Shown here: one piece after another, positions 1-64,000 of the stretch
Layout of the letters: the number at the start of each line of letters is the position of its first letter
Position numbering within the stretch: the stretch's first letter is position 1
From: Enterobacter sp. Ag1
GTDB taxonomy: Bacteria > Pseudomonadota > Gammaproteobacteria > Enterobacterales > Enterobacteriaceae
DNA length: 64,000 nt
Direction of reading: 5' to 3'
Assembly (NCBI GenBank): GCA_000277545.1
Contig: AKXM01000040.1
Location: 62,001 to 126,000, forward strand
Made by a program: the position numbers and the translations under genes
Notes under the pieces: model-generated
The model's database searches: none
Seen by the model: only the letters and a program-made list of their open reading frames with translations
Told to the model about the DNA's origin: nothing

Positions 1-1350
1 GGCGTGTTCTTCGACAAAAAGAACTTCGGTGAAACCAAAATCGTCAGCGGCGACCCAGGTCGCGCGGTGTCGGACGATATTCCGCCGGACAGGCTCAATG
101 GCCGCAGCATCGAAGCCTTTATCAATGACTTCCCGCTGAGCGAGGCAGACCGCAAGGCGCTGCTGGATCTGCACGTCAACCCTGCCGATTACCTGCCGGG
201 CATGACGGTCGAGCAGAAAAGTGAATGGCTGGATGTCCACAGCTATCATGAGTTCCTCGAGCAGAAAGTCGGCTTAAGCAAAATGGCGCTGATGTACTTC
301 CAGCAGCGTACCAACGACTTTTTTGCCATCGGGATTGAAGGCGTGAGCTGCAGCGACGCGCGCGCCTGTGCGCTGCCGGGCATGGAGGCAATGGGGTTGC
401 CGCCGCTGGATGGCGAAGCGCTGGCCGACCTTGAAGAGCCGTACACCTACCACTTCCCGGACGGCAACGCCGGGCTGACGCGCCTGATGGTGCGAAAACT
501 GATTCCTGACGCGCTGCCGGGCAGTACGATGGAAGATTCCGTCACCGCAAGGCTGCACTACGAGCTGCTGGACAGGCCGGAAAACGGTACCCGCATTCGG
601 CTCAACAGCAGCGTGATTAACGCCGCCAATGCCGATAACGGCGTGGTGGTGAGCTATATCAACAATCAGAGCGGCAAGCTGCACCGCGTGAAGAGCCGCA
701 ACGCCATTATGGCGGGCTACAATATGATGATCCCGTACATCGTGCCGGAGGCACCGGAGCAGCAGAAAGAAGATCTGCGCCTCAACGTCAAAGCGCCGCT
801 GGTCTACACCAACGTGGTGGTCAACAACTGGCGTGCTTTCAAAAACACCGGCGTGCATGAATTCTATTCCCCGGCAGCACCGTACAGCCGCGTGAAGCTT
901 GATTACCCGGTCAGCATGGGCGACTACCATCACCCGCAAACGCCGGACGACCCGATGTGTATCCACATGGTGTATGTGCCGACTTATCCGGGCAGCAACA
1001 TGTCTCCGCGCGAGCAGTTTCGCCGGGGCCGTGCATTCCTGCTCGGTTCTTCCTTTGAAGCCCATGAGCAGATGATCCGCTCTCAGCTGCAGGAGATGCT
1101 GGGCCACACTGGCTTTGACCACGAACGCGATATTGCGGCCATCACGGTCAACCGCTGGGCGCACGGCTATGCCTACTATGCTAACGCCCTGAGCGATGAC
1201 ATGGAGAAAATGCCGGAAATTATCAACCGTGCCCGCCAGCCGATAGGCCGCATCACGATTGCTAACTCTGACTCAGACTGGAGCGCTTACGCCCACGCGG
1301 CTATCGACCAGGCATGGCGTGCGGTCAACGAACTTGTGGCGATGGGGTAA
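1..1350 (+). CDS. FAD-dependent dehydrogenase, spermidine-dehydrogenase-like (5' end outside window)
   Basis: The reading frame is open from the first base, so the gene starts upstream and only the C-terminal ~449 residues are present. The N-terminal dinucleotide-binding motif is not visible. The C-terminus (GRITIANSDSDWSAYAHAAI) resembles the FAD-binding end of amine-oxidase/NAD(P)-binding-like flavoproteins, and overall the sequence looks like the SpdH-type spermidine dehydrogenases annotated in gamma-proteobacteria. A triheme cytochrome c gene follows after 7 nt, which points to a periplasmic dehydrogenase passing electrons from substrate oxidation to the respiratory chain. The substrate is inference: spermidine or another amine is likely, an alcohol or sugar possible. 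The family assignment is from memory of sequence patterns, not a search. Confidence 0.6.
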   Translation, partial: GVFFDKKNFGETKIVSGDPGRAVSDDIPPDRLNGRSIEAFINDFPLSEADRKALLDLHVNPADYLPGMTVEQKSEWLDVHSYHEFLEQKVGLSKMALMYFQQRTNDFFAIGIEGVSCSDARACALPGMEAMGLPPLDGEALADLEEPYTYHFPDGNAGLTRLMVRKLIPDALPGSTMEDSVTARLHYELLDRPENGTRIRLNSSVINAANADNGVVVSYINNQSGKLHRVKSRNAIMAGYNMMIPYIVPEAPEQQKEDLRLNVKAPLVYTNVVVNNWRAFKNTGVHEFYSPAAPYSRVKLDYPVSMGDYHHPQTPDDPMCIHMVYVPTYPGSNMSPREQFRRGRAFLLGSSFEAHEQMIRSQLQEMLGHTGFDHERDIAAITVNRWAHGYAYYANALSDDMEKMPEIINRARQPIGRITIANSDSDWSAYAHAAIDQAWRAVNELVAMG

Positions 1351-1357
1351 CCAGGAA

Positions 1358-2560
1358 ATGAAACGTATTTTAGCGGCTATCTCGATCCTCTTTTCTGCCA
1401 GCGGCTACGCTGCCGTATCGCAAGGTGAGTATGTGGCGCGCGCGTCAGACTGCGTCGCCTGCCACACCGTAGACGGCGGCCAGCCGATGGCCGGAGGCAA
1501 AAAGTTTTCTACGCCGGTGGGGGATATCTACTCCACCAACATCACGCCGGACAAAACCCACGGCATTGGCGATTACAGCTACGAAGATTTCGAGAAGGCG
1601 GTTCGCCAGGGGATAGCCAAAGATGGTCACGCCCTTTACCCGGCGATGCCTTATCCTTCCTACGCCAAAATGACCGATGAAGACGTGAAGGCGCTGTACG
1701 ACTACTTTATGAAGGACGTTGCCCCGGCGGCGACCGCCAATAAAGAGAATGATATTCCGCTGCTGCTGTCGGCCCGCTGGCCGCTGCGCGTGTGGAACGG
1801 CCTGTTCGTGGATGACGTGAAATCCGGCGGTGTGGTGGTTGAGGCCCGCGGGGATAACGCGGAGAAAATTAAACGTGGGGCTTATCTGGTGCAGGGGCCG
1901 GGCCACTGCGGCGCCTGCCATACTCCACGCGGCATGGCGATGCAGGAGAAAGGCTACGATGATTCCAGCCCGGAATTCCTGAGCGGGGCGATGATCGACG
2001 GCTGGTATGCGCCTTCCCTGCGCGGCATGAATATGTCCACCCAGGAAGTGAAAGACTTGCTGAGCAAAGGCCGCAGCCAGCATCACGCTATTGCCGGGCC
2101 AATGGGGGAAGTGGTCACCCAAAGTACCCAGTACCTGACGGATGCCGACCTGGAAGCTATCGCGCTGTATATCGCCAACTTCAAGCCGCAAAAACCAGCC
2201 GCCACGCCGGTGAATGCTGCCGTGGTTTCTCAGCCGTCCGACGGTAAAACCCTCTACATGCGCTACTGCTCAACCTGCCACAGCCCGGACGGGAAGGGGA
2301 CTGACTTTAACGTGCCGTCGTTGGTGGGCAACTCGGCGGTGATGGCGAAAGATCCGTCCTCGCTTATCAGCGTGATCGCCGACGGGGCGCACACGCCGCA
2401 AACCCAGGGCACTATTCCGTTCATGATGCCCGGCTATAAAGGCGTGCTGTCGGACAAAGAGATGACCGATGTGGTGAACTACGTGCGTGGTTCCTGGGGT
2501 AACGGTGCGCCTGCGGCAACCGAAGCTGAGGTGAAGAAGATAACCGGCGAGGGCAAATAG
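1358..2560 (+). CDS. Triheme cytochrome c, dehydrogenase electron-acceptor subunit
   Basis: Exported c-type cytochrome of 400 residues with three CXXCH heme sites: CVACH (32-36), CGACH (184-188) and CSTCH (304-308). The signal peptide ends near SGYAA (residue 19). This three-domain layout is that of the cytochrome subunits of membrane-bound alcohol, gluconate and related dehydrogenases, which take electrons from a flavoprotein and pass them to ubiquinone or an oxidase. I chose the ATG at 1358 rather than an upstream in-frame start because it gives the signal peptide directly and lies 7 nt after the flavoprotein stop, preceded by CCAGGAA. The two genes therefore form one operon. Heme attachment needs the Ccm system, encoded about 10 kb downstream. 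Confidence 0.88.
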   Translation: MKRILAAISILFSASGYAAVSQGEYVARASDCVACHTVDGGQPMAGGKKFSTPVGDIYSTNITPDKTHGIGDYSYEDFEKAVRQGIAKDGHALYPAMPYPSYAKMTDEDVKALYDYFMKDVAPAATANKENDIPLLLSARWPLRVWNGLFVDDVKSGGVVVEARGDNAEKIKRGAYLVQGPGHCGACHTPRGMAMQEKGYDDSSPEFLSGAMIDGWYAPSLRGMNMSTQEVKDLLSKGRSQHHAIAGPMGEVVTQSTQYLTDADLEAIALYIANFKPQKPAATPVNAAVVSQPSDGKTLYMRYCSTCHSPDGKGTDFNVPSLVGNSAVMAKDPSSLISVIADGAHTPQTQGTIPFMMPGYKGVLSDKEMTDVVNYVRGSWGNGAPAATEAEVKKITGEGK

Positions 2561-2581
2561 TTCAGCCAGATAAGTTTAAAC

Positions 2582-2606
2582 AGGGGCCTTGATGGCCCCT
2601 CTTTAT
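2582..2606 (+). terminator. Rho-independent terminator after the cytochrome gene
   Basis: Perfect 7-bp stem AGGGGCC/GGCCCCT with loop TTGAT, followed by CTTTAT. It lies 21 nt after the cytochrome stop codon and closes the dehydrogenase operon. Confidence 0.75.
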
Positions 2607-2675
2607 CGGGGTTAGATTCGCCTGGCCTCGTGAAATTCGCTATCATCCGGCTCCACTCTCCAGCCGGGCAGCCCA

Positions 2676-3374
2676 ATGTCTACGATTATTGATACGTTTA
2701 TTGCCCCGCCTTGTTTTGATGAGATAGAAATTCTTTATCAGGACGAGCATCTGGCGTTGATCGATAAACCTTCCGGCTTGCTCAGCCTTTCAGGGAAAAA
2801 TCCGCAGAATCTTGACTCGGTGCATCATCGGCTGGTGCAGATATTCCCCGGCTGCACGCTGGTGCATCGCCTGGATTTCGGCACCTCCGGGCTGATGGTG
2901 ATTGCGCTGAATAAGGCGATCAATGCGTTGCTCTGCCAGCAGTTCAGCCAGCGTTCTGTTGCCAAGGTGTATACCGCGCTGCTTTGCGGGCATCTTGAAA
3001 AAGAGGAAGGAATGATCGACGCGGCGATTGCCAAAGATCCGGCGCTGTTTCCACTGATGTCGATTTGCGCCGTCAGCGGCAAACCTGCTCGCTCGCGTTA
3101 CACGGTGATTGAGCGGATTTATCGGGAACTTGAAAATGGTGCTCGGCTGCCGTTAACGAGGGTACAGCTTGCGCCTGAAACCGGGCGGACCCACCAGCTG
3201 CGCATCCATGCGCAATATCTTGGCCACCCGATTCTGGGCTGCGATCTGTATGGCGGGCTGGCGTTGTCAGGCACTGAACGAGTGCCGCGGCTGATGCTGC
3301 ATGCCAGCGAACTGCATTTTGTTCACCCGGTCAGCGGCGAACCGGTGGCTGCCAGATGCGACAGCCCATTCTGA
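2676..3374 (+). CDS. RluA-family RNA pseudouridine synthase
   Basis: Protein of 232 residues that isomerises uridine to pseudouridine in rRNA or tRNA. The catalytic motif is visible as VHRLDFGTSGL near residues 63-73, with the nucleophilic Asp in HRLD, and the second family signature appears as GRTHQLRIHAQYLGHPILG near residues 168-186. There is no N-terminal S4 domain, so it is RluA-like in architecture rather than RluC/RluD-like. It differs clearly from E. coli RluA (219 residues), so it is probably a paralogue with unknown target. It stands alone between a terminator and convergent ymjA. No strong Shine-Dalgarno sequence precedes the ATG. Confidence 0.85.
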   Translation: MSTIIDTFIAPPCFDEIEILYQDEHLALIDKPSGLLSLSGKNPQNLDSVHHRLVQIFPGCTLVHRLDFGTSGLMVIALNKAINALLCQQFSQRSVAKVYTALLCGHLEKEEGMIDAAIAKDPALFPLMSICAVSGKPARSRYTVIERIYRELENGARLPLTRVQLAPETGRTHQLRIHAQYLGHPILGCDLYGGLALSGTERVPRLMLHASELHFVHPVSGEPVAARCDSPF

Positions 3375-3398
3375 CGAGAAAATGTGTTGCGGCAGACA

Positions 3399-3644
3399 TT
3401 ACTCGTTGCCCCACTGATTCAGAAACTCAGCGATTTCGTCAATGCGCTGTTCGGCAAGGCCAGCCTCAACGGCCATCTCACCCTGCGCTTCCTCGCTGAT
3501 TTCCTCGTTATTCATTAAGCGGGTAATCAGCAGCTGGAAATAGTGCGCCACGGCATCACGCTCATCCTCGGCAACGGGCTTTGCCGCTTCCGTCGAGTAT
3601 TCGTCCGCGATGTCGTAATATTTCAGGTCGATTTCGTTGTTCAT
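3399..3644 (-). CDS. ymjA: YmjA-like small protein (DUF2543)
   Basis: A protein of 81 residues, closely matching my memory of E. coli YmjA in length and sequence, especially the C-terminus [15 protein letters not shown]...[14 protein letters not shown]. It is acidic and likely helical, with no signal peptide or membrane segment. The function is unknown. An upstream in-frame start exists, but the ATG at 3644 reproduces the family's N-terminus ([16 protein letters not shown]) and is preceded by AGAGATAAC. Its neighbour gstA is upstream on the same strand, 61 nt away. Confidence 0.85.
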
Positions 3645-3705
3645 GGTTATCTCTGGGTTTGTTAGCCTGGCCGCGATAATAGCATTGTTCAGCGGGCAAA
3701 AGGGA

Positions 3706-4311
3706 TCAGTGAGTTTCTTCCACACGGAGGGCTTCCTGCACCGCTGGCCGCGCGTTTATCGCCGTCATATAACGGGTAATAGCGGGCCACTGGTTAAGGT
3801 CGATTGATAACATTTTGCCCCAGCTCAGGACGGTATAAAGATAGGCATCAGCCACGCTAAAAGTGGAGCCGGTCAGGTACACAGTTTTCGAGAGCGCATC
3901 CTGAACAAAATCGAGCCGCTTGAAAAATTTTTCGCGGAAGATGGCTTTAACCTCTTCCGGCAGCGAGGCGTTGAACAGCGGGGCAGACGCGGTATGAAGT
4001 TCGCTGGTGATGAAATTCAGCCACTCCTGCAATCTAACCCGTGCCCAGCTTCCTGCCAGAGGCGCTAGCCCTTTTTCCGGGCGAAGATCGGCCAGGTACT
4101 GCACGATAGCCGTGCCTTCCGTCAGGATCTCCCCGTTGTCCAGCTCCAGCGCGGCAACATAGCCTTTGGGCGTGACGGTGAAAAAGTCTCGCCCGTCGGC
4201 GGTGATCTTAGTTTTGTTATCCACTTTGATGAGTTCGAATTCCAGCTCTAATTCACGCAGGACAATGTGGGGCGAGAGCGAACAAGCTTTTGGGGCGTAA
4301 TACAGTTTCAT
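3706..4311 (-). CDS. gstA: Glutathione S-transferase, beta class
   Basis: Cytosolic enzyme that conjugates glutathione to electrophiles. The 201-residue length equals E. coli GstA. The N-terminal thioredoxin-like domain begins [16 protein letters not shown] with the beta-class Cys10, and [13 protein letters not shown] is the glutathione-contacting segment. The C-terminal helical domain contains the family pattern [14 protein letters not shown]. Overall similarity to GstA is moderate, so this could be a GstA-like paralogue rather than the strict orthologue. The gene is divergent from a LysR-type regulator at 4441, a common arrangement when the regulator controls the neighbouring gene, but no direct evidence is visible. 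Confidence 0.82.
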
Positions 4312-4440
4312 GGCATCTCCAACAAATTAAAAACAGCTGTACAGCGCGCGACCCGGCGCCTGGATGCACTATGATTTAGCCCGCCACCTCTGTAAAATTA
4401 ATCATTCATTAAATAACTATTAGTTGAGCTACTGATAACG

Positions 4441-5316
4441 ATGATGAACCTTTTGCACTGGCGGTTGCTGGTCGCGGTGGCCGATGCCCGCAACATTTCC
4501 CGTGCGGCGGAGGAGGTGGGCATGACTCAGTCAGGTGCCAGCCAGGCCATCGCGCAGCTTGAAGCTTCCCTGGGGTTCCCGGTTTTTACCCGCGAGCGCA
4601 GGAACATTGGCGTTACCGCGCTGGGGGAGCAGGTTATCGCTCATGCCAGAAGTATGCAGCTGTATCTCGAGGCGATCCGCTCGCTGACCGAGTCGTGTCG
4701 GGACTTAAGCGGGAGCCGTATTCGCCTCGGCAGCTTCCCGTCGGTGACATCGACGCTGCTGCCCGGCCTGCTGCGTGACTTCAGGCGTTTGCATCCCGGC
4801 ATTGAGGTCGTGGTACTCGAAGGTATTGATGAAGAAGTCGAGCAGTGGATTGCTGCAGATACCGTCGAACTGGGTGTGGTGATGAACCCCGGTCCCGGCC
4901 GGGCTGACGTTATTCTCGGGCAGGATGCCTGGATGGCGGTGTTGCCTGCCAGCCACGCCATGGCGCGTGGGGCAAGATCCCGGGGAATAACCCTTGAAGC
5001 GTTGGCGGAGCAGCCCTTCGTGCTGGCGACTGGAGGCTGTGTGGTAAACGGCGGCAGTTTAATGGCAGAGGCCGGTTTGCGCTTGTCTGACATACGCGTC
5101 ACGGTCCGGGACTGGGTCAGCGCCTGTATGCTGGTGCGTGAAGACATGGGTGTGGCGATAGTGCCTGCGTCCACGCTGCCTGAAGATATGCGCGGCCTGT
5201 GCGTGGTGCCGCTGACGCCGGGGCTTCATCGCGAGTTTGGCCTGGTGTGTTCTTCGGCAGGAAAAACGTCCCCGGCGGTTCAGGCCCTGGTAACCCGACT
5301 GCGTAAAGCGGGATGA
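4441..5316 (+). CDS. LysR-type transcriptional regulator
   Basis: DNA-binding regulator of 291 residues. The N-terminal winged helix-turn-helix is visible at about residues 5-62 (LLVAVADARNISRAAEEVGMTQSGASQAIAQLE), followed by a periplasmic-binding-protein-like effector domain from about residue 90. Two consecutive ATG codons (4441, 4444) could start it, and neither has a strong Shine-Dalgarno sequence. It is transcribed away from gstA across a 129-nt gap and ends 20 nt before the end of a second, convergent LysR gene. The effector is unknown. Regulation of gstA is a reasonable guess from orientation only. Confidence 0.85.
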   Translation: MMNLLHWRLLVAVADARNISRAAEEVGMTQSGASQAIAQLEASLGFPVFTRERRNIGVTALGEQVIAHARSMQLYLEAIRSLTESCRDLSGSRIRLGSFPSVTSTLLPGLLRDFRRLHPGIEVVVLEGIDEEVEQWIAADTVELGVVMNPGPGRADVILGQDAWMAVLPASHAMARGARSRGITLEALAEQPFVLATGGCVVNGGSLMAEAGLRLSDIRVTVRDWVSACMLVREDMGVAIVPASTLPEDMRGLCVVPLTPGLHREFGLVCSSAGKTSPAVQALVTRLRKAG

Positions 5317-5335
5317 GCTAAACGCCGAACAGCTT

Positions 5336-6268
5336 TCACTGCCCGGTGTTTATCTCCTTCGCCAGCGTTTGCAGCCTCGATTTCAGCCAGTTGGTCGCGC
5401 TCCGCTTCCCGCTTCGTTTGTGTGAATAAATTTTTATTTCAAACGGACGTATTTCGAACGGTAATGAAAAAATCTTTATATTCGTGGCTGGCATCAGTTT
5501 TTCAGCGGCAAAGCGCGGCAGCGCCATTAGCAGATTGCTTTCTGCCACAATAAACGGCGCGCTAAGCATAGATGGCGTCTTGATGGCTATTTGCCGCGTG
5601 TAACCCATTTGCTCAAGCTGCCTGTCCAACACACCTTGCTTCTCATTCCACGGCGTGACAACGATGTGCCTTGCGGCGAGATAATCCTCAAATGTCAGCC
5701 GTGTCCGGCTTGGGTGACTGATGACGACATACTCATCTGTAAACCAGCTAATTTCTTCCAGCTCCGGATGCCGGATATCTTCTGAGGTACTGAACCCCAG
5801 CGCCAAATCCACTTCGCCCGCCAGAAGCTCCGTCAGTGCCGGTGTATGAGGCAAGTAAAGTAACTCGAAGCTCAGGCCGGGCGCTTCATGCTGCAGTTTG
5901 TGCATCAGGGCAGGGAAAATGCAAAAAGCGGTAAAATCCGTAATCGCTATCTGCAGGCGCTCTGTCGTCCGGGATGCGTCAAACTCCGGCTGCTGAGTCA
6001 GCTCTTGATCCAGGTATTTCAACGTCGAAGCAATAGAAGGGGCGAGCTGCGTGGCATACACGCTGGGACACATCCGGTGCCCTTCCCGGTAAAACAGCGG
6101 GTCATTGAGCGAGGCTCTCAGTCTCGACAGCGCGTGGCTAAGCGCCGAGGTGCTCATCGCCAGTTCATCGGCCGCCAGGCGGACGGAACGATGGCGATAA
6201 ATCGCGTCAAAAACAGGCAAAAGGTTTAAATCGATACGCCTTAAGGTTGGATGCATAATATTCATCAT
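5336..6268 (-). CDS. LysR-type transcriptional regulator (NodD/PcpR-like branch)
   Basis: Regulator of 310 residues. The N-terminal pattern LRRIDLNLLPVFDAIYRHRSVRLAADELAMSTSALSHALSRLR is typical of the LysR branch that includes NodD, LeuO-like and PcpR-like proteins. The effector-binding domain follows from about residue 100. Three in-frame ATGs (6268, 6265, 6256) lie close together, so the start is uncertain by up to four residues. It is divergent from the acetyltransferase gene at 6361 with a 92-nt shared promoter region, making that gene a candidate target. The ligand is unknown. Confidence 0.85.
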   Translation of the reverse strand: MMNIMHPTLRRIDLNLLPVFDAIYRHRSVRLAADELAMSTSALSHALSRLRASLNDPLFYREGHRMCPSVYATQLAPSIASTLKYLDQELTQQPEFDASRTTERLQIAITDFTAFCIFPALMHKLQHEAPGLSFELLYLPHTPALTELLAGEVDLALGFSTSEDIRHPELEEISWFTDEYVVISHPSRTRLTFEDYLAARHIVVTPWNEKQGVLDRQLEQMGYTRQIAIKTPSMLSAPFIVAESNLLMALPRFAAEKLMPATNIKIFSLPFEIRPFEIKIYSHKRSGKRSATNWLKSRLQTLAKEINTGQ

Positions 6269-6360
6269 CTGGTGATTTCATTACACTTAATTCGCCTGAC
6301 AATAACCTTTATGCTTGGGGCCAGCAACGTTAACGCCATCCAGAAATAACAGGAAAACCA

Positions 6361-6837
6361 ATGAGTATGACGATTCGTCAGGCCCGCCCGGAAGACGCTC
6401 AGGCTATTTACGACATGATCTATGAGCTGGCCGTGTATGAAAAAGCCCCTCAGGAAGTGATCACCACGCCAGAGGAGATCCGGGCGACGCTGTTTGACGC
6501 AGGCAGTAAAACTGAAGCGTTGATCTGCGAGACAGAAGGCAAAATTATCGGTTACGCCGTTTTCTTCACCAGCTACTCGACCTGGCTTGGGAGGAATGGT
6601 ATCTACATGGAGGATTTATACATCTCTCCTGAGTATCGCGGCAGGGGAGCGGGAAGGTCGTTACTGAAATATATCGCGCAGTGCGCGGTGCAGCGGCAGT
6701 GTGGCCGCCTGGAATGGTCTGTCCTGGACTGGAACCAGCCCGCGATTGATTTTTATCTGAGCATCGGGGCGTTGCCGCAATCGGAATGGGTTCGCTACCG
6801 CCTGGATGGTGAGGCATTATTGAAATTTGCCGATTAA
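6361..6837 (+). CDS. GNAT acetyltransferase, SSAT (diamine/spermidine)-like
   Basis: Acetyl-CoA-dependent N-acetyltransferase of 158 residues. The acetyl-CoA loop is visible as EYRGRGAGRSLL (about residues 92-103), and IYMEDLYISPEYRG plus WNQPAIDFYLSIGA match the layout of eukaryotic-type spermidine/spermine N1-acetyltransferases (LEDFFV..YRG, WNEPSINFYKRRGA). A polyamine, thialysine or other amine substrate is therefore plausible, but I cannot confirm it. A good Shine-Dalgarno sequence (AGGAAAACCA-ATG) fixes the start. It is divergent from a LysR regulator. A possible spermidine dehydrogenase lies 5 kb upstream. Confidence 0.8.
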   Translation: MSMTIRQARPEDAQAIYDMIYELAVYEKAPQEVITTPEEIRATLFDAGSKTEALICETEGKIIGYAVFFTSYSTWLGRNGIYMEDLYISPEYRGRGAGRSLLKYIAQCAVQRQCGRLEWSVLDWNQPAIDFYLSIGALPQSEWVRYRLDGEALLKFAD

Positions 6838-7073
6838 AAACAGGACGATATAACAATCCCGCAGCGGCGGGATTTATACAGCTAACAGCGCTTATTTGCA
6901 AAAATGCGATGAGTTATTTTATGGTAATTTATTAATATTAATGGCATTAATCGATATAATGCAGTGCTGAACGTTTAGACATAAATATGCACACTTTATT
7001 TCAGCCGTGGCATCTGGTGTTCAAAATCTGCCCACGTTAGAGTGATGGTCTGGTTTTTAGCCTGGGTGACAAA

Positions 7074-7301
7074 ATGAAAGTATTAAGTATCGTGGGGGCG
7101 ACATTGTTAGCGACCTCATTCCATGCCTCGGCATTCGTTTCTAATTCCTCGGTTCGCCCTGAACAGACGGCGAATGTGAACAATAACGCCGCCAATGGGC
7201 ATGCCATTCCTTCCGAAGCCAACTACGACATCACCAAAATCATCCCGATTGCGGGCTGCAACTGCGCTTTTTGCACCGCTTTACGCAGCGCGAATCTGTA
7301 A
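7074..7301 (+). CDS. Small exported peptide with C-terminal CNCAFC motif, unknown
   Basis: I do not recognise this 75-residue protein. It has a clear signal peptide (MKVLSIVGATLLATSFHASA), a polar Asn-rich linker, and a C-terminus that ends in a hydrophobic segment and three closely spaced cysteines (KIIPIAGCNCAFCTALRSANL). The mature chain would be about 55 residues. The start has a good Shine-Dalgarno sequence (GGGTG, 5 nt before ATG), the upstream 236 nt are AT-rich, and a strong hairpin follows the stop, so it looks like a complete single-gene unit. The Cys cluster could bind metal, form disulfides or be modified. No modification or export genes are adjacent. Confidence 0.55.
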   Translation: MKVLSIVGATLLATSFHASAFVSNSSVRPEQTANVNNNAANGHAIPSEANYDITKIIPIAGCNCAFCTALRSANL

Positions 7302-7315
7302 TCCGATCTTACTGT

Positions 7316-7352
7316 TTCAGGCCCTGTTTATCGTCATGATAGCGGGCCTGAA
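7316..7352. terminator. Hairpin between convergent genes
   Basis: Nine-bp perfect arms TTCAGGCCC/GGGCCTGAA, 19 nt apart, with a smaller TATC/GATA stem inside. It lies between the small exported peptide gene and the convergent Nudix gene and probably ends both transcripts. No strong T-run follows on the plus strand. Confidence 0.5.
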
Positions 7353-7378
7353 GTTGCCTGTTTGCTCGCGTCAAGCTG

Positions 7379-8002
7379 CTAGTCATACCACGGTTGCCTA
7401 TCGCTGGTGGCAATTTCCATGCTGACAATCAGCTCTTCCGGGACAATGCGCGTCAACGACAGCTCCGGCAGATCGTTAATGGCGAAGAAGCCGATATCGG
7501 TGGATTCGTGGCTGAGGGCAAGGTTGCCGCCGGTTTCTTCACACAGAAAAATGAGCTTGTAGACGTGCCAGGGCAGCGGGGGATGGCCGTGCAGATTACG
7601 GTCCCACACGCCCAACAGTTTGGTCACCTTCACTTCCAGCCCGGTTTCTTCCCTTACTTCCCGGCAGACGGCAGCGGACGGGGTATCGCCCACATCGGCC
7701 CAGCCGCCGGGTAAGCTCCATTTCCCATCCTCCGCTTCTTTGACCATCAGCACCTTACCGTCGCGAATAATAAAAGCGCGAACGTCGGTTTTCGGTGTGG
7801 CGTACCCGGACTCAGAGACAGGATTCAAGGTTTCTGAATTAATGTTAAAACGGGAGCGGAGCAGGTTTTCGGCGATGTCACGGAGGGCTTCATAGCGTTC
7901 CTTGTCAAACACATCTTTGGCGTATGTCAGCCCGTTCTGGGCAATAGCATTGAGTTTCTGAGCGACTGTGTGGATATCGGTCTCTTTGATGGCGTCCGGC
8001 AT
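7379..8002 (-). CDS. Nudix hydrolase with N-terminal Nudix_N domain
   Basis: Predicted nucleotide-diphosphate hydrolase of 207 residues. The Nudix box is seen at GGWADVGDTPSAAVCREVREETGLE, split here as GGWADVGD then REVREETGL; the REXXEEXGL core is intact, while the first box Glu is Asp. The ~60-residue helical N-terminus (HTVAQKLNAIAQNGLTYAKD...ERYEALRDIA) matches the accessory Nudix_N domain of ADP-ribose or CDP-choline pyrophosphatase-like enzymes. I prefer the ATG at 8002 over the GTG at 8011 because AGGTG lies 6 nt before it and the GTG is inside that site. Substrate unknown. It is convergent with the small peptide gene. Confidence 0.83.
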   Translation of the reverse strand: MPDAIKETDIHTVAQKLNAIAQNGLTYAKDVFDKERYEALRDIAENLLRSRFNINSETLNPVSESGYATPKTDVRAFIIRDGKVLMVKEAEDGKWSLPGGWADVGDTPSAAVCREVREETGLEVKVTKLLGVWDRNLHGHPPLPWHVYKLIFLCEETGGNLALSHESTDIGFFAINDLPELSLTRIVPEELIVSMEIATSDRQPWYD

Positions 8003-8200
8003 TGTTTTCACCTGTGTTGTGCAGAAAGAAAAACTCAGTCAGTGCACAACCGTAGCAGTAAAATCAATGGATTAAAATGTGAGTAGAGCAGGTTTCGCGA
8101 GGCAGTTTCCGGCTAACCCCCTCATTTCTGGCATTATCTTGTTGAGGATCTTTGCGCTATTCTGGGTCTACTTTCGGATAATGATGAATAACGACTTGCC

Positions 8201-9619
8201 ATGAAATGGACTGCTTCGCTAATTTTGGGACTTACGCTCACCTCACCAGCTCTCGCCATAAACTTGCCCGAACCAGCGCCTGTTAAAAGCATCGAAGTAG
8301 TGCCCGGTACGACCGTACGCTTAGGGCCTGGGATCAATGCGGCTTATCGCGTGACGACTATGGCAGGGCTGAGCAGCGAAGTCTGGATATACACCGACTG
8401 CCGGACCGATGATAAAACGCTGCTGTTTATTAATGCGCAGGCGAATAAAAGTTTGCGCGTCTACGCGGTCAGCTCCATCAACCGCTATACGCCGGGGACG
8501 GCATTCGAGCCGGATGCGGACAGTCCGTTTATGACCACGCCAGGGCTGGATCTCTGTAAGCAGAATGTGCCGGAAGCGAAGTGGGCCGATGTCCCTTCCG
8601 CGAGTCAGAACGGTGAAAAGCGGTTTGTTGATGTCTCTAACAGCCAGCGTGAAGGGGCAATACTGAAAGCCCGGCTGGCGACAGACTTCGACAAAATCTA
8701 TCACGAAGAAAAATACGGTGCGCCTTACTCGGTAAAAATCGAGGATGTGGTCTTCAACTGCGTAAAAGCGGAGGGCATCGCAACCCGTACTTTCTCGCTG
8801 GATAACCAGGGAATGGCAACGGACACCTCAGCTGGGGAAAATAAAGTCCTCTCGCCGGAAACTGCAAGCGTTGCAAAAACGCTTTGTGGCGTCAGCAATC
8901 TGTCGAGCTACAAAGGCACGGGCGCGCTTGTCCGTCGTGACAAAGAGGCGGCCGATACCACGCCCGCTAAGCCGGATTTAGACAATAACACCCCGGCGGC
9001 ATTGCAGCGGTTTGCCCTTCCGGAGCAGGTGACAAATGCTATTGATAAAATCTTTACCGATCCGCAGCAAAAACCGGCTTTTCGCTCGATAAGTTTTACT
9101 CAGGTAAGCCAGGAAGGAGACGGCCTTACGCTTAGGGCAAAAGTCGATGCTCAGCCGGACGGCACGACGCTCACCGTGACGAAGATTAGCCTCGGCAATG
9201 CCGATTTCTATTCCCAGTATCAGCGCTTGTTTAACATGGTGGATGTGAAAAAGTGGGAAACCATGTCCGAAGCACCGTGGGTTAGCAAAAATCTGGAGAG
9301 CAATTTCACGCTCCCGGTGAAACCGGGCAAAACTTATTCCTCACGCAGCCAGGTTTACAACCAGGATAAGCCTGATACAGAGCAAACGCTAAGCCAGACC
9401 TGCGTGGCCGGTAAAGAATGGCAAAATGCTGCCGATATTCATCCTAATTTCCCTGGCCGCTACCTGGAGTTAATCTGTAAACAGGATCTCGGCGACGGCA
9501 AAGAAGCCAGCGGTGACTATGCCTATTTTGAAGACCTGCGCATGTTTATTCGCTTTGGTTATCAGGAGAGGGGTGAGGCGAAGCGGTTTATCTATAGCGA
9601 TGTGAACGTGGTGCGGTAG
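8201..9619 (+). CDS. Exported protein of unknown function, 472 residues
   Basis: I do not recognise the family. A signal peptide is clear (MKWTASLILGLTLTSPALA), and the mature protein has no further membrane segment or lipobox, so it is probably periplasmic. There are six cysteines in the mature part (an even number, suiting disulfides). A Pro/Asp-rich linker near residues 250-270 (DTTPAKPDLDNNTP) seems to separate two halves. Codon use and GC content resemble the surrounding core genes, unlike the AT-rich gene at 9906. It is monocistronic, with a weak Shine-Dalgarno sequence. No motif permits a function call. Confidence 0.7.
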   Translation: MKWTASLILGLTLTSPALAINLPEPAPVKSIEVVPGTTVRLGPGINAAYRVTTMAGLSSEVWIYTDCRTDDKTLLFINAQANKSLRVYAVSSINRYTPGTAFEPDADSPFMTTPGLDLCKQNVPEAKWADVPSASQNGEKRFVDVSNSQREGAILKARLATDFDKIYHEEKYGAPYSVKIEDVVFNCVKAEGIATRTFSLDNQGMATDTSAGENKVLSPETASVAKTLCGVSNLSSYKGTGALVRRDKEAADTTPAKPDLDNNTPAALQRFALPEQVTNAIDKIFTDPQQKPAFRSISFTQVSQEGDGLTLRAKVDAQPDGTTLTVTKISLGNADFYSQYQRLFNMVDVKKWETMSEAPWVSKNLESNFTLPVKPGKTYSSRSQVYNQDKPDTEQTLSQTCVAGKEWQNAADIHPNFPGRYLELICKQDLGDGKEASGDYAYFEDLRMFIRFGYQERGEAKRFIYSDVNVVR

Positions 9620-9905
9620 TTTAGCGTCATTTCCAGCATTTCATATCTGACAGCAGCATTCTCTTCTCACGGATGCTGCAACTCAGCCTGGTCTGCTGAT
9701 GTGACTCTGGCCGCAGATTAAGTGGTTTATTCATATTCATGATTAGACGTAAAAAGAATAAGGTCACTGTATAGGCACAATCGTTTATACAGCAATGATA
9801 GGTTTATAACTTTTTTAAATTACTACTTCGCGCACAGTAGCTTTTCGGAAATTAAATAATAACCCTGTCACCCAGGGGGCAATACTACTAAAAAAGGAAT
9901 TACCA
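9620..9905. other. AT-rich intergenic stretch
   Basis: 286 nt without a gene. It becomes strongly AT-rich toward the right end, just before the AT-rich gene at 9906. A short hairpin CCCTGTCACCCAGGG lies near 9862-9876, about 30 nt before the start codon. I see no RNA gene or mobile element. Confidence 0.5.
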
Positions 9906-10616
9906 ATGAAGGCAAGAATGTTATTTATCTTATCAGTTTTGGCAGTGTCATTTAATGTCGATGCATTGACTCAATTCAAACCGGCTGTTTTAAATGCTGC
10001 TCTTTTGTTTGATCATAATCCAACTACCGGTCACGTAAAGCATAGTGTTCAGTCGATTAGAGATGAGCAAGGAAAACTTCTGGTGATGACGGAGGTTAAG
10101 TACGATCGCAGCGGGTGTTTCACTAATATCAATATGGTTGATATGGTCAATGGTCGAATTTTCCATGTAGTCAATAAAGATGGAGTACTAAGCTCTTTTG
10201 AAGGTCAGAGTATTACTGGAAAGGTTAATAAGAGCTGCGAAATAACTGAGCTTGAGAATGATCAGGGAAAATATACTCTCACTTATAATGTGCACGGTTT
10301 GCTTGAAAAAATGGTGGACAAAAATACGGGCAAAGTTGCAACGCTATATGAGTATCGCAATAGCCAATTCCCTGAGCGTATAAGAGATTACAATGAACCA
10401 AGAGACGATCGCTTTTTTTATCCATCAGGAAGCGCGCAATTCATGGACTCGGAGCTAGTATCAAAAAGTCAGTACTTCACCGTCAGGGTGAAGCAAAGCT
10501 GTACTTATACCGATGATGGTAATGCAGACAAATGCTCGATGATATCCTCTGTTAAGGATGATTATCACGGTGCAACACAGTTGTGGATGACTAGTCACGA
10601 AACAGAATACTTCTGA
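9906..10616 (+). CDS. AT-rich exported protein, unknown
   Basis: I do not recognise this 236-residue protein. It has a signal peptide (MKARMLFILSVLAVSFNVDA) and four cysteines in the mature part. Repeated strand-like phrases such as YTLTYNVHGLLEKMVDKNTGKVATLYEYRN faintly recall beta-rich RHS/YD-like segments, but that is weak. The base composition is clearly more AT-rich than its neighbours, with many ATA, AGA and TTA codons, suggesting horizontal acquisition. The start has a good Shine-Dalgarno sequence (AAAAAGGAATTACCA-ATG). It converges with yaiL, with a hairpin between them. Confidence 0.65.
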   Translation: MKARMLFILSVLAVSFNVDALTQFKPAVLNAALLFDHNPTTGHVKHSVQSIRDEQGKLLVMTEVKYDRSGCFTNINMVDMVNGRIFHVVNKDGVLSSFEGQSITGKVNKSCEITELENDQGKYTLTYNVHGLLEKMVDKNTGKVATLYEYRNSQFPERIRDYNEPRDDRFFYPSGSAQFMDSELVSKSQYFTVRVKQSCTYTDDGNADKCSMISSVKDDYHGATQLWMTSHETEYF

Positions 10617-10649
10617 TTCTAATAAAAATGGGTGAACCGATGCCAGAAC

Positions 10650-10680
10650 TCAGGCGACTCAGTAATATCTGGTCGCCTGA
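10650..10680. terminator. Bidirectional hairpin between convergent genes
   Basis: Perfect 9-bp arms TCAGGCGAC/GTCGCCTGA with a 13-nt loop, located between the stop of the AT-rich gene and the stop of yaiL. It probably terminates both. Confidence 0.6.
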
Positions 10681-10693
10681 ACTCAACACATCC

Positions 10694-11233
10694 TTACCAC
10701 ATCAAATCATCAGGCACCACGAAGTCCGCATACGGATCGTCTTCGTCTTTGTCTTCCGGAGCCAGGTCGCTGCTCAGCACGATAAAGCTGGTGTCGCGCT
10801 GTTTAATTTTATCGGCAACGCCTGCGGGAATAATGGCGTATTCGCCTTCAGGATTTTTATCTGAAATCAGGCGGGCGATGGCCAGGCGGCCTTTAATCAA
10901 CTGAGTCTGGGTTACTTTATCGACGTAGACTTTTTTAATTAAGTTATTGTCCGTGAAGTTATAGCCGATATCACCCTTCGAAATAACAATGCGGTTCATT
11001 TCGATCAGCTGCTTGATCTGCGCTTTATATTCTTTGGCTAAAGTGGCCTGCTTTTGCTGTTCGCTGAGTTCTTTATCGCGCTCAACCTGAGCCTGTTTGT
11101 TGGCTTCCACGGCTTCCCGAGCTTCACGAGCCTGCACGCGTGATTTCTTCGCGGTGCGCTGCACTTTAGCCACTTTTTTGCTGCTGACCAGGCCTGCTTT
11201 GAGCATCTGCTCTTGTAACGTAAGTTTTGTCAT
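10694..11233 (-). CDS. yaiL: YaiL, DUF2058 nucleoprotein
   Basis: The 179-residue length equals E. coli YaiL, with strong similarity along the chain: the basic N-terminus MTKLTLQEQMLKAGLVSSKKVAKVQRTAKKSR, a long Lys/Gln-rich coiled region (about residues 30-70), NRIVISKGDIGYNFTDNNLIKKVYVD in the globular half and the invariant end DEDDPYADFVVPDDLMW. The family is described as nucleoid- or polynucleotide-associated, with no defined biochemical role. In E. coli it lies elsewhere on the chromosome, so its place beside argW is a local rearrangement. Confidence 0.92.
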   Translation of the reverse strand: MTKLTLQEQMLKAGLVSSKKVAKVQRTAKKSRVQAREAREAVEANKQAQVERDKELSEQQKQATLAKEYKAQIKQLIEMNRIVISKGDIGYNFTDNNLIKKVYVDKVTQTQLIKGRLAIARLISDKNPEGEYAIIPAGVADKIKQRDTSFIVLSSDLAPEDKDEDDPYADFVVPDDLMW

Positions 11234-11389
11234 GTTCTTTTCGACGGCTGAGGGATCGTTGCAGGGATTATATCCTTAATGCTTCCGGTGATTCCATGCT
11301 GTGGATATGCAAAGCTCACCGCATTGATAGCAGAAGGTATTTTTAATGACGAGTCTGAAAGAAAGGCAGAGCAGAAAGGTGAAATCTAA

Positions 11390-11464
11390 TGGCGTTCCCT
11401 GCAGGAATCGAACCTGCAACTAGCCCTTAGGAGGGGCTCGTTATATCCATTTAACTAAGGGAAC
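11390..11464 (-). tRNA. argW: tRNA-Arg (CCU anticodon)
   Basis: On the minus strand a 7-bp acceptor stem GTTCCCT/AGGGAAC is followed by the G discriminator and an encoded CCA. The T arm GCAGGTTCGATTCCTGC is perfect, and the anticodon loop CTCCTAA gives CCU (11429-11431), which reads AGG. It is adjacent to yfdC, as argW is in E. coli. The 3' half of argW is a well-known prophage attachment site, but no integrase or duplicated 3' end is visible here. Confidence 0.96.
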
Positions 11465-11539
11465 GCGGCGGGCGTAGTATACCCGCTTTTCGAGGCAGGT
11501 TAAGGGGTTGGCGGTCCGTTTGCCTGGAAGATGAACAAT

Positions 11540-12481
11540 TTACCCGTCACATTTTCCGCTCTTCGCTGAGTTTCGGCTCATTTCCTCCTGCTTCCGCTTC
11601 GCCTCGGCCTTCTTCTTATTGCTCATATCGTTGCGGATCTGCGCGTGGCTGATCAGCGCGAAAATGAACGTTCCGCCGCAGATATTCCCGGCTAAGGTGG
11701 GCAGGGCAAACGGCCAGAAGAACTCGCTCCAGTGCAGCGTACCGTTGAACACCAGATAAAGAATTTCGACCGAGCCGACCACGATATGGGTTAAATCACC
11801 CAGCGCAACCAGCCAGGTCATCAGCACGATAACAAAGATTTTTGCCGAGCCCGCGGCAGGGAACATCCACACCATGGTGGCGATAATCCAGCCGGAGATA
11901 ATGGCATTGGCGAACATCTCACCGGGCGGGTTTGCCATCACCTTCATGCCGATATCGTCGAAGGCTTTGCGAGTGGCTTCGTCGAATATCGGCATAAATT
12001 CAAAGGCCAGCGCCGCCATCGCGGTGCCGACGATATTCCCGAACAGCACAATGCCCCACAGCCGCATCAGCAGCCCCAAATTGCTGGTGGTCGGGTGCTG
12101 CATCACCGGCAGCACGGCGGTGACGGTGTTTTCAGTAAACAGCTGCTGGCGCGCCATAATGACGATGATAAAGCCGAAGGTGTAGCCAAGATTTTCCAGC
12201 AGAAAATTGCCGGGCACGCCGACCAGGTTGACGTGAAAAATGCCTTTCGCCAGCAGCGAAGCCCCCATCGATAAACCCGCCGCCACGGCTGACCAGAACA
12301 ACGCCATGCCGTCGCGCTCCAGCTCTTTTTGCCCGTCCTGGCGAATGTGCTCGTGAATCGCCATCGCGCCGGAGGGCAGGCGATCCTCGTCCACTTCTAT
12401 TCTCTTGCCGCTCGATTTCTCATCGCTGTCCACTGCCAGCTCATCGGTCTTAGCTATTTCATCGGGCTCGATCTTGTCCAT
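11540..12481 (-). CDS. yfdC: YfdC, formate/nitrite transporter family membrane protein
   Basis: Inner-membrane protein of 313 residues, very similar to E. coli YfdC (310). A charged cytoplasmic N-terminus (about residues 1-55) precedes the six-helix FNT channel fold, seen in [34 protein letters not shown] and [20 protein letters not shown]. The C-terminal tail is Lys-rich ([17 protein letters not shown]). The substrate is unknown. An in-frame GTG at 12511 would add 10 residues, but the ATG at 12481 matches the family and has AGGA nine bases upstream. It is divergent from ccmA. Confidence 0.92.
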
Positions 12482-12684
12482 CAGGGCGGTTCCTGGTCGG
12501 AAAATGTTCACTTAAGCGTAGCGGTTTTTATCCCACGTTTTTGACGAATGGGAATAATCGCCCCAGATTTGATCTGAATAAGCCAATTAACCCTAATGGA
12601 GTAGCCGAAGGCGTCGGGGGTAACCTGAAGAAAACAGGGCGATATGATATGCTTAGCGTCACCCGAGACAAGGAGCGCCTCCTG

Positions 12685-13293
12685 ATGCTAGAAGCCCGAC
12701 AACTGACCTGCCAGCGTGACGATCGCACGCTGTTCAACGCGCTGTCGTTTAGCGTTGAGCCGGGAGAAATGGTGCAGGTGGCGGGCAAAAACGGCGCGGG
12801 GAAAACCACGCTGTTACGTATTCTGGCCGGACTGGCGCAGGCCGATGAGGGCGAAGTCTTCTGGCAAAATCAGCCACTTCGCCGCCAGCGCGATAATTTC
12901 CACGGTGACCTGTTGTGGATTGGCCATCAGCCGGGGATCAAATCCGTTCTCACCCCTTTTGAAAATCTCACCTTTTTTCATGCCGATGTTGCTGAAGAAC
13001 AGCTGTGGGATGCGCTCGAGCAAACCGGGCTGCTCGGCTTCGAAGATTTATCCGTCAACCAGCTTTCCGCCGGGCAGCAGCGCCGCGCCGCGCTAGCTCG
13101 TCTGTGGCTTTCCACGGCAAAGCTTTGGCTTCTGGATGAACCGTTTACCGCCCTGGACGCCGCCGGCATTGAGCGCTTGACCCTGCGCCTGCAGCAGCAC
13201 GCCGAAGCTGGCGGGATAGTTATTCTCACCAGCCATCAGCCGCTAAGTTGCGCTATACGGCAGATTCATTTGCAGGAAGCTGTTTATGATTAG
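12685..13293 (+). CDS. ccmA: CcmA, heme exporter ATP-binding subunit
   Basis: ATPase of the CcmABCD complex that drives release of heme-loaded CcmE during cytochrome c maturation. 202 residues. Walker A is [11 protein letters not shown] (about residues 34-44), the ABC signature [16 protein letters not shown] and Walker [13 protein letters not shown]. Longer in-frame starts exist upstream, but the ATG at 12685 gives the family N-terminus [17 protein letters not shown] and is preceded by AAGGAG nine bases away. It is the first gene of an eight-gene operon and overlaps ccmB by 8 nt. Confidence 0.95.
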
Positions 13294-13945
13294 GCGCATT
13301 TTCTGGCGCGAACTGCAGGTCGTGTTTCGTCGCGGGGCTGAAATCGCCAACCCGCTGTGGTTCTTCCTGATTGTGATAACCCTGTTTCCGCTCGGCATTG
13401 GCCCGGAGCCGCAGCTCCTGGTGCGCATTGCGCCGGGGGTTATCTGGGTGGCGGCTTTGCTGGCCTCTTTAATGGCGATGGACAGGCTGTTCCGGGATGA
13501 CTTTCAGGACGGCTCGCTGGAACAGCTGATGCTGCTGCCGGTGCCTTTGCCGCTGGTGGTGCTGGCGAAAGTGACCGCTCACTGGGTTGTGACCGGGCTG
13601 CCGTTGTTATTGCTTTCACCGCTGGCGGCCCTGCTGCTCGGGCTGGATTTTTATGGCTGGCAGGTGATGGCCACCACGTTGTTGCTGGGAACGCCGACGC
13701 TGAGCTTTCTCGGCGCGCCCGGCGTGGGGTTAACGGTTGGTCTGAAGCGGGGCGGGGTGCTGCTCAGCCTGCTGGTGTTGCCGCTGACTATCCCGCTTTT
13801 AATTTTTGCCACCGCCGCGATGGATGCCGCCTCGATGCATCTGCCGGTGGAGGGCTATATGGCAATTCTTGGCGCGCTGCTGGCCGGCAGCGCCACGCTA
13901 AGCCCGTTCGCTACGGCGGCGGCGCTGCGGGTAAGCGTTGCATAA
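13286..13945 (+). CDS. ccmB: CcmB, heme exporter membrane subunit
   Basis: Polytopic inner-membrane protein of 219 residues (E. coli 220) with about six hydrophobic helices. It pairs with CcmA as the permease-like part of the CcmABCD release complex. The N-terminal signature [27 protein letters not shown] and the conserved [20 protein letters not shown] loop are present. It starts inside the end of ccmA, which implies translational coupling. Confidence 0.95.
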
Positions 13946-13974
13946 CTTTATTTTTTGTTTTGTGAGCAAAACCT

Positions 13975-14715
13975 ATGTGGAAAACATTACATCAGTTGGC
14001 TAAACCCGAGCGGCTTTACCACTTTTGTGGCCGCCTGCTGCCCTGGCTGGCTATCCTCAGCGCGGTGCTGCTGGTGGTCGGTTGCGTCTGGGGCTTTGGT
14101 ATTGCCCCGGCGGACTACCAACAGGGGCAAAGCTACCGGATCATGTACCTTCACGTCCCGGCGGCGATGTGGTCGATGGGCATTTACGCCAGCATGGCGA
14201 TTGCCGCCTTTATTGGCCTGGTGTGGCAGATAAAAACCGCCGATCTGGCGGTGATGGCGATGGCCCCCATCGGGGCGGCATTTACTTTTATCGCCCTGGT
14301 CACCGGCTCCGCCTGGGGGAAGCCAATGTGGGGCACATGGTGGATTTGGGACGCGAGGCTGACCTCCGAACTGGTGCTGCTGTTCCTCTACGTGGGGGCC
14401 ATCGCGCTGTACAGCGCGTTTGACGATCGTCGTCTTGCAGGCCGTGCCGCCGGGATTCTGGTGCTGGTCGGCGTGGTGAACCTGCCGATTATTCACTTCT
14501 CGGTGGAGTGGTGGAACACGCTGCATCAGGGCTCGACCAATATGCAGCAGTCCATCGACCCTTCCATGCGTACGCCGCTGCGCTGGACTATCTTCGGCTT
14601 CCTCGCGCTGTTTATCACGCTCACCCTGATGCGCCTTCGTAACCTGCTGCTGTTACAGGAAAGCCGCCGTCCGTGGGTGTTAGCGCTTGCTAACGGCAAA
14701 GGAGCAAAATCATGA
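13975..14715 (+). CDS. ccmC: CcmC, heme lyase for CcmE
   Basis: Inner-membrane protein of 246 residues that loads heme onto CcmE. The tryptophan-rich WWD motif is visible as WGKPMWGTWWIWDARLTSEL (about residues 114-133). The flanking histidines expected to hold heme are in YLHVPAAMW (about residue 60) and HFSVEWWNTLHQ (about residues 174-185). Six membrane helices. It lies 29 nt after ccmB and overlaps ccmD by 4 nt. Confidence 0.96.
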   Translation: MWKTLHQLAKPERLYHFCGRLLPWLAILSAVLLVVGCVWGFGIAPADYQQGQSYRIMYLHVPAAMWSMGIYASMAIAAFIGLVWQIKTADLAVMAMAPIGAAFTFIALVTGSAWGKPMWGTWWIWDARLTSELVLLFLYVGAIALYSAFDDRRLAGRAAGILVLVGVVNLPIIHFSVEWWNTLHQGSTNMQQSIDPSMRTPLRWTIFGFLALFITLTLMRLRNLLLLQESRRPWVLALANGKGAKS

Positions 14716-14924
14716 CGTGGGCGTTCACACACTGGGGCGAGTTTTTCGCCATGGGCGGCTACGCCTTTTACGTCTGGCTGGCGGTGGCTTTTACGCTTCT
14801 GCCGCTGCTTGGGCTGATTTTTCATACCCGCTACCAGCACCGCGCCATTCTGCGGGCGGTGGCGCGCCAGCAGGCCAGAGAGCAGCGTATTCGTGTCGCT
14901 CGTCAGCGCCAGGAGGAAGTTTAA
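14712..14924 (+). CDS. ccmD: CcmD, small CcmABC-associated membrane protein
   Basis: 70-residue protein with one N-terminal transmembrane helix (AFYVWLAVAFTLLPLLGLIF) and a basic cytoplasmic tail ending HRAILRAVARQQAREQRIR. It assists release of holo-CcmE from the CcmABC complex. It starts at an ATGA overlap with ccmC and ends directly before the GTG of ccmE. Confidence 0.93.
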   Translation: MTWAFTHWGEFFAMGGYAFYVWLAVAFTLLPLLGLIFHTRYQHRAILRAVARQQAREQRIRVARQRQEEV

Positions 14925-15404
14925 GTGAATCCGCGTCGTAAAAACCGGCTTTATCTGGCCGTGGCGGTGCTGGCCGGTCTTGGGCTGACAATAACGCTCG
15001 TGCTGTACGCCCTACGCAGCAATATCGACCTGTTTTATACCCCCGGCGAAATTATCTACGGCAAAGGCGAAAGTCATTTAATGCCGGAAACCGGGCAGCG
15101 CCTGAGGATCGGCGGCATGGTGATGCCGGGCAGCGTGAAGCGCGACAGCCAAAGCCTGAAGGTCAGCTTCAAGCTGTATGACGCGCGCGGTGTGGTGGAC
15201 GTGACCTACGAGGGCATTCTGCCGGATCTGTTCCGCGAGGGGCAGGGCGTGGTTGCCCAGGGCGTGATGGAAGGTGCCACGCTTATTCACGCCAAAGAAG
15301 TGCTGGCGAAACACGATGAAAACTACACGCCGCCGGAGGTGAAAGCGGCGATGGAGCAAAATCACCAGCAGGCTCCGGAAGTGTATAAGGATAACGCCTC
15401 ATGA
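14925..15404 (+). CDS. ccmE: CcmE, periplasmic heme chaperone
   Basis: Membrane-anchored periplasmic heme carrier of 159 residues, the same length as in E. coli. A GTG start preceded by AGGAGG gives the family N-terminus [16 protein letters not shown]. The heme-binding His lies in the invariant stretch [13 protein letters not shown] (about residues 127-139). The OB-fold beta-barrel region includes [12 protein letters not shown] and [11 protein letters not shown]. Confidence 0.96.
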
Positions 15405-17356
15405 TGCCGGAAATCGGTGGGTTCCTGCTAAGCCTGGCGCTTGGTTGGTCTTTGCTATTAAGCGTTTATCCACTCTGGGGCGTGGCGCGCGGTGACAAGC
15501 GGCTGATGGCCTCCGCGCGGCCGTTTAGCTGGGCGCTGTTTATCACCCTTTGCGCATCATTCCTGATACTGGTTAACGCCTTCGTGGTGAACGACTTCAG
15601 CGTACTTTACGTCGCCAACAACTCGAATACCGAGCTGCCGGTCTGGTATCGCGTGGCGGCCACCTGGGGGGCGCACGAAGGGTCATTGATGCTGTGGGTG
15701 CTGATGATGAGCGGCTGGACGTTTGCCGTTGCTCTCACCGGGCGCAGCATGCCAAAAGAAGATCACGCCCGCGTGTTGGCTGTCATGGGGATGATTAACT
15801 TCGGCTTCCTGCTGTTTATTATTTTCACCTCCAATCCGTTTATCCGCACGCTGCCGGACTACCCGCTGGAAGGGCGAGATTTAAACCCGCTGCTACAGGA
15901 CATCGGCCTGATTCTGCACCCGCCGCTGCTGTATATGGGGTATGTAGGTTTTTCTGTGGCGTTTGCTTTCTCGATTGCGGCGCTGCTGGGCGGCAGGCTG
16001 GACAGCGCCTGGGCGCGCTGGACTCGCCCGTGGACGCTGGCGGCCTGGGCTTTCCTGACCGTGGGGATTGTGCTGGGTTCGGCGTGGGCTTATTACGAAC
16101 TGGGCTGGGGCGGCTGGTGGTTCTGGGACCCGGTAGAAAACGCCTCGTTTATGCCGTGGCTGGCGGGCACGGCGCTTATCCACTCGCTTTCCGTTACCGA
16201 AAAACGCGGCAGCTTTAAAGCCTGGACGGTGCTGCTGGCGATAAGCGCCTTCTCGCTTTGCCTGCTGGGGACGTTCCTGGTTCGCTCCGGCGTGCTGGTG
16301 TCGGTGCATTCCTTTGCGTCCGATCCGGCGCGCGGCATGTTTATTCTGGCTTTCCTGGTGGTCGTTATCGGCGGTTCGCTGCTGCTGTATGCGGTCAAAG
16401 GCAGCAAAGTCCGCTCCCGCGTGAGCAACGATCTCTGGTCGCGCGAGTCTTTCCTGCTCGGCAACAACGTCCTGCTAATTGCCGCCATGCTGGTGGTTCT
16501 GCTGGGCACGCTGCTGCCGCTGGTGCATAAACAGCTTGGCCTCGGCAGCATTTCCATCGGGGAGCCGTTCTTCAATACGATGTTTACTGCGTTGATGGCC
16601 CCGTTTGCGCTGATGCTCGGCATTGGGCCGCTGGTTCGCTGGCGGCGCGACGAGCCGGGCAAGCTGCGCAAACATCTGCTGGCGGCGGTGGTTATCACGC
16701 TGATTCTGTCGCTGCTTTTACCGTGGCTGATGCAGGATAGCGTAGAGGCAATGACGGTGGTCGGCCTGCTGATGGCCGTCTGGGTCTTTGTGCTGGCGCT
16801 GATGGAGGTTTATCAACGCGCCACGCATCGCCACGGCTTCTGGGATGGGTTACGCAAAATTCCTGCCAGCCACTGGGGGATGGTTTCCGCGCATTTGGGC
16901 CTGGCGGTGACGGTGGTTGGCATCGCCTTTAGCCAGAGCTACAGCGTCGAGCGCGATGTGCGCATGAAGTCCGGCGACAGCATTGATATTCATCAGTACC
17001 ACTTTGTGTTCCGGGAAGTGCGGGACATCACCGGCCCTAACTACCGCGGTGGTGTGGGCGTGATTGACGTCACCCGCCACGGCAAGCCGGAAGCCACGCT
17101 GCACGCCGAAAAGCGTTTCTATAACAGCAATCGGGCGATGATGACCGAGGCGGCCATCGACGGCGGTTTCACCCGTGACCTTTATGCCGCGCTGGGCGAA
17201 GAGCTGGACGATGGCAGCTGGGCGGTGCGCCTGTATTACAAACCTTTCGTGCGCTGGATTTGGGCGGGCGGGCTGCTGATGGCCCTCGGCGGGCTTTGCT
17301 GCCTGTGTGACCCGCGTTATCGCAGCCGTAAAGTTAAGCCGGAGGCCGCAGCATGA
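15401..17356 (+). CDS. ccmF: CcmF, cytochrome c heme lyase subunit
   Basis: Large polytopic protein (651 residues, about 15 helices) that with CcmH attaches heme to apocytochromes. The WWD motif is seen as [19 protein letters not shown] (about residues 235-253), and histidine motifs include [11 protein letters not shown] and [13 protein letters not shown] periplasmic C-terminal region contains [14 protein letters not shown]. It overlaps ccmE and ccmG by 4 nt each. Confidence 0.96.
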
Positions 17357-17910
17357 AGCGCCGCTATCTTTTTATTCCGCTGGCGCTGTTTCTGCTGCTG
17401 GCCTCGCTGCTGCTCTGGCAACTGGCGCGCAATGCCCAGGGCGAAGCGCCCACGGATCTGGAGTCGGCATTGATTGGTAAACCGGTGCCGGTGTTCCGCC
17501 TGGAATCCCTCGATGAGCCGGGTAAAGAGTGGGGGCGGGAAGTGCTGGCGGACGGCAAGCCGCTGCTGCTGAATGTCTGGGCGACCTGGTGCCCAACCTG
17601 CCGCGCCGAGCACAAGTTTCTTAACGGGCTTGCCGCGCAGGGCGTCCGCGTCGTCGGCATGAACTATAAAGACGATCGCCATAAAGCGATTACCTGGCTG
17701 CGCGATCTCGGGAACCCGTACAGGCTAAGCCTGTTTGACGGCAACGGCATGCTGGGGCTGGATCTCGGCGTGTACGGCGCGCCGGAAACCTTCCTGATCG
17801 ACGGCAAGGGGATCATCCGCTACCGCCACGCGGGCGATCTGAACGATCGCGTCTGGCAGCAGGAGCTGAAGCCGCTTTGGGAGAAATACAGCCAGGAGAC
17901 GGGCTCATGA
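17353..17910 (+). CDS. ccmG: CcmG/DsbE, thioredoxin-like thiol-disulfide protein
   Basis: Membrane-anchored periplasmic thioredoxin-like protein of 185 residues that keeps the CXXCH cysteines of apocytochrome reduced. The N-terminal anchor is YLFIPLALFLLLASLLLWQL. The active site is WATWCPTCRAEH (Cys near 80 and 83), and the Ccm-type acidic environment and cis-Pro region appear as LGVYGAPETFLID. It overlaps both neighbouring genes by 4 nt. Confidence 0.95.
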   Translation: MKRRYLFIPLALFLLLASLLLWQLARNAQGEAPTDLESALIGKPVPVFRLESLDEPGKEWGREVLADGKPLLLNVWATWCPTCRAEHKFLNGLAAQGVRVVGMNYKDDRHKAITWLRDLGNPYRLSLFDGNGMLGLDLGVYGAPETFLIDGKGIIRYRHAGDLNDRVWQQELKPLWEKYSQETGS

Positions 17911-18983
17911 TGCGCGCAATGTTCTTTTTGCTCGGGATGCTGTTTAGCCTAAATGCGGCGGCGGCCATTGATACCTTCACCTTTAAAGATGAAGCGCAGG
18001 AGCAGCAGTTCCGCCAGCTAACCGAGGCGCTGCGCTGCCCGAAATGCCAGAACAACAGTATTGCGGATTCCAACGCAATGATTGCCTCAGACATGAAGCT
18101 TAAAGTCTACGAGCTGATGCAGCAGGGCAAAAGCAAGCAACAGATTGTGGACTATATGGTGGAGCGTTACGGCCATTTTGTGACCTATGAGCCGCCGCTG
18201 ACGCCGGCCACGGTGATCCTCTGGGTGTTGCCGGGGCTGTTTATTGTCGGTGGTGCGGCGGTGATTGTCTTGCGCAGCCGCAGGCGGCAAAAGATTTTGC
18301 TCACGGAAGAAAATCCGGCGCTGAACGGCGGGATAACCTCAGGGAAAATCTCGCTGTGGGTCTTTTTGCCGGGGGGCGTGCTGCTGCTGGCGGTCAGCGC
18401 TGGCAGTTATCTGAAAACGTCCGGGCTGGCGCAGGTGCAGGCCTGGCGGCAGGCGACGGCCGAGACGCCAGCGTTGTTAAAACGTGTTCTTGACCCGCAG
18501 GCCGCGCCGCTGACTATGGAAGAGATGGCGCGTCTTGGGTTAGGATTACGCACGCGATTGCAGCAACAGCCTGATAATCTTGAAGGCTGGATGATGCTTG
18601 GGCGCATTGGCATGGTGCTGAATAACGCCACAACGGCGACACAGGCTTTTGCTCACGCCTATAAACTTGCGCCCACAAACGGCGAAGCAAAGCTGGGCTA
18701 TGCTGAAGTATTGACCCGCTCTGCCGACGCTCAGGATAACCAGCTTGGTGGGCTTCTGCTCCGCGAAATGTTAAAAGATGATCACACGAATATTCGCGTG
18801 CTCAGCCTGCTGGCGTTCAATGCTTTTGAGCGCCAGAACTACCGTGAGGCGATTGGGGCGTGGGACATGATGCTGAAAATTTTACCGGCAAACGACCAGC
18901 GCCGCGCCGTCATTGAGCGCAGCATCGATCAGGCGAGGGCCCAGCTTGAACCGGGCACCACTGAAAGCGCAGACAAACAATAA
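17907..18983 (+). CDS. ccmH: CcmH (CcmH-CcmI fusion), apocytochrome reductase/chaperone
   Basis: Fusion protein of 358 residues, like the 350-residue E. coli CcmH. The N-terminal part has a signal peptide and the redox motif LRCPKCQNNSIADSNA (about residues 41-56). Two membrane helices and a C-terminal TPR-like domain (CcmI/NrfG part; GWMMLGRIGMVLNNATTATQAFAHAYKLAP) follow. It hands reduced apocytochrome to CcmF. The ATG at 17907 overlapping the ccmG stop is preferred over an upstream in-frame start. It is the last ccm gene; mlaA follows 13 nt later. Confidence 0.94.
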   Translation: MMRAMFFLLGMLFSLNAAAAIDTFTFKDEAQEQQFRQLTEALRCPKCQNNSIADSNAMIASDMKLKVYELMQQGKSKQQIVDYMVERYGHFVTYEPPLTPATVILWVLPGLFIVGGAAVIVLRSRRRQKILLTEENPALNGGITSGKISLWVFLPGGVLLLAVSAGSYLKTSGLAQVQAWRQATAETPALLKRVLDPQAAPLTMEEMARLGLGLRTRLQQQPDNLEGWMMLGRIGMVLNNATTATQAFAHAYKLAPTNGEAKLGYAEVLTRSADAQDNQLGGLLLREMLKDDHTNIRVLSLLAFNAFERQNYREAIGAWDMMLKILPANDQRRAVIERSIDQARAQLEPGTTESADKQ

Positions 18984-18996
18984 TAGGGAGACGCTA

Positions 18997-19755
18997 ATGA
19001 ATTTCCGCCTGACCGGACTTGCTCTGGCAACAACGGTATTAGTGGGATGTGCCAGTTCTGGTAGCCAGCAGCCTCAGGGGCGTTCGGACCCGCTCGAAGG
19101 GTTCAACCGTTCAATGTTCAACTTCAACTACAACGTGCTGGACCCGTATGTATTACGTCCGGTGGCCGTAGCGTGGCGTGACTATGTGCCGGTGCCCGCG
19201 CGCAACGGCCTGAGCAACTTCACCAGCAACCTCGAAGAGCCCGCCACGATGGTGAACTACTTCGTGCAGGGCGACCCGTATCAGGGGATGGTGCACTTTA
19301 CGCGCTTCTTCCTGAACACCCTGCTGGGGATGGGGGGCTTCATCGACGTGGCCGGGATGGCTAACCCTAAACTTCAGCGCGTCGAGCCTCACCGCTTCGG
19401 CAGCACGCTGGGCCATTACGACGTAGGCTACGGTCCTTATGTGATGTTACCGGGCTATGGCAGCTTCACGCTGCGCGAAGACGGCGGTGATTTTGTCGAT
19501 ACGCTGTATCCGGTGCTTTCCTGGCTGACCTGGCCGATGTCCATCGGTAAATGGGCGGTCGAAGGTGTCGAAACGCGCGCCCAGTTGCTGGATTCCGACG
19601 GCCTGCTGCGCCAGTCAGCCGATCCTTATATCACCGTGCGTGAAGCCTACTTCCAGCGCCATGACTTCCTGGCTAACGGCGGCCAGCTTAAGCCAGAGGC
19701 GAACCCGAACGCGGCGGCTATTCAGGATGACCTGAAAGATATCGACTCCCAGTAA
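18997..19755 (+). CDS. mlaA: MlaA (VacJ), outer-membrane lipoprotein of the Mla lipid-asymmetry system
   Basis: Lipoprotein of 252 residues (E. coli 251). The lipobox LVGC is at residues 15-18, followed by ASSGSQQPQGRSDPLEGFNRSMFNFN, the family signature. MlaA sits with porins and removes phospholipids from the outer leaflet, passing them to MlaC. The ATG at 18997 has AGGGAGACGCTA before it; longer in-frame versions run into ccmH. It is placed directly after ccmH, so it may be co-transcribed with ccm, unlike in E. coli. A strong terminator follows. Confidence 0.95.
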   Translation: MNFRLTGLALATTVLVGCASSGSQQPQGRSDPLEGFNRSMFNFNYNVLDPYVLRPVAVAWRDYVPVPARNGLSNFTSNLEEPATMVNYFVQGDPYQGMVHFTRFFLNTLLGMGGFIDVAGMANPKLQRVEPHRFGSTLGHYDVGYGPYVMLPGYGSFTLREDGGDFVDTLYPVLSWLTWPMSIGKWAVEGVETRAQLLDSDGLLRQSADPYITVREAYFQRHDFLANGGQLKPEANPNAAAIQDDLKDIDSQ

Positions 19756-19771
19756 GTGCTACCTGGATGTG

Positions 19772-19800
19772 AAAAAGCGAACATTGATGTTCGCTTTTTT
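19772..19800 (+). terminator. Rho-independent terminator after mlaA
   Basis: Perfect stem AAAAAGCGAAC/GTTCGCTTTTT with loop ATTGAT, ending in a T-run. It separates mlaA from the SPFH operon. Confidence 0.88.
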
Positions 19801-19855
19801 ATTGTCATAACACTGACATAAAATGACACATCTTTACTCGCCAGCATTTTGTGTT

Positions 19856-19878
19856 GGTATGTTATAAAATAACAATCC
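19856..19878. promoter_or_regulatory. Putative Zur (zinc uptake regulator) box upstream of the SPFH/P1B-ATPase operon
   Basis: The core TGTTATAAAATAACA is a perfect inverted repeat (TGTTAT/ATAACA). Extended to 23 nt it matches the gamma-proteobacterial Zur consensus as I remember it (GAAATGTTATA-N-TATAACATTTC) at 17 of 22 defined positions. It lies 44 nt before the first ATG and after the mlaA terminator, where an operator would act on the operon's promoter. Family knowledge: Zur represses zinc-acquisition genes when zinc is plentiful. Confidence 0.7.
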
Positions 19879-19921
19879 AAAAATACTGCGCAACTCTTGC
19901 GCACCTCACGCTTAAAACATC

Positions 19922-21886
19922 ATGCCACCTACCCGGTTACCCGAAGCTGAACTGCTGCCTCAGGCGCTGCCCGCTCGCTATTCGCTGGCCGGCGCGCAGG
20001 CCCGACTCGCCGCGCGTGCGGTGTTCGCCTTAACCTTCTTGCTGTTTATGATGCTCCTGCTGGCGCTGACGGTCAGTATCCTGGAGCCAGCTTCCCGCTG
20101 GGTCGCTTTACTCTGCAGCAATGCCGCAGCGCTTTTGTTATTGGTTGTTTCGCTGCACGCGACGCAGCGTATTTGCCAGTGGCGAAGCTTTAAGTTTTCC
20201 CCACCGATTGAGCCTTCGGTTCAGGAGGAAGAAGCGCCCAAGAATCCTCTTTTAAGCTGGCTTACGGGCCTGGTGCCGTTAAATTTTGCCCGGGCTGAAG
20301 CTTTGTTTAAGGCAGAAGGCATCTGGTCCGGGGCGCTTGCCGCGCTGGCGTTCTATATTGCGTTTTCTGGCTGGAGTAGCCGCTACGTTCCCCTGCTGGA
20401 CAATAATAACCGCTGGATAGCTGTAGCGTGCCTGGCAGGATCCGTCTTTGTGCTGCTGGTGGCCGAACGGCATCTCAGTGCGGTATCGAAAGAAGCTTCC
20501 CCGGAAGCCGGGTCGATAGCGCCGCTGCTGCGCCTGGTGATGGCGGTACAGGTACTGAGTTTACCGGGACTTGTCTGGCCACAGCTCAACAGTGCACTGG
20601 CGATAAACTTGCCCGCTGCGCTGGTACTGTTGGTTGCCGTCGAGTTTATGCTGCGCGGGCTGTTTTCTCTGTTCGCACCCCCCGGAGACGGCACGACAGA
20701 GCCCAGGCTTATCCCCAAAAGCCAACTGGCCGCCCAGCTAACCTGGCCGCCGCGCCCGCTCGGGTTTTTACAGCAGGAGCTGCACCAGCGGTTTGGCATC
20801 GATCTTCGCCAGGTCTGGGCCTTCAGCGTCCTGAAGCGCGCGTTTATCCCGATGGTGACCCTGATGGTGATCTGCGGCTGGTTGTTGACCGGGCTGCAGC
20901 AAATCTCAGCCACCGAACGCGGCGTGTATGAGCGCTTTGGCCGCTCTGTGGCGGTGCTGGAGCCGGGGCTGCATCTGGGGCTGCCCTGGCCGTTTGGTCG
21001 GGTGCAGTTGACCGAAAATGGGCAGGTGCATGAGCTGGCTGCCGGGGAAGATCCAGCCAGCCAACCTCCTGTAAAACGCGCCGATGCTGAAGGCCCCGCG
21101 CCCGCCAGCGCCGACAGGCTTTGGGATGCCACCCACAACTTCGACAAAGCACAAATTATCGCCAGCCAGAGCGGGGATCGGCAAAGCCTACAGATCGTTA
21201 ACAGCGACGTGCGCTTTATGTGGCGTATTGGCTTGACTGATAACGCCGCGCTGGCGGCAACCTACCGGGCAGTGAACCTGTCTGATCTGGTGCGCAGCAC
21301 GGCAAATGAGGTGTTGGTACATCAGTTCTCGTCTTTAACGCTGGATGATGTCCTGAGCGAGCGGCGTGACGACCTGGCCGGGCAGATTAACCAGGCCGTG
21401 CAGCAGCAACTGGATAACCTGCACAGCGGCGTGGAAATCCTTTCTACCGTCGTGGAGGCGATTCATCCGCCTGCCGGGGCGGCCGACGCTTTTCATGGTG
21501 TACAGGCCGCGCAGATTGCCGCGCAGTCGCTGATTCTGAGAGAGCAGGGAAGTGCGGCAGAAAAAGCCGCGATTGCCGCGACCAATGCTGCAGTGCGCGA
21601 AAACACGGCGCAGGTTAATGCTACCGAAGCGCTAAGCGAAGCTCAGGCAACGGCCACCCGCTTTGCCGCGCAGAAGAATGCTTACCAGCAGGCAGGGCAG
21701 GTCTTTATCGACGAGCTTTGGTTTAAACAGCTTCAGCAGGCCCTCAGCGGCCGCCCATTATTGGTCATTGACCAGCGAATTGGTGCCGGTTCGCCGCCCA
21801 CGCTCGATCTGCGTGATTTCCCTACTTCTACCGATGCGGCGCGGCGTGACGCGCCCGCTAAACCCGCACAGGAGCTTTCCCGGTGA
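19922..21886 (+). CDS. HflK-like SPFH protein with large N-terminal membrane domain
   Basis: 654 residues. The first ~325 form about seven hydrophobic segments (approximately 33-54, 59-80, 133-150, 164-182, 198-218, 226-250, 306-325). An SPFH/band-7 domain follows directly, opening with ATERGVYERFGRSVAVLEPGLHLGLPWPFG (from about 330). An Ala/Gln/Glu-rich helical region lies near 510-600. HflK and prohibitins normally have one membrane anchor, so this membrane extension is unusual. Known SPFH proteins build ring- or cage-like membrane assemblies, and HflKC encloses the FtsH protease. It is the first gene of a four-gene operon and overlaps the next by 4 nt. Role unknown; scaffolding the P1B ATPase is my inference. 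Confidence 0.8.
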   Translation: MPPTRLPEAELLPQALPARYSLAGAQARLAARAVFALTFLLFMMLLLALTVSILEPASRWVALLCSNAAALLLLVVSLHATQRICQWRSFKFSPPIEPSVQEEEAPKNPLLSWLTGLVPLNFARAEALFKAEGIWSGALAALAFYIAFSGWSSRYVPLLDNNNRWIAVACLAGSVFVLLVAERHLSAVSKEASPEAGSIAPLLRLVMAVQVLSLPGLVWPQLNSALAINLPAALVLLVAVEFMLRGLFSLFAPPGDGTTEPRLIPKSQLAAQLTWPPRPLGFLQQELHQRFGIDLRQVWAFSVLKRAFIPMVTLMVICGWLLTGLQQISATERGVYERFGRSVAVLEPGLHLGLPWPFGRVQLTENGQVHELAAGEDPASQPPVKRADAEGPAPASADRLWDATHNFDKAQIIASQSGDRQSLQIVNSDVRFMWRIGLTDNAALAATYRAVNLSDLVRSTANEVLVHQFSSLTLDDVLSERRDDLAGQINQAVQQQLDNLHSGVEILSTVVEAIHPPAGAADAFHGVQAAQIAAQSLILREQGSAAEKAAIAATNAAVRENTAQVNATEALSEAQATATRFAAQKNAYQQAGQVFIDELWFKQLQQALSGRPLLVIDQRIGAGSPPTLDLRDFPTSTDAARRDAPAKPAQELSR

Positions 21887-22896
21887 GCCATTCCCACTCT
21901 CATGGACATCATGATCACCACCACGGCCACGGCTGCAGTCATGGCTACTCTTCCGCCCCGGAAGGGGGTAAAAAAGGCGCCTGGAAGCGTATTACCGCCG
22001 CCGTTTTTTTGGTCGTTATTCTGCTTGCGGCTGCGAGCCTGGTGCAGGTGAGATCCGGTGAATCACTGGTGATCACCCGTTTCGGCAAACCCGTCCGCGT
22101 GCTGCTGGAGCCGGGGCTTGCCTGGCGGCTGCCTGCCCCTTTTGAAACGGCAACGGTGGTGGATCTGCGCCTGCGGACGACGTCCAGCGGGCTGCAGGAT
22201 GTCGGCACGCGCGATGGCCTGCGGATCATCGTTCAGTCCTACGCGGTATGGGAAGTGGACAGCACGCCTGAACACGTGCAGCGGTTTATGCGGGCGGTGC
22301 AAAACCAGCCGGATGAAGCGGCCCGGCAAATTCGCACCTACTTAGGCTCAGCGCTGGAAACCACCGCCAGCGGCTTCACGCTTTCTCAACTGGTGAACAC
22401 CGACGGCAAGCAGGTTCAGCTGGCGGAGTTTGAATCGCATCTTCAACAGCAAATCAGCCAGCCGCTGCTGCAAAGTTACGGCATCAGGCTGGTGCAGATG
22501 GGCACCGAACGCCTGACGTTGCCGGCCGTGACGCTCAACGCCACGGTTGACCGTATGCGAGCAGAGCGTGAAACCATTGCGATTGAGCGCACGGCGGAAG
22601 GTAAGCGCGCTGCGGCAGAGATTCGTTCCGCCGCCGATCGCGATGCTCGCATCACCGAAGCTCAGGCCTCAGTGAAAGCGGCGGATATCGAAGCCCAGGC
22701 CCAGGTACAAACGGCGTCCATCTACGGTAAAGCTTATGCCAGCGCCCCGCAGCTTTATAGCCTGCTGCGCCAGATTGACGCGCTTAGCGGCATGGTGAAT
22801 GCGCAAACCCGACTGGTGCTGCGTACCGATGCCAAACCGTTCAGCCTGCTAGTTGACGGGCCGCAAATGGATAAAGCGGCGGATAAAAAACCATGA
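21883..22896 (+). CDS. HflC/HflK-like SPFH protein with His-rich N-terminus
   Basis: 337 residues, starting at a GTG within the upstream stop (GTGA overlap) with AGGAG eight bases before it. The first 20 residues contain ten His (MSHSHSHGHHDHHHGHGCSH), a pattern like the metal-binding loops of zinc and nickel transporters and chaperones. One transmembrane helix follows at about residues 36-56, then the SPFH domain (SGESLVITRFGKPVRVLLEPGL) and a coiled-coil region rich in Ala/Glu/Arg (about 225-285). The tail probably faces the cytoplasm by analogy with HflK topology, which is inference. Neighbours and the Zur-like box suggest a metal-related role. Confidence 0.82.
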   Translation: MSHSHSHGHHDHHHGHGCSHGYSSAPEGGKKGAWKRITAAVFLVVILLAAASLVQVRSGESLVITRFGKPVRVLLEPGLAWRLPAPFETATVVDLRLRTTSSGLQDVGTRDGLRIIVQSYAVWEVDSTPEHVQRFMRAVQNQPDEAARQIRTYLGSALETTASGFTLSQLVNTDGKQVQLAEFESHLQQQISQPLLQSYGIRLVQMGTERLTLPAVTLNATVDRMRAERETIAIERTAEGKRAAAEIRSAADRDARITEAQASVKAADIEAQAQVQTASIYGKAYASAPQLYSLLRQIDALSGMVNAQTRLVLRTDAKPFSLLVDGPQMDKAADKKP

Positions 22897-23945
22897 CTGA
22901 ACGGCAAAAACTTGAGCCCGGTGGGCCGTGGACGCAGTCGATTCGGCTGGCGTTTATCGCGATCTTTGTGCTGACGCTGTTTGCCGCCGGGGCGTGGTTG
23001 CTGTCGAATGTCCGGCAAATTCCGCCGGGCAGCAGGGCCGTGGTGCTGCGCTTCGGCGCTGAGCAGCGCGTGGCCGAGCCTGGCTTGCTGCTTGCCTGGC
23101 CCGCGCCGGTAAATGAAGTAGTGATGGTGCCAGGACCGGATCGGGTGATTGAACACCGGGTGACCGCGCTGCTGCGCTCGTCCGAAGCGCAAAGCCTGGA
23201 TATCAACGGTGGCCCCGGCAATGATGCTGTTTCGGGCTCTGGTTTCTTGCTCACCGGTGATGCGGGCGTTGTGCAACTGGATATTAGCGTATTTTATCGG
23301 GTCAGAACGCCAACTGCTTACGTCTTACAGGACAAGCATGTCCTGCCGCTGCTGGACCGGCTGGTCGAGCGCGCGGCGGTCGCGGTTTGTGCTTCCCGCG
23401 ATCTGGATACCATTCTGGTTGCCCGGCCCGAAATGCCCGGCAACGATATGAACGTGGCGCAGCAGCGCGAACAGCTGCGGAGCGACGTGCAGCGGAATAT
23501 CGAACAGAATTTGCTGCGGCTTCAGCAGTCGGGGAGCGATGCGGGGATTACTCTTGAGCGGGTGACCGTGCAGTCTGCTTTACCGCTGACGACCGTGGCG
23601 GCATTCAATGCGGTCTTAACCGCCAGCCAGCAGGCCTCGAAAGCGATCGCGACGGCGCAAAGCGATGCCTCATTAACGCGGCAAAAGGCGGTTCAACAGG
23701 CCGACCAGATGCTGCAAACTGCCCAGGCAAAAGCGCAGGAGAGCGTGGCGAAGGCGCAGTCGGACACGGCGACAATTGCCCGTCTGGCCAGCAACCATGA
23801 CGATCCTGATTTGCTGGGACGTATTTATCGCCAGCGAATAGCCGGGATCCTGTCCCAGGCCGGGTCGGTAATCACCGTGTCGCCGCAGGATGATGCGCAT
23901 TTGATCCTACAGGGTGTAGCGCAACAAGAGGCGACGAAACCATGA
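22893..23945 (+). CDS. HflC-like SPFH protein
   Basis: 350 residues. A single N-terminal transmembrane helix (LAFIAIFVLTLFAAGAWLL, about residues 19-37) precedes an SPFH domain beginning NVRQIPPGSRAVVLRFGAEQRVAEPGLLLAWP. A long helical segment rich in Ala/Gln/Lys (about 250-300) resembles the coiled coil through which prohibitin-type proteins oligomerise. It overlaps both neighbours by 4 nt (ATGA), so it is translationally coupled. It is distinct from the housekeeping hflKC pair, which belongs next to hflX in enterobacteria and is not in this window. Confidence 0.82.
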   Translation: MTERQKLEPGGPWTQSIRLAFIAIFVLTLFAAGAWLLSNVRQIPPGSRAVVLRFGAEQRVAEPGLLLAWPAPVNEVVMVPGPDRVIEHRVTALLRSSEAQSLDINGGPGNDAVSGSGFLLTGDAGVVQLDISVFYRVRTPTAYVLQDKHVLPLLDRLVERAAVAVCASRDLDTILVARPEMPGNDMNVAQQREQLRSDVQRNIEQNLLRLQQSGSDAGITLERVTVQSALPLTTVAAFNAVLTASQQASKAIATAQSDASLTRQKAVQQADQMLQTAQAKAQESVAKAQSDTATIARLASNHDDPDLLGRIYRQRIAGILSQAGSVITVSPQDDAHLILQGVAQQEATKP

Positions 23946-25843
23946 CTTCTTCTGTACAAGCCGGTGGGGCACTGACCCGCCAGGAGCAGCGGCATATTAC
24001 CCGCCAGTTGATGCTGGCGCTGGTGGCCAGCGGGGCGCTGATTCTGGGGCTGCTTTGGCGGTGGCTGGCACCTCAGCAGGTTGCCGTCGGCGATTTACTT
24101 TTGGGCGCTGCCTCGGTTGTTGTGGCTGTTCCGGTGCTGCGCCACGCGCTGCATAGCCTGCGCTACCCCAGCCTGCACGGATTGACCGACCAGCTTATCG
24201 CGCTGGCATTGCTGGGTGCCTGGGCGACCGGGGATCTTCTGACCGCCGCGCTGCTGCCGCTGATCATGATCGTCGGGCATATTCTCGAAGAGCGCAGCGT
24301 GATTGGGTCGCAGGAAGCTATTGCCGCGCTGAGCAAACTCACGCGCAGCCGGGCGCGGCGCTTAAGCGCGGACGGTGAATTACAGGATATTGACAACCAC
24401 GATCTCGAACCCGGCGATGTGGTCGAGGTTCGTGCCGGGGACCATATTCCTGCCGACGGCCTGGTGCTGGAAGGCAAAGCCAGCCTGGACACGGCACCGA
24501 TTACCGGGGAGTCCGTACCGCAGGAAGTTGTGCCGGGTGCGGAAGTTTTTGGCGGGGCGATAAATCTGGATGGTCTGCTGCGCATCCGGGTTACGCGTAC
24601 CGGAGAGACCTCGACGCTGGGGCGCGTGATCGCCCTGATGCAAAGCGCGGAACAGGCAAGCCCGCCGATAACGCGTTTGCTCGAGCGCCACGCGGCGCGT
24701 TATTTGCTTTTGGTGCTGATGATTGCCGCCAGCACCTGGTTCCTGACGCAGGATGCCCAGGCGATGCTGGCCGTCTTGGTGGCAGCCTGTCCCTGCGCGC
24801 TGGTGCTTTCCGCCCCGGCATCATCTATTGCCGGGCTGACGGTGGCCGCCCGCCACGGCATTTTAATTCGCGGCGCGGCCTTTCTTGAGGAGCTGGCGGA
24901 GATCAACGCCGTGGTGGTCGACAAGACCGGTACGCTAACCCACGGCAGGCTACACCTGCAGGCCGTGGCGCCTTATGGCGATACCGATCCCACTTTGCTG
25001 CAAACCCTGGCGGCCAGCCTGGGCGCGACCAGCAATCACCCGGTCAGCCGCGCGGTAAGCGAGATTGTTTCGCGGGAAGCCTGGCTGCCTCTCGAAAATG
25101 TGCGTGAGCATCAGGGGCTAGGCGTTTCCGCCTCTACACCGCAGGGAGAAGCGGTGCTTGGCAGGCGTGAGCTGTTAGCCTCCACTTTGACCGTCTTACC
25201 TGCAGCCCCTGAGCACGATGGCCCGATTGTCGGGCTGGCGCTGGATGGCCGTTTTCTTGGCTGGCTGCTGCTGGCCGATAGTCTGCGAAGTGAGGCGGCA
25301 ACGGCGATGGCCGAGCTGCGCGATCTTGGGCTAAACCGACAGCTTTTACTGACCGGCGATCGCCAGTCGGTTGCGGACAAAATTGCGCACCAGGTGGGGA
25401 TCGCTGACGTAGTGGCCGGGGCGCTGCCCGCGGATAAGCTGACGCAGGTGAAACGGCAAATCGACAGCGGCTACCGGCCTATGGTTATCGGCGATGGCAT
25501 CAACGATTCGCTGGCACTAAAGGCTGGCGTGGTGGGCGTGGCAATGGGGGCCGGTGGGTCCGACATCGCGATGTCTTCGGCGGATATTGTCTTGATTGGC
25601 AGCGATCTTCGCCGGCTGGGCACCTGCGTGCGCCTGAGCCGCCGCTGCCGTCGGACTTTGCAGGTCAACGTGTTTATCGGCCTGGGCTGGACGCTGGCCA
25701 TTGTCGCGATGGCGGCTTTTGGCTGGCTTGGCGCTTCTGGCGCAGTTATTGCTGCGCTGTTGCATAATCTCAGCACGCTGCTGGTGCTCGGCAATGCGGG
25801 AAGATTACTGCGGTTTGAAGAGAAGCTAAACGAGCAGGCATAA
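23942..25843 (+). CDS. P1B-type heavy-metal-translocating ATPase of uncertain metal specificity
   Basis: 633 residues with the full P-type catalytic set: TGES (188-191), CPC in TM6 (283-285), DKTGT with the phosphorylated Asp327, the P1B HP dipeptide (366-367), TGDR (471-474) and GDGIND (517-522). Eight membrane helices are expected. There is no N-terminal metal-binding domain; the chain begins about 20 residues before TM1. The Lys in TM7 and DxG in TM8 that mark Zn/Cd/Pb exporters are absent: TM7 reads NVFIGLGWTLAIV and TM8 LLHNLSTLLVLGNAGRLL. Cu-ATPase signatures (YN in TM7, MxxSS in TM8) are also missing. It is the last gene of the SPFH operon, and the metal and direction are unknown. The His-rich SPFH partner could substitute for the missing metal-binding domain (inference). 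Confidence 0.88.
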   Translation: MTSSVQAGGALTRQEQRHITRQLMLALVASGALILGLLWRWLAPQQVAVGDLLLGAASVVVAVPVLRHALHSLRYPSLHGLTDQLIALALLGAWATGDLLTAALLPLIMIVGHILEERSVIGSQEAIAALSKLTRSRARRLSADGELQDIDNHDLEPGDVVEVRAGDHIPADGLVLEGKASLDTAPITGESVPQEVVPGAEVFGGAINLDGLLRIRVTRTGETSTLGRVIALMQSAEQASPPITRLLERHAARYLLLVLMIAASTWFLTQDAQAMLAVLVAACPCALVLSAPASSIAGLTVAARHGILIRGAAFLEELAEINAVVVDKTGTLTHGRLHLQAVAPYGDTDPTLLQTLAASLGATSNHPVSRAVSEIVSREAWLPLENVREHQGLGVSASTPQGEAVLGRRELLASTLTVLPAAPEHDGPIVGLALDGRFLGWLLLADSLRSEAATAMAELRDLGLNRQLLLTGDRQSVADKIAHQVGIADVVAGALPADKLTQVKRQIDSGYRPMVIGDGINDSLALKAGVVGVAMGAGGSDIAMSSADIVLIGSDLRRLGTCVRLSRRCRRTLQVNVFIGLGWTLAIVAMAAFGWLGASGAVIAALLHNLSTLLVLGNAGRLLRFEEKLNEQA

Positions 25844-25845
25844 AA

Positions 25846-25871
25846 AAAGCGCCTTCTGATGAAGGCGCTTT
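25846..25871. terminator. Bidirectional terminator between the ATPase gene and fadL
   Basis: Eleven-bp perfect stem AAAGCGCCTTC/GAAGGCGCTTT with loop TGAT and A/T runs on both sides. It ends the SPFH operon on the plus strand and fadL on the minus strand. Confidence 0.85.
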
Positions 25872-25889
25872 ACTTTTCGGGGCAGTAAC

Positions 25890-27218
25890 TTAGAACGCGT
25901 AGTTGAAGTTAGCGCCGTACAGCCAGGCTTTACCTTCTGATTTGAAGGTGTATGGGCCTTCTTCGATATTGACTTTCTGACCGTGCATGTAGGAAACGCC
26001 TACGTCCACAGACGCGTCTTTGTTAAACGCATAGGTGGTACCGGCGCTCAGCCACAGGCGATCCTGGTCCGGAATGGAGATAGAACGCTTGTTAGCCGGC
26101 ACCGGGCTGTCATCGAACGCGATACCGGTACGGAACGTCCAGTTGTCGTCCATGTAGTAGGTGGTACCCAGCGCGATGCGGTAAGCATCTTTGAAGCCTT
26201 CATCTTTATAGAACAGCGTCTGGCCGTTGCTGCCGGTTGCCTTCAGCTCCTGGAACTGGCTCCAGCTGGTGTAGGTCAGACTATAGTGAACGGCCCATTT
26301 AGGCGCCACTTTGTTATAGCCGGACAGTTCCCACATTTCTGGCAGGTGTAGACTCAGAGAGCCAGGAACGGTTGCACCGTTGGTTCCGGAAGGCAGACCA
26401 AAGTTAGACAGCAGCGGGTTAAACGCCGCAGGTAAACTGCTCTTATAGTCACCGTCAAAGTCGACTTTGACTTCTGAACGGTAGGTAAAGCCGTAGCGGT
26501 TGTTTTTATCAATTTCATAAAGAATACCGGCGTTCCAGCCGAAGCCCCATTTATCACCCTTCAGGTGGGCAATCTGAGTATCGGCGGGCAGTGTCCCGAT
26601 AGCCTGGCGTTGAGCTGGAGTCAGTGGAGACGCAGGGTTGCCAGCAATCAACTGCGGCAGGTCGCCTGCGTAACGCTCAATCTTCGCTTTAGCATAAACC
26701 GCGTCGAAACCGAGGCCGAAGCTCCAGTTGCTGTTCAGGCGGTAGGCGCCGCTCAGGTTCAGGTTCAGGGTCGTCAGGTCGGTGGTACCGCCCATCGAGC
26801 CTGCTGCGTAGCTGTCATTATATTCGGTGGCCAGGCCGTAGTTGGAGGTGACGGACGCACCCCAGCCAAACTGGTCGTTGATCGGCGCCACAAAGTGCAG
26901 GTTAGGGACCCATGCGGTTGGCGCGATGTTTTTCGCATCCAGGCTTTTGCCTGACGGCGAACGGCCGGAAATATCAACGTCCGGGTCAACGAAGATAGCA
27001 CCAGCGGAGAAAGAAGGGCGATCGAACATCATGATGGTAGCGGGGTTGCGGCTTGCTGAACCCGCATTATCCGCAACTGCACCTTCCCCCGAATACGCTC
27101 GGCCAAGGCCAGAGGAAGAGAACTCGTTTAATTGAAAGCCGGCGGCGTACGCCTGGGAGGAGACTATTGCCACTGCAACCGCGAGGGCTGACTTTGTAAA
27201 CAGGTTTTTCTGGCTCAT
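25890..27218 (-). CDS. fadL: FadL, outer-membrane long-chain fatty acid transporter
   Basis: Outer-membrane beta-barrel of 442 residues (E. coli 446) that carries long-chain fatty acids inward. The signal peptide ends SSQAYA, and the mature N-terminal hatch [22 protein letters not shown] matches FadL. The chain ends in an aromatic residue (NFNYAF), as outer-membrane barrels do. The ATG at 27218 has GAGG eight bases upstream; an upstream TTG is less likely. Two FadR-like operators lie in its upstream region, so repression by FadR without fatty acids is expected. Confidence 0.97.
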
Positions 27219-27303
27219 GACCAAAACCTCATTGATTTATTTTTATGCAAACAATGTTACATACCGTAACAGGAGCGCGAATAGTAGGGACTGATCGGGT
27301 ACA

Positions 27304-27320
27304 GAGAAATCAGACCAGTG
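27304..27320. promoter_or_regulatory. FadR-like operator upstream of fadL (weaker copy)
   Basis: A half-conserved match to the FadR palindrome (AACTGGTCNGACCNGTT): core AATCAGACC with only the GACC half intact. It lies 86 nt upstream of the fadL start. E. coli fadL also has two FadR sites. Confidence 0.5.
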
Positions 27321-27327
27321 GCGAGAG

Positions 27328-27344
27328 TATAGGTCTGACCAGCG
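27328..27344. promoter_or_regulatory. FadR operator upstream of fadL
   Basis: TATAGGTCTGACCAGCG contains the full GGTCNGACC core of the FadR consensus, 110 nt upstream of the fadL start. With the weaker copy at 27304 it forms the paired arrangement known for fadL. Confidence 0.75.
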
Positions 27345-27465
27345 AGGATGTTGCAAGTTTGTTTCTAAAGTTTTTCATGTTTGATCTTGAAAACGGGATC
27401 TGAGTGGCAAAATTGGGGGGAACTTCTCATCAAAGCGGGGATGTTATTTGTTTTAGATCATTTTT

Positions 27466-27487
27466 AAGTGTGATTTCCGTCACTTGT
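27466..27487. promoter_or_regulatory. Putative CRP site in the fadL-yfcZ intergenic region
   Basis: TGTGA-TTTCCG-TCACT matches the CRP consensus (TGTGA-N6-TCACA) at nine of ten positions. It lies in the 377-nt gap between divergent fadL and yfcZ, about 108 nt before yfcZ, and could serve either gene. Apart from this site and the FadR sites I see no other element in the gap. Confidence 0.5.
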
Positions 27488-27595
27488 CGGTTTTGTGAGG
27501 ATTATCAACTGGAGCAGATGCAACGGCGGGCGTAAAATAGCCACAATTATTTTAACCATTCTCCTTTTTTAAGCCGCATTACAGAGGAAAGCGTG

Positions 27596-27880
27596 ATGAG
27601 TAAAAATACCGCCGATGAAACCCCGGTTTGCTGCTGCATTGATGTCGGTTCCATTATCGACAACACAGATTGCATCGCCTCCTACAGCCGTGTATTTACT
27701 AGCAAAACAGAAGCCGATGAAGTGCTGGCTGCGTTAACGGCTAAAGCCCGTGACGTTGAGTCTGAACCTTGCCAGATTACACCGCGCTACACCGAAGTCG
27801 CCGACGGCGTGCAGCTGGATATCGATTTCCAGTTTAGCTGCCAGGCTGAAACGATGATCTTCCAGCTCGGCCTGCGTTAA
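27596..27880 (+). CDS. yfcZ: YfcZ, small YfcZ/YiiS-family protein
   Basis: 94 residues, as in E. coli YfcZ. The family's Cys triplet is visible as TPVCCCIDVGSIIDNTDC, and the C-terminus ETMIFQLGLR is conserved. Function unknown; it is soluble, with no export signal. A GTG three bases upstream is also in frame, but the ATG at 27596 gives the family N-terminus MSKNTADETP, with AGAGGAAAGCGTG before it. It keeps the E. coli position between fadL and fadI. Confidence 0.93.
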   Translation: MSKNTADETPVCCCIDVGSIIDNTDCIASYSRVFTSKTEADEVLAALTAKARDVESEPCQITPRYTEVADGVQLDIDFQFSCQAETMIFQLGLR

Positions 27881-28006
27881 GTTCCCGCTCTCTAATTCCC
27901 CCGTGTAAAGCGGGGGCGTTCATTTCGTTATGTAATAATTCGTGTCGCTTCTCCCATTTTTCTCGCCCGCTGGTTGGCTGGATGTGAATTTTTAGTTAAG
28001 ACTGTG

Positions 28007-28023
28007 ATCAGGTCAGACCACTT
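28007..28023. promoter_or_regulatory. FadR operator upstream of fadIJ
   Basis: ATCAGGTCAGACCACTT holds the perfect core GGTCAGACC of the FadR palindrome, 37 nt before the fadI start codon. It predicts repression of fadIJ without long-chain acyl-CoA. Confidence 0.82.
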
Positions 28024-28059
28024 TTTGTCTGTATTCACTTTTTTTAGCAGGGGAGCGTT

Positions 28060-29370
28060 ATGAGTCAGGCACTGCCGTTGATTACCCGCCAGGGCGATCG
28101 TATTGCCATTGTCAGTGGTTTACGCACGCCGTTTGCCCGTCAGGCCACGGCTTTTCATGGTATTCCCGCCGTCGATCTCGGCAATATGGTGGTGAGCGAG
28201 CTAATGGCCCGCAGCGAAGTACCGCCCGAGGCGATTGAGCAACTGGTCTTTGGCCAGGTGGTACAAATGCCGGAAGCGCCAAACATTGCCCGTGAAATCG
28301 TGCTGGCGACCGGCATGAGCGTCCATACCGATGCCTACAGCGTCAGCCGTGCCTGCGCCACAAGTTTCCAGGCCGTTGCAAACGTAGCCGAAAGTTTGAT
28401 GGCTGGTACCATTCGCGCCGGGATTGCAGGTGGCGCAGATTCCTCTTCAGTGCTGCCTATTGGCGTCAGCAAAAAGCTGGGCCGCACGCTGGTGGACGTG
28501 AACAAAGCGCGCACGCTCGGGCAGCGGCTGAAACTGTTTTCCAAATTACGTCCTCGCGATCTTTTGCCAGTTCCTCCCGCCGTGGCTGAATATTCTACCG
28601 GTCTGCGTATGGGGGATACCGCTGAGCAGATGGCGAAAACTCACGGCATCACTCGCGAACAGCAGGACGCGCTGGCACATCGTTCCCACGAGCGTGCCGC
28701 CCAGGCCTGGCAGGAAGGAAAGCTGGCCGATGAAGTGATGACGGCGTTTATTCCTCCCTATCGTCAGCCGTTCGCTGAAGATAACAACGTGCGTAAAGGC
28801 TCCAGCCTCGCCGATTATGCAAAACTCCGTCCGGCGTTTGACCGCAAGCACGGCACCGTGACCGCGGCTAACAGTACGCCGCTGACGGACGGCGCTGCGG
28901 CCGTGATCCTGATGACCGAATCCCGGGCAAAAGAGCTTGGCCTCAAGCCGCTCGGTTTCCTGCGCAGCTACGCGTTCACCGCCATTGATGTCTGGCAGGA
29001 TATGCTGCTTGGCCCGGCGTGGGCGACGCCGCTGGCGCTTGAGCGCGCGGGCATTACGCTGAATGATTTGACCCTGTTTGATATGCACGAAGCCTTTGCC
29101 GCGCAGACATTAGCCAACCTGAAAATGCTTTCCAGTGAAAACTTTGCCCGCAATGTGCTGGGCCGGGCTCACGCCACGGGCGAAGTCGATGACGCGAAAT
29201 TTAACGTGCTGGGAGGGTCGATCGCCTACGGGCATCCGTTTGCGGCGACGGGCGCAAGGATGATTACCCAGACGCTGCATGAACTGCGTCGCCGCGGGGG
29301 AGGCTTTGGCCTCGTTACCGCGTGTGCGGCCGGTGGGCTTGGTGCGGCAATGGTTCTGGAGGTGGAGTGA
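28060..29370 (+). CDS. fadI: FadI, 3-ketoacyl-CoA thiolase (anaerobic beta-oxidation complex)
   Basis: Beta subunit of the FadIJ complex, 436 residues as in E. coli. It cleaves 3-ketoacyl-CoA with CoA to acetyl-CoA and a shortened acyl-CoA. The nucleophile Cys99 is in [10 protein letters not shown], the His of [14 protein letters not shown] lies near residue 349, and the C-terminal pair is in [16 protein letters not shown] and [20 protein letters not shown] Shine-Dalgarno sequence precedes the ATG. The stop overlaps the fadJ start by one base (TGATG). Confidence 0.97.
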
Positions 29371-31535
29371 TGGCACAGCAAGGCGCATTCGATTTATACA
29401 TCCGACTGGATAACGTTGCCGTAGTGACCATCGACGTTCCGGGCGAAAAAATGAATACCCTGAAGGCCGAATTTGGGGCGCAGGTACACAGCATTATTAA
29501 AAAGCTGCGCGACAACCCGAGCGTGCAGGGGCTGGTATTTATCTCCGGCAAACCGGACAACTTTATCGCCGGGGCCGACATCAACATGATAGGCGGCTGC
29601 AAAACGGCTGCAGAATCGCAAGAGCTGGCGAGGCAGGGGCAGCAGATCATGGCAGAAATCGCCGCGCTGCCGATCCCGGTGGTGGCCGCGATTCACGGCG
29701 CCTGCCTGGGTGGTGGCCTGGAGATGGCGCTTGCCTGTCACGTTCGCATTTGCACCGATTCACCTAAAACGCTGCTTGGCCTGCCGGAAGTGCAACTGGG
29801 CCTGCTGCCGGGTTCGGGCGGCACTCAGCGTTTACCTCGCCTGATAGGCGTCAGCAATGCGCTGGACATGATTTTGACCGGCAAGCAGCTGCGCCCGCGT
29901 CAGGCCCTGAAGCTGGGGCTGGTGGATGACGTGGTGCCCGAATCTATTTTGCTTGAGGCCGCTGTTGAGCTGGCGCTTAAAGGGCGGAAACCTTCGCGTG
30001 AACTGCCGGTAAAAGAACGCGTACTCGCCGGGCCGCTGGGGCGCTCGCTCTTGTTCAGCATGGTCAGCAAGAAGACCGAAGAGAAGACGCAGGGCAATTA
30101 CCCGGCAACGGGCCGCATTATCCAGGTTATCCGCACCGGGCTGGAGCAAGGGAGCAAAAGCGGCTATGAGGCCGAAGCCAAAGCGTTTGGTGAGCTGGCC
30201 ATGTCTCCCGAATCTGCCGCTTTGCGCGGCCTGTTCTTTGCCAGTACGGAGTTGAAAAAAGAGTATGGCGGTGAAGCAAAACCCGGCAAACTAAATTCTG
30301 TCGGCGTGCTGGGGGGGGGATTAATGGGCGGCGGGATCGCCTATGTGACGGCCACCAAAGGCAAGCTTCCGGTGCGCATTAAGGACATTAACAACGAAGG
30401 CATTAACCACGCGCTGAAATACAGCTGGGATCTGCTGGAGAAGAAAGTCCGTCGCCGCCATATGAAGCCTGCTGAGCGCCAGCGCGAACTGGCACGTATC
30501 TCCGGTGGAACCGATTACCACGGCTTTAGCCAGAGAGATATTGTGGTGGAAGCCGTGTTTGAAGATCTGGCGCTGAAGCAAAAAATGGTGGCTGAGGTTG
30601 AACAGTATGCCGCACCGCACACCGTTTTTGCCTCGAATACTTCTTCGCTGCCGATTGCCGATATTGCCGCTCAGGCAGCGCGCCCGCAGCAGGTTATTGG
30701 CCTGCATTTCTTCAGCCCTGTAGACAAAATGCCGCTGGTCGAAGTGATTCCTCATGCAGGGACTAGCGCGGAAACCATTTCCACGACCGTGCAGCTGGCG
30801 AAAAAACAGGGCAAAACACCGATTGTGGTAGGCGACAGCGCCGGGTTTTACGTCAATCGCATTCTTGCGCCTTATGTTAATGAAGCGCTGCGCTGCCTCA
30901 CGGAAGGTGAGCCGATCGAGCGCATTGACGATGCGCTGGTGAAGTTCGGTTTCCCGGTGGGGCCGGTACAATTGCTGGATGAGGTTGGGATAGACGTCGG
31001 CACGAAGATTATCCCGATTCTGCAGCAGGCTTTCGGCGATCGCTTTGCCGCGCCTGATACCGTGGATGCAATCTTGAAGGACGATCGCAAAGGAAGAAAA
31101 AATGGTCGCGGTTTCTATCTTTATCCTGCAAAAGGGCGTAAAAGCAAGAAACAGCCTGACACAGCGATTTACACGCTATTAGGCGTGACGCCGAACGGGC
31201 GTCAGACCCCGGAACACATCGCCGAGCGCTGCGTCATGATGATGCTCAACGAGGCCGCTCGCTGCCTCGATGAGGGTGTGGTCAGAAGCGCACGTGATGG
31301 CGATATTGGCGGCGTTTTCGGCATTGGTTTTCCGCCGTTTTTAGGCGGGCCGTTCAGGTATATGGACAGCCTGGGGGCCGCCGATGTGGTGGCAAAATTA
31401 CAGCGTTTAGCGAGCCAGTACGGGGAGCGGTTCAGCCCCTGTGAAAGGCTGATTATTATGGCTGAACAACACCTTAGTTTCTGGCCCGCGTTGACGTCGC
31501 AGCCGGTGACCGAGCTTGACGAAGCGCTGAGCTAA
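29370..31535 (+). CDS. fadJ: FadJ, trifunctional enoyl-CoA hydratase / 3-hydroxyacyl-CoA dehydrogenase / epimerase
   Basis: Alpha subunit of the FadIJ beta-oxidation complex, 721 residues (E. coli 714). The N-terminal crotonase domain shows [29 protein letters not shown] and [20 protein letters not shown]. The dehydrogenase domain starts with the NAD motif [16 protein letters not shown] (about residue 311) and contains [16 protein letters not shown]. The ATG at 29370 overlapping the fadI stop matches the family N-terminus. The coding sequence carries an unusual run of nine G at 30311-30319 within the NAD motif. Confidence 0.97.
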
Positions 31536-31714
31536 AACCGGTAAATGTACGCTGCAAGGTCATTTTGTAAACAGATATTGACTATACTTGCAGCATTGAG
31601 GTAAAAGACAGCGTTTCATTCGATGTACGGATAAGGCACAATGCCCGGCTGCCGTGAACCCCACTTTTTCAGCGTGCGGGTTCAGGCGTTCCTGGTTAAC
31701 AAAAGCGGTGCAAT

Positions 31715-32203
31715 ATGCAAGTTTTTATCATGCGTCACGGCGACGCAGCACTCGACGCTGCCAGCGACTCGGTTCGTCCCTTAACCCAATGTGGGTGTGA
31801 TGAATCCCGTCTGATGGCGACCTGGTTAACGGGTCAAGTGGCAAGTATCGAACGTGTTCTGGTGAGCCCTTACCTGCGAGCTGAACAGACCCTGGACGTG
31901 GTGCGGGAAGCGCTGAACCTCCCGGAAAAAGAAGACATCCTGCCAGAGCTGCGGCCCTGCGGTGATGTAGGCCTGGTGGGGGATTACCTGCTGGCGCTGG
32001 CAAGTCAAGGTGTTGAATCTGCGCTGGTGGTTTCCCACCTGCCGCTCGTGGGTTATCTGGTTTCCGAGCTTTGCCCGGAAGAGGCTCCGCCGATGTTTAC
32101 GACTTCGGCCATTGCCAACGTCACGCTGGACCCGGATTCCGGTAAAGGTGTGTTTAACTGGCAGATGAGCCCCTGCAACTTCAAGGTGGCTAAGGCTATC
32201 TGA
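31715..32203 (+). CDS. sixA: SixA, phosphohistidine phosphatase
   Basis: Histidine-phosphatase-superfamily protein of 162 residues (E. coli 161). The RHG motif is at the N-terminus (MQVFIMRHGDAAL) with catalytic His8. VVSHLPLVGYL carries the second His. SixA dephosphorylates the histidine of NPr in the nitrogen phosphotransferase system and was first described for ArcB. It is monocistronic, 179 nt after fadJ, in the E. coli position. Confidence 0.95.
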   Translation: MQVFIMRHGDAALDAASDSVRPLTQCGCDESRLMATWLTGQVASIERVLVSPYLRAEQTLDVVREALNLPEKEDILPELRPCGDVGLVGDYLLALASQGVESALVVSHLPLVGYLVSELCPEEAPPMFTTSAIANVTLDPDSGKGVFNWQMSPCNFKVAKAI

Positions 32204-32216
32204 TTGCTGTGAGCAT

Positions 32217-32247
32217 GAAAAAAAGAGTCGCGAATGCGGCTCTTTTT
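32217..32247 (+). terminator. Terminator after sixA
   Basis: Stem AAAAAGAGTCGC/GCGGCTCTTTTT (one G-T pair) with loop GAAT, then TGCTTTT. It starts 14 nt after the sixA stop. Confidence 0.8.
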
Positions 32248-32270
32248 GCTTTTAAGGTGCTCAGGATTTT

Positions 32271-32362
32271 CCCCCTCACCCTAACCCTCTCCCCAAAGGG
32301 GCGAGGGGACTGCTCCCGATCGTTTTCCCCCTCTCCCTCTGGGAGAGGGCCGGGGTGAGGGG
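32271..32362. repeat. Intergenic palindromic repeat, double unit (copy 1 of 5)
   Basis: Left unit CCCCTCACCCTAACCCTCTC plus a short hairpin (CCCCAAAGGGG), right unit CCCTCTCCCTCTGGGAGAGG followed by CCGGGGTGAGGGG. The two units face each other, so the outer arms (CCCTCACCC.../...GGGTGAGGG) pair and each unit has its own hairpin. It lies between convergent sixA and smrB. The same sequence recurs four more times in the window. Confidence 0.9.
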
Positions 32363-32379
32363 AATCCCTTGCGCTGAGC

Positions 32380-32931
32380 TTATGGCAGCTCCGGCGGCTG
32401 CCACTCTTCAATTTCTATTAACACCAGCAGCGCGGCATCGCCGCCGTACTCTTTCGGCGCCTGATGAAACGCCACAATATGCGGATGCTGCGCCAGCCAG
32501 AGCGGCGTTTGCTGCTTTAGGACGTGTTTACCGTGGCCGTGCATCACGCAGGCACAAAAAACGTGCTCGCGGCGGCAGGCGGCAATCAGCGCGCCCAGCT
32601 CCTGTTTGGCCTGAAGCTGGGTCAGACCGTGCAAATCAAGAAATAGCTCCGGAGAATAATCCCCGCGACGCAGTTTCTTCAGTTCAAAATGACTCACGCC
32701 TTCGCGCACGTAGCGCATTGGCCCTTCGGTCGCCAGGCGTGGCTGAAACTCATCGGAAAAATAGTGGCTGGCATCGGCCTGCTCCTGCAGCAGACGCTTC
32801 ACGGGCACTTCCGTTATTTTCTTGCGCACCGGGCGGTGGACAATCGTGTCCTGAGCCAGTTTTTTCGTGCCGCCCATCAGGCCGCGAAACAGCGCCTCAT
32901 CTTCGGAACTGAGCGGTGATTTTTTTTTCAT
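32380..32931 (-). CDS. smrB: SmrB, ribosome-rescue endonuclease with Smr domain
   Basis: 183 residues, exactly the E. coli length. The C-terminal Smr domain shows the [17 protein letters not shown] motif and [16 protein letters not shown]. The N-terminal part [23 protein letters not shown] matches the ribosome-contacting extension. SmrB cleaves mRNA at collided ribosomes. The ATG at 32931 was chosen over a longer in-frame start because it gives the family N-terminus, with AGAGAAAC before it. It is divergent from prmB. Confidence 0.96.
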
Positions 32932-33104
32932 GTTTCTCTCATCTCGCATTCGCTTTGCGGCCAGTTTACCTGCTTTACCCGGCAGCAATAAAGAAAACGC
33001 AAATTTCGCGGCCTCCCGGCGTCGATGGATGCTGATTTGTCGCCTCCTTCATGGCAAACTAACCGATTATTATTGAACTAGCGTGAGTCGCCTGCGGAGG
33101 GCAC

Positions 33105-34037
33105 GTGGATAAAATTTTCGTCGATGAGGCAGTAAACGAGCTGCATACCATTCAGGACATGCTGCGCTGGTCGGTCAGCCGCTTTAGCGCCGCCAACATC
33201 TGGTATGGGCACGGCACCGACAATCCATGGGATGAAGCCGTTCAGCTGGTTCTGCCAAGTCTGTACCTGCCGCTGGATATTCCTGAAGACATGCGCACCG
33301 CGCGTCTGACCCCAAGCGAGCGTCACCGCATCGTCGAACGCGTGATTCGCCGCGTCAACGAACGTATTCCGGTTGCCTACCTGACCAATAAAGCCTGGTT
33401 CTGCGGCCACGAGTTCTACGTGGACGAACGTGTACTGGTGCCGCGCTCGCCGATTGGAGAGCTGATTAACAACCGCTTTGCCGGGATGATCGACCACGAG
33501 CCGCAGCACATTCTGGATATGTGCACCGGCAGCGGCTGCATCGGGATTGCCTGCGCCTATGAATTCCCGAATGCGGAAGTGGATATTGTTGATATTTCCC
33601 CTGACGCTATCGCCGTGGCCGAGCAGAACATTGCCGAGCACGGCCTGGACCACAACGTCACGCCGATTCGCTCTGACCTGTTCCGCGACCTGCCTAAAGT
33701 GCAGTACGACGTGATTGTGACGAACCCGCCGTATGTTGATGAAGAAGACATGGCGGATCTGCCGGGCGAATACCACTTCGAACCTGAGCTGGGCCTGGCG
33801 GCCGGCAGCGATGGTCTAAAGCTGGCTCGTCGTATTCTTGGCTGCGCGCCGGATTACCTGGCCGACGGCGGGATCCTGATTTGTGAAGTGGGGAACAGCA
33901 TGGTACACCTGATGGAGCAGTACCCGGAGGTGCCGTTCACCTGGCTTGAGTTCGACAACGGCGGCGACGGCGTATTTATGCTGACTAAAGCGCAGCTGAT
34001 TGACGCTCGCGAGTATTTCAGTATCTACAAAGATTAA
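33105..34037 (+). CDS. prmB: PrmB, N5-glutamine methyltransferase of ribosomal protein uL3
   Basis: 310 residues, as in E. coli. It methylates a Gln in ribosomal protein L3. The SAM-binding motif is [16 protein letters not shown] (about residues 137-152), and the glutamine-binding NPPY is in [18 protein letters not shown] start preceded by GGAGGGCAC is well supported, and the N-terminal helical domain matches the family. It is upstream of aroC, as in E. coli, with a hairpin between. Confidence 0.96.
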
Positions 34038-34050
34038 TTGCCGAACGTAG

Positions 34051-34071
34051 ACGAGCCTTCGGGCTCGTTTT
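34051..34071 (+). terminator. Hairpin after prmB
   Basis: Seven-bp stem ACGAGCC/GGCTCGT closed by a TTCG tetraloop and followed by TTTTA. It lies between prmB and aroC and may end or attenuate the prmB transcript. Confidence 0.7.
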
Positions 34072-34119
34072 ACTTCCCGCGCACAACACAATAACTAGAA
34101 CGGTGATTAAGGAGCCGTG

Positions 34120-35205
34120 ATGGCTGGTAACAGTATTGGACAGGTTTTTCGCGTAACGACATTTGGTGAATCTCACGGCATCGCGCTGGGCTGCATTGTT
34201 GACGGCGTCCCGCCGGGCATCCCGCTGACGGAGGCCGACCTGCAGCACGATCTCGATCGCCGCCGTCCGGGCACCTCGCGCTACACCACTCAACGCCGTG
34301 AGCCTGACCAGGTCAAAATTCTCTCCGGCGTGTTTGAAGGCGTGACGACCGGCACGAGCATTGGCCTGCTGATTGAAAATACCGATCAGCGTTCCCAGGA
34401 TTACAGCGCCATCAAAGACGTGTTCCGTCCGGGACACGCGGATTACACCTACGAACAAAAATACGGCCTGCGCGACTACCGCGGCGGCGGCCGTTCTTCT
34501 GCCCGTGAAACCGCCATGCGCGTTGCAGCGGGCGCCATTGCCAAGAAATACCTTGAGCAGAAATTCGGCATTAAAATTCGCGGCTGCCTGACGCAGATGG
34601 GCGATATTCCGCTGGAAATCAAAGACTGGGATCAGGTTGAGCAGAACCCGTTCTTCTGCCCGGATCCGGATAAAATCGACGCGCTGGACGAGCTGATGCG
34701 AGGCCTGAAAAAAGAGGGCGACTCCATCGGCGCGAAAGTGACCGTTGTGGCTGACAACGTGCCGCCGGGCCTCGGTGAGCCGGTCTTTGACCGCCTGGAC
34801 GCAGACATTGCCCACGCGCTGATGAGTATCAACGCGGTGAAAGGCGTGGAAATTGGCGAAGGCTTCGGCGTGGTGAACCTGCGCGGCAGCCAGAACCGGG
34901 ATGAAATCACCCAGCAAGGTTTCCAGAGCAACCACGCGGGCGGCATTCTGGGCGGCATCAGCAGCGGCCAGCAGATTGTGGCTAATATGGCCCTGAAACC
35001 AACTTCCAGCATTACCGTGCCGGGCAAAACTATTAATCGCGAAGGCGAAGAAGTGGAGATGATCACCCGCGGGCGTCACGATCCTTGCGTGGGGATCCGC
35101 GCTGTGCCGATCGCAGAAGCAATGCTGGCTATCGTGCTGATGGATCACCTGCTGCGCCAGCGCGCTCAGAACGCTGACGTTTCTTCCCCGCTGCCTCGCT
35201 GGTAA
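34120..35205 (+). CDS. aroC: AroC, chorismate synthase
   Basis: Last step of the shikimate pathway: converts EPSP to chorismate using reduced FMN. 361 residues, the E. coli length. Signatures visible are [11 protein letters not shown] (residues ~10-20), [33 protein letters not shown] and [22 protein letters not shown] three bases upstream is in frame, but the ATG at 34120, with AAGGAGCCGTG before it, gives the family N-terminus [10 protein letters not shown]. mepA follows after 4 nt. Confidence 0.97.
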
Positions 35206-35209
35206 GACG

Positions 35210-36034
35210 ATGAACAAACTCCTGATCGGGATGCTGGCGCTGGCCGCCAGCGCCCAGGCTCTAGCGGCGACGCCGTGGCAAAAAATCGACCACCCGATTG
35301 CCGGTAGCGCGCAGTCTATTGGCGCGTTTTCCAACGGCTGCATCGTCGGGGCTCACGCGTTGCCGCTTGAGGACGCCCGCTACCAGGTGATGCGCCCGGA
35401 TCAGCGTCGCTACTTTGGTCATCCCGATCTGGTGATGTTTATTCAGCGCCTGAGTAATCAGGTCAATCAGCTCGGCCTGGGGACAGTGTTGATTGGTGAC
35501 ATGGGCATGGCGGCAGGCGGGCGTTTTAGCTCCGGCCACGCCAGCCATCAGACCGGGCTTGATGTCGACATTTTCCTGCAACTGCCAAAAACTCGCTGGA
35601 CGTCGGCGCAATTGCTGCGCCCTCAGGCTTTGGATTTGGTTGCTGCCGACGGCAAGCGCGTGGTGCCTTCGCTGTGGAAACCGGAAATCGACAGCCTGAT
35701 TAAGCTCGCGGCTAAAGATAACGAGGTGACGCGCATCTTCGTGAACCCGGCTATTAAGCAGCGGCTTTGCGAAGATGCGGGCGCTGACCGTGACTGGCTG
35801 CGTAAGGTGCGCCCGTGGTTTGCCCACCGCGCCCACATGCACGTTCGCCTGCGCTGCCCGGCTAACAGCCTTGAGTGTGAGGATCAGCCTCTGCCTCCTC
35901 CGGGAGACGGCTGCGGGGCCGAGCTGCAAAGCTGGTTCGCGCCGCCTGCACCGGGCAGCACGCCGCCGAAAAAGACAACGCCACCGCCGCTACCCGCCTC
36001 CTGTCAGGCATTACTGGATGAGCACGCTCTGTAA
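35210..36034 (+). CDS. mepA: MepA, penicillin-insensitive murein DD-endopeptidase
   Basis: Periplasmic metallopeptidase of 274 residues (E. coli 274) that cuts D-Ala-mDAP crosslinks in peptidoglycan. The signal peptide is [19 protein letters not shown]. Zinc ligands lie in [18 protein letters not shown] and [11 protein letters not shown]. The C-terminus is Pro-rich ([18 protein letters not shown]). It starts 4 nt after aroC and abuts yfcA, so it is part of an aroC-mepA-yfcA-epmC operon. Confidence 0.96.
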
Positions 36035-36832
36035 ATGGAATGGTTTATGGTTTCCCCGCTGCTGCTGCTGGCGCTGTTTTTTGTCGCCATGCTGGCCGGG
36101 TTTATTGATGCCCTTGCAGGCGGCGGCGGGTTACTGACGGTCCCTGCTTTGCTGGCGGTAGGCATGTCTCCGGCTCAGGCCCTGGCAACCAACAAGCTAC
36201 AGGCCTGCGGCGGCTCGGTTTCAGCCTCTCTCTATTTCATTCGCCGCAAGGTGGTCAGCCTTGCCGATCAGAAGCTCAATATTCTGATGACCTTTATCGG
36301 CTCTACCTGCGGCGCATTGCTGGTGCAGCACGTGAAGTCCGATATTTTGCGCCAGATCCTGCCGCTGCTGATTATCGGCATCGGGCTCTATTTCCTGCTG
36401 ATGCCAAAGCTCGGGGAAGAAGACCGGCAGCGCCGCCTGCACGGTTTGCCGTTCGCGTTAATTGCCGGGGGCTGCGTCGGTTTTTATGATGGCTTCTTTG
36501 GCCCCGGCGCCGGGTCGTTTTACGCGCTGGCCTTTGTGACGCTTTGCGGCTTCAACCTCGCCAAATCCACCGCCCACGCGAAAGTCCTGAACGCCACCTC
36601 CAATCTTGGCGGGCTGCTGCTGTTTATCATCGGCGGCAAGGTGATTTGGGGCACCGGCTTTGTGATGATGGCCGGGCAATTTTTAGGGGCGAGGGCGGGT
36701 TCGCGCCTCGTCTTAAGTAAAGGGCAGCAGCTGATTCGCCCAATGATTGTCGTTGTTTCGGCGGTAATGAGCGCCAAGCTGCTGTATGACAGCCACGGAC
36801 CGGAAATTCTCCATTGGTTAGGGATAGCCTGA
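36035..36832 (+). CDS. yfcA: YfcA, TauE/SafE-family membrane protein
   Basis: 265-residue inner-membrane protein (E. coli 269) with about eight helices. The two DUF81 half-repeats show the paired patterns GFIDALAGGGGLLTVPALLAVG near the N-terminus and GFYDGFFGPGAGSFYALAFV in the second half. The family moves sulfur-containing or organic anions, but YfcA's substrate is unknown. It begins at the base after the mepA stop. Confidence 0.93.
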   Translation: MEWFMVSPLLLLALFFVAMLAGFIDALAGGGGLLTVPALLAVGMSPAQALATNKLQACGGSVSASLYFIRRKVVSLADQKLNILMTFIGSTCGALLVQHVKSDILRQILPLLIIGIGLYFLLMPKLGEEDRQRRLHGLPFALIAGGCVGFYDGFFGPGAGSFYALAFVTLCGFNLAKSTAHAKVLNATSNLGGLLLFIIGGKVIWGTGFVMMAGQFLGARAGSRLVLSKGQQLIRPMIVVVSAVMSAKLLYDSHGPEILHWLGIA

Positions 36833-36833
36833 A

Positions 36834-37397
36834 ATGAATGATGTCACTATGAGCAAACAACACCATTACCAGGAACTGATTGACGTGTTCGATAGCTGCT
36901 TCCTGGCAGAGTTTAATACCCGCTTGATCAAGGGCGATGACGAGCCTATTTATCTGCCTGCGGATGACGAATTGCCGTATAACCGCATCGTCTTCGCGCA
37001 CGGCTATTACGCCAGCGGAATGCATGAGATTTCCCACTGGTGCGTGGCGGGCGCAGAGCGCCGCAAGCTGGTGGACTTCGGTTACTGGTATTGCCCGGAC
37101 GGGCGAGACGCCGAAACCCAGGGCAAGTTCGAAGATGTGGAAGTGAAGCCGCAGGCGCTGGAGTGGATGCTCAGCACCGCCGCGGGCTTCCCGTTTAACG
37201 TCAGCTGCGACAACCTGAGCGGCGATTTTGAGCCTGACCGCATTGCGTTTCAGCGCCGGGTTCATGCCCAGGTTATGACTTATCTGAAAGACGGGATCCC
37301 CGAGCGCCCGGCTCGTTTGATTGACGCGCTAAGGGCGTATTATGGCACCCCTGCGCTCGAAGCCGGGCAGTTTGCCTGGCCAGAAGACCTAAACTAA
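36834..37397 (+). CDS. epmC: EpmC, elongation factor P hydroxylase
   Basis: Hydroxylates the beta-lysyl-lysine modification of EF-P made by EpmA and EpmB. The metal-binding motif is visible as GMHEISHWCVAG (HEXXH-like), and FGYWYCPDGRDAETQGKFEDVEVKPQALEWM matches the family. An internal ATG at 36849 would give 182 residues, exactly the E. coli length, so the true start may be there. Neither start has a strong Shine-Dalgarno sequence; I list the longer form (187 residues). It is one base after the yfcA stop. Confidence 0.93.
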   Translation: MNDVTMSKQHHYQELIDVFDSCFLAEFNTRLIKGDDEPIYLPADDELPYNRIVFAHGYYASGMHEISHWCVAGAERRKLVDFGYWYCPDGRDAETQGKFEDVEVKPQALEWMLSTAAGFPFNVSCDNLSGDFEPDRIAFQRRVHAQVMTYLKDGIPERPARLIDALRAYYGTPALEAGQFAWPEDLN

Positions 37398-37424
37398 AAA
37401 TCACCTGTATGAAGAGGATGTATG

Positions 37425-37700
37425 ATGATCGCGGAATTTGAGTCACGTATTTTGGCGTTGATTGATGAGATGGTGGAGCACGCCAGTGACGACGACCTGT
37501 TTGCCAGCGGTTATCTGCGTGGGCACCTGACTCTGGCGGTAGCCGAACTGGAAAACGGCGACGACCATACGCCAGACGCGCTGCATGTGGTGGTGAGCGA
37601 TAGCCTGCAAAAGGCGATTCAGGCCGGTGAGCTTTCGCCGCGCGACCAGGCGCTGGTGTTGGGCATGTGGGAAACGCTTTTCGAGAAGGCGAAGTTTTAA
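37425..37700 (+). CDS. yfcL: YfcL family protein
   Basis: A 91-residue soluble protein, nearly identical in pattern to E. coli YfcL ([43 protein letters not shown] at the N-terminus, broken here into its key blocks MIAEFES and [16 protein letters not shown]). Function unknown. Two successive ATGs exist (37422, 37425); the second gives the family start and better spacing from GAGG. The stop codon is followed at once by a palindromic repeat. Confidence 0.93.
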
Positions 37701-37736
37701 CCCTCACCCTAACCCTCTCCCTAAAAGGGAGAGGGG
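37701..37736. repeat. Intergenic palindromic repeat, single unit (copy 2 of 5)
   Basis: CCCTCACCCTAACCCTCTCC, then a short spacer and GGGAGAGGGGA. It begins at the base after the yfcL stop codon, in the convergent yfcL-mnmC gap. The hairpin could act as a terminator. Confidence 0.9.
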
Positions 37737-37771
37737 ATAAAAGCGTTACAGAGAAGCTGATGAAGGGAAGA

Positions 37772-39772
37772 TCACTTCACCGCTTTTCCTTTCAATAGCT
37801 TCCTTACCCAAAGCCGATTCGGGTTTAGCGCCGCGAGCGTGACTGCATCCAGCGGAATAGGCTCTTCACTCATCTGCGCTGCCAGAATCTCAGAAGCCAG
37901 CGGCGCGCTACACAGCCCGCGTGAGCCCAATGCACCCAGCATATAAAGATTGTCGTAAACCGGTGCAGGCTCTGCGTTTGCACGATCCTCGGCCAGCCCG
38001 ATATATTGCTCAAGCGTGGCGTCATAATCTGGCACACTGCCCACCATTGGAAGGTGGTCGCGTGAAGCGCAGCGCACGCCGCAGCGGGCTTCGTTGGCTG
38101 AAACGTCCACTTCTTTTGCCCATTCGGCATTCGGCAGGCAGTCGAGCAGGCGCTGGCGATTATGCTGCTGATCTTCTGCATTCCAGGTCATTTCATCCCG
38201 GCCACGGTGATAGCTGGCGCCAATACAATGCTGCTGGTTGTGCGGGTTGACCGGCGTCAGATAGCCGTCGTAGCACAGCACCTGGCGGAGCTGGCTTAAT
38301 CCCGGCGTGGTAGGAATATGGCTGACCTGGCCGCCGACTGAATAAACAGGCAGGTTCTGAGTTTGAGAAAACCGACTTATTTGATGTCCGTTGGCCAGCA
38401 CGACGGCGGCATGCTGGGCGGTCTCCTGCTGAGCAAAATCTATCTTCCAGCCGCCATTCGCGGCCGTTAAGTCGGTCACCCGGTATCCATAATGAATCTT
38501 CAATCCTTGCTGTTCGGCTAGTGCAAGAGCGCCGGCGGTAAGCTGCGCCGGGTAGAGCCAGCCGCCCAGCGGATAGCTGATGCCACCGCACTGCGTTTCA
38601 ACGCCACAGGCTTCCGCCACCGTTTCAGCATCCACCGCCTTCGCCAGTAAGTCTGGCAGGTTCAGACCGAGCATCTGTTCGATTTTATGGGCGCTTTTTT
38701 CATCCCAGGCGAGCTGGGTTACGCCGCACCAGGCATGATCAAAAGTTACCGGAAGGGCATCGTACAGTCGGCGCGCGAAGGTGAATGCCGCCGGGAAAAA
38801 GGTGGTTAGCGCCGCATCATGCGCGGTTAGCAGCGGGTAAAGTGCGCCCTGACGGTTGCCGGATGCGCCCTGGGCTGGGGCTTCATCCTCGCAATACAGG
38901 GTGACCTTCCAGCCTCGACGCAGCAGCGCCAGGGCGAGCAGGGCGCTGGCAATGCCTCCGCCAATAATCGCGGTTTCACGTTCACTTGTGCCAGGGCGAG
39001 CGTACCAGGGTGCGCGGGCAGGAGTATCCACGGGCTGTTGTAGAGATCCAACTAGCATTTCGCGTTTGCGGCCAAACCCTTTGCTGCGTGTCACGGTGAA
39101 GCCCGCTTCAATTAAGCCACGGCGTACAAAGCCTGCGGAAGTAAAGGTCGCCAGCGTGCCCCCAGGGCGAGCCATGCGAACCATGGCCTGGAAGAGCTGC
39201 TGCGTCCACATATCCGGGTTTTTGGAGGGCGCGAAGCCATCCAGGAACCAGGCATCGACCTGCTGATTAAGGGTGTCATCTAACTGAGATATCAGCTCGT
39301 TAATATCGCCAAACCACAGGTCAAGCGTGATGCGGCCATTGTCCAGCAGCAGGCGGTGGCAGCCGGGAATCGGCAGCGGCCATTGTTGCTGAAGCTCGGT
39401 GGCGAAGCGACTGAGCTCCGGCCAGTGCTGATGGGCCAGCGCCAGATCGGCGGCGGTCAGGGGAAATTTTTCAAAACTGATAAAATGCAGCCGTTTTAAG
39501 CAGGCATCTTCACGTTTCACACAAAATTCATCGAACGCCTGCCATAAAGTCAAAAAGTTAAGGCCGGTACCAAACCCACTTTCTGCGACCACAAAAAGCG
39601 GTCTTTCGTGGGTTGCAAAGCGTTCAGGGAGATGGTTTCCGCCGAGGAAGACGTATCGCGTCTCTTCCAGTCCGTTATCGTTAGAGAAGTAAACGTCGTC
39701 AAAATCTCGGGATACAGGTGTACCTTCTTCGTTAAAACCGAGGTTGGCGGATTGTATAGGGGAATGTTTCAC
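37772..39772 (-). CDS. mnmC: MnmC, bifunctional tRNA U34 (mnm5s2U) biosynthesis enzyme
   Basis: Completes the 5-methylaminomethyl-2-thiouridine modification at wobble U34. 666 residues (E. coli 668). The N-terminal methyltransferase half shows [18 protein letters not shown] and [18 protein letters not shown]. The C-terminal FAD oxidoreductase half starts with [17 protein letters not shown] (about residue 263) and ends [17 protein letters not shown]. The GTG at 39772 gives [19 protein letters not shown], matching the GTG-started E. coli protein; the longer in-frame version is not supported. It is divergent from fabB. Confidence 0.96.
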
Positions 39773-39847
39773 GTAAGTTGCTCGTCTGACAGGCAGTGGC
39801 ACGATCATAACGGCGTGAGCGGAGCGGCGCAAATTTCCGCACAATTT

Positions 39848-39864
39848 GGCTGATCGGACTTGTT
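39848..39864. promoter_or_regulatory. FadR site upstream of fabB
   Basis: GGCTGATCGGACTTGTT matches the FadR consensus AACTGGTCNGACCNGTT at most defined positions (CTG-TC-GAC-GTT). It is 67 nt before the fabB start and adjacent to a FabR-like site. In E. coli, FadR activates fabB. Confidence 0.7.
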
Positions 39865-39883
39865 CGGCTTACAACTGTACGCT
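39865..39883. promoter_or_regulatory. FabR-like operator upstream of fabB
   Basis: CGGCTTACAACTGTACGCT is an imperfect palindrome closely resembling the FabR operator of E. coli fabB. It touches the FadR site at 39848-39864, the same side-by-side order known from E. coli. FabR represses when unsaturated acyl-CoA or acyl-ACP is high. Confidence 0.7.
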
Positions 39884-39930
39884 ATTGTGCGACACGAAAT
39901 CCTACATAGTGCAGTGAACGAGGTATTTGA

Positions 39931-41148
39931 ATGAAACGTGCAGTGATTACTGGCCTGGGCATTGTTTCCAGCATTGGTAATAACCAGCAGGAAGTCCTGG
40001 CATCTCTGCGAGAAGGACGCTCAGGGATCACTTTCTCGGAAGAGTTTAAAGACGCGGGAATGCGTAGCCACATCTGGGGTAACGTCAAGCTGGATACCAC
40101 TGGTTTGATTGACCGTAAAGTGGTTCGTTTCATGAACGATGCCTCTATCTATGCCTATCTCTCCATGCGTGAAGCGATTGCCGATGCGGGCCTGAGCGAA
40201 GAGGTTTACCAGAACAACCCACGCGTTGGTCTGATTGCCGGTTCCGGCGGCTCTTCTAAAGCGCAGGTCTTTGGTGCTGACGCCATGCGTAGCCCGCGTG
40301 GCCTGAAAGCCGTGGGTCCTTACGTGGTGACCAAAGCCATGGGCTCTGCGGTTTCCGCTTGCCTGGCAACGCCGTTCAAAATTCATGGGGTGAACTACTC
40401 CATCAGCTCCGCCTGTGCAACTTCCGCCCACTGTATCGGTAACGCGGTAGAGCAGATTCAGCTCGGTAAACAAGACATCGTCTTTGCCGGCGGCGGCGAA
40501 GAACTGGGCTGGGAAATGGCGTGTGAGTTTGATGCGATGGGCGCGCTGTCCACCAAGTACAACGAAACGCCAGAAAAAGCTTCCCGTACCTATGACGCGC
40601 ACCGCGACGGCTTCGTCATTGCAGGCGGCGGCGGTATGGTTGTGGTTGAAGAACTGGAGCACGCGCTGGCTCGTGGCGCACACATCTACGCTGAAATCGT
40701 TGGCTACGGCGCTACGTCTGACGGCGCAGACATGGTTGCCCCATCCGGTGAAGGCGCGGTGCGCTGCATGAAGATGGCGATGCACGGCGTTGATACCCCA
40801 ATCGACTACCTGAACTCCCACGGTACTTCTACTCCGGTAGGCGACGTGAAAGAGCTGGGTGCGATTCGTGAAGTGTTCGCCGATCGCAGCCCGGCGATCT
40901 CTGCGACCAAAGCCATGACCGGCCACTCTCTGGGCGCCGCGGGCGTACAGGAAGCCATCTATTCTCTGCTGATGCTTGAACACGGCTTCATCGCGCCAAG
41001 CATTAACGTGGAAGAGCTGGACGAACAGGCTGCTGGCCTGAACATCGTCACTAAAGCGACGGATGCAGCGCTGACCACCGTGATGTCCAACAGCTTCGGC
41101 TTCGGCGGCACTAACGCCACGCTGGTGATGCGTAAGCTGAACGCTTAA
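39931..41148 (+). CDS. fabB: FabB, 3-oxoacyl-ACP synthase I
   Basis: Condensing enzyme needed for unsaturated fatty acid synthesis. 405 residues (E. coli 406). The catalytic Cys lies in [14 protein letters not shown] (near residue 163), and the two His are in [12 protein letters not shown] and [14 protein letters not shown]. The glycine-rich C-terminus [14 protein letters not shown] is conserved. The start has ACGAGGTATTTGA before the ATG. Confidence 0.97.
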
Positions 41149-41166
41149 TCGCCATAATCATTCGGA

Positions 41167-41197
41167 ATGGGGCACCTGCGGGGGCCCCATTTTTTTG
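41167..41197 (+). terminator. Terminator after fabB
   Basis: Stem ATGGGGC/GCCCCAT around a 10-nt loop, followed by a run of T. It starts 18 nt after the fabB stop. Confidence 0.85.
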
Positions 41198-41251
41198 CCC
41201 ATTGTTCAGCATTGACAGTCGGTTAACCGAAAGGCACTATGCATTCCCCTC

Positions 41252-41271
41252 CATTATCATTATTGATAATG
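41252..41271. promoter_or_regulatory. Perfect 8-bp inverted repeat upstream of yfcJ
   Basis: CATTATCA-TTAT-TGATAATG lies about 100 nt before the yfcJ start. It could be an operator. It loosely resembles Fur hexamers (GATAAT), but their order is not that of a classical Fur box. Confidence 0.35.
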
Positions 41272-41373
41272 CGTAAGCGTTTAACGTTAACCAACGCACC
41301 CTGTCATCTGAACACTCAGAGGAAAGGGCGCGGGGTAACTTGCGCCTTGCTCTGAATTTATGGAGTAAGCAGT

Positions 41374-42555
41374 ATGTCTGCAGTACCTGATTCCACTCTT
41401 AAAACGTCGAAATCGGCAAATACATCGCTTTTCAGAATTACCTTTGCGGTCTTTCTTACCTATATGACGGTGGGCCTGCCGCTGCCCGTTATCCCGCTTT
41501 TTGTTCACCAGCAGTTGGGCTACGGCAACATGATGGTTGGCGTGGCGGTGGGCATTCAGTTTCTCGCCACCGTATTGACCCGGGGTTACGCGGGGCGACT
41601 CGCCGACCAGATGGGCGCTAAACGCTCCGTCCTGCAAGGGATGTTTGCCTGCGGACTGGCGGGCGCTGCCTACCTGCTCGCTGCGCTATTGCCGGTAGAG
41701 CCAGCGGTGAAGTTTGCCTTGCTGATCGTTGGGCGGCTGATTCTTGGTTTTGGCGAAAGCCAACTGCTGACCGGCAACCTGACCTGGGGGTTGGGGCTGG
41801 TTGGCCCGGGGCGTTCGGGTAAGGTGATGTCCTGGAATGGGATGGCGATTTATGGCGCGCTGGCTGCCGGTGCACCGCTGGGGCTGATGCTTAACAGCCA
41901 GTGGGGTTTTGTGGCGCTGGGCGTGACAACCATTGCTTTGCCGCTGATTGGGCTGCTGTTTAACGGCACCGTGAAACCTGTTCCGGCCCATAAAGGCGAG
42001 CGGCCTTCGTTATTGACCGTGATCGGACTTATCTGGCAGCCGGGGCTGGGTCTCGCTCTGCAGGGCGTCGGCTTTGCGGTTATCGGCACCTTTGTTTCGC
42101 TCTATTTTGCCGCAAACGGCTGGGCCCATGCAGGCTTCACGTTGACGGCTTTTGGCGGCGCTTTTGTACTGGTGCGCGTGCTGTTTGGCTGGATGCCCGA
42201 TCGCTACGGCGGCGTGCGCGTGGCGCTGTTTTCCCTTGCGGTTGAAACCGTGGGTTTGCTGCTGCTCTGGCACGCGCCTGGAGCCTGGACCGCGCTGCTG
42301 GGTGCGGCGCTGACCGGCTGCGGTTGTTCGCTTATATTCCCCGCGCTTGGCGTTGAAGTGGTTAAGCGTGTTCCGCCTCAGGTGCGCGGCACGGCGCTGG
42401 GCGGCTATGCTGCTTTCCAGGATATTTCATACGGTGTGACCGGGCCGCTGACCGGAATTCTGGCAACGTCTATGGGCTATTCGTCGGTGTTTATGGCCGG
42501 GGCCGTTTCTGCGGTGCTGGGGATTGCCGTGACGCTGGTGGCGTTCAGGAAGTAG
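41374..42555 (+). CDS. yfcJ: YfcJ, MFS transporter
   Basis: Major-facilitator efflux-type protein of 393 residues (E. coli 392) with 12 expected helices. Visible motif A-like loop: [20 protein letters not shown] (about residues 70-89); [19 protein letters not shown] in helix 4 and the second-half loop [15 protein letters not shown] are conserved. The substrate is not established. A GGAGTAAGCAGT segment precedes the ATG. It is convergent with flk across a palindromic repeat. Confidence 0.92.
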
Positions 42556-42577
42556 GTTTGCTTGTTGCCCGTTTTTT

Positions 42578-42610
42578 CCCTCTCCTTTTGGGAGAGGGTT
42601 GGGGTGAGGA
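42578..42610. repeat. Intergenic palindromic repeat, single unit (copy 3 of 5)
   Basis: CCCTCTCCTTTTGGGAGAGG followed by GTTGGGGTGAGGA, the same unit as the right half of copy 1. It fills the gap between convergent yfcJ and flk, ending one base from the flk stop codon. Confidence 0.9.
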
Positions 42611-42611
42611 A

Positions 42612-43616
42612 CTAGATCACCAGCCAGAGCAAAATCACCACCACGACCAGCGCGATCAACGCCAGACCAGGCCTCGCGCTCAGCGTCTTTATCGGCTCGA
42701 TAATTGCGCTAAACATCGGGTTGTAGATCGGCTGAATATCACGCACTTCAATCGTAGTTGGCTGTCGCTCGGCGCGTTTTAAAAACACCTGATTGAGAAT
42801 GTCCTGTACCTGCGCGGTCGTCAGTATCGTTTGCGGCGTGGCCTGGAAGCGCTGCTGGCTGTAATCCACCATCTCTTTCCACTCCTGCGGCTCAAGCGGC
42901 TGCTTTAGGGCCGCCTGCACGCTGTGCAAAGTAGGCGCAGACTGCTGGCTCAGCGTTTGCCTTGCCTGGAGCCAGGTTGTCAACAAAGCAAAGTGCTTAG
43001 CCGGAATGAGTTCACCGGTTTTCACGCCGGACAGCTCCAGCATTGACTGCCAGATTTGTTTCCCGGACTCGCCCGTTGCCGCGGCGAGTTTGGTGACAAG
43101 CTGGTTCAGGCTGTTGTGCTCGGCGGGGAGCAGCGGGCGGTCGGTGGCCGGGCGCTGCTGCGGCTGAGGGATGGCGAGCTGGTTGTTTTGCAGCAGCGTC
43201 AGCACGGTTTTGAGCTGGTCCGGCGTGAGCTGGCTCAGCGCCGTCTGGCCAAACTGCTGGCGGATAAAGTCGCTCACCGCCTGGCGGTTATTGCCCTGGG
43301 GCAGCAAATCGCTCAGTTGCTGAATGATCTGACGCGTTGCTAGCGTGGTTTGCGCACTGGTCAGGCGCTGATTCAGGTTTTGCTCAGCGGCGGGGAAATG
43401 CCGAGACAGCAGCGGCGTCTCGCTTTTGAGTCCCAGATCGTGCTTAAGGCCCGCCCACACTTCAGCGCTCTGCTGTTGGCTAAGCGCAATGATCCGGGTG
43501 ATCAGGCGCTCCAGCACGGTACGTTGCTGGGTGGAAAGCGGCTGTTCGCCGGCGGCAGACGGTGCGGAGGGAGGTTCCCCCGGAGGACGCGGCGTGGCGC
43601 CCTGAATGGGTTGCAT
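42612..43616 (-). CDS. flk: Flk, flagellar assembly regulator (tail-anchored)
   Basis: 334 residues (E. coli 331). A Gln-rich cytoplasmic domain (TEROnly short motifs seen: LPQGNNRQAVSDFIRQQFGQ and ELSGVKTGELIPAKHFALL) is followed by a single C-terminal membrane helix (GLALIALVVVVILLWLVI) at the very end, the tail-anchor that characterises Flk. In Salmonella, Flk prevents premature secretion of FlgM during hook and ring assembly. There are no flagellar genes in this window. It is divergent from pdxB. Confidence 0.92.
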   Translation of the reverse strand: MQPIQGATPRPPGEPPSAPSAAGEQPLSTQQRTVLERLITRIIALSQQQSAEVWAGLKHDLGLKSETPLLSRHFPAAEQNLNQRLTSAQTTLATRQIIQQLSDLLPQGNNRQAVSDFIRQQFGQTALSQLTPDQLKTVLTLLQNNQLAIPQPQQRPATDRPLLPAEHNSLNQLVTKLAAATGESGKQIWQSMLELSGVKTGELIPAKHFALLTTWLQARQTLSQQSAPTLHSVQAALKQPLEPQEWKEMVDYSQQRFQATPQTILTTAQVQDILNQVFLKRAERQPTTIEVRDIQPIYNPMFSAIIEPIKTLSARPGLALIALVVVVILLWLVI

Positions 43617-43730
43617 TATTAAATGATCCTTAAGTGCGACAAAACATTCGCAAGTAGTTCGTTATGCCCGGACGTCAGATTATGGCACACTATCCGGCCT
43701 TATCTCGACGATTAACAGACAGGTACTCAG

Positions 43731-44867
43731 GTGAAAATCCTCGTTGATGAAAATATGCCCTATGCCCGCGAACTTTTCAGCCGCCTGGGCGAGGTGACTG
43801 CCGTGCCGGGACGTCCGATTCCGGTGGATGCGTTAACGGATGCTGACGCGTTAATGGTTCGTTCGGTCACCAAAGTGAATGCCGAACTGCTGGACGGTAA
43901 AGGGATCAAATTTGTCGGGACGGCCACGGCCGGAACCGATCACGTTGATGAAGCGTATTTGCAAAGTGCCGGGGTGGCTTTCTCTGCCGCTCCTGGATGC
44001 AACGCGATTGCCGTGGTTGAGTATGTGTTCTCCTCCTTATTGATGCTGGCCGAACGTGATGGTTTTGAGCTGAAAAACCGGACAGTCGGCATCGTCGGCG
44101 TGGGTAACGTTGGTTCCCGTCTTCAGGCGCGCCTGGAAGCCTGGGGCGTGCGCACCTTACTGTGCGACCCGCCGCGAGCCGATCGCGGTGATGAAGGCGA
44201 TTTCGTTTCGCTGGAAACGCTGGTGCAGGAAGCCGACGTCATCACCTTCCATACGCCACTGTTTAAATCCGGCGAGTATAAAACGCTGCATCTGGCGGAC
44301 GAGGCGCTGATTAGCCGCCTGAAGCCTGGCGCTATTCTGATTAATGCCTGTCGTGGCCCGGTAGTGGACAACAACGCATTGCTGAAATGCTTAAAAGCAG
44401 GGCAGAATCTCAGCGTTGTGCTGGACGTCTGGGAGCCGGAGCCGGATCTCAACGTCGAGTTGCTCGACAAGGTCGATATTGGCACGGCGCACATTGCGGG
44501 CTATACGCTTGAAGGTAAGGCTCGCGGTACTACTCAGGTCTTTGAAGCCTTTAGCGATTTTATCGGCCAGTCTCAGACAGTGGCGCTGGATTCACTTCTG
44601 CCTGCGCCGGAGTTTGGCCGCATCACGCTGGCAGGCCCGCTCGATCAGCCCACGCTCAAAAGACTGGTGCATCTGGTGTATGATGTTCGCCGCGACGACG
44701 CGCCGCTGCGAAAGGTAGCCGGTCAGCCTGGTGAATTCGACAAGCTGCGTAAGAACTACCTGGAGCGCCGCGAGTGGTCATCGCTGTATGTGCAGTGTGA
44801 CGATGCCGACGCGGCAGGCATGCTGCAAAAACTTGGCTTTAGCGCGGCACATCACCCGCTTCGCTGA
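43731..44867 (+). CDS. pdxB: PdxB, 4-phosphoerythronate dehydrogenase
   Basis: Pyridoxal-phosphate biosynthesis enzyme of 378 residues, the E. coli length. The D-2-hydroxyacid dehydrogenase fold shows the NAD motif [17 protein letters not shown] (about residues 121-137), [13 protein letters not shown] and [17 protein letters not shown]. The PdxB-specific C-terminal dimerisation domain ends [21 protein letters not shown] start, with CAGGTACTCAG before it, is chosen. usg follows 69 nt later. Confidence 0.96.
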
Positions 44868-44936
44868 GCAATATCTTCTGGCTCCCTGGGGCGACGTCCT
44901 GGGGAGCATCTGTTCTATTTTCTGGAGTAAACCAAC

Positions 44937-45950
44937 ATGTCCGAAGGCTGGAATATTGCCATTTTAGGCGCCACCGGTGCCGTAGGCTCAGCTTTGCTTG
45001 AACTGCTTGCTGAACGTCAGTTCCCGGTTGGTGAATTGTATGTCCTGGCGCGCGGCGAGAGCGCTGGTGAAAATCTGCGTTATGAAGGCAAAACTATCCT
45101 GGTGCAGGACGCGGCAGAGTTCGACTGGACGCAGGCTCAGCTGGCGTTCTTCGTGGCGGGCGTTGAAGCCTCCGCTCGCTATGTGGAAGAAGCGACCAAC
45201 GCGGGCTGTCTGGTGATTGACTCAAGCGGTCTTTTCTCGCTGGAGCCGGACGTGCCGCTGGTTGTGCCGGATGTGAACCCGTTCGTGCTGAGCGATTACC
45301 GTAACCGTAATCTGGTGGCCGTGGCGGACAGCCTGACCAGCCAACTGCTGAGCGCTTTGAAACCGTTGATTGAGCAGGGTGGCCTGTCACGTATTCAGGT
45401 GACCAGCCTGCTGTCTGCTTCTGCGCGCGGCAAAGTGGCCGTAGACGCGCTGGCCGGGCAAAGCGCCCGTCTGCTGAACGGCATTCCTATTGATGAAGAA
45501 GACCTGTTTGGCCGCCAGCTGGCGTTCAACATGCTGCCGCTGGTGCCGGACGCCGAAGGCAGCGTGCGGGAAGAGCGTCGCCTGGTGAATGAAGTGCGTA
45601 AAGTGCTGCAGGACGATGGCTTAATGATCTCCGCCAGCCTTGTGCAGTCGCCGGTGTTCTATGGCCATGCCCAAATCGTCAACTTTGAAGCGCTGCGCCC
45701 GCTGGCGGCAGAAGAAGCCCGCGATGCGTTTGCTCAGGCAGAAGATATTGAGCTGTCTGAAGAGGGAGAATTCCCGACTCAGGTGGCGGATGCGTCCGGT
45801 AGCGGCCATCTTTCTATTGGCTGCGTACACAACGATTACGGTATGCCGGAGCAAATCCAGTTCTGGTCAGTCGCCGATAACGTTCGCTTTGGCGGCGCGC
45901 TGATGGCGATAAAAACCGCTGAGAAACTGGTGCAGGAGTATATGTACTGA
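44937..45950 (+). CDS. usg: Usg, aspartate-semialdehyde-dehydrogenase-like protein lacking the catalytic Cys
   Basis: 337 residues, as in E. coli Usg. The N-terminal NADP motif [20 protein letters not shown] is intact. In true aspartate-semialdehyde dehydrogenases a PNCST motif carries the nucleophilic Cys; here the aligned stretch reads [15 protein letters not shown] (residues 130-144), with Ser about 132 in place of Cys, so enzymatic activity is unlikely. E. coli Usg shares this, and its function is unknown. The stop overlaps the truA start by one base. Confidence 0.93.
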
Positions 45951-46765
45951 TGTCCGAAGTGCTAAGCGAAATTCCGCTTCATAAAATCGCGCTCGGCATT
46001 GAGTACGACGGCAGTAAATATTACGGCTGGCAGCGCCAAAACGAAGTGCGCAGCGTGCAGGAAAAGCTGGAAAAAGCGCTGTCTCAGGTGGCCAATGAGC
46101 CGATTAACGTGTTTTGCGCAGGGCGCACCGATGCGGGCGTTCACGCCACGGGCCAGGTAGTGCATTTTGAAACCAGCGCGGTGCGCAAAGATGCGGCCTG
46201 GACGATGGGCGTCAATACGAATTTGCCTGGTGACATCGCCGTGCGCTGGGTAAAAGATGTGCCGTCTGAGTTCCACGCCCGCTTTAGCGCCACGGCTCGC
46301 CGCTATCGCTACGTGATTTATAATCACCGCCTGCGTCCGGCCATTCTGCAGCAGGGCGTAACCCATTTTCATCTGCCTCTGGATGCGGATAAAATGCACC
46401 GCGCCGCGCAGAGCCTGCTGGGGGAAAATGACTTTACCTCGTTCCGTGCGGTGCAGTGCCAGTCCCGCACCCCGTGGCGCAATATGATGCACATTACGGT
46501 AAACCGCTACGGCGCTTACATCGTGGTGGACATTAAGGCCAACGCTTTTGTGCACCACATGGTGCGCAACATCGTCGGTAGCCTGATGGAAGTCGGCTGC
46601 GGTAACCAGGCTGAAACCTGGATGGCCGATCTGCTGGCAATGAAGGACCGCACTAAGGCCGCTGCCACCGCGAAGGCGGAAGGGCTGTACCTGGTGTCGG
46701 TGGATTACCCCGACCACTTTGCGCTGCCGCGTCTGCCGATGGGGCCGCTTTTTTTAGCCGATTGA
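45950..46765 (+). CDS. truA: TruA, tRNA pseudouridine(38-40) synthase
   Basis: Converts U38, U39 and U40 of the anticodon stem-loop to pseudouridine. 271 residues (E. coli 270). The catalytic Asp is in [19 protein letters not shown] (near residue 61). Other conserved blocks are [12 protein letters not shown] and [19 protein letters not shown]. It is translationally coupled to usg through TGATG. Confidence 0.97.
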
Positions 46766-46790
46766 TTGCTGCTTAAGAAAGGATACTTTG

Positions 46791-47450
46791 ATGGATTTCA
46801 TCCGTTTTATCATCGACTTCATTTTGCATATCGACGTGCATCTGGCCGAGCTAGTGGCACAATACGGTGTCTGGGTTTACGCTATTCTGTTCCTGATTTT
46901 GTTCTGCGAAACCGGGCTGGTAGTTACTCCGTTTTTACCGGGTGATTCACTGCTGTTTGTGGCGGGCGCGCTGGCGTCGCTGGAAACCAACGACCTGAAC
47001 GTGCATTACATGGTCATTTTGATGGTGATTGCCGCCATCATCGGCGATGCGGTGAACTACACTATCGGGCGGCTGTTTGGTGAGAAGTTGTTCAGTAATC
47101 CGAATTCAAAAATCTTCCGCCGCAGTTATCTCGATAAAACTCACGCTTTTTACGAGCGTCACGGCGGAAAAACGATTATCCTCGCGCGCTTCGTGCCGAT
47201 TGTGCGAACCTTCGCACCGTTTGTCGCCGGGATGGGGCACATGTCCTATCGCCATTTTGCGTTCTATAACGTGGTCGGCGCACTGCTGTGGGTCTTGCTG
47301 TTCACCTACGCGGGCTACCTGTTCGGTAACCTGCCGGTGGTACAGGAAAACCTGAAGCTGCTGATTGTGGCAATTATCGTGGTGTCGATTTTGCCTGGCG
47401 TGGTGGAAGTTATCCGCCACAAACGCGCGGCGTCGCGGCAGTCAAAATAA
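46791..47450 (+). CDS. dedA: DedA, DedA-family inner-membrane protein
   Basis: 219 residues, the E. coli length. The family signatures [19 protein letters not shown] (about residues 40-58), [17 protein letters not shown] and [20 protein letters not shown] are present. DedA proteins are thought to move lipids such as undecaprenyl phosphate or to couple ion gradients to membrane homeostasis. An upstream in-frame TTG is rejected in favour of the ATG with AAAGGATACTTTG before it. Confidence 0.95.
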
Positions 47451-47588
47451 TACGTGGCAGCGGTTCGACCACTTTTTTATCCAAAGTAGCGGGCCGTTGT
47501 GTTTTAATGAGCACCATTTATGGTCTGGGGCAGGGAAAACTGCCGCAGAAAAGCTGGTATCGACCAGGTTCAAGCAGAAAGGTCATCA

Positions 47589-48509
47589 ATGAGCTGGATT
47601 GAACGAATTCTCAATAAGAGCAATATTACTCCCACCCGCAAGGCGAGCATCCCTGAAGGGGTGTGGACCAAGTGCGACAGCTGCGGCCAGGTCCTGTACC
47701 GCGCCGAGCTGGAACGCAATCTTGGTGTCTGCCCTAAGTGCGATCACCACATGCGTATGTCGGCCCGCGATCGCCTGCATAGCCTGTTAGATGAAGGCAC
47801 AATGGTGGAATTGGGGAGCGAGCTTGAGCCAAAAGATTTGCTGAAGTTCCGTGACTCCAAGAAGTACAAAGATCGTCTGGTTAGCGCGCAGAAAGAGACC
47901 GGCGAGAAAGACGCGCTGGTTGTCATGAAAGGCACCCTGCACGGTATGCCTGTTGTGGCTGCGGCCTTCGAGTTCGCCTTTATGGGCGGCTCAATGGGCT
48001 CCGTAGTTGGCGCGCGTTTTGTTCGTGCCGTTGAGCAGGCGCTGGAAGACAACTGCCCGATGGTGTGCTTCTCCGCTTCCGGCGGGGCGCGTATGCAGGA
48101 AGCGCTGATGTCGCTGATGCAGATGGCGAAAACCAGCGCTGCGCTGGCAAAAATGCAGGAACGCGGTCTGCCGTACATCTCCGTGCTGACTGACCCAACC
48201 ATGGGCGGCGTTTCCGCAAGCTTCGCGATGCTGGGTGACCTGAACATTGCCGAGCCGAAAGCGCTGATTGGCTTTGCCGGTCCACGCGTTATCGAGCAGA
48301 CCGTTCGTGAAAAACTGCCGCCGGGCTTCCAGCGCAGTGAGTTCCTGATCGAAAAAGGCGCTATCGACATGATCGTTCGTCGTCCGGAAATGCGCCTGAA
48401 ACTGGCGAGCATCCTGGCGAAGTTCATGAATCTGCCAGCGCCAAACCCGGAAGCCCCGCGTGAGCCCATCGTGGTTCCGCCAGCACCGGAACAGGGTCAA
48501 GAGGCCTGA
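47589..48509 (+). CDS. accD: AccD, acetyl-CoA carboxylase carboxyltransferase subunit beta
   Basis: Beta subunit of the carboxyltransferase that makes malonyl-CoA for fatty acid synthesis. 306 residues (E. coli 304). The N-terminal zinc ribbon has Cys pairs CDSC (about 27-30) and CPKC (about 46-49). The carboxyltransferase core shows [20 protein letters not shown] and [12 protein letters not shown]. The start at 47589 gives [19 protein letters not shown]; the longer in-frame version is not family-like. A terminator hairpin follows. Confidence 0.97.
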
Positions 48510-48518
48510 TTCGCAACT

Positions 48519-48551
48519 AAGGGCAGGCCAGCAGGTTCTGCCCTTTTCTTT
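48519..48551 (+). terminator. Terminator after accD
   Basis: Eight-bp stem AAGGGCAG/CTGCCCTT around an 11-nt loop, followed by TTCTTTAT. It is 10 nt after the accD stop. Confidence 0.8.
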
Positions 48552-48573
48552 ATGTGCATGTTAAGTGGGCATC

Positions 48574-49842
48574 ATGGACAAAGACCTTATTCCTCAAGCC
48601 ACGTCGCCCCTGGCCACGTGGCTTTGCTATCTTGAAAACCTTCATTCCACCACTATCGATATGGGCCTTGAGCGCATCAGCAACGTTGCGCGCAAGCTCG
48701 ATGTGCTGAAACCTGCGCCAACGGTTTTTACCGTGGCCGGCACGAACGGGAAAGGCACCACCTGCCGTACGCTTGAAACCGCGCTGATGGCCGACGGCTA
48801 TCGAGTAGGGGTTTATAGCTCTCCGCATCTGGTGCGTTACACCGAGCGCGTGCGTATTCAGGGTGAAGAGTTGCCTGAAGCCCTGCATACCGCCTCGTTT
48901 GCCGAAATTGAGGCCGCTCGCGGAGATATTTCCTTAACCTATTTTGAATACGGAACGCTCTCGGCCTTGCTATTGTTTAAGCAGCAGGCGGTAGACGTGG
49001 TGATTCTTGAGGTTGGCCTTGGCGGGCGTCTGGATGCCACCAATATTGTGGATTCCGATGTGGCTGTGGTCACCAGCATTGCGCTCGATCACACCGACTG
49101 GCTTGGCCCGGACCGTGAGAGCATTGGCCGTGAAAAAGCCGGCGTCTTCCGCAGAGATAACCCTGCGGTTGTGGGCGAGCCAGATATGCCGCAGACGATT
49201 GCCGATGTGGCGCAGGAGAAGGGCGCGCAATTACTGCGCCGCGGCGTTGACTGGGATTATGAAGTTAACGGCACAGGCTGGACGTTCCGGGACGCTAACG
49301 GCGAGCTTAAAGATCTGCCGCTGCCGCTGGTTCCACAGCCCAATGCCGCCACGGCGCTGGCCGCTTTACGTGCCAGCAAACTGAACGTGAGTGAAAACGC
49401 GATACGCTATGGCATCGAACATGCCACGCTGCCGGGGCGTTTCCAGATTGTGTCTCAGGCACCGTGCGTGATTCTTGATGTTGCCCATAACCCTCACGCG
49501 GCGGCTTATCTTGCGGGTCGCCTGGCGGCGCTACCAAAACAGGGTCGTGTGCTGGCGGTGATTGGCATGCTACACGATAAAGACATAGCCGGAACGCTTG
49601 CCTGTTTGTCGCCTCAGGTCGATAGCTGGTATTGTGCTCCGCTGGAAGGGCCACGAGGCGCAAGCGCAGAGCAGCTTATGGCCCATCTTGGTCACGGCAA
49701 AGCATTTGCAACCGTGGCGGACGCATGGCATGCCGCCATGGCGGAAGCAACGGCCGAAGATACCGTGCTGGTGTGTGGTTCGTTCCACACGGTGGCCCAT
49801 GTAATGGAAGTACTGGACGCGGGGAGAGCAGGTGGCGAGTAA
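48574..49842 (+). CDS. folC: FolC, dihydrofolate/folylpolyglutamate synthase
   Basis: Adds Glu to dihydropteroate and polyglutamate tails to folates. 422 residues, the E. coli length. The P-loop is FTVAGTNGKGTTCRTLE (about residues 48-64), with SSPHLVRYTERVRI, TYFEYGTLSALLLF and VILEVGLGGRLDATN following. A GTG nine bases upstream would add three residues, but the ATG at 48574 gives the E. coli length. It overlaps dedD by 11 nt. Confidence 0.96.
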   Translation: MDKDLIPQATSPLATWLCYLENLHSTTIDMGLERISNVARKLDVLKPAPTVFTVAGTNGKGTTCRTLETALMADGYRVGVYSSPHLVRYTERVRIQGEELPEALHTASFAEIEAARGDISLTYFEYGTLSALLLFKQQAVDVVILEVGLGGRLDATNIVDSDVAVVTSIALDHTDWLGPDRESIGREKAGVFRRDNPAVVGEPDMPQTIADVAQEKGAQLLRRGVDWDYEVNGTGWTFRDANGELKDLPLPLVPQPNAATALAALRASKLNVSENAIRYGIEHATLPGRFQIVSQAPCVILDVAHNPHAAAYLAGRLAALPKQGRVLAVIGMLHDKDIAGTLACLSPQVDSWYCAPLEGPRGASAEQLMAHLGHGKAFATVADAWHAAMAEATAEDTVLVCGSFHTVAHVMEVLDAGRAGGE

Positions 49843-50548
49843 GTTTCAAAACCGATTAGTCGGAACCATTATTCTGGTCGCACTGGGCGTGATTGTGCTG
49901 CCGGGTCTGCTGGACGGGCAGAAAAAACATTATCAGGATGAGTTCGCGGCCATTCCTTTGGTGCCAAAACCTGGAGACAGCGACGAGCCCGATATGCTGC
50001 CTGCGGCTACTCAGGCTTTGCCAGCGCAGCCGCCGGAAGGCGCGGCGGAAGAGGTAAGGGCGGGCGCTTCCGTACCGCCGGGGCTGAACAGTGGGGCTAT
50101 CCCGAATGAAGGCTCAGCGGGCGTTGACGAAGTGCCTCTCGCGCGCGAACAGCCTAAGCCGCAGCCCGTGCAGGAAAAACCAAAGCCTAAGCCGGTGGAA
50201 AAACCGCAGCCTAAACCTGCCGCTGATGATAACACTGGTCAGCAGCTTGCGATGGCCTCCGAACAGCCGTCGAAGGCGGAAAAAACTGCCGACAAAGCCC
50301 CGACCGGGCAAGCCTATGTGGTGCAGCTTGGCGCATTGAAAAATGCGGACAAAGTGAATGAAATTGTTGGTAAACTGCGCGGGGCCGGGTTCAAGGTTTA
50401 CACCTCGCCGACCACGCCTGTGCAGGGGAAAATTACCCGTATTCTGGTCGGGCCGGATGCCTCGAAGGATAAGTTGAAGTCTTCGTTGGGCGAGCTGAAT
50501 TCCCTTTCTGGTCTGAACGGCGTGGTGATGAATTACTCGCCAAGGTAG
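49832..50548 (+). CDS. dedD: DedD, SPOR-domain cell-division protein
   Basis: 238 residues (E. coli 220). One N-terminal membrane helix (LVGTIILVALGVIVLPGLL), a Pro/Lys-rich periplasmic linker (repeats of PKPKP, somewhat longer than in E. coli) and a C-terminal SPOR domain (YVVQLGALKNADKVNEIVGK, about residue 160 onward) that binds denuded septal glycan. It starts with GTG inside the end of folC, so the two are translationally coupled. Confidence 0.95.
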   Translation: MASKFQNRLVGTIILVALGVIVLPGLLDGQKKHYQDEFAAIPLVPKPGDSDEPDMLPAATQALPAQPPEGAAEEVRAGASVPPGLNSGAIPNEGSAGVDEVPLAREQPKPQPVQEKPKPKPVEKPQPKPAADDNTGQQLAMASEQPSKAEKTADKAPTGQAYVVQLGALKNADKVNEIVGKLRGAGFKVYTSPTTPVQGKITRILVGPDASKDKLKSSLGELNSLSGLNGVVMNYSPR

Positions 50549-50558
50549 TCGCCAGTGA

Positions 50559-50654
50559 GCCTCACCCCGGCCCTCTCCCTGGAAGGGAGAGGGGGAAAAA
50601 TATTGCACCATACTGTTCCCTCGCCCCTTTGGGGAGAGGGTTAGGGTGAGGGGA
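50559..50654. repeat. Intergenic palindromic repeat, double unit (copy 4 of 5)
   Basis: Two facing units: CCTCACCCCGGCCCTCTCCC with its hairpin, and about 40 nt later CCCTCGCCCCTTTGGGGAGA followed by GGGTTAGGGTGAGGGG. It begins 11 nt after the dedD stop. The rest of the 299-nt gap to cvpA holds a hairpin and the PurR operator. Confidence 0.9.
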
Positions 50655-50714
50655 AAAACGACGGCATAGCCTCGCTTCCCCCCGACGGAGTGAAGGCAAA
50701 ACAGGCACTTTTTT

Positions 50715-50744
50715 AATGGCGTTGATGCTTTTTTCAACGCCATT
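50715..50744. terminator. Hairpin between dedD and cvpA
   Basis: Perfect 11-bp stem AATGGCGTTGA/TCAACGCCATT with an 8-nt T-rich loop. It probably ends the dedD transcript, though no long T-run follows. Confidence 0.6.
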
Positions 50745-50773
50745 ATTTATTTACGCGGGGGAAGGAAATCCCT

Positions 50774-50789
50774 ACGCAAACGTTTTCTT
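50774..50789. promoter_or_regulatory. PurR operator upstream of cvpA-purF
   Basis: ACGCAAACGTTTTCTT fits the PurR box consensus (ANGCAANCGTTTNCNT) at every defined position. It is 58 nt before the cvpA start, as in E. coli, where PurR with hypoxanthine or guanine represses cvpA-purF. Confidence 0.92.
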
Positions 50790-50847
50790 TTTCTGTTAGA
50801 ATTCGCCCCGAACTGGACGTCAGGGCAATTTATCACGAGATTTTTTC

Positions 50848-51333
50848 ATGATCTGGATAGATTACGCCATCATTGCGGTTATCGGTTTTTCTTGTCTGGT
50901 AAGCGTAATACGTGGGTTTGTGAAGGAAGCGTTATCGCTTGTGACCTGGGGATGTGCTTTCTTTGTCGCCAGTCATTACTACACTTATCTGTCAGTCTGG
51001 TTCACTGGCTTTGAAGACGAACTGGTACGTAATGGGATAGCTATCGCGGTGCTGTTTATCGCGACGCTGATTGTTGGTGCGATAGTCAATTATGTGATTA
51101 GCGCGCTGGTGCAAAAAACCGGCCTGTCGGGTACAGACAGGGTGTTGGGGATCTGTTTTGGCGCCTTGCGTGGCGTACTGATCGTCTCCGCCATTCTGTT
51201 CTTCCTGGATACCTTTACCGGTTTTTCGAAAAGCGATGACTGGCAAAAGTCGCAGCTTATCCCGCAATTCAGTTTCATCATCAGATGGTTCTTTGACTAT
51301 CTGCAAAGCTCGTCAAGTTTCTTGCCCCGCTAA
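50848..51333 (+). CDS. cvpA: CvpA, inner-membrane protein of the purF operon
   Basis: 161 residues (E. coli 162) with four predicted helices. The N-terminus WIDYAIIAVIGFSCLVSVIRGF and the loop GLSGTDRVLGICFGALRG match the family. It is required for colicin V production in E. coli and has been linked to bile resistance; its biochemical role is unclear. It is the first gene of the PurR-controlled operon with purF 37 nt downstream. Confidence 0.95.
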   Translation: MIWIDYAIIAVIGFSCLVSVIRGFVKEALSLVTWGCAFFVASHYYTYLSVWFTGFEDELVRNGIAIAVLFIATLIVGAIVNYVISALVQKTGLSGTDRVLGICFGALRGVLIVSAILFFLDTFTGFSKSDDWQKSQLIPQFSFIIRWFFDYLQSSSSFLPR

Positions 51334-51370
51334 TCGTAGTGGGGATGTGGCTTAATGAGGAAAAGACAAC

Positions 51371-52888
51371 ATGTGCGGTATTGTCGGTATCGCCGGTTTC
51401 ATGCCGGTAAACCAGTCGATTTATGATGCGTTAACGGTGCTTCAGCACCGTGGCCAGGATGCCGCAGGCATCGTCACCATCGACGCGTTAAATTGCTTCC
51501 GTCTGCGTAAAGCGAATGGCCTGGTGAGCGATGTGTTTGAAGCCCGTCACATGCAGCGTCTGCAGGGGAATATGGGTATTGGCCACGTGCGTTACCCCAC
51601 AGCCGGCAGTTCCAGCGCTTCTGAAGCTCAGCCTTTCTACGTCAACTCGCCTTACGGGATTACGCTGGCGCATAACGGTAATCTGACCAATGCCCACGAG
51701 CTGCGCAAAAAGCTGTTCGAAGAAAAGCGCCGCCACATTAACACCACTTCTGATTCTGAAATCCTGCTCAATATCTTTGCCAGTGAGCTGGATAACTTCC
51801 GCCATTATCCGCTGGAAGCAGACAACATTTTTGCTGCTATCGCCGCCACTAACCGCCAGATTCGCGGCGCTTACGCCTGCGTGGCGATGATTATCGGCCA
51901 CGGCATGGTTGCCTTCCGCGACCCGAACGGCATCCGCCCGCTAGTGATCGGCAAACGCGATCTGGGCGATGGCCGCACCGAATACATGGTGGCCTCCGAG
52001 AGCGTGGCGCTGGACACTCTGGGCTTTGAATTCCTGCGTGATATCGCGCCGGGCGAAGCCGTTTACATTACCGAGAAAGGCCAGCTGTTCACCCGCCAGT
52101 GCGCCGACAACCCGGTCAGCAATCCTTGCCTGTTCGAGTACGTGTACTTTGCTCGCCCGGACTCCTTCATCGACAAGATCTCCGTCTACAGTGCGCGCGT
52201 TGAGATGGGGAAAAAACTTGGCGAAAAAATTGCCCGTGAATGGGAAGATCTGGATATCGATGTGGTCATTCCGATTCCAGAAACCTCCTGCGACATCGCG
52301 CTGGAAATCGCCCGCATTCTTGAGAAGCCGTACCGCCAGGGGTTTGTGAAAAACCGCTACGTAGGCCGTACGTTTATTATGCCGGGCCAGCAGCTGCGCC
52401 GTAAATCCGTGCGCCGCAAGCTGAACGCCAACCGCGCTGAATTCCGCGACAAGAACGTGCTGCTGGTGGATGACTCCATCGTGCGTGGCACCACCTCTGA
52501 GCAGATTATCGAGATGGCGCGTGAAGCCGGTGCCAAAAAGGTTTACCTGGCATCCGCTGCGCCGGAAATTCGCTTCCCTAACGTGTACGGCATTGATATG
52601 CCGAGCGCCAACGAGCTGATTGCTCACGGCCGCGAAGTGGATGAAATTCGCCAGATCATCGGCGCCGACGGCCTGATTTTCCAGGATCTGGACGATCTGA
52701 TCGAAGCGGTACGCGTGGAAAACCCGGACATCACCCAGTTCGAATGCTCCGTCTTTAACGGCATCTACGTGACGAAAGACGTTGACCACAAATACCTGCA
52801 GTATCTCGAATCCTTGCGTAACGACGACTCCAAAGCGCTGGCGCGTCAGAACGAAGTGGAAAACTTAGAGATGCACAACGAAGGCTAA
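51371..52888 (+). CDS. purF: PurF, amidophosphoribosyltransferase
   Basis: First committed enzyme of purine synthesis (PRPP + Gln to phosphoribosylamine). 505 residues, the E. coli length. The N-terminal nucleophile Cys follows the initiator Met (MCGIVGIAG), with the glutaminase blocks [12 protein letters not shown] and [10 protein letters not shown]. The PRPP-binding loop is [18 protein letters not shown] (about residues 362-379). It is followed by a strong terminator and then by non-E. coli genes before ubiX. Confidence 0.97.
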
Positions 52889-52910
52889 GCTAAGCCGCCC
52901 TCGTTTACAG

Positions 52911-52938
52911 GCCCACGGTTTACCCCGTGGGCTTTTTT
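52911..52938 (+). terminator. Terminator after purF
   Basis: Stem GCCCACGG/CCGTGGGC with loop TTTACC, followed by TTTTTT. It isolates purF from the inserted MFS gene. Confidence 0.9.
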
Positions 52939-52980
52939 ATGCCCGATGCACAGAGAGACAAATTGTGGTTGGTTTTTCAT

Positions 52981-53012
52981 TCTATCATTCCATTACTTTA
53001 TGGAATGATAGA
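52981..53012. promoter_or_regulatory. Perfect 13-bp palindromic operator upstream of the MFS gene
   Basis: TCTATCATTCCAT-TACTTT-ATGGAATGATAGA: perfect arms separated by 6 nt. It ends 11 nt before the MFS start codon. The size and symmetry suit a dimeric ArsR-type repressor, and the regulator two genes down is of that family, so autoregulation of an MFS-ArsR operon is likely (inference). Confidence 0.65.
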
Positions 53013-53023
53013 TGGAAGAGTGA

Positions 53024-54436
53024 ATGTCAGACATTACGAGTCAAAATGCCTCCTGGGCCACGCTGCTTAGCGGCCATAACGGGCTGCGATCCCTGGCCCT
53101 CGCCGGCGGCGTGGCGCTGCATGCCATTAATATTTATATCGTCACCACGATTTTGCCGACCGTCATTCAGGAGATTGGCGGCCTGGCCTGGTATGCGTGG
53201 AACACCACGCTCTTTGTCGCCGCGTCGATTGTAGGCTCCGCCGTCTCTGCGAAGCTGATTGCGCGGCAGGGCGCGGCGATGGCCTACCTGTCGGCCCTGC
53301 TGCTGTTTTCCTGCGGGGCGGTAATCTGCGCGCTGGCACCCTCCATGCCGGTCATGCTCCTGGGGAGAGTGGTGCAGGGACTCGGAGGTGGTGTGTTGTT
53401 TGCGCTGAGCTACGCGCTGATCCGCGTCGCCTTTGAGGCTCCGCTATGGTCCCGGGCTATGGCGCTGGTTTCCGGCATGTGGGGTATCGCAACCCTATGC
53501 GGCCCGGCGATCGGCGGTGTTTTCGCGGAGATCGGCGAATGGCGCCTTGCGTTTTGGGCGTTGCTGCCGATAGCCGCCGTGCTTGCCCTGATTGTGATGG
53601 TGCAATTTAGGAGCATGTCGAAGCCTGAAGCCGGTGAGGCACGATTGCCCGTACTCACCATCTCGCTGTTGGTCCTGTCTGTGCTAGCCATTTCCCTCGC
53701 CGGGCTGGGCGGCTCTTTGGCCCTGAATATCTCCGGAATAGCTGTTGGTCTGGGGCTAGGGTGGCTCATCGCTCGCCTGGACAGCAGGCCGGACGCGGCA
53801 AAATTGCTGCCTCGCGGCGCTTATTCCCCGACGCGCGGTATTGGCCTGCTTTATGCGATGATGGCGCTGCTGGTCATTGGCCTGACGACGGAAATTTACG
53901 TGCCATACTTTCTGCAGCTCATCCATCTATTCAGCCCGTTGTCTGCCGGTTATTTGACGGCAATGATGGCCGGGGGCTGGACGCTGGCGGCGCTTTGTAG
54001 CGCTTCAGTCAGTTCAAAAATGTCGCAGCGGATAATCTGCGTCGGGCCGCTGGTGGTGCTTGTGTCGTTGGTCACGCTGTCCATTATTATGCCGACACCT
54101 TTTAACGGCCCGGCGGGCGTGGTTGCCTGCGGTACGGCGCTGGCGGGCGTTGGGTTCGGGATTGGTCTTGCCTGGCCTCATCTCTTAACGAAGGTATTTC
54201 AGGCGGCACCGCCCGGGGAAGAAACGCTGGCGTCCGCCTCCATTACCACCGTGCAGCTTTACGCGACGGCGCTCGCCGCCGCCCTGGCCGGGGTTATTAC
54301 TAACGGGGCCGGCATCACCTCACCCGGAGGGGTTGAAGGGGCCAGCGCGGCCAGTATGGCGTTGTTTGGGGTCTTCGCTTTGGCGCCGGCCGGTGCGACG
54401 CTTTTAGCAATACGCCTGAGTCGGCAGGCCAGGTGA
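53024..54436 (+). CDS. MFS exporter, multidrug-resistance type
   Basis: 470-residue membrane protein with about 14 hydrophobic segments. Features of the drug:H+ antiporter branch are visible: LHAINIYIVTTILPTVIQEIG in helix 1, RVVQGLGGGVLFALSYALIR in helix 4 and the motif-C-like MWGIATLCGPAIGGVFAEIGEW in helix 5. The substrate is unknown. GGAAGAG lies just before the ATG. It sits between purF and ubiX, which are adjacent in E. coli, so it is an insertion. An ArsR-rhodanese gene follows 65 nt downstream. Confidence 0.85.
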   Translation: MSDITSQNASWATLLSGHNGLRSLALAGGVALHAINIYIVTTILPTVIQEIGGLAWYAWNTTLFVAASIVGSAVSAKLIARQGAAMAYLSALLLFSCGAVICALAPSMPVMLLGRVVQGLGGGVLFALSYALIRVAFEAPLWSRAMALVSGMWGIATLCGPAIGGVFAEIGEWRLAFWALLPIAAVLALIVMVQFRSMSKPEAGEARLPVLTISLLVLSVLAISLAGLGGSLALNISGIAVGLGLGWLIARLDSRPDAAKLLPRGAYSPTRGIGLLYAMMALLVIGLTTEIYVPYFLQLIHLFSPLSAGYLTAMMAGGWTLAALCSASVSSKMSQRIICVGPLVVLVSLVTLSIIMPTPFNGPAGVVACGTALAGVGFGIGLAWPHLLTKVFQAAPPGEETLASASITTVQLYATALAAALAGVITNGAGITSPGGVEGASAASMALFGVFALAPAGATLLAIRLSRQAR

Positions 54437-54501
54437 TATCTGTCACTTTAGGGGCGGCAATGCTAACATCGGCGGCGTTTGGCGGATAACGGGCAGCGTG
54501 G

Positions 54502-55173
54502 ATGAAAAAAGTGATGGGGAGCCCGCAGGGCCAACTAGAAATACTGGCAGGTCTTGCTCGCGCGATGGCGCATCCCCATCGTCTTGCCTTGCTGGAGGCC
54601 GTTTTTCAGCACGAAAGTTCAGTTGAGCAACTGGCAGAGACAACCGGCCTTTCCGTGACCAATACCTCCCAGCATTTACAGCAGCTCAGGCGGGCCGGGT
54701 TCGTACAGTCGCGGCGCGTCGGGAAGCAGGTTTTTTACCGCGAAGGCGAAGGGCCGGTGGCAAACGTGCTTTCTGCTCTGCACAATTTTAATACCTGGCA
54801 GCACAGCGAAATGCAGCGCGTTGCGACGGAGAGTCTCTACAACCCGCTGCGGCTGGAGGGGGTTTCCATTGAAGCGCTGCTGGCCAGGCTGGAGCAGGGC
54901 GCGTTGTTGCTGGATGTTCGCTCCGCGGAAGATTATTCCGCCGGCCATATTCCCGGTGCGCTGAATATTCCGCTGGAGAAGCTGGAGCAGCACCTGTCTG
55001 ATTTACCTCGCGACAGGGATATTCTGGCCTACTGCGGCGGGCGTTTCTGCGTACTTTCCAGACAGGCAGTGGCGTTTCTGCGCCAGAAAGACTTTATGGT
55101 GCAGCGCGTGGATGATGGTTTTCCTGGCTGGCAGGCGGCCGGGTTGCGAGTTGAGTCGAAATGGTCATCCTGA
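54502..55173 (+). CDS. ArsR-family regulator fused to a rhodanese domain
   Basis: 223 residues. The winged helix-turn-helix occupies about residues 10-90 (LARAMAHPHRLALLEAVFQH, then TTGLSVTNTSQHLQQLRRAG). A rhodanese domain follows at about 110-220 (LLLDVRSAEDYSAGHIPGAL, AYCGGRFCVLSRQAVAFLR), and the catalytic-loop Cys of CGGRFC is present, so sulfur or oxidant sensing through a persulfide is plausible. The classical ArsR metal-binding ELCVCDL motif is not seen. It probably controls the MFS gene through the palindrome at 52981. ubiX starts 21 nt downstream. Confidence 0.87.
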   Translation: MKKVMGSPQGQLEILAGLARAMAHPHRLALLEAVFQHESSVEQLAETTGLSVTNTSQHLQQLRRAGFVQSRRVGKQVFYREGEGPVANVLSALHNFNTWQHSEMQRVATESLYNPLRLEGVSIEALLARLEQGALLLDVRSAEDYSAGHIPGALNIPLEKLEQHLSDLPRDRDILAYCGGRFCVLSRQAVAFLRQKDFMVQRVDDGFPGWQAAGLRVESKWSS

Positions 55174-55194
55174 AAGGGTGAGAAAAGGTGATGA

Positions 55195-55767
55195 ATGAAA
55201 CGACTGATTGTCGGTATTTCCGGCGCAAGCGGCGCCATTTACGGGGTGCGTTTACTGCAGATCCTCCAGCAGCTGCCGGAGGTGGAAAGCCACCTGGTGA
55301 TGAGCAATGCGGCGCGCCAGACGCTGGCGCTGGAAACCGATTACTCGCTGCGTGATGTGCAGGCCCTGGCGGATGTTGTGCACGACTCACGGGATATCGC
55401 CTCCAGCATCTCCTCTGGTTCGTTTAAGACCATGGGGATGGCGGTGCTGCCGTGCTCGATTAAAACGCTGTCCGGCATCGTGCACAGCTATACGGACGGG
55501 CTGCTGACCCGTGCGGCGGACGTAGTGCTGAAAGAGCGTCGCCCGCTGGTGCTTTGCATTCGCGAAACGCCGTTGCACCTCGGGCACCTGCGCCTGATGA
55601 CCCAGGCGTCCGAGCTGGGCGCGGTGATCATGCCGCCAGTGCCGGCTTTTTATCATCGCCCGCAAACGCTGCAGGATATTGTCGACCAGACGGTCAACCG
55701 GGTGCTGGATCAGTTTGACCTTGAGCTGCCCGAAGACCTGTTCGTTCGCTGGGGTGAACACAAGTAA
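55195..55767 (+). CDS. ubiX: UbiX, flavin prenyltransferase
   Basis: Makes the prenylated FMN cofactor used by UbiD in ubiquinone synthesis. 190 residues (E. coli 189). The FMN-binding start is IVGISGASGAIYGVRLLQIL, and conserved blocks include SISSGSFKTMGMAVLPCSIKTL and RRPLVLCIRETPLH. The start has AAGGTGATGA before the ATG. Its stop lies next to a putative NtrC site for argT. Confidence 0.96.
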   Translation: MKRLIVGISGASGAIYGVRLLQILQQLPEVESHLVMSNAARQTLALETDYSLRDVQALADVVHDSRDIASSISSGSFKTMGMAVLPCSIKTLSGIVHSYTDGLLTRAADVVLKERRPLVLCIRETPLHLGHLRLMTQASELGAVIMPPVPAFYHRPQTLQDIVDQTVNRVLDQFDLELPEDLFVRWGEHK

Positions 55768-55784
55768 TGCACTGCTGCGGTGCA
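55768..55784. promoter_or_regulatory. Putative NtrC enhancer site upstream of argT
   Basis: TGCACTGCTGCGGTGCA has both outer half-sites of the NtrC consensus (TGCAC...GTGCA, 17 nt). It starts at the base after the ubiX stop and lies about 185 nt upstream of the sigma-54 promoter, a workable enhancer distance. Confidence 0.65.
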
Positions 55785-55966
55785 TCACAAAATGATTGCC
55801 TCATTATGGGGCAATTCTGCAACGCCGATCGCTTTTAGAAGATTTAATCCTCGAAAACCGCCTTCCCCTCTAGTCCCGCTTCCCAGACCTGCTATCTTTC
55901 AAACTAGCGCGAAGTTGCAACGTTTTATTAACATAAATCAGCGGCTTTTTTCCACGCAGGGAAAAG

Positions 55967-55982
55967 TGGCATGAGAACTGCA
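55967..55982 (+). promoter_or_regulatory. Sigma-54 promoter of argT
   Basis: TGGCATGAGAACTGCA fits the -24/-12 pattern TGGCAY-N5-YTGCA. It is 72 nt before the argT start. The Salmonella and E. coli argT promoter is known to be nitrogen-regulated and sigma-54 dependent. Confidence 0.82.
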
Positions 55983-56054
55983 ACTCTCCGTATGCAAAGG
56001 CATTACCACACAACAAGACATCACAAATAAGAAAGCCAAACTTGAGGGTATCGT

Positions 56055-56837
56055 ATGAAGAAGTCGGTTCTTGCACTGTCTTTACTGCTCGGCCTGTCCA
56101 GCGCAGCCAGCGTGTTTGCAGCGATTCCGCAAAACGTCCGCATTGGTACCGACGCGACCTACGCGCCATTCTCTTCGAAAGACGCGAAAGGCGATTTTGT
56201 TGGGTTTGATATCGATCTGGGTAACGAACTTTGCAAGCGCATTCAGACCAAATGTACCTGGGTTGGCAGCGACTTTGATTCCCTGATCCCGTCGCTGAAA
56301 GCGAAGAAAATTGACGCCATTATCTCGTCTCTGTCGATCACTGAAAAACGCCAGCAGGAGATCCTTTTCTCCAACAAGCTGTACGCGGCGGATTCCCGCC
56401 TGATCGCGGCCAAAGGTTCCCCGATTCAGCCGACGCTCGAATCGCTGAAAGGCAAGCACGTTGGGGTGCTGCAGGGCTCCATTCAGGAGACCTACGGCAA
56501 CGCTGAATGGCGCCCGAAAGGCGTTGATGTGGTGGCCTACGCCAACCAGGATTTGATTTACTCTGACCTCGCTGCAGGGCGCCTGGATGCGGCATTCCAG
56601 GACGAAGTTGCCGGGAGCGAAGGCTTCCTGAAACAGCCTGCCGGGAAAGACTATGCCTTTGCCGGTCCGTCCGTGAAGGACAAAAAATACTTCGGCGATG
56701 GGACCGGGATCGGCCTGCGTAAAGATGACGTTGAGCTGAAGGCCGCGTTTGACAAAGCGCTGGCTGAAATGCGTAAAGACGGGACTTACGACAAACTGGC
56801 GAAAAAGTACTTCGACTTTAATGTTTACGGCGAATAA
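56055..56837 (+). CDS. argT: ArgT, lysine/arginine/ornithine-binding periplasmic protein
   Basis: Solute-binding protein of 260 residues (E. coli 260) that delivers Lys, Arg and ornithine to the HisQMP transporter. The signal peptide ends SAASVFA. Ligand-binding blocks visible: [20 protein letters not shown] and [15 protein letters not shown]. It is a close paralogue of hisJ downstream, reflecting an old tandem duplication. It has its own sigma-54 promoter and NtrC site. Confidence 0.95.
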
Positions 56838-56902
56838 GTTTATCCCTTAGTCTGTAGCCCGGTTTTGAATATATTCTTAACCGGGCAGGATAACTATGCA
56901 GT

Positions 56903-56927
56903 GGTGCAGCCCCGTTCCGGCTGCACC
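56903..56927 (+). terminator. Hairpin between argT and hisJ
   Basis: Perfect 9-bp stem GGTGCAGCC/GGCTGCACC with a 7-nt loop, and no T-run after it. It overlaps the NtrC-like site at 56922. A weaker stem (CCCGGTT/AACCGGG) lies just upstream. It may attenuate read-through from argT into hisJQMP. Confidence 0.5.
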
Positions 56928-56938
56928 GTTATGGTGCG
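56922..56938. promoter_or_regulatory. NtrC-like site between argT and hisJ
   Basis: TGCACCGTTATGGTGCG matches the NtrC consensus TGCACC-N5-TGGTGCA except for the last base. It is about 90 nt before hisJ. I see no clear sigma-54 promoter between it and hisJ. Confidence 0.6.
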
Positions 56939-57028
56939 AAAACGGTTTGTTCGCAACGTGTTGCGTAAGTTTTCCCTGTTTGTAGTGGGTGTGAGCCTTA
57001 AGTAACGGACAGTCTATTGAGGATAATT

Positions 57029-57811
57029 ATGAAAAAGCTGGTTTTGTCTCTTTCTCTGGTGCTGGCGTTTTCCAGCGTGACCACAGCATTCGCTGCCATT
57101 CCGAAAACCCTGCGGATTGGCACGGACCCAACCTATGCGCCATTTGAATCCAAAAATGCTCAGGGCCAGCTGATCGGCTTTGATATCGATTTGGCGAAAG
57201 AACTCTGCAAGCGCATTAACACCCAATGTACCTTCGTTGAAAACCCATTGGATGCGCTGATCCCGTCGCTGAAAGCGAAGAAGATCGACGCCATCATGTC
57301 TTCGTTGTCCATCACCGAGAAACGCCAGCAGGAAATTGCGTTTACCGACAAGCTGTACGCGGCAGATTCTCGTCTGGTGGTGGCCAAGGGTTCCCCGATT
57401 CAGCCGACCCTTGAGTCGCTGAAAGGCAAGCGCGTCGGCGTGCTGCAGGGCACCACGCAGGAAACCTACGGCAATGAACACTGGGCGCCGAAAGGCATCG
57501 AAATTGTCTCCTATCAGGGACAGGATTCCATTTACGCCGACCTGGCTGCCGGACGTATTGACGCCGCCTTCCAGGATGAAGTCGCCGCCAGCGAAGGCTT
57601 CCTGAAGCAGCCGGTGGGCAAAAACTATCAGTTCGGTGGCCCGTCCATCAAAGACGACAAGCTGTTTGGCGTAGGCACCGGCATGGGCCTGCGTAAAGAA
57701 GATAACGAACTGCGTGAGGCGCTGAACAAGGCGTTCGCGGAGATGCGTAAAGACGGCACTTACGACAAGTTAGCGAAGCCGTACTTTGATTTTAATGTGT
57801 ATGGTGAATAA
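57029..57811 (+). CDS. hisJ: HisJ, histidine-binding periplasmic protein
   Basis: 260 residues (E. coli 260). It delivers L-histidine to HisQMP. The signal peptide ends TTAFA. Blocks [20 protein letters not shown] and [15 protein letters not shown] align with ArgT. The ATG at 57029, with TGAGGATAATT before it, is chosen over a start four codons upstream. A hairpin separates it from hisQ, which typically allows higher expression of the binding protein than of the membrane parts. Confidence 0.95.
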
Positions 57812-57828
57812 GCCTTACCGGTGACAAA

Positions 57829-57849
57829 GGCCCCGCGTCAGACGGGGCC
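57829..57849 (+). terminator. Hairpin in the hisJ-hisQ gap
   Basis: Seven-bp stem GGCCCCG/CGGGGCC with loop CGTCAGA. In Salmonella this gap carries REP elements that stabilise upstream hisJ mRNA; the hairpin here may do the same rather than terminate. Confidence 0.6.
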
Positions 57850-57885
57850 CAATAAGCAGCAAACACTGACGACAGGATACGCACC

Positions 57886-58572
57886 ATGTTGTATGGCTTT
57901 TCCGAAGTAATTTTCAAAGGGGCTCTGGTTACGCTTGAGCTGGCGCTCGCCTCGGTTGTCCTTTCCGTGCTGATTGGGCTTGCCGGTGCTGGTGCAAAAC
58001 TGTCCAAAAATCGCCCGCTCGCTTTGCTGTTTGAAGGCTACACCACGCTGATTCGCGGCGTGCCTGATCTGGTGCTGATGCTGTTAATTTTCTACGGGCT
58101 GCAGATGCTGCTCAACAGCATTACAGATGCGCTGGGAATGGCGCAGTTTGATATCGATCCAATGATCGCCGGGATCATCACGCTCGGTTTTATCTACGGG
58201 GCTTATTTCACCGAAACCTTCCGTGGGGCCTATCTTGCCGTGCCGAAGGGCCATATTGAGGCGGCCACTGCCTTTGGCTTTACCGGATCACAAACTTTCC
58301 GCCGTATTCTGTTCCCGGCCATGATGCGCTACGCGCTGCCGGGCATAGGTAACAACTGGCAGGTGATCCTCAAAGCCACCGCGCTGGTTTCTCTGCTTGG
58401 CCTGGAAGACGTGGTGAAAGCCACGCAGCTCGCCGGGAAAAGCACCTGGCAGCCGTTCTACTTTGCGATTGTCGCCGGGATTATCTACCTGGTCTTTACC
58501 ACGGTTTCAAACGGAGTGCTGCTCTGGCTTGAACGCCGCTATTCCGTTGGCGTGAAGAGGGCCGAGCTATGA
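57886..58572 (+). CDS. hisQ: HisQ, histidine/LAO ABC transporter permease
   Basis: 228-residue permease (E. coli 228) with about five helices. The EAA loop that docks HisP is HIEAATAFGFTGSQTFRRIL (about residues 124-143). Conserved RGVPDLVLMLLIFYGLQ precedes it. It is translationally coupled to hisM (4-nt overlap). Confidence 0.96.
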   Translation: MLYGFSEVIFKGALVTLELALASVVLSVLIGLAGAGAKLSKNRPLALLFEGYTTLIRGVPDLVLMLLIFYGLQMLLNSITDALGMAQFDIDPMIAGIITLGFIYGAYFTETFRGAYLAVPKGHIEAATAFGFTGSQTFRRILFPAMMRYALPGIGNNWQVILKATALVSLLGLEDVVKATQLAGKSTWQPFYFAIVAGIIYLVFTTVSNGVLLWLERRYSVGVKRAEL

Positions 58573-59282
58573 TCGATATTATTCACGATTACTGGCAGTC
58601 GCTGCTGTGGACGGACGGTTACCGCTTTACGGGCGTCGCCATTACGCTGTGGCTGTTGATTACGTCGGTGGTGATGGGCGGGATTCTGGCGCTGTTCCTC
58701 GCCATTGGGCGAGTGTCCAGCAACAAATTTATTTCGTTCCCCATCTGGCTCTTTACCTACGTATTCCGCGGTACGCCGCTCTACGTGCAGTTGCTGGTGT
58801 TCTATTCCGGGATGTACACGCTGGAGATAGTCAAAGGGACGGAGCTGCTGAACGCGTTCTTCCGCAGCGGCCTGAACTGTACCGTACTGGCGCTGACGCT
58901 CAACACCTGCGCCTACACCACGGAGATTTTCGCCGGTGCTATTCGCTCGGTTCCGCACGGTGATATTGAAGCGGCGCGCGCTTACGGCTTCTCAAAAGTG
59001 AAAATGTACCGCTGTATTATTCTGCCTTCCGCCCTGCGTATTGCGCTGCCGGCCTACAGCAACGAAGTGATCCTGATGCTGCACTCTACGGCGCTGGCGT
59101 TTACCGCCACGGTGCCGGATCTGCTCAAGATTGCCCGTGATATCAACTCCGCAACCTACCAGCCGTTTACCGCGTTTGGCATCGCGGCCGTGCTGTATTT
59201 GATTATCTCTTATGTGCTGATAAGCCTGTTCCGCAAAGCGGAAAAACGCTGGCTGCAGCACGTTAAACCCGTTTCGCACTGA
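58569..59282 (+). CDS. hisM: HisM, histidine/LAO ABC transporter permease
   Basis: 237 residues (E. coli 238). The EAA loop is DIEAARAYGFSKVKMYRCII (about residues 137-156), and FRGTPLYVQLLVFYSGMYTL is conserved. It forms the heterodimeric channel with HisQ. It starts at an ATGA overlap with hisQ; hisP follows 10 nt downstream. Confidence 0.96.
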   Translation: MIDIIHDYWQSLLWTDGYRFTGVAITLWLLITSVVMGGILALFLAIGRVSSNKFISFPIWLFTYVFRGTPLYVQLLVFYSGMYTLEIVKGTELLNAFFRSGLNCTVLALTLNTCAYTTEIFAGAIRSVPHGDIEAARAYGFSKVKMYRCIILPSALRIALPAYSNEVILMLHSTALAFTATVPDLLKIARDINSATYQPFTAFGIAAVLYLIISYVLISLFRKAEKRWLQHVKPVSH

Positions 59283-59292
59283 GTGACTTCTG

Positions 59293-60066
59293 ATGGCTGA
59301 AATTAAATTAAACGTAACGGATCTGCACAAACGCTACGGCGAACATGAAGTGCTCAAAGGGGTGTCTCTGAAGGCTAACGCCGGGGACGTGATCAGCATC
59401 ATCGGTTCGTCTGGCTCGGGCAAAAGTACCTTTTTGCGCTGCATTAACTTCCTTGAAAAACCAAGTGAAGGCACGATTGTGGTCAGCAACCAGAACATCA
59501 ATCTGGTGCGGGACAAAGACGGCCAGCTCAAAGTCGCCGACAAAAACCAGCTGCGCCTGCTGCGCACTCGCCTGACGATGGTGTTCCAGCACTTCAACCT
59601 GTGGAGCCACATGACGGTGCTGGAAAACGTGATGGAAGCGCCTATTCAGGTGCTTGGACTGAGCAAGCAGGAATCAAAAGAACGGGCGATTAAGTACCTG
59701 GCCAAAGTCGGCATCGACGAGCGTCAGTACGTTAAATACCCGGTGCATCTGTCCGGTGGCCAGCAGCAGCGCGTTTCCATTGCCCGTGCGCTGGCGATGG
59801 AGCCGGAAGTGCTACTGTTTGACGAGCCTACTTCGGCGCTTGACCCGGAGCTGGTGGGCGAAGTCCTGCGCATTATGCAGAAGCTGGCGGAAGAGGGGAA
59901 AACCATGGTGGTGGTCACCCACGAGATGGACTTTGCCCGGCATGTTTCCAGCCACGTTATCTTCCTGCATCAGGGCCGCATTGAAGAAGAAGGCCCGCCA
60001 GCCGAGCTGTTTGGCAGCCCTAAGAGCGCTCGCCTGCAGCAGTTCCTTTCTGGTTCGTTGAAGTAA
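59293..60066 (+). CDS. hisP: HisP, histidine/LAO ABC transporter ATPase
   Basis: 257 residues, as in E. coli. Walker A is [17 protein letters not shown] (about residues 36-52), the signature [18 protein letters not shown] and Walker [18 protein letters not shown]. It drives uptake for both HisJ and ArgT. It is the last gene of hisJQMP; a palindromic repeat begins directly after the stop. Confidence 0.97.
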
Positions 60067-60067
60067 T

Positions 60068-60184
60068 CCCTCGCCCTAACCCTCTCCCAAAGGGAGAGGG
60101 GACTTATGGTTTTCTCCCTTCCCAATCGGAGTGGGCATTCATTGTTTTCCCCCTCTCCCTCTGGGAGAGGGCCGGGGTGAGGGT
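60068..60184. repeat. Intergenic palindromic repeat, double unit (copy 5 of 5)
   Basis: Left unit CCCTCGCCCTAACCCTCTCC with hairpin, about 55 nt of spacer, then right unit CCCTCTCCCTCTGGGAGAGG and GCCGGGGTGAGGG. It has the same facing arrangement as copies 1 and 4 and starts one base after the hisP stop, between convergent hisP and the SorC regulator gene. Confidence 0.9.
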
Positions 60185-60194
60185 GAATAACGCC

Positions 60195-61145
60195 TCACCT
60201 CTCAGCCAACAACCTTACCGCCGTACTCTCATCCGTTACCAGGCCTGACATCCAGCGACCGGTCAATGCTGCTTTGATGGCGGCAAATTTTCGCGCTCCA
60301 CCGGAAAAAGCGATGATCTTACGTGGGTTATCGCTTTGCAGAGGCACGCTGGTCAGCAGAGCATCCAGCTCGCTGTAAACGCGCTGGCCACCGTGGTCAA
60401 AGAAATGCCCCAGCATTTCACCGGCAACGCCCTGGCGGTGCAGCATGTTGACCTGCTCGTCGGTAATAAAACCCTCGGCGTTCAGCGGGCAGCCTATGTC
60501 CACCTCGCCAACACCGAGGAACGCGACATTGGCCGCCAGCGCCCGGTCTGTTACTCGCTGGTACACTTTATGCCGGCACCACATGTCTCTGTCTTCTTCG
60601 CTGTCGGCGTACAGAGGGGCGGGGATGAAATAATATTTGCCCTGCATTTTTTCCGCCATTTTTAGCGGCATGTCATAGCGCGTACCCGAGTCATCGCGCG
60701 CAATCGCCCCAATCATTGAGACGCAGTGGTGCTGCGGGCGTTCGATCCACGGTAGGACGTCGATGATTGAGCGCAGCGTTTTCCCGGAGCCGATGCCGAA
60801 AACCTGCGGCTGCTCGTCGGCGATAAACTGTGACATCACTTCGGCACCTTCCACCGCCAGCATCTGCTGGATAGCTTCGTCATCCAGCCCCTCCGAAGGC
60901 ACCACGCGGCAGATTTCCAGGCCGAAACGCTCCTGGACTTGCTGCGCCAGCTTCAGGCAGCGGGCGACCGGATGGGCAATTTTCACCGTTACCATACCCT
61001 GCTCGCGTGCGGAAGAAACCAGCCGCTGAGCGACCTGACGGGAAATGCCCAGTTCGCGGGCAATATCCTGCTGCGTCATACCTGCCACGTAATACATCCA
61101 GGCAACGCGTGCGGCTTGCTCTTGTTTTTTCTCTTCTCTGCTCAT
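60195..61145 (-). CDS. dalR: SorC-family sugar-sensing regulator, likely DalR
   Basis: 316 residues. The N-terminal helix-turn-helix is at about 22-50 (GMTQQDIARELGISRQVAQR). The large C-terminal domain is of the sugar-phosphate-binding SorC/DeoR C-terminal type (GIGSGKTLRSIIDVLPWIER, VAFLGVGEVDIGCPLNAEGF). It is divergent from the D-arabinitol dehydrogenase gene, matching the position of DalR in Klebsiella dal loci, so control of dal genes is likely. Two long inverted operators lie between them. AAGGTG precedes the ATG. Confidence 0.85.
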   Translation of the reverse strand: MSREEKKQEQAARVAWMYYVAGMTQQDIARELGISRQVAQRLVSSAREQGMVTVKIAHPVARCLKLAQQVQERFGLEICRVVPSEGLDDEAIQQMLAVEGAEVMSQFIADEQPQVFGIGSGKTLRSIIDVLPWIERPQHHCVSMIGAIARDDSGTRYDMPLKMAEKMQGKYYFIPAPLYADSEEDRDMWCRHKVYQRVTDRALAANVAFLGVGEVDIGCPLNAEGFITDEQVNMLHRQGVAGEMLGHFFDHGGQRVYSELDALLTSVPLQSDNPRKIIAFSGGARKFAAIKAALTGRWMSGLVTDESTAVRLLAER

Positions 61146-61212
61146 GGCGACACCTTATGACTCTTTGAAACACATTCTACTCCGCGCGCGTTTCGTTGGT
61201 AATTGGGCAAAA

Positions 61213-61232
61213 GTCATTTTGATGGGCAAATG
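61213..61232. promoter_or_regulatory. Putative DalR operator A
   Basis: GTCATTTTGATGGGCAAATG is the inverted copy of the sequence at 61296-61315 (17 of 20 positions agree). The centres are 83 bp apart, near eight DNA turns, so looping by a tetrameric SorC-type regulator is possible. Confidence 0.6.
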
Positions 61233-61236
61233 TTGT

Positions 61237-61258
61237 CTGTGTGAGTTTGATCTCAGAA
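61237..61258. promoter_or_regulatory. Putative CRP site for the dal operon
   Basis: TGTGA-GTTTGA-TCTCA matches the CRP consensus at nine of ten positions. It lies between the two operators and about 40 nt upstream of a possible -10 element (TATAAC at 61283-61288), suitable for activation of dalD. Confidence 0.6.
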
Positions 61259-61295
61259 AGACGGCACCTGCCGCAACTAGACTATAACAATCGGG

Positions 61296-61315
61296 CAAAT
61301 GCCCATGAAAATGAC
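61296..61315. promoter_or_regulatory. Putative DalR operator B
   Basis: CAAATGCCCATGAAAATGAC, the inverted partner of operator A. It includes part of the small palindrome GGGCAAATGCCC (61293-61304) and overlaps the likely transcription start of dalD, so binding there would repress. Confidence 0.6.
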
Positions 61316-61339
61316 AAATGCTTAATTCTGAGGTGAATC

Positions 61340-62734
61340 ATGACGACGAAATCGGTATGGATGCATATTGGCGCAGGTTCTTTCCACCGTGCCCATCAGG
61401 CGTGGTATCTCAATCAGCTGCGCGAGCAGGGCGATGACGGCTGGAGTATTTCGCTGGGCAACATCCGCGATGATGCCGGCGAGTTGCTGAGTCAACTGGC
61501 GGCGCAGCACGGCGAATATGTGCTGGAAACCGTTACGCCGGAAGGTGTCCGAGCCTACGAAAAGATTACCTCTATCCGAAAAGTGCTGCCGTGGGATAAA
61601 GAGATTACAGCCCTGGTTGAAGAGGGGGCCAGGGCGTCGACCCGCGTGATCGCCTTCACCGTTACCGAAGCCGGGTATTATCTCACGCCGCAGCACGAGC
61701 TGGACGTTCATCAGCCGGATGTCAAAGCCGATCTTGCCGGGGGTATGACCACGCTTTACGGCGCGCTCAGCCGCATTCTGCATCGGCGTATGAGCAACGG
61801 CGGTGAGCCGGTAACGCTGCTCAACTGCGATAACCTGCGCCACAACGGCGAACGCTTCCGCCACGGCTTTCTGTCGTTCCTGAAGGCGAAGGGCGACCAC
61901 GCGCTGTTTGACTGGGTGACCACCCACACCGTGTCGCCTAACACCATGGTTGACCGTATTACCCCTCGTCCTACGGCAGACATTGCTCCACGGGTTAAAG
62001 CGGCGACGGGGTTCGACGATAAGGTGCCGGTGATGGGGGAGTCTTTTATTCAGTGGGTTATCGAGGACGACTTTATCAACGGTCGCCCGCCGCTTGAGAA
62101 CGCTGGCGTCGAAATGGTGAAATCGGTGCTGCCCTATGAAGAGGCAAAAATTCGCATTCTGAACGCCAGTCACAGCTGCATTGCCTGGGCGGGGACGCTG
62201 ACCGGGCTGAACTACATTGATGAAAGCACCGTGCAGCAGCCGATTAGGCAGATGGCATGGGACTACGTCACGGAGGATGTTATTCCTTCACTGTCGCCAA
62301 GCCCGTTGGATCTGGCTGAGTATCGAGATGTGGTGCTGGCCCGCTTTAGCAATCCCTATATCAAAGACACCAACCAGCGCGTGGCGGCCGACGGCCTGTC
62401 CAAGATCCCTGGCTTTATTACCCCTACGCTGATGGAGTGCTATCAGCGAGGTGAGGAGCCTGCGGCCACGGCGATTCTGCCCGCACTGTTCTTCCTCTTC
62501 CTGCAGCGCTGGGCGCAAGGTCAACTGCCTTATGAGTACCAGGATGGCGTCATGCAGGACGACGCGATTCGGGCCTTGTTCGCCGCTCCTGAGCCGCTCA
62601 AAGCCTTTGTCAGCGACGAAACTTTGTTTGCTGAACTCGCGCATTCCTCCGCTTTCCATGAGCTGATGGCGTGGACGGTCACTCGCCTTGAGGCGTGGAT
62701 CAAGTCTCCTCAATCGCCTTTGGCAGCAGCTTAA
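61340..62734 (+). CDS. dalD: D-arabinitol 4-dehydrogenase
   Basis: 464-residue polyol dehydrogenase of the mannitol-dehydrogenase family that oxidises D-arabinitol to D-xylulose with NAD. The N-terminal dinucleotide motif reads [20 protein letters not shown], and conserved catalytic blocks are [20 protein letters not shown] and [20 protein letters not shown] (Lys near residue 271 expected catalytic; position approximate). GAGGTGAATC precedes the ATG. The neighbouring xylulokinase starts 9 nt downstream, which supports D-arabinitol over mannitol or fructuronate as substrate. Confidence 0.88.
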
Positions 62735-62743
62735 GGAGGCGCT

Positions 62744-64000
62744 ATGTATCTTGGCATCGATATCGGCACCTCTGAACTAAAGGCTTTGCTGATTGACGGG
62801 CAGGGTGAAATTTTAGGCTCTGCTCACGCGGCATTAACCGTTCAGCGCCCGCATCCGCACTGGGCGGAGCAGGATCCTGAGGCCTGGTGGCAGGCGACGC
62901 AGCAGGTGGTCTCTACGCTGCGCCAGCAAATGCCTGATGCCTGGGCGAAAATTCGCGCTATTGGCTTGTCCGGGCAGATGCACGGCGCGGTGCTGCTGGA
63001 CGACCAGGGAAAAGTGCTGCGCCCCTGCATTCTGTGGAACGACACGCGCAGCGCCGAACAATGCGCTCGGCTCACGGCAGAACACCCTGAATTTCTGACC
63101 ATCAGCGGCAACCTGGTGATGCCCGGTTTTACCGCCCCGAAGCTACGCTGGGTGGCAGAGCACGAGCCGGAAATCTTTTCCCGCGTGGATAAGGTGCTGC
63201 TGCCGAAAGACTACCTGCGCTGGCGGCTGAGCGGCGCGTTCGTTTCTGACCCGTCGGACGCCGCCGGAACGCTGTGGCTGGACGTGGCAAAACGTGACTG
63301 GTCAGACAAACTGCTGGCGGCGACCGGACTAACCCGCAGCCAGATGCCGCGCCTGGTAGAGGGCAGCGAAGTCAGCGCCGTTTTACGTTCCGCCCTGGCG
63401 ACCGAGTGGGGGCTTAGCTCCGGCGTTAACATCGCCGGCGGCGGTGGCGATAATGCTACCTCGGCAGTGGGCGTTGGCGCGGTGAACAGCGGCGATGCGT
63501 TTATTTCGCTCGGCACGTCTGGCGTTATCTTCGTGGTAAACGACGAGCTGCAAACCCGCCCTGAATCCGGCGTGCATGCTTTTTGCCACGCTCTACCTCA
63601 GCGCTGGCACCAGATGAGCGTAATGCTCAGCGCCGCCAGCTGCCTGCGCTGGGTGTGCAATCTGCTGTCGGTCACCGAAAGCCAGCTTATGGAGGAAATG
63701 GCAGATCTGAGCGACGAGCAGAAAAAGCATGCGCCTGTTTTCCTGCCTTATCTGTCTGGGGAGCGCACGCCGCATAACGATGCTCACGCCATGGGGAGTT
63801 TCTTCGCACTCAACCATGAAACCAGCCGTGCCTTACTGGGGTATTCGGTGATTGAGGGCGTGACTTTTGGCCTGGCGGACGGCATGGCGGTGCTGGAGAC
63901 GTCCCGCAGCCAGATTACCCAATGCAGCCTGACCGGCGGAGGGGCGCGTAGCGCTATCTGGGCGCAGCTGATTGCCGACGTGCTGGATGTGCCGATTGTG
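62744..64000 (+). CDS. dalK: Xylulokinase (3' end outside window)
   Basis: FGGY-family sugar kinase; 419 codons are present and the frame runs off the window. The usual length is about 485. The ATP and substrate motifs MYLGIDIGTSELKALLIDG, GLSGQMHGAVLLD and ILWNDTRSAEQC are at the N-terminus, and the catalytic-Asp region GGGGDNATSAVGVGAV is present near residue 230. It phosphorylates D-xylulose to xylulose 5-phosphate for the pentose phosphate pathway. AAGGAGGCGCT precedes the ATG. Together with dalD it forms the D-arabinitol operon; it could also be called xylB-like. Confidence 0.92.
   Translation, partial: MYLGIDIGTSELKALLIDGQGEILGSAHAALTVQRPHPHWAEQDPEAWWQATQQVVSTLRQQMPDAWAKIRAIGLSGQMHGAVLLDDQGKVLRPCILWNDTRSAEQCARLTAEHPEFLTISGNLVMPGFTAPKLRWVAEHEPEIFSRVDKVLLPKDYLRWRLSGAFVSDPSDAAGTLWLDVAKRDWSDKLLAATGLTRSQMPRLVEGSEVSAVLRSALATEWGLSSGVNIAGGGGDNATSAVGVGAVNSGDAFISLGTSGVIFVVNDELQTRPESGVHAFCHALPQRWHQMSVMLSAASCLRWVCNLLSVTESQLMEEMADLSDEQKKHAPVFLPYLSGERTPHNDAHAMGSFFALNHETSRALLGYSVIEGVTFGLADGMAVLETSRSQITQCSLTGGGARSAIWAQLIADVLDVPIV

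Follow-up and report, generated by a model that had tools for sequence, protein, structure and literature searches.

Metal P-type ATPases usually export their substrate, and members of the SPFH family are known for assembling into cages in the membrane. The analyzed locus of Enterobacter sp. Ag1 raises the question what these two kinds of proteins might do together in a single operon. It covers positions 19922-25843 of the window, which is the whole stretch of 64,000 nucleotides that was analyzed, and consists of four genes, three encoding SPFH (HflK/HflC-like) proteins and the last one a P1B-type ATPase. All three gene junctions are 4-nt overlaps (GTGA, ATGA and ATGA). The first-pass annotation had described this arrangement, and it was confirmed by the ORFs and by Pfam and NCBIfam matches. 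The flanking terminators it had named are also present. A hairpin 3' of mlaA (19769-19802, plus strand, -17.0 kcal/mol) marks the upstream boundary of the operon. It consists of an inverted repeat GCGAACAT..ATGTTCGC with a T run and is absent from the list of the terminator scan, but visible by direct reading and folding. A second hairpin (25846-25871, -18.8 kcal/mol), identified by scan and folding, begins 2 nt past the end of gene 4 and separates it from the convergent fadL. The unit between the two hairpins comprises the four genes alone. The location between mlaA (confirmed by NCBIfam) and fadL (confirmed by Pfam) was described correctly. The two genes, called neighbours in the first-pass annotation, are close in E. 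coli, though in the one record inspected they are separated by an ORF and a partial pseudogene. The operon DNA gave no megablast match among 20,395 E. coli records. Gene 2 was found in all eight genomes of the genus examined, and dN/dS values of the four genes against seven relatives range from 0.008 to 0.091. Therefore, the gene set is not a product of chance.

Six Band_7 proteins are encoded in the genome, namely these three, HflK, HflC and one more, which we take to be QmcA. HflK and HflC were identified by NCBIfam well above the family cut-offs; the putative QmcA gave no NCBIfam match at 1e-40. The topology of the three SPFH proteins of the operon, all encoded on the plus strand, rests on hydropathy and profile matches. 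Gene 1 (19922-21886, 654 aa, Pfam Band_7 E 2.8e-22) encodes an HflK-like protein with about seven membrane helices between residues 33 and 325 (hydropathy peaks, grouped by hand), followed by an SPFH region (327-543) and a helical tail, which is presumed to be periplasmic. Five histidines of this part (His370, 405, 467, 515 and 525) are mostly missing from HflK proteins, as a conservation check revealed. Gene 2 (21883-22896, 337 aa, GTG start, Band_7 E 1.1e-29) is HflC-like with one membrane helix (38-56), and gene 3 (22893-23945, 350 aa, Band_7 E 5.4e-20) is again HflK-like with one helix (19-37). In PDB profile comparisons, genes 1 and 3 match HflK and gene 2 matches HflC (E 1.1e-23). All three proteins stay below the NCBIfam cut-offs, with 77.9 and 95.6 of 159.4 bits for genes 1 and 3 (HflK, TIGR01933) and 91.5 of 134.4 bits for gene 2 (HflC, TIGR01932). 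In the tree, genes 2 and 3 each form one clade separate from the HflK/HflC rows, and so does gene 1 save for the QmcA row, whose placement is unreliable. A class-wide search with gene 1 gave matches in 310 of 369 genomes at E <= 0.001. These were taken for ordinary HflK, because the best match outside its own genome reaches only E 1.9e-13 at 25% identity; a close gene 1 was not found in the other genomes of this class sample. The N-terminal tail of gene 2, SHSHSHGHHDHHHGHGCSHG (21886-21945, plus strand), is rich in histidine and is followed by positively charged residues and then the membrane helix. At least five histidines within the first 40 residues were counted in 91 of 93 loci, the remaining two having one and four in the tail. 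This tail is probably cytosolic and likely binds metal.

Gene 4 (23942-25843, plus strand, 633 aa) scores 522.5 bits with the heavy-metal P-type ATPase family TIGR01525 (cut-off 346.25). Its Pfam domains are E1-E2_ATPase and HAD hydrolase only; an HMA domain was not found by Pfam. The Cys-Pro-Cys motif at residues 283-285 (24788-24796, plus strand), the expected metal site in the membrane, and the DKTGT motif are kept in 93 of 93 loci. The same is true for the HN..T motif of the last membrane helix (LLHNLSTLLVLGN), which contains His608-Asn609 (25763-25768, plus strand). As a unique mark of this ATPase, HN was ruled out, for a P1B ATPase of Roseburia carries it too. The protein misses the cut-offs for ZntA (294.7 of 1240 bits for NF033775, 318.6 of 1005 for NF008262), both of which are passed by the genome's own ZntA, and for CopA-type ATPases (TIGR01511, 356.1 of 397 bits). 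ATPases of this type, hereafter called HmtA-type after their Pseudomonas aeruginosa counterpart, form one clade (100/100), which includes neither the ZntA nor the copper ATPases that the same genome encodes.

The genome search proposed in the first-pass annotation revealed the four genes in the same order in all 93 loci analyzed. The loci are chromosomal or plasmid-borne and come from alpha-, beta- and gammaproteobacteria, and the gene overlaps are conserved across them. Of 397 sampled genomes of the phylum, 12 carry the HflC-like gene, and exactly these 12 carry the HmtA-type ATPase; no ATPase was seen without gene 2 at E <= 1e-100. Genes 1, 2 and 4 occur in the same ten plasmid records, and no plasmid ATPase of at least 56% identity was found without genes 1 and 2. 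Pairwise distances of the four genes correlate with r = 0.91-0.97 in 38 thinned loci, a comparison of these four genes only, without a control gene, in which shared descent alone explains some of the correlation. That the four genes travel together as a set is a new observation, and we propose that the operon has spread horizontally.

Upstream of gene 1 we identified a putative Zur operator, ATGTTATAAAATAACAA (19859-19875), by consensus search and matrix score. It starts 63 bp 5' of the start codon. A pattern search of the 4.75-Mb genome gave three sites within two mismatches of RTGTTATANTATAACAY; the window operator, with two mismatches, is one of them, and the other two lie before znuA/znuC and before zigA. 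With three mismatches, the pattern barely exceeds the control (24 versus 17 places). Of these 24 places, seven others (10 rows) resembling the window site were inspected, and 13 rows were left out. Sites of this kind precede ZnuA/ZnuC, ZigA, ZinT, FolE2 and type B L31, and further ones an AztA-like zinc ABC ATPase and a TonB receptor. In a matrix built from seven chosen sites elsewhere in the same genome, the window operator scores 23.3, compared to 7.9 for the next non-overlapping site in the window and 13.3 for the best site in 15 random 64-kb sequences. Across loci, a first scan with a 15-base consensus (up to four mismatches) gave upstream sites in 82 of 93 loci versus 59 of 1744 control stretches. 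A palindrome in relaxed form, picked with knowledge of the sites, is present at most 200 bp from gene 1 in 79 of the 93 loci versus 10 of 4555 control stretches; it is missing in 14 loci, including all six plasmid loci and the P. aeruginosa-like one. As the operator type is shared with znuA/znuC and zigA, Zur very probably represses the operon and releases it when zinc is scarce. In 54 of 93 loci, the examined flank contains a ZigA-like, FolE2, amidase or dihydroorotase gene; all of these are Pseudomonas loci, which may have inherited the neighbourhood from a single ancestor and which supplied three of the query genes, so the finding has the weight of roughly one observation. Efflux or metal resistance was dropped as the first choice because of the Zur operator.

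The claim that HmtA, the P. aeruginosa ATPase, is an importer reportedly dates from 2009; Lewinson et al. 2009 is cited here through other papers. Table 2 of PMC4542158 lists the P. aeruginosa locus PA2439-PA2434 as encoding the P-type ATPase HmtA along with three members of the HflK/HflC family. The window operon is, by sequence, the counterpart of this hmtA operon, and the composition, of which the first-pass annotation knew no described example, is already on record. Identities to the locus of a P. aeruginosa-like genome (L153) are 44, 70, 56 and 72% for genes 1 to 4. An azurin match of 98% was among the grounds for taking that genome for P. paraeruginosa PA7. In P. aeruginosa, the operon was up in a znuA mutant (PMC4542158), its proteins increased in zinc depletion with few significant changes (PMC11761036), and N-acetylcysteine raised PA2437-PA2439 by log2 0.6-0.8, which was read as zinc chelation (PMC9431628). 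Zur shifted the PA2439 promoter in a gel shift (PMC8531726), contrary to a 2022 review that names hmtA an exception to Zur binding (PMC10393844). In the former study, hmtA mRNA was low throughout and not repressed by added zinc (PMC8531726). HmtA is reported as an importer of zinc and copper (PMC8456098). According to the 2022 review, cells overexpressing it reportedly contain more zinc and copper and are hypersensitive, and the direction of import needs confirmation (PMC10393844). A PA14 strain devoid of the three SPFH counterparts showed normal growth in LB and a marginal decrease of biofilm; the words HmtA and ATPase are absent from the main text of that report (PMC13086221). A literature search gave no paper joining HmtA, zinc and SPFH, and none joining SPFH, P-type ATPase, operon and HflK. 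Metal and direction had been left open by the first-pass annotation; the Zur operator and this literature point to zinc uptake in starvation.

Taken together, we regard the operon as a Zur-repressed, horizontally spread zinc-uptake operon for starvation, in which a mixed SPFH cage holds the HmtA-type ATPase, and assign this reading a probability of roughly 0.6. It builds on what can be read in the DNA (the gene set, its co-occurrence, the operator sequence and the His-rich features), and borrows starvation induction, Zur binding and import from the literature on the counterpart. When cytosolic zinc drops, Zur would leave the operator at 19859-19875 and the four genes would be translated as a coupled set. 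We infer that the three SPFH proteins, each with an N-terminal anchor and an HflK/HflC-like rest, come together in the inner membrane as one mixed ring or dome, and that this assembly holds the ATPase. With the predicted topology, the presumably periplasmic histidines of gene 1 may concentrate zinc at the entry side, the ATPase would move it through its CPC and HN sites into the cytosol, and the His-rich tails of gene 2 may receive it at the exit side. The dedicated SPFH-plus-pump unit suggested by the first-pass annotation thus fits the co-occurrence, the conserved overlaps and the HflK/HflC profile matches, while enclosure or control of the pump goes beyond them. In the most specific version, HmtA-type ATPases would not be stand-alone pumps but the core of a zinc-import nanomachine, in which a dome of three different SPFH subunits, one with about seven membrane helices, encloses the ATPase, captures periplasmic zinc on ring histidines and hands it to a cytosolic crown of His-tails; this version is tentative and less likely than not.

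The profile matches of genes 1-3 to HflK and HflC, the partners of FtsH, could also mean that the trio is an HflKC of zinc starvation that controls FtsH, a zinc metalloprotease, or the quality control of membrane proteins, with the ATPase sharing nothing more than the promoter. The P. aeruginosa genes are indeed described as FtsH/HflB partners (PMC9431628, PMC11761036). However, FtsH is nearly universal (PMC13086221), yet gene 2 and the HmtA-type ATPase are strictly paired in the 397 genomes; moreover, the three proteins lie below the HflK/HflC cut-offs in a genome that keeps its own HflK and HflC, and gene 1 carries about six further membrane helices. We consider this explanation unlikely. 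A little harder to accept is an outward pump, which would deliver zinc into a periplasmic SPFH chamber for the loading of periplasmic zinc enzymes or expel a wrong metal during starvation. Such a metal would leak in via zinc importers. Related ATPases usually mediate efflux and import by HmtA awaits confirmation (PMC10393844), and a His-rich tail such as that of gene 2 could well serve to funnel metal to an exporter, as for PacL1 beside CtpC (PMC9374683). Against this stand the reported effects of HmtA overexpression on cell metals and sensitivity, and the operator, which is expected before uptake genes, although Zur activates efflux genes in some bacteria (PMC10393844).

It is improbable that the genes are just co-regulated neighbours, with the SPFH proteins forming a general membrane microdomain and the ATPase working alone. 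The phenotype reported for HmtA overexpression (PMC10393844) would agree with this, as would the fact that a complex of the SPFH proteins with the ATPase is deduced, whereas the gene order, constant in all 93 loci whether plasmid-borne or chromosomal, and the strict company of gene 2 (phylum sample) and of genes 1 and 2 (plasmids) speak against it. Copper may be the only metal of the ATPase: it was suggested as the main import substrate of HmtA (PMC8531726), and one Paraburkholderia locus has a PCu(A)C chaperone gene nearby. Zinc ABC transporter genes are found at that Paraburkholderia locus as well.

HmtA-type ATPases are accompanied by three SPFH proteins wherever they were found; therefore, studies of HmtA alone perhaps dealt with an incomplete machine, and work on the SPFH genes looked at them without the pump (PMC13086221). 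If a cage round the pump is true, the pump would join FtsH as a second defined client of HflK/HflC-type cages, import by a P1B ATPase could be explained by its enclosure, and growth in low zinc offers a simple testable phenotype.

Compared to known systems, the trio resembles the FtsH cage HflK-HflC of E. coli (PDB 7vhp, 7wi3) in its SPFH domain with helical tail (profile) and N-terminal membrane anchor, but differs by scores below the family cut-offs, three genes instead of two, the multi-helix gene 1 and a metal ATPase as partner gene. An NfeD partner, as in flotillin-NfeD operons, was not found in the unit between the hairpins. PacL1-CtpC of Mycobacterium is comparable in the way it works, by combining a metal-binding membrane scaffold and a P1B ATPase in one operon. 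These platforms export zinc in excess, and their foci are reported to be independent of flotillin (PMC9374683). In contrast to the window scaffold, PacL is a DUF1490 protein and not an SPFH protein; Pfam detected DUF1490 in none of the four window proteins. With the exporters ZntA and CopA, gene 4 shares the P1B architecture, CPC, DKTGT and the HAD domain, but it belongs to a separate clade, has no detected HMA domain, and its last helix carries HN at the place of DSGAT in ZntA and MALSS in CopA. The ATPase gene of L153 is flanked by a small ORF, which separates it from the third SPFH gene, and by a DUF4946 gene after it. The window operon has neither, nor does it contain equivalents of the accessory genes PA2436 and PA2434, as gene 3 runs directly into gene 4 and the terminator follows at once; it shows 4-nt overlaps throughout and an operator score of 23.3 versus 1.9 in L153. 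The closest likeness is nevertheless with PA2439-PA2434, which shares the order HflK-like, HflC-like, third SPFH (PaFlo5-PaFlo7) and ATPase, an HflC-like protein with a His-rich tail (seen in L153), an ATPase of the same HmtA clade (window versus L153) and, according to the literature on the counterpart, regulation by zinc starvation.

The four-gene unit that the first-pass annotation had described was recovered with its coordinates, its 4-nt overlaps, its three SPFH genes followed by a P1B ATPase gene and its flanking hairpins, and it is real and conserved. Gene 1 (19922-21886), gene 2 (21883-22896) and gene 3 (22893-23945) each encode a Band_7/SPFH domain and gene 4 (23942-25843) encodes the P1B ATPase. 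All are located on the + strand, with a 4-nt overlap at each junction. By folding, the unit is bounded by a hairpin on either side, of which the terminator scan shows the downstream one alone. At other places, the genome encodes its own HflK, HflC, ZntA and CopA as well as another copper-type ATPase. Therefore, the four-gene set is additional to these.

The conservation of the set in other genomes, a point raised by the first-pass annotation, was analyzed in 93 loci (the window and the extracted stretches L037-L122 and L153-L158), each obtained via gene 1 or gene 2. The four genes are present together and in unchanged order in 93/93 loci, on plasmids as well as on chromosomes. With start codons picked by rule, exact 4-nt overlaps occur at the three junctions in 58/93, 77/93 and 68/93 loci. 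The ATPase was also searched independently of genes 1 and 2 in the phylum sample (E ≤ 1e-100, up to three candidates scored per genome). It was found in 12 of 397 genomes, which are the identical 12 that carry gene 2. Among the matches listed (50 of 80 plasmid records), 10 records contain the ATPase at 56-69% identity, followed by the next at 37.7%, and these are the same 10 that carry gene 2. Pairwise distances of the four genes, compared among these genes alone in 38 thinned loci, correlate with r of 0.91-0.97, which shows shared history rather than contact. In the SPFH tree, gene 2 forms one clade, sister to HflC, and gene 3 another; gene 1 forms one clade as well, apart from a very long QmcA row inside it, whose placement is unreliable. 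The co-occurrence of the SPFH trio and the ATPase speaks in favor of one shared machine, a question that it renders testable. The nearest Pseudomonadota relatives of the ATPase outside the HmtA clade, among the matches listed in the plasmid search, are encoded on three alphaproteobacterial plasmids (L199-L201) and have the motif HQLS in their last helix. Two of these plasmids are annotated, and on both the ATPase gene is preceded by a small gene of the copper-chaperone or heavy-metal-associated kind.

The operon is rare, patchy and mobile, yet fixed in the genus of the window as far as sampled. Gene 2 is present in 8/8 sampled genomes of the genus, but in only 5/394 of the order (E ≤ 1e-60) and 12/397 of the phylum (E ≤ 1e-50). 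For one carrier from the alphaproteobacterial side, 192 genomes of its class were sampled, and gene 2 was found in that carrier alone (1/192). A scan of genome contigs revealed at least 257 relatives. The best 80, which were kept, belong by title to Pseudomonas (72), Buttiauxella (5), Marinomonas (1), Enterobacter sp. Cy-643 (1) and "gamma proteobacterium L18" (1). Plasmid records with gene 2 are those of Rhizobium (7), Klebsiella aerogenes, Burkholderia ubonensis and Paraburkholderia sprentiae; these 10 are also the top records of the plasmid search with gene 1. In Buttiauxella agrestis the operon is flanked by tamA-msrA and paeA, a different site from the mlaA-fadL location in the window. 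The four genes are under strong purifying selection, with dN/dS values between the window and seven other genomes of the genus of 0.072-0.091 (gene 1), 0.023-0.045 (gene 2), 0.008-0.044 (gene 3) and 0.043-0.067 (gene 4).

Individual copies show further features. In a B. agrestis locus (L044, approximately 8968-9972) and in L133, the gene 2 frame holds a TAG stop where other Buttiauxella copies are open, which may reflect a sequencing error or recent decay. According to the record annotation, the P. sprentiae operon is plasmid-borne and located near genes for a GTP-binding protein, a zinc/metal ABC transporter, DUF2946 and the copper chaperone PCu(A)C (L040, 1-3847 and 6209-6658). In L037 (approximately 15604-17191), the K. 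aerogenes copy lies near a Tn3-family transposase gene on a plasmid typed as conjugative, and its gene 2 product has just 1 His among the first 40 residues.

Gene 2 encodes a His-rich N-terminal stretch followed by a single membrane helix. At least 5 His are found among the first 40 residues in 91/93 loci (the remaining two have 1 and 4). The tail would be cytosolic, judging from the positive-inside rule and from the analogous HflC. HflK has one membrane helix. For gene 1, hydropathy predicts about seven, and several charged residues that lie within or close to the membrane are conserved (E182, R183, R204, E241, R245). In its presumed periplasmic part, His is kept at H370 (92 of 93 rows), H405 (93), H467 (90), H515 (93) and H525 (93), compared to 1, 1, 3, 0 and 0 of 30 HflK proteins in the matching columns (one from the genome of the window and 29 chosen by similarity). 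H351 is also conserved (91/93), but is His in 15/30 HflK as well. The ATPase contains CPC and HN..T in 93/93 loci. Together, these features of genes 1, 2 and 4 fit a zinc-handling scaffold around a zinc pump, although they do not establish contact between the proteins.

A putative 17-bp Zur operator (19859-19875) was identified by its match to the Zur consensus. Three places in the genome, including this one, have at most 2 mismatches; at 3 mismatches there are 24, against 17 with the reversed pattern, so these looser matches are mixed. Seven other places resembling the operator, corresponding to 10 rows of the list of 24, were inspected. Genes beside them encode ZnuA/ZnuC, ZigA (a zinc chaperone GTPase), ZinT, FolE2 and the type B form of ribosomal protein L31, each exceeding its NCBIfam cut-off, as well as an AztA-like zinc ABC ATPase (just below the cut-off) and a TonB receptor. 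These stretches (L166-L172) represent a predicted Zur regulon of this genome. With a matrix from the seven sites, the window operator scores 23.3, compared to 7.9 for the best non-overlapping site in the 64 kb and a maximum of 13.3 over 15 random sequences. The best upstream site ranks first within its own whole locus in 62/93 loci and among the top three in 85/93. A relaxed palindrome, defined after the sites had been seen, occurs no more than 200 bp from gene 1 in 79/93 loci compared to 10/4555 control stretches, whereby the 93 loci are mostly related Pseudomonas and not independent. None of the six plasmid loci has it, nor does the P. aeruginosa-like locus; these are among the 14 loci lacking it.

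In P. aeruginosa, loss of znuA induced PA2434, PA2435 and PA2437-PA2439 by 5.6-14.4-fold, and the Zur site predicted for them is weak (PMC4542158). Zinc depletion raised the operon proteins, few of them significantly (PMC11761036), Zur shifted the PA2439 promoter (PMC8531726), and N-acetylcysteine slightly increased PA2437-PA2439 (PMC9431628). HmtA also increased with calprotectin. However, hmtA mRNA was low throughout and unrepressed (PMC8531726), and a review lists hmtA as unbound by Zur and its import direction as in need of confirmation (PMC10393844). Two papers connect the SPFH genes with FtsH instead (PMC11761036, PMC9431628). Two reviews discuss HmtA without HflC or PA2439 (PMC8456098, PMC10393844), and an SPFH paper does not mention HmtA (PMC13086221). 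In the literature searched, no paper combines HmtA, zinc and SPFH, and a link between the SPFH half and the ATPase half was not found.

The first-pass annotation knew of no described system with this composition, but the set has already been recorded in P. aeruginosa, where it belongs to the zinc-starvation response. The counterpart locus (L153) lies in a P. aeruginosa-like genome, probably that of P. paraeruginosa PA7, with an azurin match of 98% identity. Its four genes share, in order, 44, 70, 56 and 72% identity with those of the window. L153 further contains, at 8481-8969 and 10977-11522, a small ORF that separates the third SPFH gene from the ATPase gene and has no Pfam match, and a DUF4946 gene following the ATPase gene. 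In L155 and L069, two further loci of the set, genes 3 and 4 are likewise 0.6-0.7 kb apart. The arrangement in L153 fits the layout PA2439, PA2438, PA2437, (PA2436), hmtA (PA2435) and PA2434 reported for P. aeruginosa (PMC4542158, PMC11761036). The window operon is a further member of this known operon type.
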